Below the pieces are notes generated by a model. It ran no database searches and had not been told where the DNA came from. It saw nothing but the letters and a program-made list of their open reading frames with translations. The translations under genes and the position numbers were made by a program. Below are positions 1 to 64,000 of a DNA stretch of 64,000 bases, in pieces. The stretch lies in NCBI GenBank assembly GCA_030248195.1, contig JASAND010028005.1:1-64000 (forward strand), read 5' to 3'. This DNA is from Trissonchulus latispiculum. Taxonomy: Eukaryota > Nematoda > Enoplea > Enoplida > Ironidae. Each line of letters starts with the position of its first letter. Within the stretch, counting starts at the first letter, position 1.

Positions 1-1400
1 ATCCAAGCTTTCTTTTTGTGCCATGATAAAAAGAACATGTGCGATATGGTTCGACAGGTCTTAATGCTCCAGAAAATCCACCAAATGTGCGGTGACACCA
101 AATCTCACAACTTTGCATTGGGTTTTCTCGCAACTGCAGATGTTTTAGCTCAAACCAAGAAAATGTCCCTTCGCAATAGTGCGAATTTTTATCGTGCCAA
201 AAATCACGTGAATCTGTTAGGTAGGTGATTCCTTTTGGGCACATATTGTTGGTTGACGGTTCAAATCAAGACGAAATTTGACGAAACTTTCCAAAATGAG
301 TTCTTTTAGCATTCTAACACACTCCTCGCAATCCCGTTTCAAAAATTCGACGTCTCCTCTTAGGGTGGTTTTCGTCGAGTTTTGACAGCTAAACAGCAGC
401 TGCACAACTATGATTATACTTATTCGAAAGATCTTCTTGAGCTCTACATGTTTGCTTTTTGAAGCACCTTTCTAGCTGTTCGCTATCGTTATATATAGCC
501 GATATTCTTATTTTGTTTTATTCAAAAACTTGTCATTTTTGCAGAAACCAAATAATCCGCCATTTCTTGAGCTACACAAGCCGTAAGATTACACCACGGG
601 TGTCAATTTGAAGGTCTCGTCGAGGCCGACTATTCGTAACATCTAACATCACCTCACATCTAACGTGACATCTTCTAACTGCTATCCCGTACGCTGTTAT
701 CATAAAAAATGTAGTTTTTGTAAAAACTTGTGCAGACTTTTTCTAGCGATTGTGGAGCATTTACTATGCAAGTTAGAGGGTTGCCACTGACTAGACGTGC
801 TTTACACGAAAATACCCGGGGACCCTTTTTAGTTGCCACGATTGCTGCTTTCTAGCTTAAGTGATCGCTTGCCAAAGTTGGGAAAAGTAGGCAAAATCCA
901 GGTTGCGCATACATTTTAGCTAATTTCTCTATAGCGAAGAGCGGTTTCATAATCATTAAAAAGGGTCCCCAGCTATTTGATAGTGGAATCGAATGATGTG
1001 GCCGACGCCTCACGAAAAAATTACTTTTGTCTGCAAAAAATCTGGAAAATTAAATTACATCGACAATTACATCGTAAAATAATTTCCGAGAACTAAAGTT
1101 AGGTTCACTGCATTCATTTGTAAGAGAGACGTTAAGCTGCATTGTGATATAAATATATGATATATGCTTCTTAACTCCAAGGAATGGACGAATAAAAAGG
1201 GTTCAAAGTTGATGTCTCCAAAAGGAATCACCACCTTAAATAAAGTTTATTGTATTTATATCAGTAAACAGATTTCACTTAGCAATTTGAAATTTGTTGA
1301 AATTATTACCAATCTAATTATCAATCGACCGCGTGAACAGTTTTAAATTGTGAAAATATGAATTATTATTTGCCCGCTTTTGAAGTGAAGTAAGTTAAAT
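1..1400. other. Gene-free AT-rich stretch
   Basis: I see no convincing coding exon, splice pair or terminal repeat here. Open frames are short, low in complexity and not supported by splice signals. It could be intron or intergenic DNA downstream of minus-strand gene A, whose last visible exon ends at 9111. Confidence 0.5.
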
Positions 1401-1409
1401 TCAAAGGAC

Positions 1410-2210
1410 GCTGGCAATGAAAGCAACTGGCGGCAAAACAACACTTCAAGAAACGACGTTTAATTGCAAAGCGGTTGGTCAGACCAAAGCATCTTCGTAA
1501 ACGGCGGCTGGATTCTGAAGAGTATTTAGCAAAGCGACCTACTACTGAACACCAATTCTACACAAGTCATCAACCTAAATGGATCGGTGAGCACCAAGTT
1601 GAAGAAAAGCGTGTCAAGTCAAAAGGAGGTTCTTTGATGAAGCGTGCAAAGATTCTCAATTTTGCAAAACGTAAACGAAAGGACGACTAGCCAAAACGTC
1701 ATGAGCCCAAGTCTAAAAGATTTAGATAGATACAACTTTGAGTGGTCTCTATTACACTCCTGGTCTACCTACAGCATATTCAGGATCTCGTCTCACCAAA
1801 GCAGTCATAGCTTGGCTACTTCCTCAAGATCCAAAACACACTTCACAAGCAGGAAAAAAAGAAGCTAAGCATCGAACCTAAGTCTATGTTCCTGGAATTG
1901 ATGCACAATGGCTGCTGACCTATGTGATACGAGTAATATAGCTAAATACAACGATAGATTTCGCTACATGTTGATAGTGATTGATGTGTTTTCCAAGTAT
2001 GCCTGGGCCGGCCAAGCCAGTTAAAACAAAGGGTGGAAAAGATGTTACTGAATGCTTCCAGAAGATTCTCATCGGAACTATTCGAAGCCCTGAAAAGTTC
2101 TGGATAGTAACCATTGCTTTCGTCACCTGACATTAGCATGTATTTGGGAATCTCCAAGGTTCTTGCCACAACTAAGTATCTTGTACAGCAATGAAGGCAT
2201 TTGCTTTGAC
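1410..2210 (+). pseudogene. Decayed Polinton/adintovirus-type integrase
   Basis: Three pieces in order resemble the integrase of Polintons (Mavericks) and adintoviruses. A very basic, nuclear-localisation-like stretch lies at about 1415-1690. A region at about 1736-1850 reads GLYYTPGLPTAYSG and matches the family's 'GxYYdP' N-terminal part. A core segment at about 1908-2010 contains AADLCDTSNIAKYND and VIDVFSKYAWA, the surroundings of the first catalytic Asp. After a frame break, KGGKDVTECFQKIL and then SPEKFW continue the family pattern to about 2105. Stops and frame changes separate the pieces, and the second and third acidic residues are not in a continuous frame, so it is dead. No capsid or polymerase gene adjoins it. 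The LTR retrotransposon begins 250 bp downstream. A retrotransposon integrase is less likely, because the YRYMLIVIDVFSKYAW-type core with this N-terminal part is typical of Polintons. Confidence 0.72.
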
Positions 2211-2400
2211 CAAAAACTTACCCCAGTAAAGTTGTATTTAAGGTAGAAAAGTAGATTAACGAAACTGGTATAAACTGTTTATATTGTAGCAGTGTGCTGA
2301 TGTTGGGAGCAAGTCGAAGGCGGTACAAAATTTTAAATTAACTTAAATAGTGTAGTATATTAATGGGTGAGGAAGCGCCACCAAAGCAACTGAGCTTTCA

Positions 2401-2401
<1 letters not shown>

Positions 2402-2463
<62 letters not shown>
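2402..2463. repeat. (ATT)n microsatellite
   Basis: About 20 uninterrupted ATT/TTA triplets end exactly where the 5' LTR begins (TGTGAGG). The retrotransposon therefore inserted into or beside a simple repeat, which makes its target-site duplication unreadable on this side. Confidence 0.95.
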
Positions 2464-2464
<1 letters not shown>

Positions 2465-2917
2465 GTGAGGCCCTAAAAGTTGTTGCAAAGGTTTTTATTG
2501 CTATTCCTTTTCGTTGTTAAGTGGTTCAATTTTTGAAGTTGTTTTATGACGTTTTGACTAGTGGCCTTAAGTGTAGACGTATCATTTTGTGTTACTTCGT
2601 TTAATTCTGTGAACCTGAGCTTAATTCTAGATTGCTTTTCTTGTGGTTACGTTGCTGCACTCTGTCTCTATTTTATTGTAGAGACTTATGGCAGCACTTC
2701 CCCGAATTGCCTGAGCAGTTCTTTTATTTCGTGCTACACTTTGTCACCTTGTTAGCCACACTCTCAATGTCAAAAGTTTAGCTCATACTTCAATTTTGTT
2801 TCCATCTTGTTCGGTCGGGTCTTCAGGAATGCTCTCGCCTAATTAAAGTTTTCGTCAATGTTTGCTTAATGTTGGCCCTGAGGCCTCTAGTGTAAATTTG
2901 TTATTCAAACAGTACCT
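2464..2917 (+). repeat. 5' LTR (portion shared with the 3' LTR)
   Basis: This begins with TGTGAGGCCCTAAAAG and is collinear with 7881-8335, with only scattered substitutions. The shared part ends at ACCTC. The true LTR may run further: an AATAAA lies near 2972, and the 3' copy seems cut short. No primer-binding site was identified with confidence. Confidence 0.85.
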
Positions 2918-3041
2918 CGGGTGCGCGCTCTTTTTGTTCGCTCTTGTTTTTATTAACAAGTCAATTAACTTCAATAAAATGGTTGCTTATTTAAGCGCTA
3001 ATAATACTCTTCTCGTAGGTTTTCCAGTAATTACAAATGGC

Positions 3042-3094
3042 GCTGCGAGTAGGGTAGGAGAGGGTTCTACTCCTACCCTGTCTGCGCTCGCAGC
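3042..3094 (+). other. Strong stem-loop in the retroelement 5' region
   Basis: GCTGCGAG (3042-3049) pairs with CTCGCAGC (3087-3094). Inside it AGGGTAGGAG (3051-3060) pairs perfectly with CTCCTACCCT (3070-3079) around a 9-nt loop. The two-tier stem could act in the element's RNA, for example in packaging, dimerisation or pausing; the function is inference. Confidence 0.6.
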
Positions 3095-3146
3095 ATAGGC
3101 CATCATTTATTTTTTCCGCTTTTGTTTTTGTACATTTTTTCGTTTT

Positions 3147-3330
3147 TCTGCCACGGACTTAGCAGGTGTTTTTGTGTGTTGATTCGCCACGGATGCGGCC
3201 TAGGAGTTTCTGCCACGGACTTGGCAGACACTAATTTTTTAGGTCTAGTTTTTAGCCTATTGGCTAGTTTGGGTTTTGTCTGCCACGGATTTTGGCAGTA
3301 GGGTTCATTTTTACAGCCACGGAATTGACT
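3147..3330 (+). repeat. Five spaced GCCACGG hairpin repeats in the element leader
   Basis: The motif TCTGCCACGGACTTGGCAGA recurs at 3147-3165, 3183-3200, 3209-3228, 3279-3300 and 3314-3330 with variation. Most copies are imperfect palindromes in which CTGCCA pairs with TGGCAG around a CGGACT-like loop. They lie between the LTR and gag, so they would be a row of small hairpins in the RNA leader. Confidence 0.6.
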
Positions 3331-3542
3331 CTAAGTCTGGGTTTTGGCTTTAACTTTTTGTTGTGTGTAGTTGCTGGTTTATTATATTGTGTATGTTTAA
3401 GGCTTGAGCCTGACCAGCAACTACTAAATTTTATCACGTGATAGCAACTGGGTATAGTTGTTGTTTTGTTGTTGTCGTTGAAATAATTTTGATAATTTTG
3501 TTTTTGTGTGATTGTTCTTGGTGAAGCAAGACGTTTTAGTGT

Positions 3543-4457
3543 ATGTCCACTCCGGCTTCTGGACCAAGTGAACGACAACAGAGAGCGGACCGAAGAAATT
3601 CACAGCGAGAAATGTAGGTCCTGGTAACTCAACAGCAGAATGCCATAAGGCAGCTACAGCAGCGCGTGGAAGCGCTTCAGAACTCGACTCATCAGAGGCT
3701 GGAAAGCCTTCAGACTTCCTCATCAAGGCATGTACCCATTGTTTTGGAGCCGTTCGCTGGCCGGTTGGGCGAGGACTTCTCAGAATTCATGGTTATATTT
3801 GAACTTTTGGCCCAAGCCAGCTCCTGGAATGAAGACAAGATGGCCAAGACTCTGCCTGCCTACTTGCGAGAAGGCGGCTTGGAGGCGTACCAGGGCCTGA
3901 GCCCTGAGGAAAAGCGCAGCTATCCTGCACTAAAAAGCAAGTTGACTCAGATTTTACAGCCAGCAGAGTTAGCCAAATTCAGAAGCGCGGAGCTGCATCG
4001 ACGGAGGCAATTAACTGGAGAAACCGCATCAGACTTTGCCTCTGCCATTCAGAAACTGGTGAGGAGTGCCTATCCTAGCATAGGATTGGAGGCACAGAAA
4101 CAACTGATGAAAGATTTTTTCGTCAGTAATCTGCTAAGTTATATACAGCAATTGGTTCTGATTTCGGACCCGGAAACTTTTGAAAAAGCTGTTGAGCTTG
4201 CAAAGCGCCATGAGGTGAACTTATTGCTCACTGGACAGCAGACGGTTTCACAGGTGAAAGGATTTGACGCACGTCTGCACACCTCTTATCTGAATAAAGA
4301 AGATACTAACAGTCCATACAGGAATGTGGAAATTCCTGGATTTGGTTCAAAGCCTGACTCGACGGAACTGGTAAAATGGTTCAGGATCTATCTAATGAAC
4401 TCTCACAACTCAAGACTCAGATGGTACCACACAAAGCGGCCGGTGCAGGTAAGTTGA
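3543..4457 (+). pseudogene. gag: gag (capsid) of the LTR retrotransposon
   Basis: The product is a Retrotrans_gag-type capsid protein. From the ATG at 3543, a frame with a Gln-rich coiled-coil-like N-terminus leads into the capsid core (VLEPFAGRLGEDFSEFM, then FRSAELHRRRQLTGETASDF and the VELAKRHE end helix). I chose the ATG at 3543 because the same frame is coding-like from there. An in-frame TAG at 3615-3617 directly follows a second ATG (3612), so this copy would need readthrough or restart. The frame is lost again near 4370, after which the family-like sequence continues in another frame. It would assemble the cytoplasmic particle that carries the element RNA. Confidence 0.82.
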
Positions 4458-5068
4458 TAGCACAACCTATCTTGATAGCACAACCTATCAATGTGAGCAC
4501 GCCTCAAGGGAATGATCCCACGGATAGAAAACAAATTTGACGCGTGAAGTTGAGTCTCTGAAGCATGCCAACAGAGGAGCTAGTAGAAGCTCGAACTGGA
4601 ATCAGCGGCCCAGAGACCAGCCTAATTCTGGCTCCAGAAGAGTAGACTCATATGCGACAACTGTAAACGCCCTGGTCATATCCGATGCAACGGATGGACA
4701 ACTCGAGAACAATGAAACAGAAACACGGTTAGTTCCAGTTTTATGCCTAACCAAGCGAATGATCGCTCGCGGCCGCCGATAACTCGAACTAATGCTGGCA
4801 TGGAGGACGATTATTTTTACCAGCCTGAGCACGAAACAACTGTCTGGAAATACGAACAACCCTCTGGTTTCCAAGGCTCCTCCACTTCATTCGGACAGGA
4901 AGATGAAGTAAGTAATTTTCAGTATTGTAATATGTTAACTTCTGTTTCTAGTTTCAGGTCTCCAGATAATTTAATTAATATGTCAGCACTTCATTGCCCG
5001 GGTTCTGGTAGTAATGCTGGTGCTGCCAGTGCGATAGCACCAGAACTGGCGTTCTGCTGTCCATCTTA
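4458..5068 (+). pseudogene. Nucleocapsid remnant and gag-NADAR linker
   Basis: One frame contains CDNCKRPGHIRC (4653-4688), a CCHC zinc knuckle with the last spacing shortened by two residues from the usual CX2CX4HX4C. It follows an Arg/Asn/Ser-rich RNA-binding-like stretch. The rest, up to the NADAR segment, is low in complexity and frame-broken, and I see no DTG/DSG aspartic protease motif. This is the region where protease and RT would normally follow. Confidence 0.6.
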
Positions 5069-5701
5069 GTGCAAGCAGAAAAACCTTCGTCACCGAAGCT
5101 CGGGCCAGAGAAGCCAAAGAGGAGTGTGGATTTCCGGAAGTTGGCTATTGTTATGACTGCAAACAAAGTATGGCCTGCTCAAAGGGAACCGGTCTCCCCT
5201 GAGGGAATGATCCATGGAAGCATCTACTTGTTTGGAGGAAAGTACGACGAGTTGTCAAATCTCTACAAAGCTCCTCTGAGAGAATACGAGATTGTTTATT
5301 GTTGCTCCATGCAACTCTATGCCAAACGGAAAGCGGAATTCTACCGGGAATGGAAACGATCTGCCTGTATTATGCGTGAGCATAATTCGCTGAAGATTGC
5401 CAAGCTAGCCGATACATGTCCATCTCCTGATGGTTTTGACTGGCAGTGGAAGACGGACGTTGCGACGTGGTATGCCTTGTGGGATGCTAACTGCTTAAAG
5501 TTTTCCCAAAACGAAAAACGAGCATCTGCTGGACAAGTTGTTGGCAACAGAAGGAAAACTAGCTGCAACTGCAACCCAAGCGACCAATTTTGGGGAATTG
5601 GTCTCCGTAAAATGGATGCCCGTTGCCGGATGAAAGAGCTTTGGCAAGGACAAAATCATTTTGGCAATCTCCTTGTACAGCTTCGAAACTGGAATGGCTA
5701 A
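5069..5701 (+). CDS. NADAR-domain protein segment inside the retrotransposon
   Basis: NADAR (YbiA-like) domains act on ADP-ribose and NAD-derived or nucleotide substrates; several are glycosidases. The start of this frame is not fixed by the sequence, and the first 50 residues are a basic Pro/Lys-rich linker. The domain spans about residues 52-208. The N-terminal block is YLFGGKYDELSNLY, then a KAEFY helix with a KIAKLA element, then LWDANCLKFSQN. The C-terminal block is DQFWGIGL followed by WQGQNHFGNLL. Between about 5515 and 5570 the family-like reading (with a LLATEGKL core) lies in a different frame, so two compensating indels have scrambled about 15 residues. NADAR lies directly between nucleocapsid remnant and integrase linker, where PR-RT-RNase H should be. 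I know of no standard Ty3/gypsy element built this way. Confidence 0.75.
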   Translation: MQAEKPSSPKLGPEKPKRSVDFRKLAIVMTANKVWPAQREPVSPEGMIHGSIYLFGGKYDELSNLYKAPLREYEIVYCCSMQLYAKRKAEFYREWKRSACIMREHNSLKIAKLADTCPSPDGFDWQWKTDVATWYALWDANCLKFSQNEKRASAGQVVGNRRKTSCNCNPSDQFWGIGLRKMDARCRMKELWQGQNHFGNLLVQLRNWNG

Positions 5702-6826
5702 TGTGCTTCAGCCAGTGGTTGAATGCCCTCAGCACAAGGACATAGCCAACGAGAGCCTGTCGGAACGACAGCACGCTGACGAACAGTTGGCCTCTTTGAT
5801 CCGTTTTCTCAAGGTTGGATCTCTGCCATCCAACGATGAAACTCTGAGTACCAAGTTTTAACGTCATGCGCGAAGATACATCCTCAAGAACGACAGTCTG
5901 ATGTACAGAGGAGATGGTGATGAAAAAGTTGTTGTCCCTGAGGACTTAAACAAGGAACTGATGGAAGCGTATCATGATGATCTTTTTGGAGGTCATCTTG
6001 GATACAAGAAGTCTTTGGACAATCTTCGGCTGAAGTACGTTTGGGTTAATATGGCGAAAGATGTTGAAGAGTGGTGTAAGAGTTGTCAGGCTTGTCTAAC
6101 CAAGAAGGGTCCACAGCGCAACCTGAAAGTGTGTTGGTGTTCATTGCTGTCAACGCTCCGTTTGAACAGGTGGCTGCTGATATCTTAGGACCTCTACCGA
6201 TGACGGAAAACAGAATGAAATACATAATCGTGTTCTCGGAGTACCTGACTAAATGGGTAGAAGCATTCGCCTTAGCCGACACCAAAAGTGAAACGCTTGC
6301 GCGTATCTTTGTCAATGAAATAGCGTGTCGGTATGGTGCTCCACAACAGTTGTTATCCGACAGAGGTACTTCGTTCCTATCGTCTATGATGCTGGAAGTG
6401 TGCCGACTCACTAATACCCGGAAGATTCAAACTACAGCCTATCACCCTCAATGTGATGGTCTGGTTGAGCGATTCAACAAAACCATCACCACGATGTTGT
6501 CAATGTATGTCCTCCAATCAACGTGATTGGGACGTATTTATACCGCTGGTCTTGATTGCGTACCGCACTAGCGTGCAGGCGAGTGCCCAAGCATCGCCAT
6601 TCTTTCTCCTTTATGGTCGTCATCCTCTGCTACCCATAGACGTGTCCCTTCAAATCGTCCCTCATAGCCAGCTTCTGTTGGAATGGTCTAATCTGGCCGA
6701 TAATCAGAACTATGCGGTGATTTTTCTAGAAACGCGCGAATATATGATGTCGACGGGGTGTTCCTTGCAACGTCTCGTCCGGAAACCAACTCAGGACCTT
6801 ACTGGGTGTAACCTCTATGGGGACCA
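5661..6826 (+). pseudogene. Ty3/gypsy-type integrase
   Basis: Order: an RNase H-integrase linker, in which an LIRFLKVGSLPSNDE-like motif precedes the usual 'y.l.dg.LyR' strand; the H2C2 zinc domain (AYHDDLFGGHLG ... WCKSCQAC, about 5962-6096); the DDE core with Asp in ADILGPLP, Asp in LLSDRGTSFLS and Glu in HPQCDGLVERFN; then the FIPLVLIAYRTS ... SPFFLLYGRHP end block. All three catalytic acidic residues are present, but frames change near 6120 and 6480 and there is an in-frame stop at about 5859. The protein would insert the cDNA into chromosomal DNA. Sequence past 6720 is degenerate and is interrupted by a MITE at 6828. Confidence 0.88.
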
Positions 6827-6827
6827 T

Positions 6828-6990
6828 ACGTTTGCTTGGGGGGGTTTCGGGGGAGGGGTTCACCCCCCAGACCTGAGCTCACCCCCCCCCAGAATCCGGA
6901 TTTTTCCGGTAAAAGACCGGAAAACTCCGGTCTTTCGGCGGCCTTCGGCCTCCCTTCACCCCCCCCCAGAACTTCCCCTCCTGCACATGT
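6828..6990. mobile_element. GC-hairpin MITE, copy 1
   Basis: A 163-bp element begins ACGTTTGCTTGGGG and ends CCCCTCCTGCACATGT, imperfect inverted ends. It contains the same core as the copy at 24160-24348: a CCGG-A/T-rich-CCGG hairpin and a second GGCGGCCTTCGGCC hairpin, framed by C and G runs. It sits inside the retrotransposon between integrase and SGNH segments, so it inserted later. No clear target duplication is seen. Confidence 0.75.
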
Positions 6991-7019
6991 AGGATGGGGA
7001 CGATGCGACGTTTGGTCTC

Positions 7020-7561
7020 AAACTTGCCCGGAATGTCGCCCGGCCACTACCCTCACCTGTCGTCAACTGTCCTGTGGTTTTTGTGGGCGACTCTAGGGCG
7101 CTTTGCTTCCGGAACGTTGCTCCGCTGCAGATGGGATTTGTGGCGTGTAGCGGTGTACTGCTGGAAGAAGTCCTCCTGTGTTTGCTGGACGATCTGATTC
7201 CTCCATTTGTCAACTGGGTCATCATTTTCGCAGGAATTAATAACATGCGGAAAGGTCATACTCCAGCGAGTGTGACCCTTGCTTTCATGGACCTGGTTGA
7301 CGTCGTGCTTCGGCGCTGGGCGCGTCATCATCAATACGCTGGTTCCTCGGGAAAATGCCACCGAGATGTCTGATATCGATCAGGTCAATTCGGATCTTAC
7401 CACCCAGGCTGTCCTAGAGGGATTGCATCTGTGCACCTACCCGACCCGGATCCGTCGTCTCCATGCCGAACAGCGCGTGCCGTATTTCCCGGACAATCTC
7501 CACCCCAGCCCTTTGGCCCGGCGCAATGGCTCCAGGAACTGCTCGACCTCACCACCTGAAC
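7020..7561 (+). pseudogene. SGNH/GDSL hydrolase-like domain at the 3' end of the retrotransposon
   Basis: The blocks of the SGNH-hydrolase fold appear in order. Block I is VVFVGDSRAL with the nucleophile Ser codon at 7092. Block III is IIFAGINNMRKG with Gly at 7233 and Asn at 7239. Block V is YFPDNLHPS with Asp at 7492 and His at 7501. The reading frame changes between block III and block V (about 7315-7330) and again before a stop at 7559-7561. Such domains are esterases or lipid/carbohydrate deacylases; esterase domains are known in ORF1 of some CR1-type retrotransposons, but not as a usual part of Ty3/gypsy elements. Its place after the integrase is that of an env-like or accessory gene. 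No signal peptide is visible. Confidence 0.66.
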
Positions 7562-7866
7562 TGACTAGCGATAGCTGCAGAAAATTTGACTACTTACTTT
7601 ATTTATCTTCATTTTCAATTATTTTATCTCATCTTATTCTCATTTAATCATCATTTAATCATCATTTATTCTAACATTTTCTTGCCTTATTTTCTTGCCT
7701 TATTGGACTCATTGATTAGTTTTACAGAGGTATGTTAATGTTATTATATCCTGAGATGTTAGCCTATATTGGACGGCCTGAGCCAATTGTTGCTTTTTTG
7801 TTGTACTGTATAATCGCCTGAGCGATCTGTGTCTTTTGTGTTTCGTCAGGAGACGATGCCTCTTCC

Positions 7867-7880
7867 GAAGGGGAGAGGTA
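7867..7880 (+). promoter_or_regulatory. Polypurine tract
   Basis: GAAGGGGAGAGGTA lies directly before the 3' LTR start TGTGAGG. This is the expected site of plus-strand cDNA priming and fixes the LTR boundary at 7881. Confidence 0.8.
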
Positions 7881-8335
7881 TGTGAGGCCCTAAAAGTTGT
7901 TGCAAAGGTTTTTATTGCTATTCCTTTTCGTTGTTAAGTGGTTCAATTTTTGAAGTTGTTTTATGATGTTTTGACTAGTGGCCTTAAGTGTAGACGTATC
8001 ATTTTGTGTTACTTCGTTTAATTCTGCGAACCTGAGCTTAATTCTAGATTGCTTTTCTTGCAGTTACGTTGCTGCACTCTTTCTCTATTTTATTGCTGAG
8101 ACTTATGGCAGCACTTCCCCGAATTGTCTGAGCAGTTCTTTTATTTCGTGCTACACTTTGTCACTTTGTTAGCCACACTCTCAATCTCAAAAGTTTAGCT
8201 CATGCTACAATTTTGTTTCCATCTTGTTTGGTCGGGTCTTCAGGAATGCTCTCGCCTAACTAAAGCTTTCGTCAATGTTTGCTTAATGTTGGCCCTGAGG
8301 CCTCTAGTGTGAATTTGTTATTCAAACAGCACCTC
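7881..8335 (+). repeat. 3' LTR, possibly truncated
   Basis: Collinear with 2464-2917. The match stops abruptly at ACCTC, after which the two flanks differ. Either the LTR ends near CAAACA (8328) or this copy has lost its 3' part. Substitutions between the two LTRs are few, so insertion is moderately old. Confidence 0.85.
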
Positions 8336-8484
8336 AGTAAAGCATTCCATCTAGATATTATGCGGTTGCGAAAGAGATTATTAACAACGGTCAGATTATT
8401 TTTTTGGAACACGCCATTTAAAAGCATGCCCGCTGGTGGTTCTCAACGAAGTCAGATGCTGATATGAGAATAATTTATTAAAGT

Positions 8485-8885
8485 CTATGTCAATGATATG
8501 TATAATTTCAAAAGCTGAACCAGATCTTTAAAATTTCTTGTAGATGCAAGTGTTTGCGTTTTAAGAAAACGACAACGCTCCTGATAGTTCAAATTAAACT
8601 CACTTAATAACGATCTGGTGAAATTTCTTTGCAATTTTTCGATAACGTCAATATCCTTAACTATTAAATAAGTATTCCAAACTTCTGAGGTAGTTTCCAA
8701 AATTGGTTTAACATAGGTGGTGAAGAGCTTAAATTTTATTACAGGATCTGCGATTACAAAACAATTTACAATCTGACTAGGTAAAGCAAAACGTTTCTTT
8801 GCAATTTTCGTACAGTGAGAGGAAAATTTTAAATCAGAATTTATTAGTAACTCCGAGATCGACGACTGAAGCCAGACTTTGAATT
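8485..8885 (-). pseudogene. CR1/jockey-like non-LTR retrotransposon, C-terminal RT fragment
   Basis: Read on the minus strand, about 130 codons match the end of a non-LTR reverse transcriptase. The order is a SDLKFSSHCTKIAKK-like region, then LFTTYVKPILETTSEVWN, then a LIVKDIDVIEKLQRNFTRSL motif. That 'yvrPiLEy.s.vWnPyl..dI..iEkvQrrfTr.l' pattern is characteristic of CR1 and related clades. The fragment ends at a stop at 8485. Upstream catalytic motifs are absent, so it is a 5'-truncated insertion. It lies directly downstream of the LTR element in opposite orientation. Confidence 0.85.
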
Positions 8886-8899
8886 TATTGACTTAGAAT

Positions 8900-9860
8900 A
8901 TGAGCGCTACCAGCGCCACTAACGACACTGAGCCAGAACTCTTATTTTATACTACTGAATTCGTTAACAAAGGTCCACGAAATCCTACAATTAGCTATAC
9001 GATGGCTTTACCCGATATTTGGACCATACATAGGTATCAGTGCCCTTGGGACTTTATTTGCAAAATGACTGCAAAAACTTTAGAACATTTTCTTTAAACT
9101 TATTACTTACCACAGCGTGTACTCCTGGTGGACTCATACGCCGCATCTAAGCACGCTGCTTCTGAATTGTACAGACAAACTGTAGGATGTGAATTAGCAG
9201 AGTTGTGTACACAAGCTGCAGTAATACGCTTTTGAAAACTACCCATAAATGACGGAATCTGAAGTTTGCAGTCGTATGAGTCAATGCGATGGCATAACGG
9301 GATTCTTTGTTCCGACTTTTTGTACAAACAATAAGAATATCGATCCGGACATGCTGTTTTCTTGCATAATTTGTCATCAAAGCGTGCTAAAACATCAAGC
9401 TGTCAAATGAGCCCGCCATACATAAAAACGTCATCTACATAGTTCACTCAAAAGTGGGAAGGCGATATTGAAAGTTAATGATTTGTCTTGAACATAAGGA
9501 TTCCTTGTTTAGAGTCATTTTGATTTAAACAATTTCCAATTTCAGACTTATTTCAAAAGTAAAAATATTACTGACTGTTAAATCATTAGGCGTACTACAC
9601 GACAACCTACAAAAATTGATTTTTCTCAAACTAGACTTTTTCGCGCATACTGTAAAAAGATCCTGTAAATATTAGAGCTCATCAATCATTAGTGATTAGT
9701 ATTATATTAGTATTAGTATTAGTGATATCCAATTCTGCATGTCCCAGAAATCAAACTTAAATTCCAGCCGATATAGCAAACTTGGACAGTTTAATTTTGA
9801 CCGCACCAGAATTACAGATGGGACTATCCTTGTATATAAGAGCTTTAGTATACACAGTTG
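8900..9860. repeat. Segmental duplication, copy A
   Basis: This segment is collinear with 51410-52140. Shared landmarks include GAATTCGTTA, CTACAATTAGCTATACGA, the minus-strand cysteine-rich exon with both splice sites, and a block near 9760 (CAAACTTAAATT ... TTTTGACC) matching 52053-52115. Divergence is considerable, so the duplication is old. Copy B then runs straight into the plus-strand gene family, whereas copy A has about 3.4 kb of extra sequence before it. Confidence 0.82.
9111..9386 (-). CDS. Gene A exon: eight-cysteine extracellular module
   Basis: The exon starts after TTGATGTTTTAG (acceptor) and ends at the donor GTAAGT at 9110. It is 276 bp, phase 1-1, and encodes about 92 residues with cysteines spread through the module, e.g. 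LCKKTACPDRYSYCLYKK near the start and ACVHNSANSHPTVCLYN in the second half. The spacing suggests a secreted disulphide-bonded domain; I do not recognise the family. The paralogous exon at 51569-51850 keeps the cysteines and splice sites, which argues for function in at least one copy. It lies downstream of the gene A signal-peptide and Ig-like exons on the same strand. Later exons are not visible to the left, where the LTR and CR1 elements lie. Confidence 0.72.
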
Positions 9861-9869
9861 GTTTTAAGT

Positions 9870-12800
9870 TTGTCGAAAATAATGTTGCGTTTTTACTGTA
9901 GGATAATTTTTTGCTGCTTCATTTTGCCATAGCAGCGATCCTCGAAACTTATTTCCCAGTCCTAGGCGTATTCCCAGAGAGTGTTTTCTGTGACTCAACT
10001 GGACAGAAATTTTATGCCTGTTCGGGTTCCGCTTCTTGCGCCAGTCCTAGTAATAGTTCTTGTATTTGCGGCTTGATCAGAGGGGCTAAGCCATTCCACA
10101 AGACCACAATACATATATAAACGAAGGGTTTGCGTATACTGCAGAATTATTGTGTTAATATATTGTTTCCCTATTGCTACTAAAAGTTAGTGATGTGTGG
10201 TGTAGAAACGTCCAGCGTTGGGACAGCCATTCCTTCTGTATATTCAATGATACACAACAACTTACGTCTTGAGAACGTCTTTTGTTAGTGGCTGAAAATT
10301 TATTAACACAATCAGACGAATTAAGACTTTACAGCAAACACATGGTAGCCAGATAAAAACATAAAAAGTCGAAAAATGGGTATCCTCGTCACTTGGCCCC
10401 GAGTCGTCCAGAGAGCGACGGCTCAAAAAAGAAGGGGAAAGAAAAATAAGAAATTGTGTGAATGTGTGATGCTTGCCAGTGGTGTGTGGTGTGAAAGTAA
10501 GTTTTAAAATTCAAGGGTTAACTAAATTCAACTAAAAAGTTAGGAAAACAAATCACGTGACAATGAAGTTGGCCAAAAAAGGAACATTTCAGTACTCAGA
10601 CCTAACAGACAATCTCAAACAAGCCTCAAAAATATATAGTTCAGCTTCAGTGAAAGGACATTTGGACAATAAACATTAAACACGTAGAAACGATCAACAT
10701 AATCTTTCACATCATAAGCACTTCCCTAAAATGGGCGTGCATTCATGTGTCGCTCGAAAATAGAGGGTTGTATTCATGTGTCGCTCAGTTTTCTGTTTAG
10801 TCATTTTCATGCGTCGCTTTTCGCCACCGAATCGTTAGATTATTTTTCATAGTATTCTGATTTAGTGATTTGTTTGTTCACTTTTGAGCTTACTTGTTTA
10901 CCGTTAGTTATGTAAACATGTTTGGTTAGTCTGTGTGTTACGTATTTTGCATATACGTTTCGAATTGGTATTTTATTAACGCACGCTTTTCCAGCATTTT
11001 TATTTTATTTTTGGTGTTCTTATTAAATTGGATTAGGTAAGCTGAGCTTTAATTTGGAACTTGCTGCTCTTATCTTAAATTGGTTTAGGTTATGTTACCT
11101 ATTTTGCACATAGGATTAGAATTGTTATTCTAGTATTAACACAGGCTCCGATGCTCCAGTCTAAGCATATTTAAGGGGGGCTACGAACGGGTTGGCACCA
11201 CATCGTCGGAGAGAGCTGCTTCTCCCCCCCCCAACGTTAGCCAACATATTAAAGCAAACAAGTTTAGGGTGGGCAACGACATATCTCATATACTCCGTTT
11301 CTGGCAGGACGTTAAAGTACCAATTTTGGTGCGAAAAATGGGATTTTTCAAAAAGGGTTTTTCAGCTCTGGTGGATTAACGGTTTGACCAAGTCTGAAAG
11401 TTTCAGCCATAAATGTTAACTGTTACTAGTGCTAAATATTAAAAGTATTTCAGCTTTCGAACGTTGCCTCCTTCTTCAGCTTTAACAGCTCAAAGTTTGA
11501 AATTTGGCAACACGTTGCGAGGTGACCGTGCTTCGTTTTCGATCCAATAAAATTGACAGTCCCTAGCCAACCACAGCTTTTTACCAAATATTATCGTTGT
11601 ACCAAATACCAAATAATCGTTGTTCCTGGAACAATTCAATTGCTCTCGCTAACGCATACCGTTCCGGTGGAATGCCCTCGTTATTATTATGGATTCGTTT
11701 ATGCGCTCTTTTACCTTAAACAAACTTTTAGCGACCACTCCCCCAGATTTCCTGATTTTGTCTAATACCCCCCTTCAAATTGGCCAAAAAAAGGGTACAA
11801 TATGCCAAAACAAGGAAAATTATGTAGTTTTTGGCAATTTGGCAGTTTTTGTCGACCCTTCCCCCTTCTCGAACGATTCCCCCCTCCCCAGATTTTTTAC
11901 TCTGCCGCACCAACTGATTTGTTCAGCACTTTTGTGTCTTTTTCTCACTATTATATGTATATGTTTATGTATATGTATATGTTTGTGCGTTTAGATTTGT
12001 TCAACTGTTTCGTTAAAGGAAGAAAGCAAACATGGAATGGTGTCAAGTGAGGCTAATGTATTCACTAGTCGGTAAGCCTGTTCTATTTGGCAATTCGTAT
12101 TTCGCTCGTTGTGAGAACTATTGGTAAGCCCGCTTTTTTTCTTTCTCTTTTTGTGGCTATACTTCTTCAAGTTGCAGCTACGGATGGTCACACTCATTGT
12201 TAAATTTGTTTTTGGTGTATATTAGTTTCTATTGTACTATGCTCTTCTCTTCCTAGTCTGGGTGTTTGTTGACGTATTCCTTTTTCTTCATGTTTTATTT
12301 CTTCCTTTGTTTCTCCCAGAAAGTTAACAGGGGCCGACAAGTGTCAGAAACTGCGATTGGTCTACTTTTAGAGTTTCTGTTTTACTTAATTTCACAGTAA
12401 TTAGAAAACTTTTTAAAAACTACTGTAATTTTTTCTTGAAATTTAGTGATGAAACCGGCAGATTCATGCTTCATGCTGGATAAGGTGTTTTCAAATTTTC
12501 ATTTAGTCAAATGTCCAGCCTTTATTTTAATTACAATCTAGCTATGAAAACTTCGTTATCTAGAAATAATGTAAAATTGTAAGCTTAACATTTAAGCTTG
12601 TTCATAGCTAAGGAAAAGTTTGATTGCAAAACGGTTTTCAGATTTGAGTTTAGCGACCCTGAAACCATTGGATTTCATTGTAGCTTTATATCTATTTGTT
12701 CAATATTTTTAGAAAAAAATGCAAAACTTCAAAACTCCAAATGAATGGTATTATTGTTAGACATAATTGCTAAAAATTCGTATTTAACTGATTTGTGAAC

Positions 12801-13350
12801 TTGTAGCAGTTACCCTTGCAAGCGAAAAATTACCTTCTACTTTTAAAATTACTTGAAGGTTCAATGCTTTGGCACTAAATAAATGAGATATATAATGAAA
12901 ATAAAATAAAAATAAGTGCTAAATCTGAAACCAAATGCTACTGACATATATCTAAATTTTGGGGGACGGTTGGGGGTCTCGGTACTTGGGGATTTAGGGT
13001 CTCCACTGGGTCCCAGAAAGTTGAGGAGCAACCCCCGTCCCCGTAACCTCTACGGGATTCTTTAGTTGCATAGGTTGTAGGTTTACGGGAAGGGGCACGT
13101 CAGAAATTGGCTGATATTTGGTATGTTTAGGGTTGTATGCAATTCCAAACATTTTAAAAATAGTTCTAATTTTTGGCTTATATTAGTATTTGTTACTAGG
13201 ATCATAAATCATAGACTCGAAATTTCGTCTGAAACTTTATCATTCCTCTGGGAAGAACATCGTTGTCAGTAAGAACTTAACAAAACAATTTAATTCCCAC
13301 TAGTGTAACCGGGCTACACTCACACACCCCCATTATACATTCAAAACATA
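9870..13350. other. Long AT-rich stretch without a supported gene
   Basis: This probably includes intron of gene A and insertion sequence absent from copy B. A three-fold repeat ATTCATGTGTCGCTC occurs at 10741-10755 and 10772-10786, with a variant at 10804-10818. A G-rich patch occurs near 12960-13100. A short TATG-rich tract lies near 11950-11985. No RNA gene was recognised. Confidence 0.45.
12600..12680. repeat. Dispersed AGCTGA...CAGCGACC motif
   Basis: TTTTCAGATTTGAGTTTAGCGACCCTGAAACC occurs here in related forms at about 38100-38175, 49545-49615, 54385-54435 and 54565-54605, usually after an AACGAAAAGCTGA-like stretch. It looks like the inner part of an old dispersed repeat family. Confidence 0.45.
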
Positions 13351-13388
13351 CAGTGTTGTTCGACTATTTTGTGGTTCTTCCTGCTACA

Positions 13389-15561
13389 GGACGCATTGGT
13401 CGTGGTCGTGACAGTCGCAGTTCCACTGGATCTGTGTCTTCAGAAAAGTCTATCGCGTCGAAGGCTTCTTCCAGAAGTCGTGGACGGGGTAGAACCCCCG
13501 CCCACCAGGAGGCATCACGTTCAGACTCTGCTGGGGCTGAAACCAAAGTTCGCCAGGAACATGTTCAGCCGTCTACTTCTGATTCAGTTGAAGTAGAACC
13601 GATTTCGTCCACTACAACGGTCCATGTGGCGCCTTCGACCCTTGCGGTCATTTCAGCACCAACAACGACCACTCCAGAACCATAGTTGACCATCATCGTG
13701 ACGAATTCTCAATTAATGACGTCAACTCCAACTACCAGTGCGGCACCTTCTCGACACTTACCTTTTCCGTGGGAATCAGCTTCCCCACTTTTGACACCAG
13801 TTGACAAGGAGGAAGGTCCACGCACTTCACAAGGTATGAGCACAGCGGAAGAACTGAGCAGATCATTTCACTTTCCGAGGACATCAATCGATGTTTTCCA
13901 ACTCGTCCTCCCCTTTGAGTTCCTGCCTCGATTGAAGCTTGTCGTCCCCTTGGAGTTCCTGCCTCGATTGAAGCTTAGCAGCTCAACGATGCAGCCGGTT
14001 GGAGACAGCCTCGTCTGGTAACTGTGCCCGACATTCGTCCAGCTGGTAATCAGAAGGGCTACTCTATTCCAGCGTGCTCTAAATCCCGTGCTACTGGGTC
14101 TCTGGTTTACACGAGGAAAGTCCGTCCTGAATTTTATTTGGGTTATACTCGGGATACCTTCCCTGCTTTCCGAGTGTTGCTGGTTAGCCATCATTACCAT
14201 CTTCAAAACGTGGGATTGGGCAATGTTACTAATCGGGTGCTAGATAAGGTTGTGTTCGAAGAATTTAAACAGCAATTTCCTGATGACGTTGAACTGACTC
14301 AGATCAACTATAGTCGATGGCTTCAGCCGCCCTACATCTATATGCGGGACAGTGACCGTAATTGGAAGCCTGTCCGCATTCGTTCACCCACTGGTATCGA
14401 AGAGGTTCATCCGGTTATTGGCCTTTTACGGCGTATTTTTCTGGCTTGGCTGGAACGGAAAGCCACTACAGAGCTTCAACTCTCGGATCAACCTCTGACG
14501 AAGGCTATTAGCAAGATGCGCGAGCTGAATCCTGCAATCGCAAGTAAACTTACCATCGAGTGGAAATTCCAGCCACATGGCCATGGACGTCGCCTACACA
14601 TCTGTAAGGCGAAGATTCATCCATACTATCGTGAGGATGGCACATACTGGCCTGGTTTATCCCACGACCGCTCAGATATTTCAACGCGATGGGCTGAAGT
14701 CAGGGTCGTCGCCGACTTTGTGCCATAGCAAGGAAATTATCCTCACCTAGTTGACGCGCAGCAGAAAGACGCTATTTTCCAGATCCCTTACCATTGACAC
14801 GATGAAGCACTACCACCGACCTGGAGTCGAATGAGTTCAAGACGTGGAACCCTATAGGTTCCTCTACCTCTACCTGAGAAAGCGGTTCCCGTTTTCCACC
14901 ATGTTCGAACATCCTGGCGGTGTGAATCTTGATGTGGACCAATTGCGTCAACGCAAATTGGGAACAAAGGAGCATCTATATCAAGCTCGAAAAATCCATT
15001 TCTGCCGAGCTGAGCGCGTCGTGCAGGGCATCTATCAAGAAGCAATGTCCTCTGACAACGCCATCAAGGCTAAAGTAGATGCTGAAATGGATTCATACCC
15101 GCAGGAGCGCCTTTTGGTATGGCGTATGGCAGCTGACCTTGTATCTCAGCGCCTCATTATCTATCATTCTTTCTACTACTCTGAAGAGATGCAGCAGGAA
15201 TTGGTCGTCGCTTTGGGCTGCCTTTACGGCAAAGCCCACGAGGATTTCTACTATGGTGTAGGATTCAATATGCCTGACATGCCAGATGGTAGTCCTGTTA
15301 CCAGCAAAGCGGACCTCCCTCCCTCTGGAGAGCGAGCCTGGGTCTACAATCTTGACCACAGGCTTGGCCTGAATCGCCAGGGTGGCATGTGCACGGAACT
15401 GTTTCTCTGGCTCACACAACGACCTGTTCAAGGATCCCTTCACGCGAGAGCCCTTGGACCTGGAAGATCTTCAGGATTTCAAGCATCTTGTGACCAAACG
15501 TATTCGCATTGTCGCGAAGAAATATAAGGATGGTCTCTCGGCCCCATCGTGAGGGCCCGCG
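13389..15561 (+). pseudogene. Unrecognised gene family, copy A
   Basis: A good acceptor (TTCTTCCTGCTACAG) precedes 13389. The N-terminal part is low in complexity: Arg/Gly-Ser (GRGRDSRSS), then Ser/Thr/Pro-rich, with a stop at 13683 and a tandem duplication of about 36 bp at 13903-13975. After a frame change, about 14024-14728 encodes a folded-looking region (YIYMRDSDRNWKPVRIR, EEVHPVIGLLRRIF). After a gap with stops, 14844-15527 gives another (FEHPGGVNLDVDQLR, EMQQELVVALGCLYGKAHEDF). A block ending TREPLDLEDLQDFKHLVTKR continues in another frame. GC is higher than the surroundings. Copy B at 52163-53280 matches along its length. I do not recognise the family; several frame breaks make it a pseudogene unless unseen introns explain them. 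Confidence 0.6.
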
Positions 15562-15678
15562 AAACCGCCTTCTTTACCATCAAGTTGACATGCCGGTCAA
15601 TCGAATCCGTGCCCACATTGCTGGCTTGGAACCTCCAGGCAGTGGAAATGATATTTTCTTCCCAGCCATGTAACTTAC

Positions 15679-15834
15679 CCAATGGAATCCACTTGAAGGA
15701 ATGCCTACCCGACAGCCTGATTCTACAGCCAACGTCTACAGGGAGTTTTGAGTTTGCCGGCATATCGCCATCGAAAATTGTCTTCGAACCTGCTACCTCG
15801 GTTTCCTTCTTAGATCCTTGACTGTTCTTCTTAT
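15679..15834 (-). CDS. Probable gene A exon: short extracellular module
   Basis: A strong donor GTAAGTTA (15671-15678) and an acceptor CATCAG delimit a 156-bp open exon of phase 1-1, matching the phase of all other gene A and B extracellular exons. It encodes about 51 residues: a Lys/Ser-rich start, then IFDGDMPANSKLPVDVGCRI and SGRHSFKWIPLG. One cysteine is visible. It could be a partial Ig-like or linker module. It lies antisense and immediately 3' to the copy A pseudogene. The acceptor pyrimidine tract is weak. Confidence 0.5.
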
Positions 15835-16647
15835 CTGATGCCTGGAATCACTCCGTACAATTTAAATACCATACAATACAATACCAAAACGTACCAAATC
15901 TTCATTCCATCTTTGTGACTTTTTCCTGAAATATGAAAATATCATAATTGAGACAATACCACTTGATGCGACTGTGTTATCATTAATCTTGACGACTGTA
16001 GCCTTTATTTTTATCATGTTTACTGCTATATATTTTGTCACGTATTAGGTTAGTTTGTACTAGTTGTTTTGAACCTAGTTCTTTTGTTTATCTGTTAGCG
16101 TGTTTGACTTCGTTTTGTCTCTTTTTCTAGTTAATTACTATGTTACGTTAGCACCTTAGTTAGGTACTATATTACTTTGTCATTGTTACTAATGTAAACC
16201 TTTGCCGGGTAAACCCCATTGTTATTTTGTTACTTATGTTTTTATTCATGTATAGCCTTATATTTTTGTGCCTTGTGCATACTTATGCAGCTTATTTCTA
16301 ATAAGGGTATTTTGTCCATCTGGTTTAATTTTTGCTCAAATATCTATTCTGCCATGTACAGCTCTATATATCTGCCATCTTGTCATAATAGTACTTATGG
16401 TATGCTTTATTCAGAGCTTTACGCTATATATCATTGTGATTGTGGTTTGCATAATTCTGCAGCCAATTTGGCAACAGTCCTGGTCTATGTCAATATCTAG
16501 CTCATTCATGGATACTGCAAATTACTATGGAAATACTTATGGGAATTGGGTTTTTCTTTTTCTCCCACTAGGATACCTACCTTACGGTAATGTGGTTCTA
16601 AATTTTAAGTTTACTATCACCGTACTTATCTCCTCTTACTTTATTGA
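15835..16647. other. No supported gene
   Basis: AT-rich, intron-like sequence with many short open frames of hydrophobic codons that are typical of T-rich DNA. No splice-supported exon or element boundary was seen. Confidence 0.4.
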
Positions 16648-17308
16648 AGTCTGACCAAAAAAATGTAGGGAGCGAAATTGTTTTGTTTATACTCATGACA
16701 AGAACTTTCTTTTGGTTGAAAAATATTTTTTTAATTAAAATTCATCAAAAGAAGCCGATTTTTTAAGTTTTGAAAGATCAGTAGGAGCCAGGAACTAGCC
16801 GTTCGGTGGAAAATTAGCCCATGTCCCAAACATATTGAATCCCGAATATCAGCTGATTTCGTCAAAAATTGCGATAGTTATTCAATTTTTTCGATTTTCA
16901 AAATCCTTTGATCTTTGCCGCTTTTCCAACTTTGACTGGCTATTACTCGCGACTCACTCAATGCAAAAATTTTTTAATTGGATTTTCAGGACCGCTTACG
17001 TGTCAGCTTTCATGTGATATATGTGGTTTTTCAAAATTTGAAAATCGATTTTTGACCCAAAATTTCGACAATGCGAATCCAGCAAAAGTGGGTAAAAATA
17101 ACATTATCATAATGCTTAATCTAAGCTGAATCAAACGATATAAAGTTTTTGTGGCTACGGCTTAAATTGCCCCAGCAACGAATTTTTAAACAATTTCGCT
17201 TTTTAGCCGGGTTTTGGCTAGTTTACACTATTTGCGGCAAATCAATGCACAATATAGCACAACTTGTCAGAAATCAGCTGAAATAGGAAATTGTTTTTTG
17301 GTCAGACT
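16648..17308. mobile_element. MITE-like element with 15-bp terminal inverted repeats
   Basis: AGTCTGACCAAAAAA at the left end is matched by its exact reverse complement ending at 17308, 661 bp apart. The interior is non-coding, with A/T-rich hairpin-prone sequence. No clear target duplication was found at the tips, so the superfamily is unassigned. Confidence 0.55.
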
Positions 17309-18089
17309 TTTAGTTTCTGTTATTATTATTATTATACTTCATATCTAAATCCGTATGAATTATATTCCTATGGAGAGACCTCCATATCTCCTCTCCCATG
17401 AGTTCTACCGGAAGTATTACCATACTTTCTTCTTGCTCTTAGCAGTACGCTATTATATTTGATACTTTAATTTTTCCAGTATTTTCACTTGTTGCTATTT
17501 CTTCCATACATATCTATAGTCTAGCAAACTTAAACTGGACCAAAAGAGTGAATTTTGTGGAGAGTTTATTATTCAAGTTAGGTATGACAATGTATATATT
17601 TTCTGAAAGCTCAGAAATCAGAGATTTCAAAAATCTAAAAAAATTTAAAATTTCAAAATTTAAAATTTTATAAATTGTAAAAACGGTAGGAAAAGAAATA
17701 ATAAGCGAAAAGAAGAAGACGCCGTGTCGGTTCCTTTGAAGTTTGTTTAAATTAGCTTATCTTACGTATGCATGAATATCGAAAGCTGCAATTTTTACGT
17801 AGTAGTGTATAATGATGAGATGCAAAATGTAGCGCACTGGCTTGACTTGATTCAGTTCACAGCTTTCGCAAGCCTGGATTAAATCCTCGAAAAGTGTTAA
17901 AACTACCTATGTTTTGTGTTTAAAGAGGAATAACTTTCGCAGACAGCATTTTTGAGCGATGACCCAATTATAACTTTCACTCAACGTGATGAGAGCTTTG
18001 AAATGAGCCCAAGTTTGTAGCGATCGGAGCAACTTTTATTTGTCGGGATATGGGCCAGCTGGAACCACGTGCCGCACCAAATCCACTTA

Positions 18090-18091
<2 letters not shown>
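17309..18091. other. No supported gene
   Basis: AT-rich non-coding DNA between a MITE-like element and a TA microsatellite; no feature seen beyond short A/T runs near 17630-17690. Confidence 0.4.

Positions 18092-18136
<45 letters not shown>
18092..18136. repeat. (TA)n microsatellite
   Basis: About 22 consecutive TA dinucleotides, bordering the GC-richer block that follows. Confidence 0.95.
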
Positions 18137-18139
<3 letters not shown>

Positions 18140-19830
18140 ATACCCTCGCAGGTGCTCGTCCTGTGGGCCCTGGGGAAATGTAGGGAATATACATATCCCC
18201 TTATAAATATCCATGTATGTGTGTCTAAACATAACTCTTTTCGCCTAGCTAGTCACTGGCTTGACGCTGACTAGACTAGTTAGTCGGGGAAATGTTGGGT
18301 GTGTTGGGCGTCCACACTATTGGGTATTTCCTATTGGGAAGGTAGGTGTTTACTTCCTACTGGTTGGGGGGAATTCCCAAGCCCAGCCCACCTGGGGAGT
18401 CTCTCTAAAATTCAATTCCCCACAACACGTTGGTTGTTAGCTTTCTGTCTTGCCGAACAGTCGGGTCTCCCCAACTATCCTCTGCGCTCCCCCCGCTTGC
18501 AACCCACTCCGCTCCTGAATTTACGTTGGCCAGCGGGCGGTATTTACTGTGTGTAAGTTAGCTTTGTTAGCTTTGTGTACCGGCCTTGAGCCTATATATT
18601 ATTTTATTATAAATACTTTGTATTTCGTTCCAACTAGGGCTAGTTGGGGTTAGTCTAGGTAGCATACGTAGTAATTTATAGATCTATTATCTATTGGCGA
18701 GGCTTTCCCAGGACTGGCACTCCCCAAGCCATGTGTATTATCCGTTGTGGGCGCAATCCTAGTAGTGGCTTGCACTGTTTCTTCGACATTCACGCTACAC
18801 CGAGTTGTAATTTCTGTGTAAGTGGAAACCTTAGTTTTGCAAAAGGAGATTCTGCGTTAGTGGAATTGTAATGTGGGTGATAGCGACTGCGCTATCACCG
18901 CCCTTTCCAATATTTACATTTCGCCTTTTTCCATTTTTCTCAAAATTCCCAAAAGGTCTCTAAAAATTCCCCCTTATGTAACTGTTGTAATTTTTATGTT
19001 CTGTCTGCAAAGACAGATCATGCACGTCAGCAGACGCTGACAAAACTGGTTTTTTCCAGTTTGTCTCCTTTCGATGCTGACTCAGACTTATTATAGTCAG
19101 TTGGGAGTTTTGTCAATCTATTGAGCGGTCGGGTTTCGGAGTCGGGGGCCCCACCCTTTCGCGAATCCACACCTAAAACGTAAGTGTTTTTATTTCCATT
19201 TTTCTTTGAAAATTCCTTTTAACTTATCTTTTCTGATCCTCTTTTTAACCCCTTTCAAGTTCTTTTTCTTCTAATTCCTAACTCACACCCTCCTTCCCTA
19301 TTCCCTTTCCGCGGGGTTGTCCCCGTTCCCCCCGGGTCTACTTTTGCTAGCTACCACCCCTCCCCGTTTGAGCTGTACTTCCCTATTGCCCCCTTTGTTG
19401 CTGGTTCCCCCTTCTGTTTTATATCCTTTGTTGTACCCTGTATTTCTGACGGTGTTGCGGGTAGCCCGCTGTGTTCCACTGTCCCCTCCGGGTAGCCCGG
19501 AAGGTTTGCCTCTATCTGTCCTTGTCCTGTCTGCCCCAATAAATTAGCCAGTTGCCTTTGTTTACTTAATGAACTTTGTCTATTAATCTTTACCTAATTT
19601 ATTCTTATTAAATAGCTAGGTAGAGCTCTGGGGATAGCCCGGAACTGTTTTATAACTGAGTTTAAATTTTGCGTGCGTGCCCCCGGTTTTTTTCTGGCGC
19701 CCCGTTGGCGTCCCCCAAAAAGTGTCTGTACCACCTGGCGATGCAAGTCGGTGGAAAAAGAGCCGCCTGGACTAAAGATCTCCACCCGCAGTCGCTGGTC
19801 AGCGTTCTTGCGCACAGTTCCCTTGTAAAA
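18137..19830. other. GC- and pyrimidine-rich block, probable old transposon
   Basis: Base composition differs sharply from both flanks: GGGGAAATGT-type runs near 18170-18420, a GACAAAACTGG/CCAGTTTGTC hairpin at 19038-19064, GGGGGCCCCACCC near 19146, and a long C/T-rich tract at 19200-19560. No coding domain or matched terminal repeat was recognised, so element class is unknown. Confidence 0.35.
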
Positions 19831-20007
19831 TTTGGTGTGTGACCTCAGCGGTTAAGTTCCCTAGCTCCCCCATATTTTACAGAATCTCGAGTTTTGAAGT
19901 CTTTTCTGCGTTAGTATATAGATTCTGCGTAAGCGTAACAAACCCCGACTTCATTACTGCAAATAAGCAACGTAAGTAAAGTAAAGTAAAATAAAGCAAC
20001 AACTTAC

Positions 20008-20301
20008 ACAACAGATATGGTATCCTGAAATATGAAGATCTGCCATTGCTGTAACAGTAGTAATCGTCAGGCCCTATCCAACTTCGGTTGAGATGAAATA
20101 CATGTTCAAGAAAATTAGTTGAGCTTGAATTTATATTTTCTGTCCGACTTCCGTCGAAGATCATCAGTCTAACTTTCGTTCCCTGCGGAGATTTACAGTT
20201 GACGATTAGCTGACCGCCATCCTGTAGAAATGATGTCGGATCACCAAATTCATCGAAAAGGGTAATAGATGTGGACGCCTGGCCTTTGACTGGAGCAGAA
20301 T
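20008..20301 (-). CDS. Gene A exon: immunoglobulin-like domain
   Basis: The exon follows the acceptor CTTATTTTAG and ends at the donor GTAAGTTG. It is 294 bp and phase 1-1, the usual arrangement for extracellular modules. About 97 residues show an Ig-like pattern: a B-strand cysteine in GGQLIVNCKSPQG and an F-strand cysteine in WIGPDDYYCYSNG, about 60 residues apart. The usual C-strand tryptophan is not obvious; an NRSW Trp lies near the F strand. The signal-peptide exon 2.1 kb upstream joins in phase, so this would be the most N-terminal domain, on the cell surface and likely for ligand or self/non-self binding (inference). The nearby 20-21 kb region has no other supported exon of this gene. 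Confidence 0.78.
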
Positions 20302-20836
20302 CTAAAATAAGTGGTTAACTAAGTATCACATGTGCGTGTACAACTTTCTGCTAGCGGAGTCTAGGGAACATAAATTAATTGGCAATCTGGTTAGTAATAT
20401 GTCTGTTCTAGTGATAGGCACATTTACCGTGTGAACAGAGTTATAATCAAATGGCCCCAAGAATTAAGCTAAATTCGTGTGAAAGTGGGGAGTAGTGTTG
20501 TTGCCTGGCCGGAAAAAAGTTTTGACCTATGTTTGGTGCACTTTGCAAAAGTTTTAGCATTAAATGCATACATTTACTCCTGGTTATCTATTACGTATAA
20601 TACCACGTATTGGTTTGGTTCAGAAGATTCTGGCAGTTTCTGACCCGGACGGCCCATGTCAAGATAAAAGTTAGAACCCCCAGAACCCCCATTAGAAAAA
20701 AAGATATTAGATTATTAGATTTGTATGTGGCTACGTTGCGGATCCTTTCCTTCAGCAGGTACTTCAGCAGACATGATATGTTTATAATATGTATATGTAT
20801 AATAATATGTGTAATATGTAATGTGTATCACAGTCA

Positions 20837-21124
20837 TCAAAGTTGTAGCATATAACCGGGGTGTACTGGGGGGTCCTCTTGGCTTTTCTCATAAATATAG
20901 ACTAAATTTGTACAGTTGACAGTATGGGTATCAATCGAAAGCTGACGACAATTAGAACAAGTTCGTCCTAAATCTAAGTCCAGGCAACGCACACACTTTT
21001 CGGCATAACCAGACTCCAGAACACTTTGAACCTCCAGCAAACACTTAAAACTAGACAGTAGAGGGTCAAATGTCTTGAAAAAATTCAGAACCTCCACGAA
21101 CCCCAAGAACCCCCCCCCCATCAA
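20837..21124 (-). other. Cysteine-rich open frame, possible exon or transposon fragment
   Basis: A 95-codon open frame contains CVRCLDLDLGRTCSNCRQL, a CX2C-X9-CX2C arrangement like a small zinc-binding knuckle, and ends in EDPPVHPGY. I found no convincing splice sites. It lies between two copies of an AGAACCCCCAGAACCCCCAT-type repeat (about 20671-20693 and 21170-21190) and matching inverted CCATGTCAAGATAAAAG segments, so it may belong to a mobile element. Confidence 0.25.
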
Positions 21125-21933
21125 AAAATGAAACTAAACATAATTGTTAGATCAACTCTCTACTAAAATTAAGAACCCCCAGAACCCCCATGAAAATAAA
21201 AGCTGCAAGGAAAACAAGTGGTAGATCAGAACGCATCAGAAAGTGACTTTTATCTTGACATGGACCACACGGACGGCCTACTTGAGCCGCTGCGTTCCGC
21301 AGAATGGTTCTCCTCTGGCCGGCTGACCGCCTGATCGGCACCAGCCGATTTGAAACTGGCCGGCCAACAACTCTAGTGGGGAAAGACAAACGTCGCCAAC
21401 AAACTCTTTTGTAACAGGACACTGACAACTATGTAGGCTATTAAAGTTTGGCCATCAGACCAAGCTAAATTTGGAATGGATAAATTTTCGACCACGGTGG
21501 CTTGAAAGTTTAGCATTTTTTGATTTGCGAGCAGTGATTTGAAACTAAGGGGAAGCAGGAAACTTTTTATCTCCTATTTTTCGCTGAAAAGTTGTGTACA
21601 GGTGTTCCCTCTGTCTGCACACAAAACTGAATTTTTTATAAGGAAACGCTATAAGGTTAAGATATAAGCTTTTGCAGAGTTTAACAAAAAGCTGAATAAA
21701 AAACCTTCCGTCTCCGTTTTTCTGCTCACAAAAACCTAATGCGCTAGAAATTTAGCAAAATCGGATATTATCCATGTTATTGCTTTCCTTGATTGGTCCT
21801 TGCGAATCGACAATATCGAAAGTCTCGAAATTGTAAACAAAACTGCTTTATTTGAATTCAAAGTGGCTAAAGGCATCTCCCTCACCTACATCACTTTTTA
21901 GCTCGATTGATTCCAAGAAAGCATCCAAAGTAT

Positions 21934-22310
21934 GGAACTCTGTCAAAAATAAATCGTAATTTTAAACGTATCTACGATTTTCTACTACGTTTCTAAAACA
22001 TAGTAGTGGCTTTCTTCAATCGCAGTAACTTTTTAAGCTACTACGATTTCAAGTCGTAACTACATTTTATGAAAAGCCGCATGGGTCATAAAAATTGGCA
22101 TAAAAACTAAGTTGTACACTTGCTTGCGCTTATGCACGAGCGCTTGTGCTATTTCAGCAGCAAGTTTTTATCACAGCTTAAGGAGTCCTGCGGTCTGCTA
22201 CGATTTTTTTAGCAAAAACGTAGTTTCAAGTGAATGAAATCGTAGCAGACACTTAAAACGAAACGTAAGTGATACAACGTAGACTACGTTATTATTTTTG
22301 ACAAAGTTCC
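21934..22310. mobile_element. Short TIR element with TAT flanks
   Basis: GGAACTCTGTCAAAAATAA at the left matches the reverse complement of TTATTTTTGACAAAGTTCC at the right with one mismatch. TAT flanks both sides. The 377-bp interior repeats TACGATTT/ACGTAG words and codes for nothing. It lies just upstream of the Ig-like exon within gene A, in the first intron. Confidence 0.6.
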
Positions 22311-22439
22311 TATCCCAAGAATGTTTACTGAAAGCAATAAAAATTCTGGTTTCCGCCAACAATTTTTCAATTTCTTAAGGCTAGTGAAATTAGTTGAAAC
22401 TAAAAGGTTACTGAAAACTAAATGATAATATATACTTAC

Positions 22440-22476
22440 GGAATATCAGAAATATTAAGCACAGACATAACTTCAT
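22440..22476 (-). CDS. Gene A first coding exon: signal peptide
   Basis: An ATG (22474-22476) opens a short reading frame MKLCLCLIFLIF that ends one base into a codon at the donor GTAAGTATA (22431-22439). This leaves phase 1, which joins the Ig-like exon at 20301 in frame and gives a typical hydrophobic secretion signal. This start was chosen because of the strong donor, the hydrophobic core directly after Met-Lys, and the matching phase. The promoter and 5'UTR are not identified. Confidence 0.72.
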
Positions 22477-22779
22477 ATCATTGCTTCCTTACAGGTGGTA
22501 GTTAAAGTAAAACTATACTATTCTATGGTTCTGAGAGTAGTTGATCTAATCTTAGCAACGAAAGTTTACTTTTACTTCAAAATATGGTGCCACCTAAATC
22601 TACGAACTTCGCTGAAAAACAAAGAGAGTCTTAAGCACAGGAATGTCATACAGCAAAACGCGAAATCTCTCAATTCTGTATTTGGATGGAAAATTTAAAT
22701 GTACAATACCAGAAATGGATGTGAATTTTTCTCATTTCTGGCTTTCGATGGAAGTCCACATCCAATACTCGAAGTCATT

Positions 22780-23055
22780 GTAGCGCTTCTACCAGGGCTG
22801 GCGGATCAGGAAGAAACCAAGGACAAGCCCGAACGGGAGGCGTCATGCACCCTCGTACCCACGAAACCAGGACCTAAAAGAGAGAAGGGAAGAGGGAGGT
22901 TCAGCTTTTCACTCACCATTGAAAGTAAAGAATTGGTCCCGCCGGGGATCGAACCACGGCCCTTCTGCTCTAGAGTCAGACATGCTAAACCACTACACCA
23001 CGGGACCATCAGCTGAACTCCCATTGCAGGCTTATCAATCTTTCCTATGCCTACT
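22780..23055 (-). mobile_element. tRNA-derived SINE, copy 1
   Basis: Reading on the minus strand, a leader (about 23055-23009) precedes a tRNA-like head with an A-box-like GTGGTGTAGTGGTTTAGCA and a B box GTGGTTCGATCCCC, then GGGACCA. A body of about 150 bp and a tail ending TGGTAGAAGCGCTACA follow. The internal A and B boxes would be RNA polymerase III promoter elements. The copies at 23272-23548 and 36070-36325 share head, body and tail. Confidence 0.78.
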
Positions 23056-23085
23056 TCCCTTACTTCTCCCCTGGGTTTCAATTAA

Positions 23086-23176
23086 GACGCGTCCCGCTTA
23101 CTCAACTCGGAATCGAACCGAGAGCGCATCCAGCGCAGGGCATTCTGAGCCCAAGGGATCCGTGCTCCCCCGACGC
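23086..23176 (-). repeat. tRNA-like segment between two SINEs
   Basis: On the minus strand, CTCGGTTCGATTCCGAG (23106-23122) forms a perfect T-arm with a consensus B box. GCGTC (23172-23176) and GACGC (23086-23090) could close an acceptor-like stem. The D- and anticodon arms are not canonical and the span (91 nt) is long. It is more likely a second SINE head or tRNA pseudogene than a working tRNA. Confidence 0.4.
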
Positions 23177-23271
23177 ACGTTCTAGACCCCTTTAGATCCA
23201 ACCAACCAGAAGCAACTACTGGGGGACCGGAGACAGGAGTCCAATCCGGGTCCTGAGGCAGCCTCGCCACA

Positions 23272-23548
23272 TGTAGCGCTTCTACCAGGGCTGGCGGATC
23301 AGGAAGAAACCAAGGACAAGCCCGAACGGGAGGCGTCAGGCACCCTCGTACCCACGAAACCAGGACCTAGAAGAGAGAAGGGAAGAGGGAGGTTCAGCTT
23401 TTCACTCACCATTGAAAGTAAAGAATTGGTCCCGCTGGGGATCGAACCACGGCCCTTCTGCCCAGAGTCAGTCATGCTAAACCACTACACCACGGGACCA
23501 TCAGCTGAACTCCCATTGCAGGCTTATCAATCTTTCCTATGCCTCCTT
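23272..23548 (-). mobile_element. tRNA-derived SINE, copy 2
   Basis: It is nearly identical to copy 1 over about 270 bp, with only a handful of substitutions (for example GGGG versus GCTGGGG context and a changed anticodon-arm region). Same orientation, 490 bp away: a local duplication or two recent insertions of one family. Confidence 0.78.
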
Positions 23549-24159
23549 ACATCATCCTGCAATTTCACTTTCAATCTTCTTTGAGTTCGGACTTATAAAG
23601 TTTAATCCTGTACATGTACAATACTGGCCCTTTGTTTTTTTCTAGATTAATTTCAGGATTTATCCAACTTGAATTAAAATATTGATCGCAATAACTAAAA
23701 TGTAACATTAGAAGTCCCTTTCGCAAGTGAAAGTTTCAATTTTCATGAGTCGCTTGTGGATTGTGAACTTTTGAACAAAGGGGAAATGAATATGGCAACC
23801 CATCCAGTATCATTTGCCCATTTGTGAGCTTGCAGTGTCACTAAATCAGGGCACAGCAAAACCGAACATTCGTCCCTTTATTGATGTAATCACTGCAGAA
23901 TGGATGTAGTAACTCCATTGATGGCAGCATAAGTTTACTGTAACTGTTCAAACCGTGAAAAATTGTAATGGTTTGCTCTATCGGAGTGTATCGGTGTCAG
24001 GATCCGTTACTAAGAACTCTGCCATTTTGTTGAACTGAACCGAAGAGCACATTAACTTCCGGAATTAAATTACACACTTTGGCCGATTTTCGAACACAAA
24101 GGTGTCTTTACAGCCACCTCACCCCAGTCGGTGCTCCGGTTAGGAGCAGTGCCCGCCAT

Positions 24160-24348
24160 ACGTGTGCTTGGGAGGGGTTTGGGGGGGGGGGTTTCACCCA
24201 CCCAGACCTGAGCTCCCCCCCCCAGAGGGGTCCCGCCCCCCCCCCCAGAATCCGGATTTTTCCGGTAAAAAACCGGAAAAATCCGGTTTTTCGGCGGCCT
24301 TCGGCCGCCCTTCGCCCCCCCCCCCAGAACTTCCCCTCCTGCACATGT
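24160..24348. mobile_element. GC-hairpin MITE, copy 2
   Basis: It begins ACGTGTGCTTGGGAGGGG and ends CCCCTCCTGCACATGT, imperfect inverted ends. The core has a perfect 15-bp hairpin (CCGGATTTTTCCGGT, AAAA loop, complement) and a second GGCGGCC-TTC-GGCCGCC hairpin, set in long C and G runs. The copy in the retrotransposon (6828-6990) shares all parts. Confidence 0.8.
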
Positions 24349-24450
24349 CTGGTGCCCGCTCAGAATGTATGCATTTTTGAGGGAAGGGGTATGCTGACAC
24401 TTAATAATTGCCATAGCAATTATCCGAGCTGTTCTACAAGGCTATCAGTA

Positions 24451-27400
24451 CGTTCACCAAAATTATAGAAACAAGTTAGTTTACGTACCACTATTTTTCC
24501 TTTTTCGGAATTTATTTCTGGGATGAAGTGAACAAAAACAGAAGCCCGTCCAATATTAAAGAAATAAATAAAATACACTCTGGTGCTAATTCCAACATTT
24601 TCCAGTTATCATATGTACACGTAAAAACACATTAAATTCCTATATTAGTAGTGCATGCGACCTCTGCCAGACTTGGTTCAAACACTTGCGGCTCATCAGT
24701 GGAGAAGTGTAGAACTAAGTTCTTTAGGATGCTTTGGAAAAATCTTTTACAAAATAAGTGAAAAATAGTTTCGCCGCCAGTCGCCTCATAAAGTGTCATT
24801 AGTGTGGTGAACAAACATATATGACATCCAAAATATGAAAAAATTTTTCATTTTGAAAACTATTAACAATGGGTAGGGTAAGAAATTGGACAATTCCCTA
24901 ATATTTCGATAATTAAAATATTTAAAACATGAAATTCTAACAGAATAAAATTAATAAATTTCATCACCGTTTCATTAAAATTATATATATATCTATATAT
25001 ATTTTTTTGATAAGTATATACTCAGAAAGGAGGAACTCGATAGATTCTGAAGACAAGACAAAAACTATTCTCGTTCCAAAATATGAAATATTTCTCATTT
25101 TGAAAACTGTTAACAAAGTGTAAGAAATAGGACAATTCCCTAATATTTCGTTAATTAAAACATTTCAAAACATGAGACATGAAATTCTAAAAGAATGAAA
25201 TTAACAAATTTCATCACCGTTTCCTTAAGTTATATATATATATTTTATGATAAGTAGTCAGAAAGCAGGAACTCGATAGATTCTGAAGACAAGACAAAAA
25301 CTATTTCTCGTTCCAAAATATGAAAAATTTTCTCATTTTGAAAACTGTTAACAATGGCTAGGGTAAGAAATTGGACAATTCCCTAATATTTCGATAATTA
25401 AAAGATTTAAAACATGAAACATGAAATTTTAACAGAATGAAATTAACAAATTTCACTGCTGCTTCCTTAAATAATATTTTTGAAACGTAGTCAGAAAGCA
25501 GGAACTCGATAGATTCTGCAGACATGACAAAGCTATTCTCATTCAAAATATAATACATTTATATATTCAATGTTAGTTCAATGCTAATACATAGATAATT
25601 CCCAAAACATACACTTTAGGCTAGAGTAAGAATTAGTAAGAATTAGTAAGTATTAGTACGGCTTCAATAGTACGTAGATATACTTTAGTACGACATAGGT
25701 CGTAAAGACTTTAGTACGACGACAGTCGTAAAATACTTTAGTACGACTATAAGTCGTAAAAGGGTGGGGTAAAGAGCTAGGAGAGACCAATTTTACAAAA
25801 ACGTTGTTTTCTTAAACCCGTTAGTATGGAAGAGAGTATAGAAGGAATTATATACTTTCAAAATTATGAAGCATATAGCACATAAATTTTTCGCGATTAT
25901 CATGAAAAAGGAAGAAATAAACCAGAAAAATTAGGAGGATAGATTTAGGTACGATGGAATCGAAAAACTTTACTCTATTTAGAGAAAGAAAATTGGTAAG
26001 CGGTAATAATTACGTATACGGAAAATAGAGCGCAGCCGCGCTAGAGTGGTAAGGAAAGGGACGAGAGTAAAAACTCTACAAGTACCCTAACCCGTTCACT
26101 CAAAACAATTATAGAAACAAGTTAGTTTACGTACCACTATTTTTCCTTTTTCGGAATTTATTTCTGGGATGAAGTGAACAAAAACAGAAGCCCGTCCAAT
26201 ATTAAAGAAATAAATAAAATACACTCTCGTGCTAATTCCAACATTTTCCAGTTATCATATGTACACGTAAAAACACATTAAATTCCTATATTAGTAGTGC
26301 ATGCGACCTCTGCCAGACTTGGTTCAAACACTTGCGGCTCATCAGTGGAGAAGTGTAGAACTAAGTTCTTTAGGATGCTTTGGAAAAATCTTTTACAAAA
26401 TAAGTGAAAAATAGTTTCGCCGCCAGTCGCCTCATAAAGTGTCATTAGTGTGGTGAACAAACATATATGACATCCAAAATATGAAAAATTTTTCATTTTG
26501 AAAACTGTTAACAATGGGTAGGGTAAGAAATTGGACAATTCCCCAATATTTCGATAATTAAAATATTTAAAACATGAAATTCTAACAGAATATGAAATTA
26601 ATAAAATTCATCACCGTTTCATTAAATTATATATACATATATATATATTTTTTTTTTGATAAGTATATACTCAGAAAGGAGGAACTCGATAGATTCTGAA
26701 GACAAGACAAAAACTATTCTCGTTCCGAAATATGAAACATTTCTCATTTTGAAAACTGTTAACAAAGTGTAAGAAATAGGACAATTCCCTAATATTTCGT
26801 TAATTAAAACATTTCAAAACATGAGACATGAAATTCTAAAAGAATGAAATTAACAAATTTCATCACCGTTTCCTTAAGTTATATATATATATTTTATGAT
26901 AAGTAGTCAGAAAGCAGGAACTCGATAGATTCTGAAGACAAGACAAAAACTATTTCTCGTTCCAAAATATGAAAAATTTTCTCATTTTGAAAACTGTTAA
27001 CAATGGCTAGGGTAAGAAATTGGACAATTCCCTAATATTTCGATAATTAAAAGATTTAAAACATGAAACATGAAATTTTAACAGAATGAAATTAACAAAT
27101 TTCACTGCTGCTTCCTTAAATAATATTTTTGAAACGTAGTCAGAAAGCAGGAACTCGATAGATTCTGCAGACATGACAAAGCTATTCTCATTCAAAATAT
27201 AATACATTTATATATTCAATGTTAGTTCAATGCTAATACATAGATAATTCCCAAAACATACACTTTAGGCTAGAGTAAGAATTAGTAAGAATTAGTAAGT
27301 ATTAGTACGGCTTCAATAGTACGTAGATATACTTTAGTACGACATAGGTCGTAAAGACTTTAGTACGACAACAGTCGTAAAATACTTTAGTACGACTATA

Positions 27401-30400
27401 AGTCGTAAAAGGGTGGGGTAAAGAGCTAGGAGAGACCAATTTTACAAAAACTTTGTTTTCTTAAACCCGTTAGTATGGAAGAGAGTATAGAAGGAATTAT
27501 ATACTTTCAAAATTATAAAGCATATAGCACATAAATTTTTTGCGATTATCATGAAAAAGGAAGAAATAAACCAGAAAAATTAGGAGGATAGATTTAGGTA
27601 CGATGGAATCGAAAAACTTTACTCTATTTAGAGAAAGAAAATTGGTAAGCGGTAACAATTACGTATACGGAAAATAGAGCGCAGCCGCGCTAGAGTGGTA
27701 AGGAAAGGGACGAGAGTAAAAACTCTACAAGTACCCTAACCCGTTCACTCAAAACAATTATAGAAACAAGTTAGTTTACGTACCACTATTTTTCCTTTTT
27801 CGGAATTTATTTCTGGGATGAAGTGAACAAAAACAGAAGCCCGTCCAATATTAAAGAAATAAATAAAATACACTCTCGTGCTAATTCCAACATTTTCCAG
27901 TTATCATATGTACACGTAAAAACACATTAAATTCCTATATTAGTAGTGCATGCGACCTCTGCCAGACTTGGTTCAAACACTTGCGGCTCATCAGTGGAGA
28001 AGTGTAGAACTAAGTTCTTTAGGATGCTTTGGAAAAATCTTTTACAAAATAAGTGAAAAATAGTTTCGCCGCCAGTCGCCTCATAAAGTGTCATTAGTGT
28101 GGTGAACAAACATATATGACATCCAAAATATGAAAAATTTTTCATTTTGAAAACTGTTAACAATGGGTAGGGTAAGAAATTGGACAATTCCCCAATATTT
28201 CGATAATTAAAATATTTAAAACATGAAATTCTAACAGAATATGAAATTAATAAAATTCATCACCGTTTCATTAAATTATATATACATATATATTTTTTTT
28301 TGATAAGTATATACTCAGAAAGGAGGAACTCGATAGATTCTGAAGACAAGACAAAAACTATTCTCGTTCCGAAATATGAAACATTTCTCATTTTGAAAAC
28401 TGTTAACAAAGTGTAAGAAATAGGACAATTCCCTAATATTTCGTTAATTAAAACATTTCAAAACATGAGACATGAAATTCTAAAAGAATGAAATTAACAA
28501 ATTTCATCACCGTTTCCTTAAGTTATATATATATATTTTATGATAAGTAGTCAGAAAGCAGGAACTCGATAGATTCTGAAGACAAGACAAAAACTATTTC
28601 TCGTTCCAAAATATGAAAAATTTTCTCATTTTGAAAACTGTTAACAATGGCTAGGGTAAGAAATTGGACAATTCCCTAATATTTCGATAATTAAAAGATT
28701 TAAAACATGAAACATGAAATTTTAACAGAATGAAATTAACAAATTTCACTGCTGCTTCCTTAAATAATATTTTTGAAACGTAGTCAGAAAGCAGGAACTC
28801 GATAGATTCTGCAGACATGACAAAGCTATTCTCATTCAAAATATAATACATTTATATATTCAATGTTAGTTCAATGCTAATACATAGATAATTCCCAAAA
28901 CATACACTTTAGGCTAGAGTAAGAATTAGTAAGAATTAGTAAGTATTAGTACGGCTTCAATAGTACGTAGATATACTTTAGTACGACATAGGTCGTAAAG
29001 ACTTTAGTACGACAACAGTCGTAAAATACTTTAGTACGACTATAAGTCGTAAAAGGGTGGGGTAAAGAGCTAGGAGAGACCAATTTTACAAAAACTTTGT
29101 TTTCTTAAACCCGTTAGTATGGAAGAGAGTATAGAAGGAATTATATACTTTCAAAATTATGAAGCATATAGCACATAAATTTTTCGCGATTATCATGAAA
29201 AAGGAAGAAATAAACCAGAAAAATTAGGAGGATAGATTTAGGTACGATGGAATCGAAAAACTTTACTCTATTTAGAGAAAGAAAATTGGTAAGCGGTAAT
29301 AATTACGTATACGGAAAATAGAGCGCAGCCGCGCTAGAGTGGTAAGGAAAGGGACGAGAGTAAAAACTCTACAAGTACCCTAACCCGTTCACTCAAAACA
29401 ATTATAGAAACAAGTTAGTTTACGTACCACTATTTTTCCTTTTTCGGAATTTATTTCTGGGATGAAGTGAACAAAAACAGAAGCCCGTCCAATATTAAAG
29501 AAATAAATAAAATACACTCTCGTGCTAATTCCAACATTTTCCAGTTATCATATGTACACGTAAAAACACATTAAATTCCTATATTAGTAGTGCATGCGAC
29601 CTCTGCCAGACTTGGTTCAAACACTTGCGGCTCATCAGTGGAGAAGTGTAGAACTAAGTTCTTTAGGATGCTTTGGAAAAATCTTTTACAAAATAAGTGA
29701 AAAATAGTTTCGCCGCCAGTCGCCTCATAAAGTGTCATTAGTGTGGTGAACAAACATATATGACATCCAAAATATGAAAAATTTTTCATTTTGAAAACTG
29801 TTAACAATGGGTAGGGTAAGAAATTGGACAATTCCCCAATATTTCGATAATTAAAATATTTAAAACATGAAATTCTAACAGAATATGAAATTAATAAAAT
29901 TCATCACCGTTTCATTAAATTATATATACATATATATTTTTTTTTGATAAGTATATACTCAGAAAGGAGGAACTCGATAGATTCTGAAGACAAGACAAAA
30001 ACTATTCTCGTTCCGAAATATGAAACATTTCTCATTTTGAAAACTGTTAACAAAGTGTAAGAAATAGGACAATTCCCTAATATTTCGTTAATTAAAACAT
30101 TTCAAAACATGAGACATGAAATTCTAAAAGAATGAAATTAACAAATTTCATCACCGTTTCCTTAAGTTATATATATATATTTTATGATAAGTAGTCAGAA
30201 AGCAGGAACTCGATAGATTCTGAAGACAAGACAAAAACTATTTCTCGTTCCAAAATATGAAAAATTTTCTCATTTTGAAAACTGTTAACAATGGCTAGGG
30301 TAAGAAATTGGACAATTCCCTAATATTTCGATAATTAAAAGATTTAAAACATGAAACATGAAATTTTAACAGAATGAAATTAACAAATTTCACTGCTGCT

Positions 30401-31289
30401 TCCTTAAATAATATTTTTGAAACGTAGTCAGAAAGCAGGAACTCGATAGATTCTGCAGACATGACAAAGCTATTCTCATTCAAAATATAATACATTTATA
30501 TATTCAATGTTAGTTCAATGCTAATACATAGATAATTCCCAAAACATACACTTTAGGCTAGAGTAAGAATTAGTAAGAATTAGTAAGTATTAGTACGGCT
30601 TCAATAGTACGTAGATATACTTTAGTACGACATAGGTCGTAAAGACTTTAGTACGACAACAGTCGTAAAATACTTTAGTACGACTATAAGTCGTAAAAGG
30701 GTGGGGTAAAGAGCTAGGAGAGACCAATTTTACAAAAACTTTGTTTTCTTAAACCCGTTAGTATGGAAGAGAGTATAGAAGGAATTATATACTTTCAAAA
30801 TTATAAAGCATATAGCACATAAATTTTTTGCGATTATCATGAAAAAGGAAGAAATAAACCAGAAAAATTAGGAGGATAGATTTAGGTACGATGGAATCGA
30901 AAAACTTTACTCTATTTAGAGAAAGAAAATTGGTAAGCGGTAATAATTACGTATACGGAAAATAGAGCGCAGCCGCGCTAGAGTGGTAAGGAAAGGGACG
31001 AGAGTAAAAACTCTACAAGTACCCTAACCCGTTCACTCAAAACAATTATAGAAACAAGTTAGTTTACGTACCACTATTTTTCCTTTTTCGGAATTTATTT
31101 CTGGGATGAAGTGAACAAAAACAGAAGCCCGTCCAATATTAAAGAAATAAATAAAATACACTCTCGTGCTAATTCCAACATTTTCCAGTTATCATATGTA
31201 CACGTAAAAACACATTAAATTCCTATATTAGTAGTGCATGCGACCTCTGCCAGACTTGGTTCAAACACTTGCGGCTCATCAGTGGAGAC
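24451..31289. repeat. Tandem array of a 1.64-kb unit, about 4.16 copies
   Basis: Units start at CGTTCACC/CGTTCACT at 24451, 26093, 27742, 29386 and 31030, giving periods of 1642, 1649, 1644 and 1644 bp. The last unit stops after about 260 bp at 31289. Units 2-4 are nearly identical; unit 1 differs slightly more, as expected at an array edge. Each unit holds three diverged sub-repeats of about 240 bp (GGAACTCGATAGATTCTG ... GAAAACTGTTAACAA ... GGACAATTCCC), a TA-rich spacer, three palindromes, and a CGCAGCCGCG hairpin near its end. A minus-strand frame of up to 86 codons recurs in each unit, but identity between units means this is no evidence for coding. It is macrosatellite-like DNA kept uniform by recent amplification. 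Confidence 0.95.
25689..25758. repeat. Three spaced TACGAC/GTCGTA palindromes (repeated in each array unit)
   Basis: TACGAC-ATAG-GTCGTA (25689-25704), TACGAC-GACA-GTCGTA (25715-25730) and TACGACTATAAGTCGTA (25742-25758), each preceded by CTTTAG, are spaced 26-27 bp apart. The same trio recurs in the other full units, near 27338, 28982 and 30626. The arms are constant while the 4-5-bp centres vary, which is what protein-binding dyads or RNA hairpins would show. Confidence 0.75.
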
Positions 31290-31584
31290 GTATGCGGTCA
31301 TGGAAAGGAATTAGTGCTTAAGTGCGGTTAAAGGGATGGTGGGAATTTTCGTTTGGGGTTTAAAAAGAAAAGGTGGTGGGTTTTTAGGTCCCCTTTAGTG
31401 TTGGAGTGTGTTTGGGAGGGAGAGAGTAGTAAGATTGGAGGTTGGAAAAAAAAGTGTTTTGGTTTGGGGGGGTGGGGGGGGGGTTTAATAGATAAAAAAA
31501 AAAGGGAGTTTATAAGGATGGACTATGGAGAGATAAGAAATTGGGTCGGGCGTGCGGAGAAAGGAGATTTTCTCCTATATATTA

Positions 31585-32078
31585 GAAGAAGAGTAAGCCA
31601 TTAGAGGGCTCCTCTTCTTGGCATTGCGTAACGGTGCTCCGACCACAATACGCGAATGTTCCCCGTTTGGGGGGGGGTCGACAGGTATACCTCCGCTCCG
31701 TTTGGTGGGGGGGTAGTCGAAAGGGGTCCCCGTTTGGGGGGGGGTTACTCAAACAGGCTAAGTTTTGCTCATTCTGATCGGCTGTTGGCGACCCCCTCCC
31801 AAACGGGGACCCATTTTCGAATAGAACAAAAACTACCGTAATCCTATGCTCTACCCCCCCCTCCAAATGGAAGGGAGGGTTTCTGCAATCTGATTGGCTG
31901 TTGGCTTCCCCCCCCCCACCAAACAGGGACCTCTTTTCTGCTACCCCCCCCCCACCAAACGGAGGGGGTATGCAATGTCGATTTGGTCGACCCCCCCAAA
32001 CGGGGGAACATTCGCGTATTGTGTAGCACCGTTACGCAATGCTGTGAAGAGAAGCCCTCTAGTGGCTTACTCTTCTTC
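31585..32078. mobile_element. Foldback MITE with TTA target duplication
   Basis: Ends GAAGAAGAGTAAGCCA and TGGCTTACTCTTCTTC are inverted, and the similarity continues inward for about 100 bp (GCATTGCGTAACGGTGCT ... AATACGCGAATGTTCCCC). TTA flanks both tips (31582-31584, 32079-32081). The interior is a series of G and C runs with CCGTTTGG/CCAAACGG words that can fold on themselves. A 3-bp TTA duplication fits PIF/Harbinger-type MITEs; no transposase is present. Confidence 0.75.
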
Positions 32079-32716
32079 TTAATAATAGTGTAGTTATGCA
32101 TTCTTGATAGCATTATGTGCAGCAGGAGAATCAGAATAAACAGAAGCCACGTCAAGGTGGCGTCATACTGTGGTTTTGGTTTTGATTTTGGTTACCCAAT
32201 GCACTACTTACCCTGCCAGAAGCTTGTGATAAACAAAAGGCCAAACTGTACTTGCAAGAACTAACTATGACTTGAACTAAATTGTTTCTGAACTATATGT
32301 TTTCTGTTTCTAAAACTAAAAACTTACAATGAGCAATCTGAGTAACATTAGAAGCCTGAATATTCGCTTACACCGCTATTTGGAGTGAATTTCGTCAGAG
32401 TGAACTGTTAAATTTAGGTTCAGAAAAATGTAGCAAGCGGCTGCTCTTCGCAGCAACTGCTTCGATAAGATAGCGAACATCGTCAGCAGCAGTTTCGATA
32501 CCGCATATCAATTTCAACATGAAAATACTAAACCAACCAGGCTGCAAAAATTTGAATACATGCTCAATACTTTCTAAGGAAAATTTGAACTTAGCAACAA
32601 AATTATTCAGTACAGAACAGTCTAAAATACAGAGTAATCTGTTACCACTACGAATAGCCGATATAGGGTTAGCGAATATAGTTTCAGTGGTATGAGCTAA
32701 TCCAACTATCTGCCAA

Positions 32717-32760
32717 TCTATCTAACTATCTAACTATCTAACTATCTAACTATCTAACTC
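32717..32760. repeat. (TAACTATC)n minisatellite
   Basis: About five tandem copies of an 8-bp unit, preceded and followed by degenerate copies. Confidence 0.9.
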
Positions 32761-32903
32761 TCTGACTAAACTATCTAACAGTTGTTCAAGTTCAAAATAC
32801 ACGAAGTCTTTGTGGGCAAGCAAAGACTTGTTGTTTTCAATTCTAAAAGGGAACCTGCTCGATAAGTAGTATGACATAACCAACCGGTAACAGTTTTGAG
32901 TAC

Positions 32904-34143
32904 TTAAGGGGGGGGTCCATTTTTGGCCGATTTTTCGACCATCTCCGATTTTGCTCGTTTTCACATATTTTGTTCTCTGATTGGTATATTTTAACGAGTT
33001 TTTGAAATTAAAGTCGGATCTTTTACGGTTAATGAGTAATTTCACTTCAAAGTTGAGATCTCATGTGTTAAACATAGGAAACTGGAAAAGTTTCAATTTG
33101 TTTACTAGTGTCAAAAAATCTCGAAACTGGGCAAAGATTATCAGCATAATTTGGTATCGTTAGAAACGTCTATTTATACACTTTGATTTGTTGGAATTAG
33201 ATTTTTGATTTAGGCCTTTGAATTTTTTTAAATAATTTTTGAAACCTGCTGACTGCGAAAATTGACGTTTTTCGTTAGTGGAAACTGGGGGGTTGTAATT
33301 TTGAGCAAGGATTACAGAAATTCTAAGGCCTAAATCAAAAATCTAATTACAACAAATCAAAGTATATAAATAGACGTTTCTAACGATACCAAATGATGCC
33401 TATAATCTTCGCCCAGTTTCGAGATTTTTTGACACTAGAAATTTGGTTTTTTACCAAAATTTTGATTTTTTTCGATTTTTTGCCTATTATGTGAGTCCAT
33501 TGCAATCACCAGCTACCAAATGCCAAAATATCTCGTTTTATGTTATTTCTGGTGGCTGCAGTTCACTGTTGACTACAATTACTCCTGCTAAGTAGCCCAA
33601 CGTGGTCCCTGCATTTCAATTTGTCGGACTGGCATTAATATAGCAAAAATATCGATTTTTTCAAATTTCTCAAAACATGACAAATTTGACATCAATCGAA
33701 AGCCCTTAATGCGGGGAACATTTTTTCTTCTTGGGCTATGGTCCGCAAATGCACCAAATTGAAGTTACGGGCTGTTAAAGGGTTTTGTGATCTAACCTCA
33801 ACATTGGCTTTGCTGCTCCCTAAAAGTCGTTAAAAAGGCATGAAATCACGTTTAGCCTGCCAACACCGCGTCACAACTAATTCTTTAGATCAATTTTCAA
33901 ATGTACACCCCATTGAAGCTCCAAAATCGAAGACTGTTTAAGGAAAATTGCTTTAGTCTCAAGCGGTACCCTCGTTTCGCCCATTATTACAATTGCAAGC
34001 AGTTGATAGCTTATAACTCGCGGAGACATGGATGAAACAACTCAATATTTAAACTTGGTACGCACAACATGTGTGGCTACATTATGTGTAAAAATGAGCG
34101 AAATCCGTGACTACAAATTTTTTCATGGTGGACCCCCCCTTAA
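32904..34143 (-). mobile_element. TTAA-flanked 1.2-kb element, copy 1
   Basis: TTAAGGGGGGGGTCCA at the left and TGGACCCCCCCTTAA at the right bound 1.24 kb. The ends match those at 60200-61445 and 61442-62658 in reverse orientation (CATCTCCGATTTTGCTCGTTTTCACATA at one end; GAGCGAAATCCGTGACTA at the other). Inside, 33096-33215 and 33326-33440 form a long inverted repeat. No transposase frame is seen. The TTAA target suits piggyBac-type transposition, but the tips are not classic piggyBac, so class is inference. Confidence 0.75.
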
Positions 34144-36069
34144 GCACTTTTGTGAAAAGCTCCCAGACGCTAAAATGTCGCCACCATCTACCTTTAACGG
34201 CACTTAGAGCACTAAGTATACCATGTTTTGATGTAATACTAAATGATACTTCGTAAAGTTGGGCAATGCGTCACCGAAACACCAGCGACGTCCAGCGTTT
34301 TCCCAACTCTGGCTTGAGTGGAGAATCCTTCCCTTGGTCTCGCGTGCACTGGGACACAAAGTGGGGTCTCCTCGACCTGTGGGGTCTCCGGGGCCCCATG
34401 AATCTGGACTACTTACCCTCGGCCAAAACGAAGGGTCCGTTGAACCCTGCCTGAGCCGTCATGCAAGCATGGAGTCCTAAAACCATACTCTCCGTGCTGT
34501 TGAGGCCCAGGCTTTTAACCTTAGACAAAACTGTAGCAACGTCCAGTACCCCAAAACATTATTCAAAAGTATCTCCTTCTTACGCCTACGGACGTCGTGC
34601 TGAGCTAGCAAGAAGTTCGCTAGTTCCGGTATCCGACTACCGCAACGACTGTACTTGTTAGTTGTTAGCCATGTGGCGAGCCTTCCGGATTCGCTGCGAC
34701 AATTTCTTCAGGTATTTCAGGTGGTCATGATACGACTGATACTTCAAATCCGACTTCATCGAACAATCTGACTCATTCGACGGGATGTGTCCAGAACGCT
34801 CAGAATCCGTCTGTGCCTCGGCAAACAATTAAGAGTTACCAGAAATAACAGAATAGCCTAACAGGTGTGCCCCCACACAATAGCAGACAGAACAAGATGA
34901 CCCCTAAAAAGGTAGTATTCCACAGCAGAGATAGGGACTTGAACCACCGTTTCTGTTTACGTTAGCATGAAAACTGAAGTAGCTGATTGCAAACTAATTT
35001 GCATAATGTCTTCAGTTAACAAAAGTTTCTGCATCTTAAACTCAACCGGAGGGGGTAAAGTAATAAAATTTCTAGAGGAAATTTAAGGTTAGACGTTTTA
35101 CTATTGCTTTTTCGAGCAACGCCCCTCCCAGTAGAAGCAGCCAGCCTACTGAGCACAATGTTAAGGATAGGCTGCAAATGCCGTTGTGACAAGATTCAGT
35201 TTAACAAGCAATATTGTGTGCAAAAGATTAAGTTTTCGATGGATGAATACTTTGCAAAATTATAAACCTGCTGCGCAGTCGACATTTTTATACGTGAGAG
35301 ATGACAATTGCTTAGATAGTACAGCAAAATGTTCTGCAAAACATTGTGCTATTATTGCTAATGATAATTATCTTTGTTTGCTGGTGTCAGAAAAAAATTA
35401 ACATTCATTCCATATTTTAGCAATAATTTGGACTGTTGAGTAGACGGAATGCTCCAGTATATTCTCTGCTTGAGAAATTTATGAAATTTAATATAAGAAG
35501 CTCACCACTGCCAGTTAAAAGCCTTTATTAGTCATCATTTAGAAAAGAAGAAAATTTCCAGTTTCGAATTCTTATGTCAGTCAGATTCCACATAACTTGC
35601 ACATATGCGCAAATATGTATTAGAAGCAGGAGTCTGCCAAAAGAAAATCCCACATAGAAATCATGTAAAGCCTATCTTAAATCATTGCACACATGCATTT
35701 ACGGCAAAATGCATGTTTCACAAATAAAATGTGTGCTGATTCTCAGCCTGAACAAATTTAAAAGATCTGCTGCGCTGAGGCGCAGCAGGAAAAAGGGGCT
35801 AAACCTATTTACAAATATTCCACCTCTAGGTGGAATAAAAACAATTGTGGTAGCCTGAGTGGCTCCCCTCACTGAGTGAGTATTAATTAATGAGAAAACA
35901 AGTAAGAGTAAAGTTTAATTTGGATTGGACATAATTCGCATATTTCATTTGCTGTACGTTCACTCTCAACATAGAAATTCAGCTTAGTGGGTATCTGTGA
36001 GACTTCCCTATTTTGAATACTTTAGCTCATATGGATGCTGTCAAAAAATAGACTAAAGCAGTGTCCACA
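34144..36069. other. No supported gene
   Basis: A GC-richer block at about 34259-34680 (GGGGTCTCCGGGGCCCC) suggests an old insertion, but no domain or terminal repeat was recognised. The rest is AT-rich. GCTGCGCTGAGGCGCAGCAG near 35769 forms a short hairpin; the word ACCTGCTGCG recurs near 35267, 42971 and 50121. Confidence 0.35.
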
Positions 36070-36325
36070 TGTAGATGTAAGGGAAGCAGGCATAGGAAAG
36101 AATGATAAACCTGTAACTGCTGATGGCCCTGTGGTGTAGTTGGTTAGCATGTCTGCTCCGGAGTCCGGCTGGGTCAATTCTTTACTTTCAATGGTGAGTG
36201 AAAAACTGAAACTCCCTCTTCCCTTCTCTCTTCTAGGTTCTGGATTCGTGGGTACAAGTTCGCCTGACGCCTTGGGCTTCTCCTTGGTTTCTTCTTGGTC
36301 CACCAGCCTGGTAGAAACGCTACAT
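36070..36325 (+). mobile_element. tRNA-derived SINE, copy 3
   Basis: Same leader, A-box-like GTGGTGTAGTTGGTTAGCA, body and tail (CTGGTAGAAACGCTACA) as the pair near 23 kb, but in the plus orientation and more diverged. About 20 nt including the B box are missing, so it is transcriptionally dead. It lies just downstream of the gene B stop codon. Confidence 0.75.
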
Positions 36326-36721
36326 AGACACCACTGAGTCAAACCATCGACACAGGTATTGTTTGTTGAATCAAAATCCTAATGCAATCTCAGAGTGCCA
36401 CACTAGAGTAAACGAAATGTTATTTGCTGTTCGGACTGAATGTTTTTGTAAAACAGCGCTTAATTCTACGGTAGTATCTCGCAGTTAGTTCAAGCATGAA
36501 TACATTTACAGATGCTCATCCAGCATTAACAGCGATCTGTCAATACGATTACGACAACGCCTAACTTCTAAGTCAATACGGAATGCAAACAAAGCTTAAA
36601 TATCATAGAAATTGGAGTTAAACATAACTAGTTCATATTAATATAAGTATCATAATATAATGTCATTGTTATTAATGTCACCGTTCTTCAAAAGCATTTT
36701 GTAGCTGATAATAACTTTTTC

Positions 36722-36846
36722 TTATTTCTTTGTTTCCTTCTTCAATGACGATTTCTCAGATCCTCTTTTTAGTGACTTGCTGAGAGAGATTACTTTTTCC
36801 GGAGCAGCTGTCGTCTTGGTATCTTCTTTACTAACTATCTTGGATC
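36722..36846 (-). CDS. Gene B last exon: lysine-rich cytoplasmic tail
   Basis: After the acceptor TGTTGTTGCAG, the exon continues in phase from the transmembrane exon and ends at TAA (36722-36724). It encodes about 41 residues: SKIVSKEDTKTTAAPEKV and then a Ser/Lys-rich end (KRGSEKSSLKKETKK). No kinase, ITAM/ITIM tyrosine or PDZ-ligand motif is visible. Many Ser/Thr next to Lys could be phosphorylated (inference). The polyadenylation signal is not identified. Confidence 0.8.
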
Positions 36847-37196
36847 CTGCAACAACAACATTTCACGAATTTCTAGAGTTGTCAAACTTGCCAAATTAGC
36901 AGAGTGGCCCTAAATGTCGCAAGAGACTTTGTATGGAAACGATGATGCTTTTGCATTTAGAGTTGTTTAGGTGCTTAGGTTGCTAAGGTTTACTCAAGCT
37001 AGTTGTTAATTCAATCGATGCTGTGAGAAATAAAGAGAAAATTGGCTACCAAACGTTAAAATGCCGTTGTGACTGAGTATAAACATCGTCCAATGGTCAG
37101 CATTCTTAGTTCGAAAACACTTTTTGTGACAACCCATTTGCCTTCACAAAATGTTTTAGAGTTAGCTTCAAAATCAAATGTAAAACATACCCTTAC

Positions 37197-37310
37197 GGCC
37201 TTTTTGCCATCTCTTAAATAACCACAGTCCAGCAAGAACGAGTGCCACGATTGCTAAGGTTCCAAAAATTGAACCAGCTACAGCACCCCCTACGTTGGAA
37301 GCCTGTTTTC
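37197..37310 (-). CDS. Gene B exon: transmembrane segment
   Basis: Bounded by the acceptor ATGTTTTAG and the donor GTAAGGGTATG. It encodes a short juxtamembrane stretch, a Gly/Ala/Leu-rich membrane helix (AGSIFGTLAIVALVLAGLWL) and a positive stop-transfer end (FKRWQKG). The phase joins exactly to the hinge exon upstream and the tail exon downstream. This makes gene B a type I single-pass membrane protein. Confidence 0.85.
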
Positions 37311-37767
37311 CTAAAACATATTACAAAAGATTAATATGTGGATGGAATGATTTGTATACTTACTGTATAATTGCAAATATATTTTCTAAACAAGGATGCA
37401 ATGAAGTTCACAATGTTGGACAAGCTGTGCATGCAGCGCAGAGGATCATTCCTTGCACTAACATTGCGCAGACTGCAACTGCACTGCCACTGTTTCAACT
37501 TAGTGAGAGTTCAACTAAAAATTTTGCGATTTCCAAAAAATGTTCGTCATAAATTGCTGTCGGTAATGGAATGAAAATGTTTTAATTTGTGCTAAGTAAA
37601 TAAGTTAATAATCAAAGATTACGCAATTATCAAGAAGAATATATCTTATTGTCTGAATCAAATTATTTCATTTCAATATTATTCCCACGCATTTCAATGT
37701 TATTCTCCGGCATTCAAAGAAAGCAACACTACAATCTTGAAACCAATTATTGCACTGAGGTTTTTAC

Positions 37768-37809
37768 CTTGTCTGGCAGCTCCAGCCTCACTCTCTGGTT
37801 CTGTTCCAC
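37768..37809 (-). CDS. Gene B exon: 42-bp hinge
   Basis: The acceptor TTTGTTTAAG and donor GTAAAAACC delimit 42 bp encoding an acidic/Ala-rich hinge (GTEPESEAGAARQ). Phases match both the module exon at 41679-41987 and the transmembrane exon. The acceptor is unusual: a foldback element begins 12 bp upstream of it, so the pyrimidine tract is very short and the branch site must lie in the element. Confidence 0.7.
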
Positions 37810-37821
37810 CTTAAACAAATA

Positions 37822-38376
37822 GGTCTTATCTCGATTACCCCCCACCGCTCAAACTCCTTAAAACTTGACCAAATGAGCTAAAATTTGGTATAGGTATGTT
37901 TGTGACTACGCTGAGTTCAAATATGGCAAGATTTTTCGATTTCGCGAAATTAGATTTTTTCGATTTTTAAGGTGGGACCAAGCGAAACCGAAAACGTTCT
38001 TGTCTTCGATTTTGCCGATAACATGTATATATAAACACGAATAGAAAGTTCTTTTTTCGATTCAGCTTTTCGTTAGCTCCGTATAGCTTAAATCTTTAGC
38101 TTATACTGGGCTAACGAAAAGCTGATTCGAAAAACGGACTTCAGATTCGAGTTCTACGATCCTTAAAACCCTACACACATGTTTTCAGCAAAATCGAAGT
38201 CAAAAAATGTTTCGGTTTCGCTTGGTCCCCCCATAGAAATCGTAAAAATTGAGTTTCGCGAAATCAAAAAATTTCGCGATATTTGAACTCAGCGACAACA
38301 TACCCATACCAAATTTTAGCTCACTTGTCAGGTTATGAGGATTTTGCGTGGTGGGTGGGTAATCGAGATAAGATCC
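37822..38376. mobile_element. Long foldback element abutting a splice acceptor
   Basis: GGTCTTATCTCGATTACCCCCCACC at the left is inverted at the right (GGTGGGTGGGTAATCGAGATAAGATCC). Inverted similarity continues through most of the 555 bp (AAATTTTAGCTCA, TTTCGCGAAAT, GGTCCCACC and AAAGCTGA words) to a centre near 38090. Non-coding. No target duplication was identified. Confidence 0.75.
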
Positions 38377-41300
38377 AAACAAATCAGTTAGTTTGCTCAT
38401 AAACCCTCGAATCAATTAGTCGTATGAAACAAATTTGAATTAAGTACTGCTTGCTTGCTACTTCCTGATGTCACCTTTAATTATACACAGAAATTGTGAT
38501 AATTAAAAAATTGTTAATCCCCTACTGTTATGGAAGAGTCCAAGAATTTGATAGCACTTAAGTTATTTACATAAATTTAAGTCCACGCATTCACGAAAAA
38601 TGCCAAAACAGGTAATTTTCATTATCCGCCACTCCACTTCACACATCCCTCAACCTTACATATCACTCACACGTTCCCACCTATCACTTTTGAGTCAAGG
38701 CTTTTACTAATTGAGACAGTTAATTCGAGCTATACAATAATTGAAATACATTGAGATGTACACTCGGACCTTTAAACTTTGTCATTGGTTCTGGCGTGAA
38801 TTGTAACAAGCGAGACTCACACTGATTTACTTGTATTTCTTATGTGGCAAAGAGAAATGTCGCATATTTATAGAAAGCTTGGGAAAATCTTATCAAATCT
38901 CGGAAGCGCTCCTTTGACAAAACAGACAGCACGCTTCTAGGATCGTCCAGAATACATCCAAATACATACTCTCTTCACATTTCTCAACTCATTTACTTTA
39001 GGACTTACCCATGAGAACTCTGAAGACAGGGAGTATCAAATCTTAAACTCAAGTCATCGGGATGTGCATAAAACACGGTCCCGTCATTGCCCCATCAAAT
39101 AAAGGAGTCGTCGCAAAGAGAACTGCATGTAGCACCCCTGATCTAATATAAAACATTGAAGTTTGAAAAATGAAGCAACAATCGTATATAAATTTTAAGC
39201 ATTATAATTTTTTAATTTCTTTCTAAACATAACAGTGGCGGTTTTCGTATACATAGCAGTTACTTAAGCATTGAGCGGGGTGCCTCATTTGTTGCAAGAC
39301 TGTCGCCTGAGATGTTGTCTGGATATTCCATATGAAATTCAAAACCTTTTGAAACTTGAACATGAAAAAAACTAAGCCAATACTTCGTTACTAAGCAGTG
39401 ACCGTCCGCATAATACAAACTTTGACATGTGTCCAAAATATCTAAGAAATACAGCTTATGTAAGAAAATCTATCTATGGGTCACTGTTTACAATTTACAC
39501 CAGAAACAATGGCAAAGTTTAAAAGCGTGTCTATATAAACGGTCTGTTCATCTCAACTTTGCAGTCTCAAAAGTTTTTACACACTGTGAATTAATAATCG
39601 TTGGCTCGATCAAAATTGTGTCCAATTTATTAATTAGCACAAACTAACTGTTTAAGTTAGTCTAGCCTTACTCAAAACTGTGACTGCTAAGAAAATGGAG
39701 GTCTACTCCACGCCACCCTTCGGTGAAAGGACCGTTAGAAGTCAATCATTCATAGTCTCATGTGGCTCTTTTGGGTCAAAGATGGCGGTTTTAGGCGGCT
39801 ATTTTTTTAATTTGATTGTGGTTTCTTTCTTTGCCATAAATTGGTGTCAATTGATGTCAATTTAGTATGAATACAGGTCAGACTCCCTTGCCTTAGAATT
39901 GAGCTTGAAATAGTCCAATACTTATTTTACAACGAGCCATATGAGACGGTTGCCAGTAAATCATTTTGCCTAAAATTCTACGGCTGTAAACAAAGCAGGC
40001 AAACGTACAAGTAACTGATATATTTTTAGAAAAGGAATCTATAACGGTTGCAGAGTATGGCCAATAGAAAACCAAATTCACTGAAATCCTGCACTCCAGA
40101 GCGTAGTTAAGTTTTCCGGGAGCAATTTCTATGCAGTTACTTATAGACGCCATACCCTAAACAATAAACCAATTACATAAAAGACAAAAGTAAACATTCA
40201 CGTTAGATTTTGCAAAGTTGCATCATAATTGAAAGCGCGATACGTGACGAACTCTTAGTTATTGAGATAAAATCAGTCACTGTACAAAAATGGCAGACAC
40301 GAGATATGTGAAACAATGGAATGTACCGTGCCGGGCCTTGACCTCACTGAAATTTGATGCCGTGGTCTGCCCGGCCCAAGGCCCAAAGGCCCAATTCAAG
40401 TCCTAGATCTGATGGACTGACGGATTCTGCTTGACCGAGAGGAACGATTCAGCGAACGAGATTTAACGAGGTGCTGAATTAAACACCACTACTTTGGCCA
40501 AGGATTTACGATTGGCTACGTTTTGAAAACACATAAATTGTCTAGTTTTACCATTGTCCAAAATCCGAGCGCCTATAATCTGCGGAAGTTACCATTTAAA
40601 CAATTATTTGTTGAAAAACGGGTGATGGTATTACATTAATACCTCTTTCGGGGCAAACTTGGTACTGATCTTAGTAGATTTACCTGTTGCCAGTCGATTA
40701 TTCTCACTTTCGGTTGAAAAAGGAAAAAAGGAGATGAAACATTGCAACAGACAACAGCACTAGACTGATGATTGCATTCTGTTTCGGTAATATCCGGCGC
40801 TACTACTTTCATAATTGATAATTCATAATTGAAATATTGCATAAATTATAGCAGAGCTGTTTTCAAATGTTATATATTTTAGTTATGTTAAGTCTTGTAC
40901 TATTCAATATGGGTTGAAGTTTGCAACAAGCAAGAACTTTGTGCAAAAGAAACCTATTCTGACCATATTAACCGAAAATATGCCGAAAGCCTAGAAACAT
41001 CCGTATGGAAATACATCACATAAACTTCCGAACTGCAACCGAAGCCTGCATACCATAGACTGAGGAGGCATGAAATTACCTGCATATCTGTTGTAGTTTG
41101 CATTTGCAAACACGAATATGTTTTGTAAGAACACTTGCCATAGTTAACTTGTGTGGAACGAGTATAAATTTTTGAACTTTTAATATTCAAACCTCTACTT
41201 TGAAAGACTACGGCAAGAAGCCACTAGACCTATGCAATTTGCGGAAATTTTATAACATTCATTTTCAATTAGCCGACAGCACTCACTAAGCTAGTATAAG

Positions 41301-41678
41301 AAAAAGCTTTCACATGTGCAGCAGCAGGATACAGCAAACTATGGACATAGCTTTGGAGCTTTAGCAACATTTTAGCAAAATTTTAGCACACGCTTTAGCA
41401 ACATTTAACGTAAACCTCAGAAACTACTTGTATATTTAAACTTTTTATAAATTTAAAATGTTAGTGCCACAGAAACTTGAGTTTAATCTGTTGAACTCCG
41501 CGATATCATCGGTACCAGTGTGACTTAAACAACAATCTTCGTTTAGTTTAAATTTGAATTTTAGTATTTCAATTAAAAATTTTACGCGTGAATAATTCAT
41601 GCCTAATTATGATGTTTCTTGGGTTCGTTGCTTTAGAATCGTTTACTGAACTTTTTACTTACGCAATCTATGACTTAC
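38377..41678. other. Gene B intron, no firmly supported exon
   Basis: The module exon (41679-41987) and hinge exon (37768-37809) join directly in phase across this stretch. Candidate exons at 39009-39142, 40684-40803 and 41082-41200 (minus) have splice-like ends but break the phase or contain stops. They are listed as rejected. Confidence 0.5.
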
Positions 41679-41987
41679 TATAGGGTACAAAATATGAATG
41701 GAAATAGTCCGCTGCTTTATTGTAGTCCTTGTCGTATTTCCAACACTTCAGTTTGGATAGCTGAATATTATCAGATGTTTTGTTTATATTAACAGCTGCT
41801 ATGGTGACGTTTTTATAGTGAAAACTATCGATTATGAAGTCACTGCCGCTCAGTGCACATAATCCATTGTAGATATTAGCGTCAATGACTGCAATTTCAT
41901 TCTTTTGTATTGGAATTTCAAGGGCAGATACACGTGCAAATGGCAAAGGCAGCTTATTCTGCTTCCAGTTTAAATCAAACGATATTC
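41679..41987 (-). CDS. Gene B exon: extracellular module of unknown family
   Basis: A textbook acceptor (TTTTCTGTATTTCAG) and donor (GTAAGTC) bound 309 bp, phase 1-1, with no stop over 102 codons. Alternating hydrophobic residues suggest a beta-rich fold: FARVSALEIPIQKNEIAVID near the start, FHYKNVTIAAVNINKTS in the middle and LKCWKYDKDY near the end. Two cysteines (in YNGLCALSG and LKCWKY) are about 45 residues apart. It could be a divergent Ig-like or other beta-sandwich domain; I do not recognise it. It would be the membrane-proximal extracellular module. Confidence 0.75.
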
Positions 41988-42599
41988 CTGAAATACAGAA
42001 AATTTCAAAATTTCATTTTCACCAAATTGAGGAGTGTCTTCAAAACGCACATTACTGTCTTCATAGCCAATTTGTAATCGGCGAAAACTTTCGCCTGGAA
42101 CTGTGTGTTTTGCTAGTAGCCTTAGCTGTGACCAGTGATCGTGGGAGGAGTGTGAAACATTGAAGACATGCTACAAACTGGACATAATTTTTTACATTTA
42201 CACTGGTTTGCACCAAATGTGATTAGCAAATGATTGACAAATTTCGTGGTAACCATTGCTTAGCAAGTGCTTAATCCCAAACTCCTTTGCACCAAATCTG
42301 ATTACGTTGACCAACTGCTAAGCTGATGCTAATCAGGTGCTCAATAAGTAAATATTTAATCCTATTCTGGAGGAGGATTATCTGCGAAATTTCTGCTAAT
42401 TTTTCGAAATTATTACTATCCCCAGTCAAACCTGGCGAAAATCTTTGCTAGATACCTAGAAATTTATCATGTTGCTGCACATAGCAGGAATCCAAATCCA
42501 AATTTGAAAGCTGAAAGTTGAAAGCATTTTAAGATTCTTAAATATTTGGTAATATTTGATACGTTTAGTTTCATATACCACAGCTAACACAGCAGCAGT

Positions 42600-42815
42600 A
42601 CTCATTCCAGGGCCTTTTCGCAAAAGGCTAGAGAAGAGTAGAGTAGAGTAGAGTAGAGCCAAAATTAACTCTTTTAACCCGTTTCATGAATGCACAGAGT
42701 TAAATTTAACTCTGCCAGCTTTTAACTCTTTTAACTCTGTAGAATTAAAATCAAAGAGTTAGAAGAGTTAAAACTGGCAGAAAATTAACTCTCTGTATTC
42801 ACGAAAATAGTTAAA
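42600..42815. repeat. (AGAGT)n tract and AACTCTTTTAACTCT foldback
   Basis: AGAGTAGAGTAGAGTAGAG at about 42631-42655 is followed by an imperfect palindrome. TTAACTCTTTTAACCCGTTTCATGAATG-like and CATTCACGAAAATAG-like arms surround repeated AACTCTTTTAACTCT words on both strands. Probably a small foldback element. Confidence 0.5.
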
Positions 42816-43094
42816 ACGTTCATGTATAATTCAACCGATTCAATTCATAGACTGATTTCTTGCATCTAATTGTATTTCCTGAAAACAAGCAATAGTTTTG
42901 TGCAAAACTAATCTAGATTTGTGCACAATTCCTCTGACAGAAATAGTTATATACGTATTTCTAACTATGGACCTGCTGCGAGCAAAGTTCTAAATCTAAT
43001 GTGTATCAGCAATTCTATGTAGTTATCCTTGTAAGTGTATTCTCGGAGAGCATGTAGAAGACAAGGAAACTCGTCCAACTTGTAAATGAATACT

Positions 43095-43260
43095 ACTTGC
43101 TATCACTTGGTTTAAACATACTTCATACAATGTTCACAGCTACTGTAAATTTAATTCAATTTCAGTTTCAGTCGGCCGCCAAAAAATGTTTCAGTTTCAG
43201 TTTCAGGAAACATCCCAAAATAGATTCAGTTTATGTTTCAGTTTCAGTGCCTGAAACATC
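43095..43260. repeat. Direct repeat with GTTTCA tract, left of the Penelope-like element
   Basis: GCTATCACTTGGTTTAAACATACTTCATACAATGTTCACAGCTACT followed by GTTTCAGTTTCAGT runs is collinear, in the same orientation, with 48988-49210 on the other side of the Penelope-like element. Confidence 0.7.
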
Positions 43261-43720
43261 ACTACAGATCCCTACGGATTTTCTTAGTCCTGCAAGTCAA
43301 AGGGAAAATTTTAGAACGATAGGTCCCATTAAGAACATACATATAGGCCAATAAGAAACATAATATATTCTGTGCATAGAACATCCTTGGGGTGGCGATT
43401 ACCATGCATAAGCAAGCTACCTAAAATACTGAGGGTACAATAGATAACAAATATGAATCAACCCCTACGATGTGGTACAGACACAGTCATAAAGGTTAGG
43501 TGAGTTCACTCGCTGACCACTCTGCCAGACTGATACCGTCAGTGGCGTACCGACCTACTAATTGCAGCTTTAGGTTTTTTGAACCCCTGATTGAAAAGTA
43601 ATAGAAAAAACGTTTCTGCCCTGTGGTCCCATTCACACGTGTTGTTTAGTGTATGCAAGCAAACAAAAAACAAAAAACGTAGACCCTGACCTCATTGCTG
43701 AGACAGGTAAGTATAAGTAT

Positions 43721-44492
43721 AGTATAGTTATTCCAGGCCAACCTGATGAATGGTACACACAAGGCGCCTATATCTTGAAATAAGTCAAATATATCCATAC
43801 ATTCTTAGTTAATAAGTGAATAATGTGTTAAGTTGGAATTTTTCTTTGATCCAGGTTTGCTATTTGAATGTCCTCTATGTTTGCTTTTTCTTTGAATGTC
43901 CTCTATTCAGACATGTTTCAAATACATCTTTATTGTTTTTTCTGAGATGAACTAAATTGTCACTTATTTCACAGATTCGTGTTAACTGACAGATTATTGT
44001 ATTTTTCATGATTTTACTGGAGATATGAGAGTCTGCGGGAGGGAATTTGTAAGTACAAAAATCGAAATTTTCCCTTTTATCATACATTTTAGTAGTGAAA
44101 GTTTTATTAGAGATACTTATGTTTAAGTCTAGTACATTAGCTTCTATATTACTTGAATTAACTTTATTTAGTTCTAAATATGGGGGATTAATTTTAGTTT
44201 AATTTTTTCTAAGACGTTGTGGTTGTGATATCGTCAATGTATCTATATACGTAGATAAGGGACTTAGCCAGGTGTGAATTATCTTTGTCGGCTATAAATT
44301 TATGCTCAAAATAGTTTAAGGTTAGATTAGCCATAGTTGGAGCAGCATTTGTTCCCATTGGTATACCTATTTGTCGAAGAAACAACTTGTTGCCCATTTT
44401 AAAGTAATTGTTTTCTATTAAAAACTGTAATATATTTATTATATCGGTTTTAGTGTATGTAGCATATTTAGGTGCACCGTTTCCCCAATACG
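43721..44492 (-). pseudogene. Second, partial RT copy of the Penelope-like element
   Basis: A direct repeat of 44502-45275 at an offset of 781 bp, starting at AGTATAGTTATTCCAGGCC. The minus-strand reading includes GIPMGTNAAPTMANLTL (fingers/palm) and VYRYIDDI, the RT catalytic Y-x-D-D motif here as YIDD, as is usual in Penelope-like RTs. It ends in a degenerate 3' region. Confidence 0.75.
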
Positions 44493-44501
44493 TATATATT
44501 C

Positions 44502-45751
44502 AGTATAGTTATTCCAGGCCAACCTGGTGAATGGTACACACAAGGCATTGTATATCTGGAAATAAGTCAAATAAAACCATACATTCTTAGTTAATAAGTG
44601 AATAATGTGTTAAGTTTGAATTTTTTTTAATCCAGGTTTGCTGTTTGAATGTCCTCTATGTTTGCTTTTTCTTTGAATGTCCTCTATTCAGACAAGTTTC
44701 AAAGATATCTTTATTGTTTTTTCTGAGATGACTAAATTGACACTTATTTCACAGATTCGTGTTAACTGACAGATTATTGTATTTTTCATGATTTTACTGG
44801 AGATATTAGAGTCAGCGGGAGGGAATTTGTAAGTACAAAAATCGAAATTTTCCCTTTTATCATACATTTTAGTAGTGAAAGTTTTATTAGAGATACTTAT
44901 GTTTAAGTAGTACATTAGCTTCTATATTACTTGAATTAACTTTATTTAGTTCTAAATATGGGGGATAAATTTTAGTTTAATTTTTTCTAAGACGTTGTGG
45001 TCGTGGTATCGTCAATGTATCTATATACGTAGATAAGGGACTTAGCCAGGTGTGAATTATCTTTGTCGGCTATAAATTAATGCTCAAAATAGTTTAAGGT
45101 TAGATTAGCTATAGTTGGAGCAGCATTTTTTCCCATTGGTATACCTATTTGTTGAAAAAACAACTTGTTGCCCTTTTTAAAATAAGTGTTTTCTATTAAA
45201 AACTGTAATATATTTATTATATCGGTTTTAGTGTATGTAGCATGTTTAGGTGCACCGTTTCCGCAATACGATTTGCCATATCGTATAGGAATACGGTTAG
45301 TCACGTCGTTGTTAATTATATGGCTTAAAGCAGAAATGATAGTGTTATGCTGCAATAAGGTAGTAAAGCCATAAGTATTAATAGTTTGGGGCATATTATT
45401 TCCATTTAACTGTTTATTGTTTTTAGTATAGGTTTATTGCTATCGATGATCCAAAACGGGTTACAGTTTGTAGTAGATTCTAATGTTTTACTTCGCCTTT
45501 TTCTACTTATGAAAATAAGCTTGAGTATTTTATCTAGAGTAATTGAAAGAGGACTGCAAGAAGTGTTACGGCTAGCTATTATAGCTCTGAATTTATAGGA
45601 GTTTTGGGAAATTTTGGAATTATATAGATAAATTTTAGTTTGTTGTTGTCTTTACAGCTGATATTAAGACATTTACAAAATGCATTTATTCTATTTATTA
45701 TACTATTTTCATTATCTGCTTGAATTTCACGATAAGTGTTGTTGTTTGTAG
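44502..45751 (-). pseudogene. RT domain of the Penelope-like element, first copy
   Basis: From the insertion point at 45751 the minus strand runs through FIYIIPKFPKTPI (the family's 'PKiHKtP' region), a stretch with several stops, then NTYGFTTLLQHNTII and FLIENTYFKKGNKLFFQQIG with IPMGKNAAPTIANL. The YIDD catalytic box follows near 45020 after a frame change. RT would copy the element RNA at a nicked target. Confidence 0.78.
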
Positions 45752-45757
45752 TATTTA
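45752..45757. other. 6-bp target-site duplication, left (TATTTA)
   Basis: TATTTA lies immediately before the 5'-AG tip of the Polinton-style element and is repeated exactly at 47559-47564. Six-bp duplications are the Polinton/Maverick hallmark. Confidence 0.75.
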
Positions 45758-46166
45758 AGTAGTATAGTATGCACGCTTCGACCCTGATTTCGAGGGACGA
45801 GCGAGTTCTGGAGTATCGACTTTTGATTTTAATTGAACGATGACTGAGTGGCTTAAATTTCAAGTCTAATGACTAGAAATTGTGCTTACAATATAGTCTA
45901 AGCTTGCTTATGCTCTATTCTTCGCCCAAAAGGGATTGCCAGCAAAGCCAGAACATTTCGACCCTGATTTCGAGAGACGAGCGAGTTTTGGATTTTCAAC
46001 TTTTGATTCAAATGGACCCGTGACGGAGTGGCGTCATTTAAATAGAACGTGTGCTTACGTCGTAGTCTAAGCTAACTTGTAGTCCCTTTTTTGGCTACGT
46101 GCTAAACAGTTAAGCCAGAAAAGTTCGACCCTGATTTCGAGGGATGAACAGTTTTAAGGTGTCGAC
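45758..46166 (+). repeat. Left terminal inverted repeat of the Polinton-style element
   Basis: CGACCCTGATTTCGAG(G/A)GA occurs at about 45779, 45958 and 46126, each followed by a GAG/CAG-TTTT-GTCGAC-like word. The repeats are inverted in 47138-47558. Similarity to the right repeat is high but not perfect, so some time has passed since insertion. Confidence 0.85.
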
Positions 46167-46283
46167 TTTTGATCGGGAGGGAGGGCTTCAGAAGCGGAGC
46201 GGGTTCTGCCATGACCTCTTTCTTGCGACTTGGTCCTTTGAGAGATGATTGTGAGAGCAAAAACTTCAAATTTATAATGTAAT

Positions 46284-46985
46284 ATGGTTAAGAATAAAAT
46301 GAGAAAGGCACAATTTGAGCAAAGGAACCTTGGAAGCAAACAAGTGCCACTGAACAACAGTTTTCTGTGTGACTGCTGCGGTAGTTTTGATTTAAAAATG
46401 AAGACTATCCCATTTGCATTTATATTTTGTGCATCGTGTGGTTATGTAATAGAGAGATTGACAAATTTCTGCAGACTGCATTATGAAACATCAAACAAAT
46501 TGAAATGTCCAGTTACTGAACACAACCGGTTGAATTATTTCCTAAACAAACTGAGTCAATTTCAACAAAACGAAATGGTCAACATTAATGTTGATGTATT
46601 AGGCGACATAAAGGCTGAGCTACGAAAACAGAAAATTTATGATTTCTCAACAATTACTCCAAGCTTTCTCAAATTTGAACTAAAGACTTGACAAAACCAA
46701 GTTTCCAGACGAAAGAAAATTTTAGAGAAAATACTACAAAAATGCAAATTACTTAATTTTCCTGCTGAAAAATAAATACCTTTAGTTCTGGACACAAAGC
46801 GTCGGAATATTTTATAGAACTTTTCGGAAAAACACAAGTGATTTTCAACCAGTTGAAACCGGCAGACAGAAAGCACTTTTTAAATTATAATTTCGTACTC
46901 CGCAAATTTATAGAAATAAAGGGTATTCCAAAATAGTTTCAACCTCAAGTACTCAAAAATAAGGAAGAGATTAGAGAGCAAGACA
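46284..46985 (+). pseudogene. VLTF-3-like late transcription factor gene, broken
   Basis: VLTF-3-like proteins (poxvirus A2 and NCLDV homologues) switch on late virus genes. From the ATG at 46284 a 135-codon frame encodes a basic N-terminus, then a zinc ribbon with Cys29/Cys32 (CDCCGS) and Cys49/Cys52 (CASCG). An NYFLNKLSQFQQNE helix follows, then VLGDIKAELRKQKI, matching the middle of the family. The frame stops at 46689-46691. From about 46788 to 46985 another plus-strand frame gives the family's C-terminal blocks (LKPADRKHFLNYNFVL; EQDKLWKQICE). The gene is therefore broken by at least one frameshift and stop. It is the only gene in the element. Host zinc-ribbon protein is a weaker alternative. 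Confidence 0.7.
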
Positions 46986-47137
46986 AACTGTGGAAGCAGA
47001 TTTGTGAAAGTTAGGCAAAAGTTTTTCTTTGCAAACTTTCTGGCAAACTTTCTGTTGGAACCAGTTTTAGCGGGAACAGTGTTACTTTCTGAGAAAAGCT
47101 TGGTAAAGCATGTCTCTAAAGTAAAGTGAACCTCTTC

Positions 47138-47558
47138 GTCGACACACTAAAACTCCCTCATCCCTCGAAATCAGGGTCGAACTTTTCTGGCTTAACTGTT
47201 TAGCACGTAGTCAAAAAAGGGACTACAAGTTAGCTTAGACTACGCCGTAAGCACACGTTCCATTTAAATGACGCCACTCCGTCACGGGTCAATTTGAATC
47301 AAAAGTTGAAACTTTAAAACTCGCTCGTCCCTCGAAAATGTTTTGGCTTTTCTAGCAATCCCTTTTGAGCAAAAAGGGAACATAAGCAAGCTTAGACTAT
47401 ATTGAAAGCACACTTTCATCGTCTTTCACACTTTCTTGAATAGTCATTAGACTTGAAATTTAAGCCACTCCGTCATCGTACAATTAAAATCAAAAGTCGA
47501 TACTCCAAAACTCGCTCGACCCTCGAAATCAGGGTCGCAATTTGCACACTATACTGCT
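47138..47558 (-). repeat. Right terminal inverted repeat of the Polinton-style element
   Basis: Reverse complement of 45758-46166, with the same three CCCTCGAAATCAGGGTCG-type sub-repeats (one lacking the AATCAGGGTCG part) and the tip ACACTATACTGCT. TATTTA follows directly at 47559-47564. Confidence 0.85.
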
Positions 47559-47774
47559 TATTTAGTATTCCTAGTTCCTTAAACACGGAATAAATGTAAA
47601 AGTTTTTATAAATGATAGCTATTTGTTGTTATAAACACAAATTTTTCCTTATAACTGCTTAATAAGTTATGTAAGACGTATGTTTGATATGGGCTATTAT
47701 CAATAGTAACATTCTTTAAGATTTCTGTTTACGAAATTTCTGTTTTTAACTTATAACCTTATATATCTTATAAC

Positions 47775-48462
47775 TTATAACCTTATATGCAGCTTTCGAT
47801 AATCCCAATGATATTTCCTGATTACTTCTTCAATATATTTATTGATTCCTTCATAAGTATCCTTAATAGTTTGTAGTTTGCAAGATTTTTGTGGAATTCT
47901 ATACTTAGGACCCTTACTGAACAAGGATTCTAATGCATCATTTTCTAATACTTTATAATTACCAGTAATTATATGGTTGTGAACATTATCCTTAAATTGA
48001 GATCGATGGCAATCGCATGAAAAATCATTTTCGAAATAAGATTTCAACCATGCATCACAATCGAGGAAGTTTATAGTAGCCTTGCAATTAAATATTTCAT
48101 TTGCAATGGGTGTTTTATATTTGAAATAAACTGAGGGATTGTGTGCTTGCGTTCTACTATTTAAGTAAGGTCAAAATTGTTTACGCTTATCAAATAGAGG
48201 CTGAAAATTTATCTTATCTATTAACTTGTTACTAAAATTTATGATGATGAAATCTGTTTTTGGTTTTTCGAGAGATTGTTTTATCCTCTAATCGACAGTT
48301 AATTATATCCTTAACGAAGTCATAGTTAGGGCTAGAATTGTCATGTTCGAGAACTTTTTGTATCTTTTTAATCTGTCTTATACCTGTCTGTGTGAGAACC
48401 TTATATAGTTTTCGTTTATTACTACTTAACAAACTTTTAATTTCATCAGTTGTAAAGAGCAT
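47775..48462 (-). pseudogene. Linker region of the Penelope-like element
   Basis: Two open pieces. The upstream one (48462-48232) is Lys-rich and helical. The downstream one (48047-47775) holds FSCDCHRSQF, HNHIITGNYKVLENDALESL and KGPKYRIP. The last two are landmarks that precede the RT fingers in many animal Penelope-like elements. Confidence 0.65.
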
Positions 48463-48583
48463 AGAATTTTTTCTATTTCTATTTGTTCTGTTTTTGTTAT
48501 TAGAGCTGGTAGCGTTAATATTCTTTTTTATCTATAAATTATGTAAAACAGAAATTTAGTGTTTTCTCCTAGTAATAGTTTAT

Positions 48584-48925
48584 TTAGACTAACGGATATT
48601 TAGTTTTTAAACGTCTTATCCAATAAGCTTCTCTATGTATTCTAATTTTTCTGTCCAGAACTTTGTCACTTGTCTCTGGTAGCACTTCAATCATTTGTAC
48701 ATGAAAAGCTTTGCAATTGCCTGTATTGAAATGTGCGGAAAATCTCAGCAGTGGCACATCTACTGAGCTTGGTTTGTCATACATAGGTTTAGAATTGTCG
48801 TCAGTCCTCCAACATTTTGTGTCAACATACCGGGGTTCGGTAAATAGTTTGCCTCTTGGTGTGGGGGGAAAGGGGGGGGGTACAAACATTAATATTATTA
48901 TAGTAGCTACTAAATTGTGATCCAT
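48584..48925 (-). pseudogene. GIY-YIG-like endonuclease region, C-terminal part
   Basis: The frame ends HREAYWIRRLKTKYPLV, matching the 'R..E.yWI..L.T.yP.G' end of GIY-YIG domains in Penelope-like elements. It is preceded by FSAHFNTGNCKAFHVQMIEV, the usual preceding strand-helix part. The GIY and YIG motifs themselves are not seen in this frame. It lies upstream of the RT on the same strand, the Naiad-like arrangement. Confidence 0.6.
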
Positions 48926-48987
48926 CCATATAAAGTTGGCAGCATTTACAGTTTTTCTTATTGCACATCCTACCAGTACTAACTGCT

Positions 48988-49210
48988 AAGCTATCGCTTG
49001 GTTTAAAAATACTTCATACAATGTTCACAGCTACTACAAATTTAATTCAGATCCTTAGTGTTGTTTCAGTAACTGATTTTAGCTTTAGTTTCAGTTTCAG
49101 TCGGCGGTCCAAGACGGTTTCGGATTCAGTTTCCGGTCTTTTTCCACAATAGTTTCAGTTTCTGTTTCAGTTTCATTCGGGATCTCAAAATAATTTCAGT
49201 TTCAGTTTCA
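48988..49210. repeat. Direct repeat with GTTTCA tract, right of the Penelope-like element
   Basis: Collinear with 43095-43260 (GCTATCGCTTGGTTTAAAAATACTTCATACAATGTTCACAGCTACT, then CAGTTTCAGTCGGCGG), with a longer GTTTCAGTTTCAGT tract. Confidence 0.7.
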
Positions 49211-51408
49211 CAAAACCTTTTCACCTAGTTTCAAATACAAACGACATAAATAAAATTAAGTGTCACTCATTTGCCTACACTACCGTAATCTCCTTTACAA
49301 CTGTACACAGTATATACAAGTATGAAGAAATATACTAAAGCCTAACACAAAAATGTGCGTAGAAAACTATGATCAGTTCTTACTGCATTTATTATTCATC
49401 AGAAAACAAAAATATAATCTATTTTCAGAATTTTCAAAATGCTGAAAGGAAAATTTAACAAAATCCAAAATTTTGAGTTTAAAATTGGTAGGGGTTTAGT
49501 TCGGTATGTGTAAAGTGTTAAGCTCAAAACTTCAGCTTTTACAAAGCTAACGGAAAGCTGACTTGAAAACTATATTTCAGATTCATGCTCAGCGCCCATG
49601 AAAACCCCTGTATGCACGTGTTCAGCACACTTATTTCAAAAATTTTTCTGTTCCCCATGCTACCCCTACTATTTTGGAATTTTTTAATTCATCGGCTTCT
49701 AATATGCATCCATGCAAAATTTCAAAGTTATTTTTTAAAAAATCAAATAATCCGCAGTTATTAAAGGAGATTGCGGTAGTGTAGGCAAGTGAGTGACTCA
49801 TAGTTTTGAAAGATTAATCTGTAGGTAGAAGAGTGATTCTTAGTTTTGGAAGATTTATTTGTAGGTGAATGAGTGACTCTGAGTTTTGACTAATAAACGT
49901 AGGAAGGAGAGAAATCTTGAGTTTTGAAAGGGTATAGGTAAAAAGAGTGATAGGCAGCCGGACAGTAAACCGGGTAGACTAAGTGACTTTCTGCTTCATC
50001 TACAATAACCTAATTTGCATATATTCAAATCTCTCAACAGAGTAGCATGCAACATGTGTATTTCATGTGCGGGAGTGTGAATACCACTGCATATGTGCTA
50101 AAAGCACTTTCAACTTTTAGACCTGCTGCGCCGAGGCTGCAGATTAACCAATTGCTAATCAGATGTGGTGCAAAGGAACTGCTAGTTAATCACATTTGCA
50201 AACAATGCAAACGGCCGCTAGTTTTCTAAAAGATTTTGATCCCCTTCGTTTTACGTTACCAAGTTAGGATTTTAAATTATTTAAAATTTTTAAACTTTTG
50301 AATTTATCTGGCTCCAGCAAGTTTCTCGTGCAAAATCTTAGTTATTGGTCAAAAATCAAAAGTTAGGGATTTTGGGGAATTCGCGAGAGATCCATCGTCT
50401 TACGTTTTCTTGTCAAATATTCAAATATTATTTTCCTACAAATTACACGTGCATTTTCAAATAAAAGACTTGTCTGAGGTTGCAAATTTCCAGTTCCACA
50501 AAATTAGTGCAATGTACTTATCCAGGTTCCAAAAATTAAGAAAATCACGTTGTTTTAGAAAACGCAGAATCACACTACGTAAAGTTAGTATGGTTCATTT
50601 ATTATATATTTATATTGGGTCATTTGAGTCTTGGTCACGAAAATTCTTGGGTCAGTTGGGTCTGGGTCACGAAAACGTTTGGGTGATTTGCGTTTGGGTC
50701 ACCAATTTTTAAAATTTTAAGGTTCGCCTTGGGTCTGAGTCAAATTTCCGTTTGGGCGAGTGGGTCATGTGTCAAAAAAGTGTCCAAGTAAGTTTCCATC
50801 CCTCCACATAATCCTTGCCATTGTACATATGCGTAGTATAGTAGAAGAAGCCATGTTTAAGTCAAAGTATCAAATATCACAACATTGCGTGCTAGGGGAC
50901 TCCTGGGGCTTTCTTTCTTTCTTTCCTTCTTTCTTTCTTTTTTCCTTCTTTTTTCTTTCTTTCTTAAAAATTTCTTTTTCTTTGCACTCAAATACGACAT
51001 ATGCTGAATATATTGAACTGGCGCAGGCATAGAGCTAACGGTAAGACAATGATTGTGAACACTTCGCCACAGTATTCTCTTTGGGTACTTGAACGGCGGT
51101 ACTTGACTAGACGTTTCGTCGGTAGACGTTATGAACGTTAGACGTTTTGAGTTTAGTCGTTTTAAACGGACACCCTTAGATATCAGGAATGCGTTTACGT
51201 TTGAAAGCAGGGACAATAGTTACAAAAATTTGGTAACAAACAATAGTGACCCTGTCATCTGCAAAATGAAAATTAATAAGATAAGTAAGATAAGATTAGT
51301 ATCATTATCTTCCTTTGTCAGCTGCGGCTCTGGAAGGTCTCACGATCTGTTACCTCTTATTTTATTACTAATAAGACCAGTATGTGCGGTTTTTGTGAAC
51401 TCATGATT
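49211..51408. other. No supported gene
   Basis: Probable gene B intron. A copy of the dispersed AGCTGA...CAGCGCCC motif lies at about 49545-49615. GTGACTC(T)TAGTTTTG(A/G)AAGATT-like words recur three times near 49793-49925. A GGGTC(T/A)-rich stretch with TTGGGTCAGTTGGGTCTGGGTCACGAAAA words lies at 50617-50770. Confidence 0.4.
50911..50965. repeat. (TTTC)n microsatellite
   Basis: About 13 TTTC units, interrupted by TTCC variants. Confidence 0.9.
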
Positions 51409-51409
51409 T

Positions 51410-52140
51410 TGTGTGAATTCGTTAGAAAAGGTCCAAAAACTGCTACAATTAGCTATACGACGGTGATAGTAAAGATATTTAGTCCATGCATAGGTATCAG
51501 CTTCCGTGAAATATTATTTGCAAAATGACTGCAAAAGCTTTTGAATTTTTTTTACACTTCTCACTTACCACAGTGTGATTTATGGGTAGACTCATATGCC
51601 GCATCTACGCCACCAGCTGCTGAATGGTACAGACAAACTGTAGGTCGCCAATTAGGTGATTTGTGTTCACAAGCAGCAGTAGTACGCTTTTGAAAACTAC
51701 CCTTAAACATGACTGTTGATTGAAAGTGAAGTCTGCATTCGTAGGAGCTAATCCGACGACATAAAGGGTCTTGTTTCGGCTTTTCGTACAAACAGTAAGA
51801 ATAATGATCCGGACATGCAACTTGGTTGCATCTTTGGTCGCCAAAACTTGCTAAAACATCAAGCTATCAAATCAATCCGTAATACGTGTCTTGGAAAATT
51901 CGCAGACATTGCATTTTTAGAGAATCTGTTTAAAAACCATTTCAACGTTTAAACGTTTTCACATTTTCGAAAGTTAAAGTATTGCTGGACTGCCAATTTA
52001 TTTTAAAAGTGCATTCTGGAAAACCTTCAATAATCAATTTCAAATCAGTCAAGAAGCAAACTTAAATTTACGCCAATACGGCAAACGTAGACTGTTCAAT
52101 TTTGACCACAGCGACTCCTTAGGTACCTATCCCTGCAAAT
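51410..52140. repeat. Segmental duplication, copy B
   Basis: Collinear with 8900-9860, including the minus-strand cysteine-rich exon. The block near 52053-52115 (CAAACTTAAATTTACG ... TTTTGACC) leads straight into the plus-strand gene family copy B. Confidence 0.82.
51569..51850 (-). CDS. Gene B exon: eight-cysteine extracellular module
   Basis: A 282-bp exon of phase 1-1, between an acceptor identical in form to copy A (TTGATGTTTTAG) and the donor GTAAGTG. It keeps the cysteine pattern of the 9111-9386 exon: RCNQVACPDHYSYCLYEKP near the start, CRRISSYECRLHF, AACEHKSPN and RPTVCLYH later, with SHCG at the end. Frames are intact and changes are spread as expected for selected protein sequence. 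It lies on the same strand upstream of the membrane-proximal module, so it is assigned to gene B; transcript evidence is needed to prove that link. Signal peptide lies outside or in unseen exons to the right. Confidence 0.72.
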
Positions 52141-52162
52141 ATGTGCTTTCTAGTGTTCACAT

Positions 52163-53280
52163 TTGCAGTTTCCAGAGACCAAGCCTTCGGTTAAGCCTAC
52201 GCTGGACATTTGCCCATTGTTTAATATCCAGGGTCGACCGCTGAATGACCTGCATCTTGAGCCATTCTTCCAGGAACTTCGCACAAATGAAGAGCTAAAC
52301 GGTACGCAGCCACGAAACATCTATATACAGACGCTAGATCAATGCTGGATACCAGTTCGCGTACCTCTTCATCAGGTTATGCTGAAGTCCAACCAGTAAT
52401 CAGTTTGCTTCGACATATCGTCCAGCGTGGCTCTACCCGCATATCTCTATAGACAGTGGACTTCCAGATAATAGCTTGAACGAAATCATTCGGTGGATGC
52501 GGGACATCAACAAAGGTGCAGTCGGACGTGTTTCATATAAATTCGACTTTTGGTTTGTCAGCGAAAACCTGCGACAACTTCAGTGATGCTTGAACCCTAA
52601 TGGTAATACTGATGGTATCTGCTGGCTGCCTATTGCCTACTGCTCTGGATCATTTCACGGTTGAATATTCCAAACGAATGGCTGAGGTTAATATTATCGC
52701 AGCTTTCGTCCCCAAATTATACAATTACCCTCACCACAAAGATAATCTTTAAATGCATAGCAGAGATCCATACCATGCTAAGCGTCACCGCGTTCGCCTG
52801 ACGGCCATCAATCAGCCCTTAAAGCAGTATTACCACCCAAACATGCAAGATGTGGAACCTCATCAGCTCATTTTTTGGATCTTCCTCACGGCACGAATCT
52901 TGAGATTGGTCAACTTTGTCTTTGTCACGGCAAAAGAAACATCTGTAGCAGGTTTGAAAATCGTGCATTAGCAGCCAAATCAGGGATGTGGAAATTTTCA
53001 AGCATCCTGATTACAACGGGCATCGAGATCGAGCATCTAGTCGATGCGAGGATGGAAATACATTCATCTGAACGACTGATCTACTATTTGAAGAAATTGC
53101 AACAGAAGTTGGCAGACACAGTGGTTGCCTGTACGGCTTGGCATTTGTGAACCCGTATTATTGAATCAGACTCAACATTCCGACATCCGGATGGTACGTC
53201 GTTGACCGATATGGAAGATTTTTCCACGTTTTGTTGACCGTGCACGGGCCTATAAGATAGAGTTATTCCAACGACAGGAT
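52163..53280 (+). pseudogene. Unrecognised gene family, copy B
   Basis: A diverged homologue of 14240-15530. Matching blocks in order: IYIQTLDQCWIPVRVP (copy A YIYMRDSDRNWKPVRIR); then, after a frame change, a GYAEVQPVISLLRHI-like block (copy A GIEEVHPVIGLLRRI); MQDVEPHQLIF; GTNLEIGQL; KLQQKLADTVVAC followed by a LYGLAF-like end; and DGTSLTDMEDFSTF. A CACATTTGCAG acceptor-like site precedes 52168. The Ser/Thr/Arg-rich N-terminal part of copy A is missing. Multiple stops and frameshifts make it a pseudogene. The adintovirus-type capsid module starts 1.5 kb downstream, but copy A has no such neighbour, so the two are probably unrelated. Confidence 0.62.
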
Positions 53281-53999
53281 CTTCTGAAAGGCATGTTCAA
53301 CGTTTTGCCTGGTTCATTAGGGCAAGATCTGAATATTTATTTCTGGACGGCTTTTCGAGGGATCACGACGGCTAGGTCGAATTCAGGAAAGGAAAAGAGG
53401 CGAATTCAGATAACAGCCGCGCGGAATGGATGCCTGGTAAGTGGATCCAAAACCCGGATCCGAGCGCAATTTATGAGCACCAATACCAGCATCCGAGCAA
53501 TTAATAGTTCGAAAACTCTTCGCTGTATTTCTAGCCAGTTCTAAAGTAGCTCCCAATTTTTCTGCAGGCTATATGTGTCTTTAACCGTTTCGACCACTGC
53601 CAAAAGGCCTCATCTGATGGCTTATGGCTACCGTTAAGGATTTTTGTCCATCAAAGCCATTACATTTGATAAAATGATGCATTTGATAAAATCATCACTA
53701 TATGAGTCAATGGTAATATTATCCCCCTTAATCTGATTCTTCTATAGGATCTCTTTGGTGGGAGGATATTTTCATCTATCTTACCATTTTTTCGATAGTA
53801 ATCTTACAGAGGTCGGAGGACGAAACCAAGAGAGTCACATTGTCGATCTGGAGAATTAACCGATGGAGCAATCCGACTATAAATTATTTTCTTATCGAGT
53901 CCTGTTTGCCACATAGAATGTCATTTTGGTATATAAGTCGCCTCCCTAGGTCCTGTCGTTAATTAGTACGTATAGCAAGCTTAACAAAAAATCACCCGA

Positions 54000-54329
54000 A
54001 ATTTTAACAAAAAAATCACCTCACCCTGACTCACAGGAAGGTCGAGAGAGCCAAATTTTTGCATGGTGATAGCCGTGAGTTTGAGCCCCTAGGCCCTCTC
54101 CATGCGTTCAGGGCAGACAGGGCAGGCAGGGCGAGGGTTCCCAAAAGTGACCTCAAAAACGTCATGACCGAAGTTTGAATTTCGGCTGCTATGTACTAAG
54201 GGAAAACCCTAGGCAATCCATATTGTGCATGTGACATGTCCTGACTGTGGGCTATCGATACATATATAGAAGTTCCCAGTTGGACCTCTGTGCCGTCCTG
54301 GGGTGGGTGATTTTTTTTTGTTAAAATTG
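54000..54329. mobile_element. 330-bp MITE-like element with AT-rich inverted ends
   Basis: AATTTTAACAAAAAAATCACCTCACC at the left is inverted as GGGTGGGTGATTTTTTTTTGTTAAAATT at the right. A second TTAACAAAAAATCACCC lies just outside the left end (53981-53997). The interior is non-coding with GGCAGACAGGGCAGGCAGGG repeats. The ends include A/T runs, so the call is moderate. Confidence 0.5.
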
Positions 54330-54719
54330 TAACAAATAAAAAATCATTTTTATGTTTTGTTACTGAAGTGAGAACAGCAGCTAGAGCAAAACTAACGTCG
54401 AATTCGAGCTCAGCGACCTCGAAAACCTTATATACGTTGTTTTTGAGGTTGCCTAGCGCTTCTGGTAGTCCAACCTGGTAACCAGCCGGGCCTGAACCGT
54501 CCGACGGTAAACGTGATCCCAGAAGTCAGTATTAGCCCATGGTTACCTAAAAACTAGTGCCAGATTTGAATTCAGCGTCCTGAAAAACCCCCTAGGACAT
54601 GTTTATAGCCACTTCGGACTGTCCAGTTGGTACCTGGAGGGTTCGGACGGGTCCGGCAGGGGTCACGTGACCGTGGGTCATACCACACCACATACGAAGT
54701 TTTGAGTTTCTCTGCCAAA

Positions 54720-54809
54720 ATGCCTAAGTTACAAAATTTGCTAAGTTACACTTCCGAAAGCGAAGATGAGTTTCTACCTGTATGTGACCGGAAAAGACGG
54801 AACCTTTGA
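54720..54809 (+). other. Short frame overlapping the start of the penton-like gene
   Basis: An ATG at 54720 opens 29 codons (MPKLQNLLSYTSESEDEF and on) in a different frame from the penton-like gene, overlapping its start. It may be a small leader frame or part of an older N-terminus after a frameshift. I cannot assign a function. Confidence 0.25.
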
Positions 54810-55557
54810 GAACCAGCTAGCTCACCCTCTGCATCTACATGGCAGGTGGTCTGTTGCAATGGTTGACTTTATCTATCCGCACACCTGGAAAGCCATCAAT
54901 TCTAATGCAGACACATTCATCATAGTCCTGTTTGAGGCAGACGAGAGAGCAGTTAGTAATATACCCAGACGGAGATACTATAACCTTCACGACCTGATAA
55001 ATACCATCAACCTTACCATTCAGTCAATTCTTAATGAACGTCAGGAATCACCTCCTATACGTTTCGTCTATGATCAGGAAACGGATCGAGTCTACCTAGA
55101 CTAATACGAAAATCCAGAACACCTTGAAAGACCCAACTTCGGGTTTGTCCAATTTGCTCCTACCATTGTACGCATGCTTGGCTTTGACTCTCAGAAATTT
55201 ACAGTAGACCCATCCGAAGGTAGAGATGCCCTGAAGACAAAGAAATTCTACGCACAACGTCCACCCAGCCTTAACTTTCATTATCTTCAAGTCCATTGTG
55301 ATATCGTGAAAGAACAGCTGGTGGGCACAACTACCGGCAACCTGCTGGCAGTAGTAAAGGCGGGTAAAGAGTATGGGAATACCATCCAGTACTCTCCAGA
55401 ACCTCACTACGTTCCTGTGAATAAGCATGTGATCAATAGCATTAAGGTCCATATAAACAATCACATTGGCAGGAGTGTACATTTTGAGTATGGTAGTATA
55501 GTTATCAAGTTACACTTCAAGAAAGATGAGGACCAGATATCATCCAGAAACCGTTGA
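54766..55557 (+). pseudogene. Penton-like minor capsid protein, one nonsense codon
   Basis: A single-jelly-roll-type vertex protein of the adintovirus/Polinton kind. The start MSFYLYVTGKDGTFENQ, followed by LHLHGRWSVAMVDFIYP, is the family's typical N-terminus. The frame is interrupted by one TAA (55102-55104) and then continues in the same frame to 55557 with PSLNFHYLQVHCDIV and IVIKLHFKK, about 263 codons in all. No other lesion is seen, so loss of function rests on a single base change. It overlaps the pX-like gene by 32 bp, a compact virus-like layout without introns. It would sit at the twelve vertices of the particle. Confidence 0.72.
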
Positions 55558-55915
55558 AGACTGGCAACTGCACCTGGTACAGAGAGGGTCTGGCTTCTAC
55601 GCCGGCCAAAGGTATCAGCGAGGAGACGGCCTAGGTAGCCTCTTGAGAGGTATTGGACGCTTTATTTGGCCAGTAGTACGTCGTGTAGGTCTAGAGGCAG
55701 GCAGGCAAGCCTTTCAGACAGCCGGAGATGTAGCTCGTGATTACTTGAATAGAGGTGAAGATCCAAAAAAAGCACTCAAACGACATGGTAAGGCAGCCAT
55801 TGGACGCCTGCTGGAGAACAGTGGAAAGGCAATTTTCCAACAAGGGGAAGGTATTGGTTCCAGACCACATAGACGCAAAGTTAAGAGATCGAAGCGCGAT
55901 ATTTACAGCCCATAA
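55526..55915 (+). CDS. pX/core-like basic protein of the capsid module
   Basis: 129 codons from an ATG at 55526. The middle is Gly- and aromatic-rich (RGSGFYAGQRYQRGDGLGSL), followed by an amphipathic helix-like stretch (RFIWPVVRRVGLEAGRQAF), and the C-terminus is strongly basic (RPHRRKVKRSKR). This pattern is that of the small adenovirus pX/pVI-like proteins that accompany hexon-type genes in adintoviruses. It probably acts in the particle core or in membrane interaction (inference). The frame is intact. It starts within the end of the penton-like gene and stops 45 bp before the hexon-like gene. Confidence 0.65.
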   Translation: MRTRYHPETVEDWQLHLVQRGSGFYAGQRYQRGDGLGSLLRGIGRFIWPVVRRVGLEAGRQAFQTAGDVARDYLNRGEDPKKALKRHGKAAIGRLLENSGKAIFQQGEGIGSRPHRRKVKRSKRDIYSP

Positions 55916-55960
55916 AAACCCACCCTATGTAATACCAATTATATACTAACAATTATTTCA

Positions 55961-57223
55961 ATGGCTAAGCAAGTAGATGAACGGTCTATGCCGGCCTTCA
56001 AGTCCGAAATGGATCTCTTCTCGCTACCTCCAACTCAGGTCAGTGTGGAGAGTGGCTATATGGCAGAAATTTATCCCCTAAATCCTGTAACCAGTAGTGG
56101 CCCATATTACCTAAAGCTACGGATAACTGAGAGTTATGGAAAGGCAGTAGCAAAGGCGGCCGACGGTAGTATCTCAGTGGCACCCATCAATATGCTAGCA
56201 AAGTCGTTCATTAGACGATTAGTGGTCAAACTGTCCGACAAGGAAATTTACAACAGTGGAGACCTTTATCACCATGGACGTACCTGGAGACTATCGCCAA
56301 CTTTGGGAAAGAAGCAAAAACATCTCATCTGCAGAGTAAAACATTTGCAAAGGATAGTGATTTCAATGATATCTCCACTACTGCAGCTAAGCATCGGGGT
56401 ACCATTTACAGATGGTCGGTATGTCGTGGTGGCAGGACCCCTTCATTGCGACCTCTTCAAGCAAGACCGATACCTTCTGAGTGAGTGCCAGTTGCGTCTG
56501 GAATTACACCGTAACAATGACGAAATCCTCCTCCAGTCAGCAACCAGTGGATACAAACTATTAGTCGATGATATACGTTGGCATGTATGGAAAGTCAGAC
56601 CACAAGACTCTCTCACCATGGCAATTGAGGGTGTACTAAGAGATCACGAGACGGCCAAGTACCCAATCAGAAGAACTAAACTGGTGACAAGGCATATCGC
56701 TCCTGGTGTGCAGACTGTTGTGGAAAATTCCATATTCACCGGTCAACTCCCACGTAGAGTCCTAGTGGCAATGGTCAAGTCAGAGGCATTCAATGGAAGT
56801 CAAAAGCATAATCCCCTCGAGTTCCAACACTGTAATGTCAGTGAGATTGCCCTAAAGTATGGTGATGAGTTTGTACCAAAGCAGCCAATGAAGATGGCAT
56901 GGGATAAGTTCCAGTATACAATGCCCTTCATATACCTCTATGAAGGCAACGATATGGCCGGATCCACCAAGGGAGCAGACATTTCCTACGAAGACTTTGC
57001 CAAGGGATACACTATTTTTGCCTTTGACCTGACACCAGACAATATTGATACAGGGGCAATGCAACTGATCACGGAAGGTGATGTGTCACTGAGGATGCAA
57101 CTTGAGAAGGCCCTGCCGGCAGCCACTTATCCTCAGGGTTTTGAAATCATTATATACGGAGAATTTGATAATCTCATATCAATAGACTATAATCGGACAC
57201 CATTCTTTGACTACGCACTATGA
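55961..57223 (+). pseudogene. Hexon-like major capsid protein with an internal frame-shifted patch
   Basis: 420 codons from an ATG at 55961. The N-terminal SEMDLFSLPPTQVSVESGY is the signature of the adintovirus/Polinton double-jelly-roll capsid family. GPLHCDLFKQDRYLL mid-protein and AVEN/LPRRV-type strands later also fit, ending in a YNRTPFFDYAL-like tail. Between about 56278 and 56410 the residues are un-family-like, whereas another frame of the same DNA resembles the family there. Two compensating indels have therefore replaced about 45 residues, and the product probably would not fold normally although the frame stays open. The stop overlaps the protease start (ATGA, 57220-57223). Confidence 0.78.
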
Positions 57224-57684
57224 ACACCCGTGAGATCCTTGAGACTTTAAGGAAAGATTGCAAAGTTCCTCTCCTAGGAGTATTTCCCAGTGATAAGCTA
57301 CCACGATACCGCCCAGGGTGTCTTGTTGCTAACACTGAGGCATCTGGTGAGGCTGGAGAACACTGGGTTGCAATGTGGCTAGAGGATAATGGGGTAGAAT
57401 ATTTTGACAGCTACGGACTACCGCCTCTCCTCTTCATGTCATTCATTGGCAAGAGGGAACTACAGTATAATCGCATTCAGTTGCAAGATTTCACCACTGA
57501 TGTATGTGGGGAGTACTGTATATACTTCCTTCACCACCGGGCTAGAGGAAGATCAATGGACTCAATTGTCAACTATCTGAGGAGAAGAAGTGACACTAAT
57601 GATAACACTGTCAATACCTATGTTGATCGGGTGACACTAAAACCCACACCTTACTGCCAGAAATCCCATAAAAAGTCTGCGTAA
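57220..57684 (+). CDS. Adenain-like maturation cysteine protease
   Basis: 154 codons from an ATG that overlaps the capsid stop codon by four bases. The adenovirus-protease triad is present: His48 in GEHWVAMWL, Asp63 in YFDSYGLPP and Cys96 in DVCGEYCIYFL. Gln89 sits seven residues before the Cys, as in adenain. Length is a little shorter than adenovirus proteases (about 200), ending in a Lys-rich tail. It would cleave capsid and core precursors during particle maturation. The frame is intact. Confidence 0.8.
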   Translation: MNTREILETLRKDCKVPLLGVFPSDKLPRYRPGCLVANTEASGEAGEHWVAMWLEDNGVEYFDSYGLPPLLFMSFIGKRELQYNRIQLQDFTTDVCGEYCIYFLHHRARGRSMDSIVNYLRRRSDTNDNTVNTYVDRVTLKPTPYCQKSHKKSA

Positions 57685-60199
57685 GTGCACTAATAATTTT
57701 GAGCTATAAGTTATAATGCAAGTTATAAAGCAATAGGAAACAATCAATATTGCGCGGATTTCCACCCTTTCCCGGGCACTAGATATTAGTCCTGACTACC
57801 CGCTCGGCAGATAACCAGAAGCTAATATCCTACTTCCTGCCTAAGGAAGCGGCCAGAGGTCAATTCGCACGTTTTTAGAAGTTTGACAGGATTTTAGATT
57901 TCCCCGAAAGTTCAAGTTAGACAAGGAGATTTTCAACAAAAGCAACGAAAGAAGAGAGAAAGACAAAAATTGAGACAATACATTTCAATTAAGAGTTCAA
58001 GAGTTTTAGATCAGTCTTCTGTATGAAGTTTCCGGGTCCCCAACTCCAAACCACAACCGAAATTTTGGTAGCCTTGGAACAGGCTCTCAGGGCCGAGAAG
58101 CGGCAGAATTTCGCTAAGGACAGCTTTTGATGATCGGTCAGTCGTCTGGTCAAGGGAGCAAGCCTCAACCAGGGGGGAGTTTCAGTGCACGGCAAAGATG
58201 TCAGATAGTAACAAATGGGTGTCGGACAAATCACCCTTAGTCGATAGAGAATGATCCAAAGGGTGTCGGACAAATCACCCTGACTGCAGCAGATGTGTGT
58301 GCACTCTACTCTGCCCCTGGCAGACTGTTTATCCCGGTTATAAAGAGAAGAAAAATGTTACAAAGTCTCCAAGTAAAGCACCTTCGGTTCCTAGGCAGCA
58401 GGAAGAGAGAGAGAGAGTGAGAGGGAGGTAAAGAGACCGGGGGATCCACGGGGGAACTCACACCGGTGAGAGCAAAAGGCAGAGACGGAGAGGTCCAAGG
58501 GAACCAACTGGGGACACCTGAGCAGCTGTCGGAGATGGGAGATCCACGGGCAGAGCAGCAGGGATCAACAGGACAGGCAGCGAATCACTGGCAGGCAGGC
58601 CAGACAGAGAGACTAGGATCCAGGAAGGCAAGGCAAGGCAGGGCTTGAGCGCAACCTGAATCAAATGGGTTAAAACCGTTAGGATCTTTCGGAAAAAGAT
58701 CCTAACACGATATTTCCTGGGTCCAGGAATAGTCCCTAAGAAGCTGAGATGAAAAGTTTGAAGAGTGCGTAGAATTGTGTGAAAGTTTGAGAATGCGTTC
58801 TGTGGCTTAAAATTGAGAAAATTTTAATTGAAAGTGAAATTTGAGGACTTTTGGGAGAGTTCCCAAAAGTCCAAGCTTCTCTATCCAAAAGTGAGTGCTA
58901 ACTTCACGAAATTTCAAACTAAATTCTTCTTTTGGGTAATGTCCAAGGTCGAACATAGCTAATTCTTTTTCTATCCAATTTTGGGCGCACAATCTGTCAG
59001 TGTCTAATTTGGGATAGTTATAAGTGGTGGTTTTTCTTGGTGCCCATTACGCTGATTCTTATTTTGGAGTCAAGTGAGGTAAATTTTGGGTTCCCCCTTT
59101 TGGCGCTTGCCTTTTATCTTTTGTATTGTCTATATAACTCGTGGTACTTGTCCCCTTTTAACGTGGAGGGTAGAAACGTGGAGGATAGAAAGGTCGAGTG
59201 TAAATAACGTGAAGATGGAGATGAATAAGGATGGGATGGGAATAAGGATGAATAAGGACTACAAATAATGTTTTTATTGTCCTCTGCGTCAAAAACGTAT
59301 TCTGTGATGCTAAAATTAATTTTTGGCCAGCTACCAAAACTGTTAATACACTGTCGCTAATGGTAAGATACAACTTCAAGAAGATGCACAGTATGCTAAG
59401 CTTGTCTTCGATGCTCTGTTTTTCAATGAAAGATTTTTAAGAAGTTAAGATTATGTTGACATTGAAGGAAGGTCTACATCAGCCTAACAAACTTTCCATT
59501 TTTGATTCTGCGCACTCATAATATCAGCAGTCTAGCTGAGGTACAGTTAATTTGTGTACACGACAGAGCTATTTTATTTGCCTTATATGCTCTTTATGCT
59601 TCATGAATGTTTTTCCCAGGCATCGGCACCACATTCTCGAATGACATACATAGTTTGGTGAACGCTTTATTTCCCCCAGTATTTTCAGGGAATATTGACC
59701 ATATCGTTTCACTTGTCCATTATCACTTGGAGAAAATTGCAGTGAAACTTTGCTTGCGGTGTTCTGAAGAAGACCCGCTTGCAATGATCAATAGTCCTAC
59801 TAAAAGCTGAGCATTAATAAACATGCTTTGCAACATAATCCGCATTGATCGTGATTAAGACAAGAAATTTGCTTTTTCTAAAACAGGAACTATTTGAAGC
59901 AAGGAATGCAATATTCATTTTAGATTTAAATTACTTCTCAAATGCTATTAAAACTTTTGAAATGGATTGTTGTCTCCTTTGCTCCAGAATTGTATGTAGG
60001 AATAGCTCCATTTCCTTTTTGATTTGTCATTGATAGAGTATGTAGCTATCTCATACAAAAATTATTGACAAACTTCATGTCAGATTGAACCGATCGATAG
60101 ACACTGTTTCTTGTCTCATGTACAAGCTCTGTATGTACCGAATATGACCAGCAGCCCGCACCTTCTGCCCAGAAAAATTAATACCCTTTCTGTTCCATC
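57685..60199. other. No supported gene
   Basis: Immediately 3' of the capsid module, without the TIR or 6-bp duplication expected of a complete Polinton. GGGTGTCGGACAAATCACCCT occurs twice (58217-58237, 58261-58281), each a small hairpin. Purine-rich GA sequence runs from about 58400 to 58640. The rest is AT-rich. Confidence 0.45.
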
Positions 60200-61445
60200 C
60201 TAAGGGGGGGGGGGGGTCGCCAGGTACCAAATTTTATAGTCACCGATTTCGCTCATTTTTGGGTATAATATACCCCGATACGTGCCCAAAAACAAGACAA
60301 ATTTTTAGAGTCCAGGGTCAATCCAGTCTAGAGATATTGCAGTTCAAATCTCTACAATTTAGAATTTACGTTAGTATGCTTCGCTGAGGGCTTCGAACTC
60401 GCGTACAAGTGGGATGACAAGAGACTGTGGCATGACAAATACATCAATTTAAAGCCTTTACCTGTAGGGTTCATTACCGCATAAATTACAGTGGCAAGCT
60501 AAGTAACGAGCGAGACACGACGATTGGACGATTTGGTAAAGCTTATTTCGACTGTGATTTGCTTCAAACTTTAACTCGCTCTAACTTTCCCATACTGCTT
60601 TATAGAGACTTGGTGCAAGAAGATAAAATGTTCAGGACATCGAGAGCTTCAATTTGATATAAAATATGGCTATATTTGAAAAAGTTGAAAATTTGACATT
60701 TTTTTGCTCATAGGTGTCCGCCATGCTATCGTAGTACGTCACCAGCGGAAAACATTGGCTATTGGCATGAAACCTTACATAAGCGTAGGTTTTATCCAAG
60801 TCTATTAAGCATGCCAAAGTTTATTGAGATACCTTAAGATTTGACTGACTTATGAAGCAGCAAACATGAAATTTTCGAAAAATGACGATTTTCGAGGAAA
60901 AAAATTTCGAGAAAAATTTCTGCTACGAAAACTGCGAGCTACTGAAACGGCCAAATAGGGATTGATTATATGCAAAATAAAGCTCCAACAATATACTGTG
61001 CTAATATCTAAATGCGAAGTTTCTACACCAAAGGGTTAGTTCAGGACAAGACAAAACGTCCACTGACCTACACATTTGTAGAGCGATTTTGAGCAAAAAT
61101 CGACTTCTCCGGACTTTGAAAATTCGTATAAAATCAGCGACCCTACGGAAAATAACCTCGTATAGATCCTAGCACTTTACCTAGTCCAAATTAGGTTTAC
61201 AGCGAGTGGTAGCCGATTTGCTCTTACACAGCGCTCAAACTTTTGGTAGCAGAAAAGTTCCTAACTTTTTCATTTTCCTGTGTTTAACACATGCCGGAGT
61301 CACCTTTGGAGGGCTGTTGTGAATGATAGGAAAAGTTTTGCAACAAACGCACTTGTCTTGCTTTGTGGACCCATGGGGACTACAAAATATGTGAAAATGA
61401 GAAAAATCGGAGATGGTCGAAAAATCGCGACCCCCCCCCCCTTAA
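60200..61445 (+). mobile_element. TTAA-flanked 1.2-kb element, copy 2
   Basis: It begins CTAAGGGGGGGGGG (TTAA degraded to CTAA) and ends GACCCCCCCCCCCTTAA. Body and ends match copy 3 and, inverted, copy 1. Shared words include AGTCACCGATTTCGCTCATTTT near the start, and ATGGGGACTACAAAATATGTGAAAA followed by ATCGGAGATGG near the end. Non-coding. Confidence 0.75.
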
Positions 61446-62658
61446 GGGGGGTCACTTTGGTCAAAAATCGATAGTCACGGATTTCGCTCATTTTCACACA
61501 TAATATGCCCCCATATGTTCTCAAAAATAACTTAGAATATTAGCGTTCGAAATCAAACTGTGACAGAGTTATTCAGGTTCAAAGCCGGAAAACTTGAAAA
61601 TTCGGGTGACGAGCCTTGCAAGGTCAGGTGGAGACCAAACGCGACCGAAAACAGGGTTAACCGATACACCAAATTAAAGCCTTAACTAAGGTAATATTTA
61701 AGTGCAGACGTGGCTCAAGGCCAGCTATCCAGGCGTTCATAGTGCATGCTTGAGTGCTGCACTGACCTAACCTGCAGGACTGCCCAGTATAACTTTAACT
61801 CGTTTTATCTTGCACAGACGACATTTTAGACACATGGTTATATGAGAAAAGTTGCTCCTCGTTCCATTAGCTATCGATTGATACCCATTCTGTCTATATT
61901 TGGAAAAATTTTAAAATTGACATTTTTCACCTATAAAGATCAAAGGTGCCGCCACAGCAGCATGTTCAATATTGACGCATTTGTTTTGGCCACATCATGT
62001 GACAGACATAGATATATTAATTAATCTGCCAAGTTTGGTGATTTTTTACAACATAATGAGTGAGAAATTATCAAAAGAATGTGAAAATTATGAAAAATGG
62101 CCATTTTTAGCAAAATTTGCTGTTTTTGTGGCAAGTCTTTTGAACTTACTGTAAATGATAGAAACATGCGAGTACTTTCATAAGACGTGGTTTTATGCGC
62201 AGAGTGCAGCTATCTATTGGCCGTTTCTGTAGCTTTTGCCAGTCGTTCAGGGCAAGCAAAAGAGTACCGTAGGTCCTGTTTTTCATGGTCCAAAAATGGC
62301 CGATTATCCAAAATTCTGAATTCAAAAATTCGCCAAAAGTCCAATACTGAACAGAATCGCTTCAGAGGAGATAGCTGCACTCTACAATATGTCCTTAATG
62401 GTTCTGAAAAGGTTTCAGAGTTCTGACTCTTATACAGCGAAAAATTTTTCTGCCACAAACTTTTAAACCTAACTTTTTCATTTTCCTATGTTTAACACAC
62501 GTCGAGGTCACCTTTGAGGGCCTGTACAGAACGATAGAAGCAATATTTCGCAAAACGCTCTTGTCTTATTTCGCGGACCCATGGGGACTACAAAATATGT
62601 GAAAACGAGCAAAATCGGAGATGGACGAAAAATCGGCAAAAAAGTGACCCCCCCTTAA
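61442..62658 (+). mobile_element. TTAA-flanked 1.2-kb element, copy 3
   Basis: It starts at the TTAA that ends copy 2 (61442-61445) and ends GTGACCCCCCCTTAA. Head-to-tail arrangement with one shared TTAA suggests that one copy inserted into the terminal TTAA of the other. Confidence 0.78.
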
Positions 62659-62773
62659 GCAGATTAATATACACAACTCGTTTGCTCGTTCAAACTTCAC
62701 GTACAAATTAGCTGCAGTGATCTTATGTACTGCAGTGAGTGCGAATCGTGCTGGGACCGGCTCCGATTTTTGA

Positions 62774-62820
62774 AACCGGTTCCGGTTCCGATTCCGGAGC
62801 TACCGGTTCCGGTTCCAATT
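62774..62820. repeat. CCGGTTCCGGTTCCG minisatellite
   Basis: ACCGGTTCCGGTTCC words recur twice around ATTCCGGAGCT; self-complementary ACCGGT cores. Confidence 0.75.
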
Positions 62821-64000
62821 GGTATTTAAAAAACGCTAAAATCACTCAATTTTTATATTTTTTTGAAAATCGCTATAAAACCGTGATGTATAATTGACTG
62901 CACAATACTACAAAGTTATTTTAATTCCGTTTTTTACTACATTTTACTATTTATAAATATTTTCTGTTAAAAAAAATGTTTTCTGTCTCAACACTTTAGC
63001 AAAATGTTTGGAACATTTTAGGTAACAGTCTTGCCAAGATACTTAGTAATTGTCAATCCAGATAAAAATTTTGCTGTCGCCTTTCAGAAAGCGAACGTCG
63101 CAACTTTAGAAATAACAAACATACCTTACTGTCAGTCAAAAATAAAACTTTCTTCGGTCAATTTCAAACCGTCCAATAAAATTTGCTCATCGAGTTAACA
63201 GTATAGGATCAACTACAAAGCTTGGTCATTGAAATGCAGCTATCTGAGGCCGATGGTTTTTCTGAGATCAAAAATTCAGCAGAGGAAAATTGGAGCAAAT
63301 CGTCGAAGTGAATTTTCGAGTACTTCTGCAGAAAACAGGTACAACTAACTAGCATACATTCGAAACCAAAAAGTCGTATATATGTGTAAATGAAATCAGT
63401 CAGTTGAGTTTTTATTTTACACAGATGTTGATTTAATATTATTAGCCCACGTAACCATAATTTTGTAGCAAAAGCGCCATTTTCTATCAAAGCGTAATCC
63501 TATCGGCATAAAAATACTAAAAGATGACCATGAAATATGAAAATATTTTAATAAGCCGTCAAATCATTCTTCCTTTCGGTAGAACTAGCCAATTACTATT
63601 GATCATGAACTGTATCTCAGGGTCCAGGAATACTATTGCTCAGCTTAACCCCTAATCTGGAGTTACGCCTTGCTTTGCTGGTGTGCTTCTATTTAAGTTA
63701 AGCACACACAAAATGCAGAGGCAGTAGTAAAGCTCGAAGAGTTTCCGTAAATCATCAAATCCTTAATGTTTAACCTTTGTCAACCTTGAGGAAGAGCTAA
63801 CATCGAATATATACACCTTAGTTATTCGTTAGTTATAACCTTTCCAGAAAACTTAAAACATTGACTAAACACTGCTGTTAAAAATATACTATAGAATAGA
63901 TATCAAATCGTCTACCATTTATACTAAAACTTAGCCGTCCTCAAAATTGCAGTCTAAATACAATTTCCAAAATTAAGGTTAAATTTCAAGTGCTAAATTC
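62821..64000. other. No supported gene
   Basis: AT-rich, with no splice-supported exon or element boundary recognised up to the window end. Confidence 0.4.

Follow-up and report, generated by a model that had tools for sequence, protein, structure and literature searches.

A 1,801-bp element at positions 45758 to 47558 of the window (the whole 64,000-nucleotide stretch of Trissonchulus latispiculum contig JASAND010028005.1 analyzed here) is very probably the product of an internal deletion in a Polinton, consisting of the Polinton end that bears a viral late transcription factor gene (VLTF3) joined to a second terminal inverted repeat (TIR) end, with the interior lost. Its features are collected in Table 1.

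Table 1. Features of the VLTF3-bearing short element and its flanks (window coordinates)
Feature	Positions	Strand	Basis or remark
Target-site duplication TATTTA, left	45752..45757	.	Read directly
Left TIR, made of sub-repeats; first letters AGTAGTATAG	45758..46166	+	
Leader from TIR to gene, with AATAAA as the last bases ahead of the ATG	46167..46298	+	Homologous to the full-length Polinton leader
VLTF3 remnant, piece 1: zinc ribbon and first helices, ending at an in-frame TGA	46299..46691	+	Pfam PF04947, E 3.3e-5
VLTF3 remnant, piece 2: different frame, ending at an in-frame TAG	46769..46936	+	Pfam PF04947, E 1.1e-5
VLTF3 remnant, piece 3: EQDKLWKQICE block; homology with other copies stops at 47016	46937..47016	+	Pfam E 0.007
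Stretch inside the right TIR; 47050-47092 resembles a 43-bp tandem repeat	47017..47137	+	Matches on C20629, C9203, C19154, C7145
Right TIR; last letters ...CTATACTGCT	47138..47558	-	
Target-site duplication TATTTA, right	47559..47564	.	

The first-pass annotation of this region had described AG...CT tips, inverted repeats of about 410 bp, and a perfect TATTTA duplication, and all of these were borne out. AG...CT tips on long TIRs are a Polinton/Maverick trait. The two TIRs, each composed of diverged sub-repeats spaced about 160 to 190 bp, lie in inverted orientation and are 84% alike by BLAST, with 365 of 397 aligned positions identical in a global alignment. The Polinton-type ends and duplication proposed in the annotation are matched by full-length Polintons with the same TIRs and 6-bp duplications. 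Such duplications recur, flanking 6 of 7 elements when the window copy is included and the copies on C15238 and C7317 are taken as one: TATTTA (window), GCCAAT, AAAGCG, AGGGCA, AATGTC, and GTCAAA. The exception is a similar element on C11206, which has several frame breaks in its genes, no matching duplication, and two ends with differing flanks. The placement of the gene within the inverted repeats holds in all seven elements examined.

Assignment of the gene to the VLTF-3-like family also stands. The Pox_VLTF3 profile (PF04947) was found in all three pieces of the remnant when they were scanned separately, at 24.1, 25.6, and 16.5 bits against a Pfam cutoff of 25, the second piece being the only one to pass and the first falling just below. 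An NCBIfam scan of two of the pieces gave one chance match (0.16) for one and none for the other. Across 46278 to 46799, the first piece has 72% amino acid identity (gaps counted) with the VLTF3 of the full-length element on C17293, which itself scores 90.7 bits against the same cutoff. Chance is excluded as the source of the window core because at least 40 further matches in the same genome share its DNA. The window gene is broken by an in-frame stop near 46691, followed by a second frame with another stop, and its 3′ end is gone at the joint; the present-day copy is likely inert, encoding no complete protein.

The genome (733.8 Mb in 21,732 contigs) is that of an animal, as its Wnt genes show (77 matches, best E 7.9e-62); a scan for the cuticle family PF00379 was blank, as were its controls. 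We searched this genome with the VLTF3 profile and obtained 34 matches, including the window's own and counting C19504 twice; 25 of the 34 have an open frame of 250 to 256 residues without a stop. Replacement differences among the copies are fewer than silent ones (dN/dS about 0.34), which shows that the Polinton VLTF3 is under constraint. Cysteines C31, C34, C51, and C54, which make up the two CxxC motifs of the N-terminal zinc ribbon, are invariant across 10 Polinton copies; when 4 environmental proteins are added, C31, C51, and C54 stay invariant and C34 varies. VLTF3 has a polymerase 3′ end next to it in 30 of 30 loci (L009 to L038), at one of them over 64 bp only, and the two genes lie tail to tail with a gap of 55 to 89 bp in all 30 contigs measured. 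The same TIR is found no more than 1.5 kb from VLTF3 in 24 of these loci; among the remaining six, two show fragments of the TIR farther away. Alignments running through TIR and gene jointly occur at 24 places on 23 contigs, a count that leaves out the window, C37, and the truncated copies on C7317 and C15238.

This linkage bears on an alternative in which VLTF3 is a host gene, or an endogenized giant-virus remnant, that a Polinton acquired or landed on. VLTF3 has otherwise been described as a Nucleocytoviricota gene, VLTF2 and VLTF3 being undetectable outside that phylum according to a 2024 mriyavirus paper (PMC11253617), and a 2017 survey records isolated VLTF3 copies amid animal genes in E. 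pallida (PMC5294986). The presence of the polymerase 3′ end beside VLTF3 at all 30 loci largely refutes such an origin here, and we regard it as extremely improbable.

Two full-length Polintons are delimited by duplications, one of 17,539 bp on C17293 (GCCAAT flanks) and one of 17,812 bp on C18700 (AAAGCG flanks). By Pfam, the C17293 element encodes a double-jelly-roll (DJR) capsid protein, an integrase with a chromodomain, a protein-primed polymerase, an A32 packaging ATPase, a C2H2 zinc-finger ORF, and VLTF3, with an adenovirus-type protease below the Pfam cutoff, and homologues of its Polinton genes are present in C18700 and C18383. Its ORFs of 151, 155, 244, 400, 196, and 116 amino acids and a collagen-like ORF gave no convincing family; the 244-amino-acid ORF, termed penton-like, is without a Pfam name. 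In the full-length elements, VLTF3 is flanked by a TIR on one side and by the polymerase 3′ end on the other. The notion that VLTF3 is confined to small passenger elements was rejected, since full-length Polintons have it. Likewise, the annotated view of VLTF3 as the only gene is correct for the window copy and incorrect for the family, whose full-length members have the Polinton gene set. The window copy is indeed non-autonomous, as had been proposed, with no integrase, polymerase, ATPase, protease, or capsid gene.

Within the full-length TIR stretches, 4 of 274 (C17293) and 0 of 260 (C18700) aligned positions differ; the figure for the window copy is 32 of 397, which suggests recent activity of the family and a greater age for the window copy. 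Between C18700 (L048/L049) and C17293 (L042/L043), the polymerase, integrase, and VLTF3 are 95 to 98% identical, and the protease is 90% identical, whereas the capsid, penton-like protein, ATPase, and three neighboring ORFs are about 49 to 74% identical; the capsid module therefore appears to have been exchanged. The collagen-like ORF sits between the ATPase and the integrase, with 44% (C5319, L053) and 62% (C11206, L044) identity to that of C17293. One end of the C18383 element (L039/L041) has an inverted duplication, either real or an assembly artifact, that takes in an extra TIR and an extra VLTF3 along with host DNA from the flank.

To the left of 47016, the window copy matches the VLTF3 end of full-length Polintons. 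When the genome was searched with the window core DNA, 33 of the best-scoring 40 other matches stopped at exactly this position, one stopped two bases earlier, and six were shorter and stopped further left; beside one full-length relative, the window sequence agrees for about 3 bases beyond 47016 and then diverges. To the right of the joint, 47050 to 47092 matches the 43-bp tandem repeat within VLTF3-free TIR ends on C20629, C9203, C19154, and C7145. Within this group of Polintons, they probably represent the far ends; a 34-amino-acid piece of polymerase C terminus beside the TIR on C9203 counts against that assignment. About 75 bases of 47017 to 47137 had no match in the searches made, and none of the 40 other matches scored was a second copy with the window's joint. 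The opposite end of the same Polinton would be the likely source of the second TIR end, with roughly 16 kb between the ends missing. Insertion into TATTTA, whether of the window copy itself or of a full-length precursor, would have been the work of a Polinton integrase, and the VLTF3 that is now broken would once have encoded the transcription factor of the parent Polinton.

Two other short forms were found. One, on C13971 (126703 to 129741), is 3,039 bp long with an AATGTC duplication, both TIRs, a VLTF3 open over 256 codons, and a polymerase piece; the other, on C15238 (9905 to 10838), is 934 bp long with a GTCAAA duplication, both TIRs, and the 5′ part of VLTF3. The C7317 copy is the same insertion as that on C15238, because their flanks are identical, and the pair was dropped as proof of short-form mobility. 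It could be argued that these elements represent a self-standing non-autonomous family, MITE-like or satellite-like, with VLTF3 as its sole gene and movement in trans, given that three short elements (window copy, C13971, and C15238) with differing joints each retain the two TIRs and a complete or partial VLTF3 between 6-bp duplications. However, among the best 40 candidates scored, no short form was seen as several separate insertions, and the separate joint in each fits repeated internal deletion better than one mobile short family. The shared retention of VLTF3 also carries less weight than it may seem to, as the short forms were found with VLTF3 and TIR queries, which VLTF3-free short forms would escape, and as VLTF3 lies a few hundred base pairs from one TIR, so that many interior deletions would leave it in place. 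We therefore consider a self-standing family quite improbable and favor internal deletion. Of the two sources of VLTF3 suggested in the annotation, a VLTF-3-encoding Polinton relative is supported by the full-length Polintons, in which VLTF3 adjoins the same TIR. A stand-alone passenger that gained the gene by exploiting a large DNA virus is not supported, since the window copy resembles a full-length Polinton without its interior.

VLTF3 marks one Polinton lineage among several in this genome. In a search with the polymerase 3′ end, 31 of 40 matches (the best 40 of 426 candidates) were on contigs with VLTF3 alongside; in the nine without it, identity was 68 to 86% for seven relatives, 92% for an eighth match, and 98% for the ninth, a partial one. 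This mixture indicates either a gain in the one lineage or losses elsewhere. A genome-wide search for protein-primed polymerases gave 935 candidates, of which the best 77 were scored, each on a distinct contig among the matches shown. No VLTF3 contig was among these 77, and the VLTF3 lineage's own polymerases were absent as well, so the search gives no frequency count. Polymerase genes have open frames of up to about 1,400 codons, and this is an unusually Polinton-rich animal genome. Elsewhere in the window, five other ORFs gave no Pfam family at E 0.01; for the two adjacent ORFs of 249 and 230 amino acids at 13979 to 15527 (+ strand), no Pfam match was obtained at E 0.01.

The full-length elements also carry a candidate start motif. 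In C17293, TAAA stands directly ahead of the ATG in 9 of 13 genes and within 10 nt of it in 12 of 13, compared with 0.25 and 1.6 for shuffled leaders; the set includes the collagen-like ORF, located through L040, and leaves out the polymerase gene, whose start could not be fixed, and the one exception is the protease, whose start is uncertain. In a diverged set (seven C18700 genes with 48 to 87% identity over the starts, one C11206 integrase, and one C10258 VLTF3), TAAA lies within 10 nt at 8 of 9 starts and directly at the ATG in 4 of 9. Sequences nearly identical to C17293 were left out of this count, among them the C5319 VLTF3, which is without the T. The C17293 element contains 15 copies of TAAAATG, 9 of them at gene starts, where 5.3 copies would be expected (200 simulations, maximum 13). 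Keeping the final three bases fixed leaves an excess of T at position -4 that is rare in C17293 (63 of 20,000); in the diverged set it is not rare (2,916 of 20,000). An A-rich translation context accounts for part of the TAAA signal. As a control, one host histone H3 start, the single start contained in five histone stretches, is without TAAA. A remnant of another Polinton lineage lies in the window at 55916 to 57684 (+ strand), with a capsid-like ORF (22% identical to the C17293 capsid; DJR-like at E 0.005, below cutoff) and, after it, a protease-like ORF (31%); TAAA is absent at 2 of its 2 starts, and no VLTF3 was seen beside it.

Vaccinia late genes begin at TAAAT, often as TAAATG, and the TAAA at or just before the ATG of most Polinton genes resembles this poxvirus late start signal. 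The predicted role of VLTF3 is to aid in activating the genes of the Polinton that carries it: with its zinc ribbon and helical domain, it may be an initiation factor that guides RNA polymerase to TAAA start motifs. The polymerase would presumably be the host's, since no RNA polymerase family was found among the 14 ORFs scanned. An AlphaFold model of VLTF3 had a pLDDT of 43 with the ten Polinton copies only and 72.7 when four environmental homologues were added; it gave fold matches to giant-virus VLTF3 and, weakly, to TFIIB, with low confidence across parts of the zinc ribbon. It is conceivable that VLTF3 has no part in transcription and serves, for example, DNA replication, as its tail-to-tail polymerase neighbor and the partly low-confidence zinc ribbon might suggest. 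The family, the fold matches, and the TAAA motif nevertheless favor transcription, and we consider the alternative, which concerns mechanism and is compatible with an origin by deletion, unlikely.

TFIIB-like factors have a zinc ribbon and two cyclin repeats. VLTF3 shares with TFIIB, Brf, and archaeal TFB a zinc ribbon followed by a helical domain, with a weak resemblance over about 90 to 100 aligned residues that we take to be the first cyclin repeat. A broader picture, which is possible if rather doubtful, is that one animal Polinton lineage runs a poxvirus-style program in which a single-repeat TFIIB-like VLTF3 would read a TAAA initiator fused to the start codons of most Polinton genes, recruit the host RNA polymerase, and leave swapped-in capsid modules governed by that one switch; full-length relatives could receive the factor from short deletion copies in which VLTF3 is retained.

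The full-length relatives share with the Polinton/Maverick elements of animals the 6-bp duplications, TIRs, integrase with a chromodomain, protein-primed polymerase, A32-type ATPase, DJR capsid protein, and adenovirus-type protease, and differ in adding VLTF3 between one TIR and the polymerase, whereas the window copy is without all other Polinton genes. Like the VLTF3 of Nucleocytoviricota (NCVOG0262, including mriyaviruses; PMC11253617), the Polinton protein combines a zinc ribbon with a C-terminal helical domain, but it rides on a 17- to 18-kb integrating element. The Polinton VLTF3 and four PF04947 environmental proteins have invariant Cys, FL.Y, and WK.IC positions in common; the latter are only 24 to 31% identical to it and longer (339 to 439 versus 256 amino acids). 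A protein search with one VLTF3 gave 467 candidates, none at 1e-3, a search of viral contigs gave 35 pattern matches, none confirmed, and a PHROGs search gave no family.

A precedent comes from Amoebidium, a protist and unicellular relative of animals, where, in the relevant passages of the report, adintovirus-like regions combine VLTF3 with capsid proteins and with a family B polymerase nearest those of adintoviruses; these regions differ in also having a Dam methyltransferase, and the passages give no element ends or start motif (PMC11244446). A word search of the main text of three papers on Polintons and Polinton-like viruses (PMC4028283, PMC7805220, and PMC10120064) did not return "VLTF," "late transcription," or "transcription factor." Our searches of the open-license literature brought up no account of a full-length animal Polinton with VLTF3, and an earlier report may exist.

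For the giant-virus phylum, VLTF3 is in use as a signature gene. Its presence in full-length animal Polintons, in multiple copies and under constraint, means that VLTF3 by itself is not a sufficient marker of giant viruses in surveys of animal genomes. VLTF3-bearing Polintons also provide a concrete link between Polintons and giant-virus gene expression, and, as one element offers candidates for both the factor and the start motif, Polinton transcription becomes testable.
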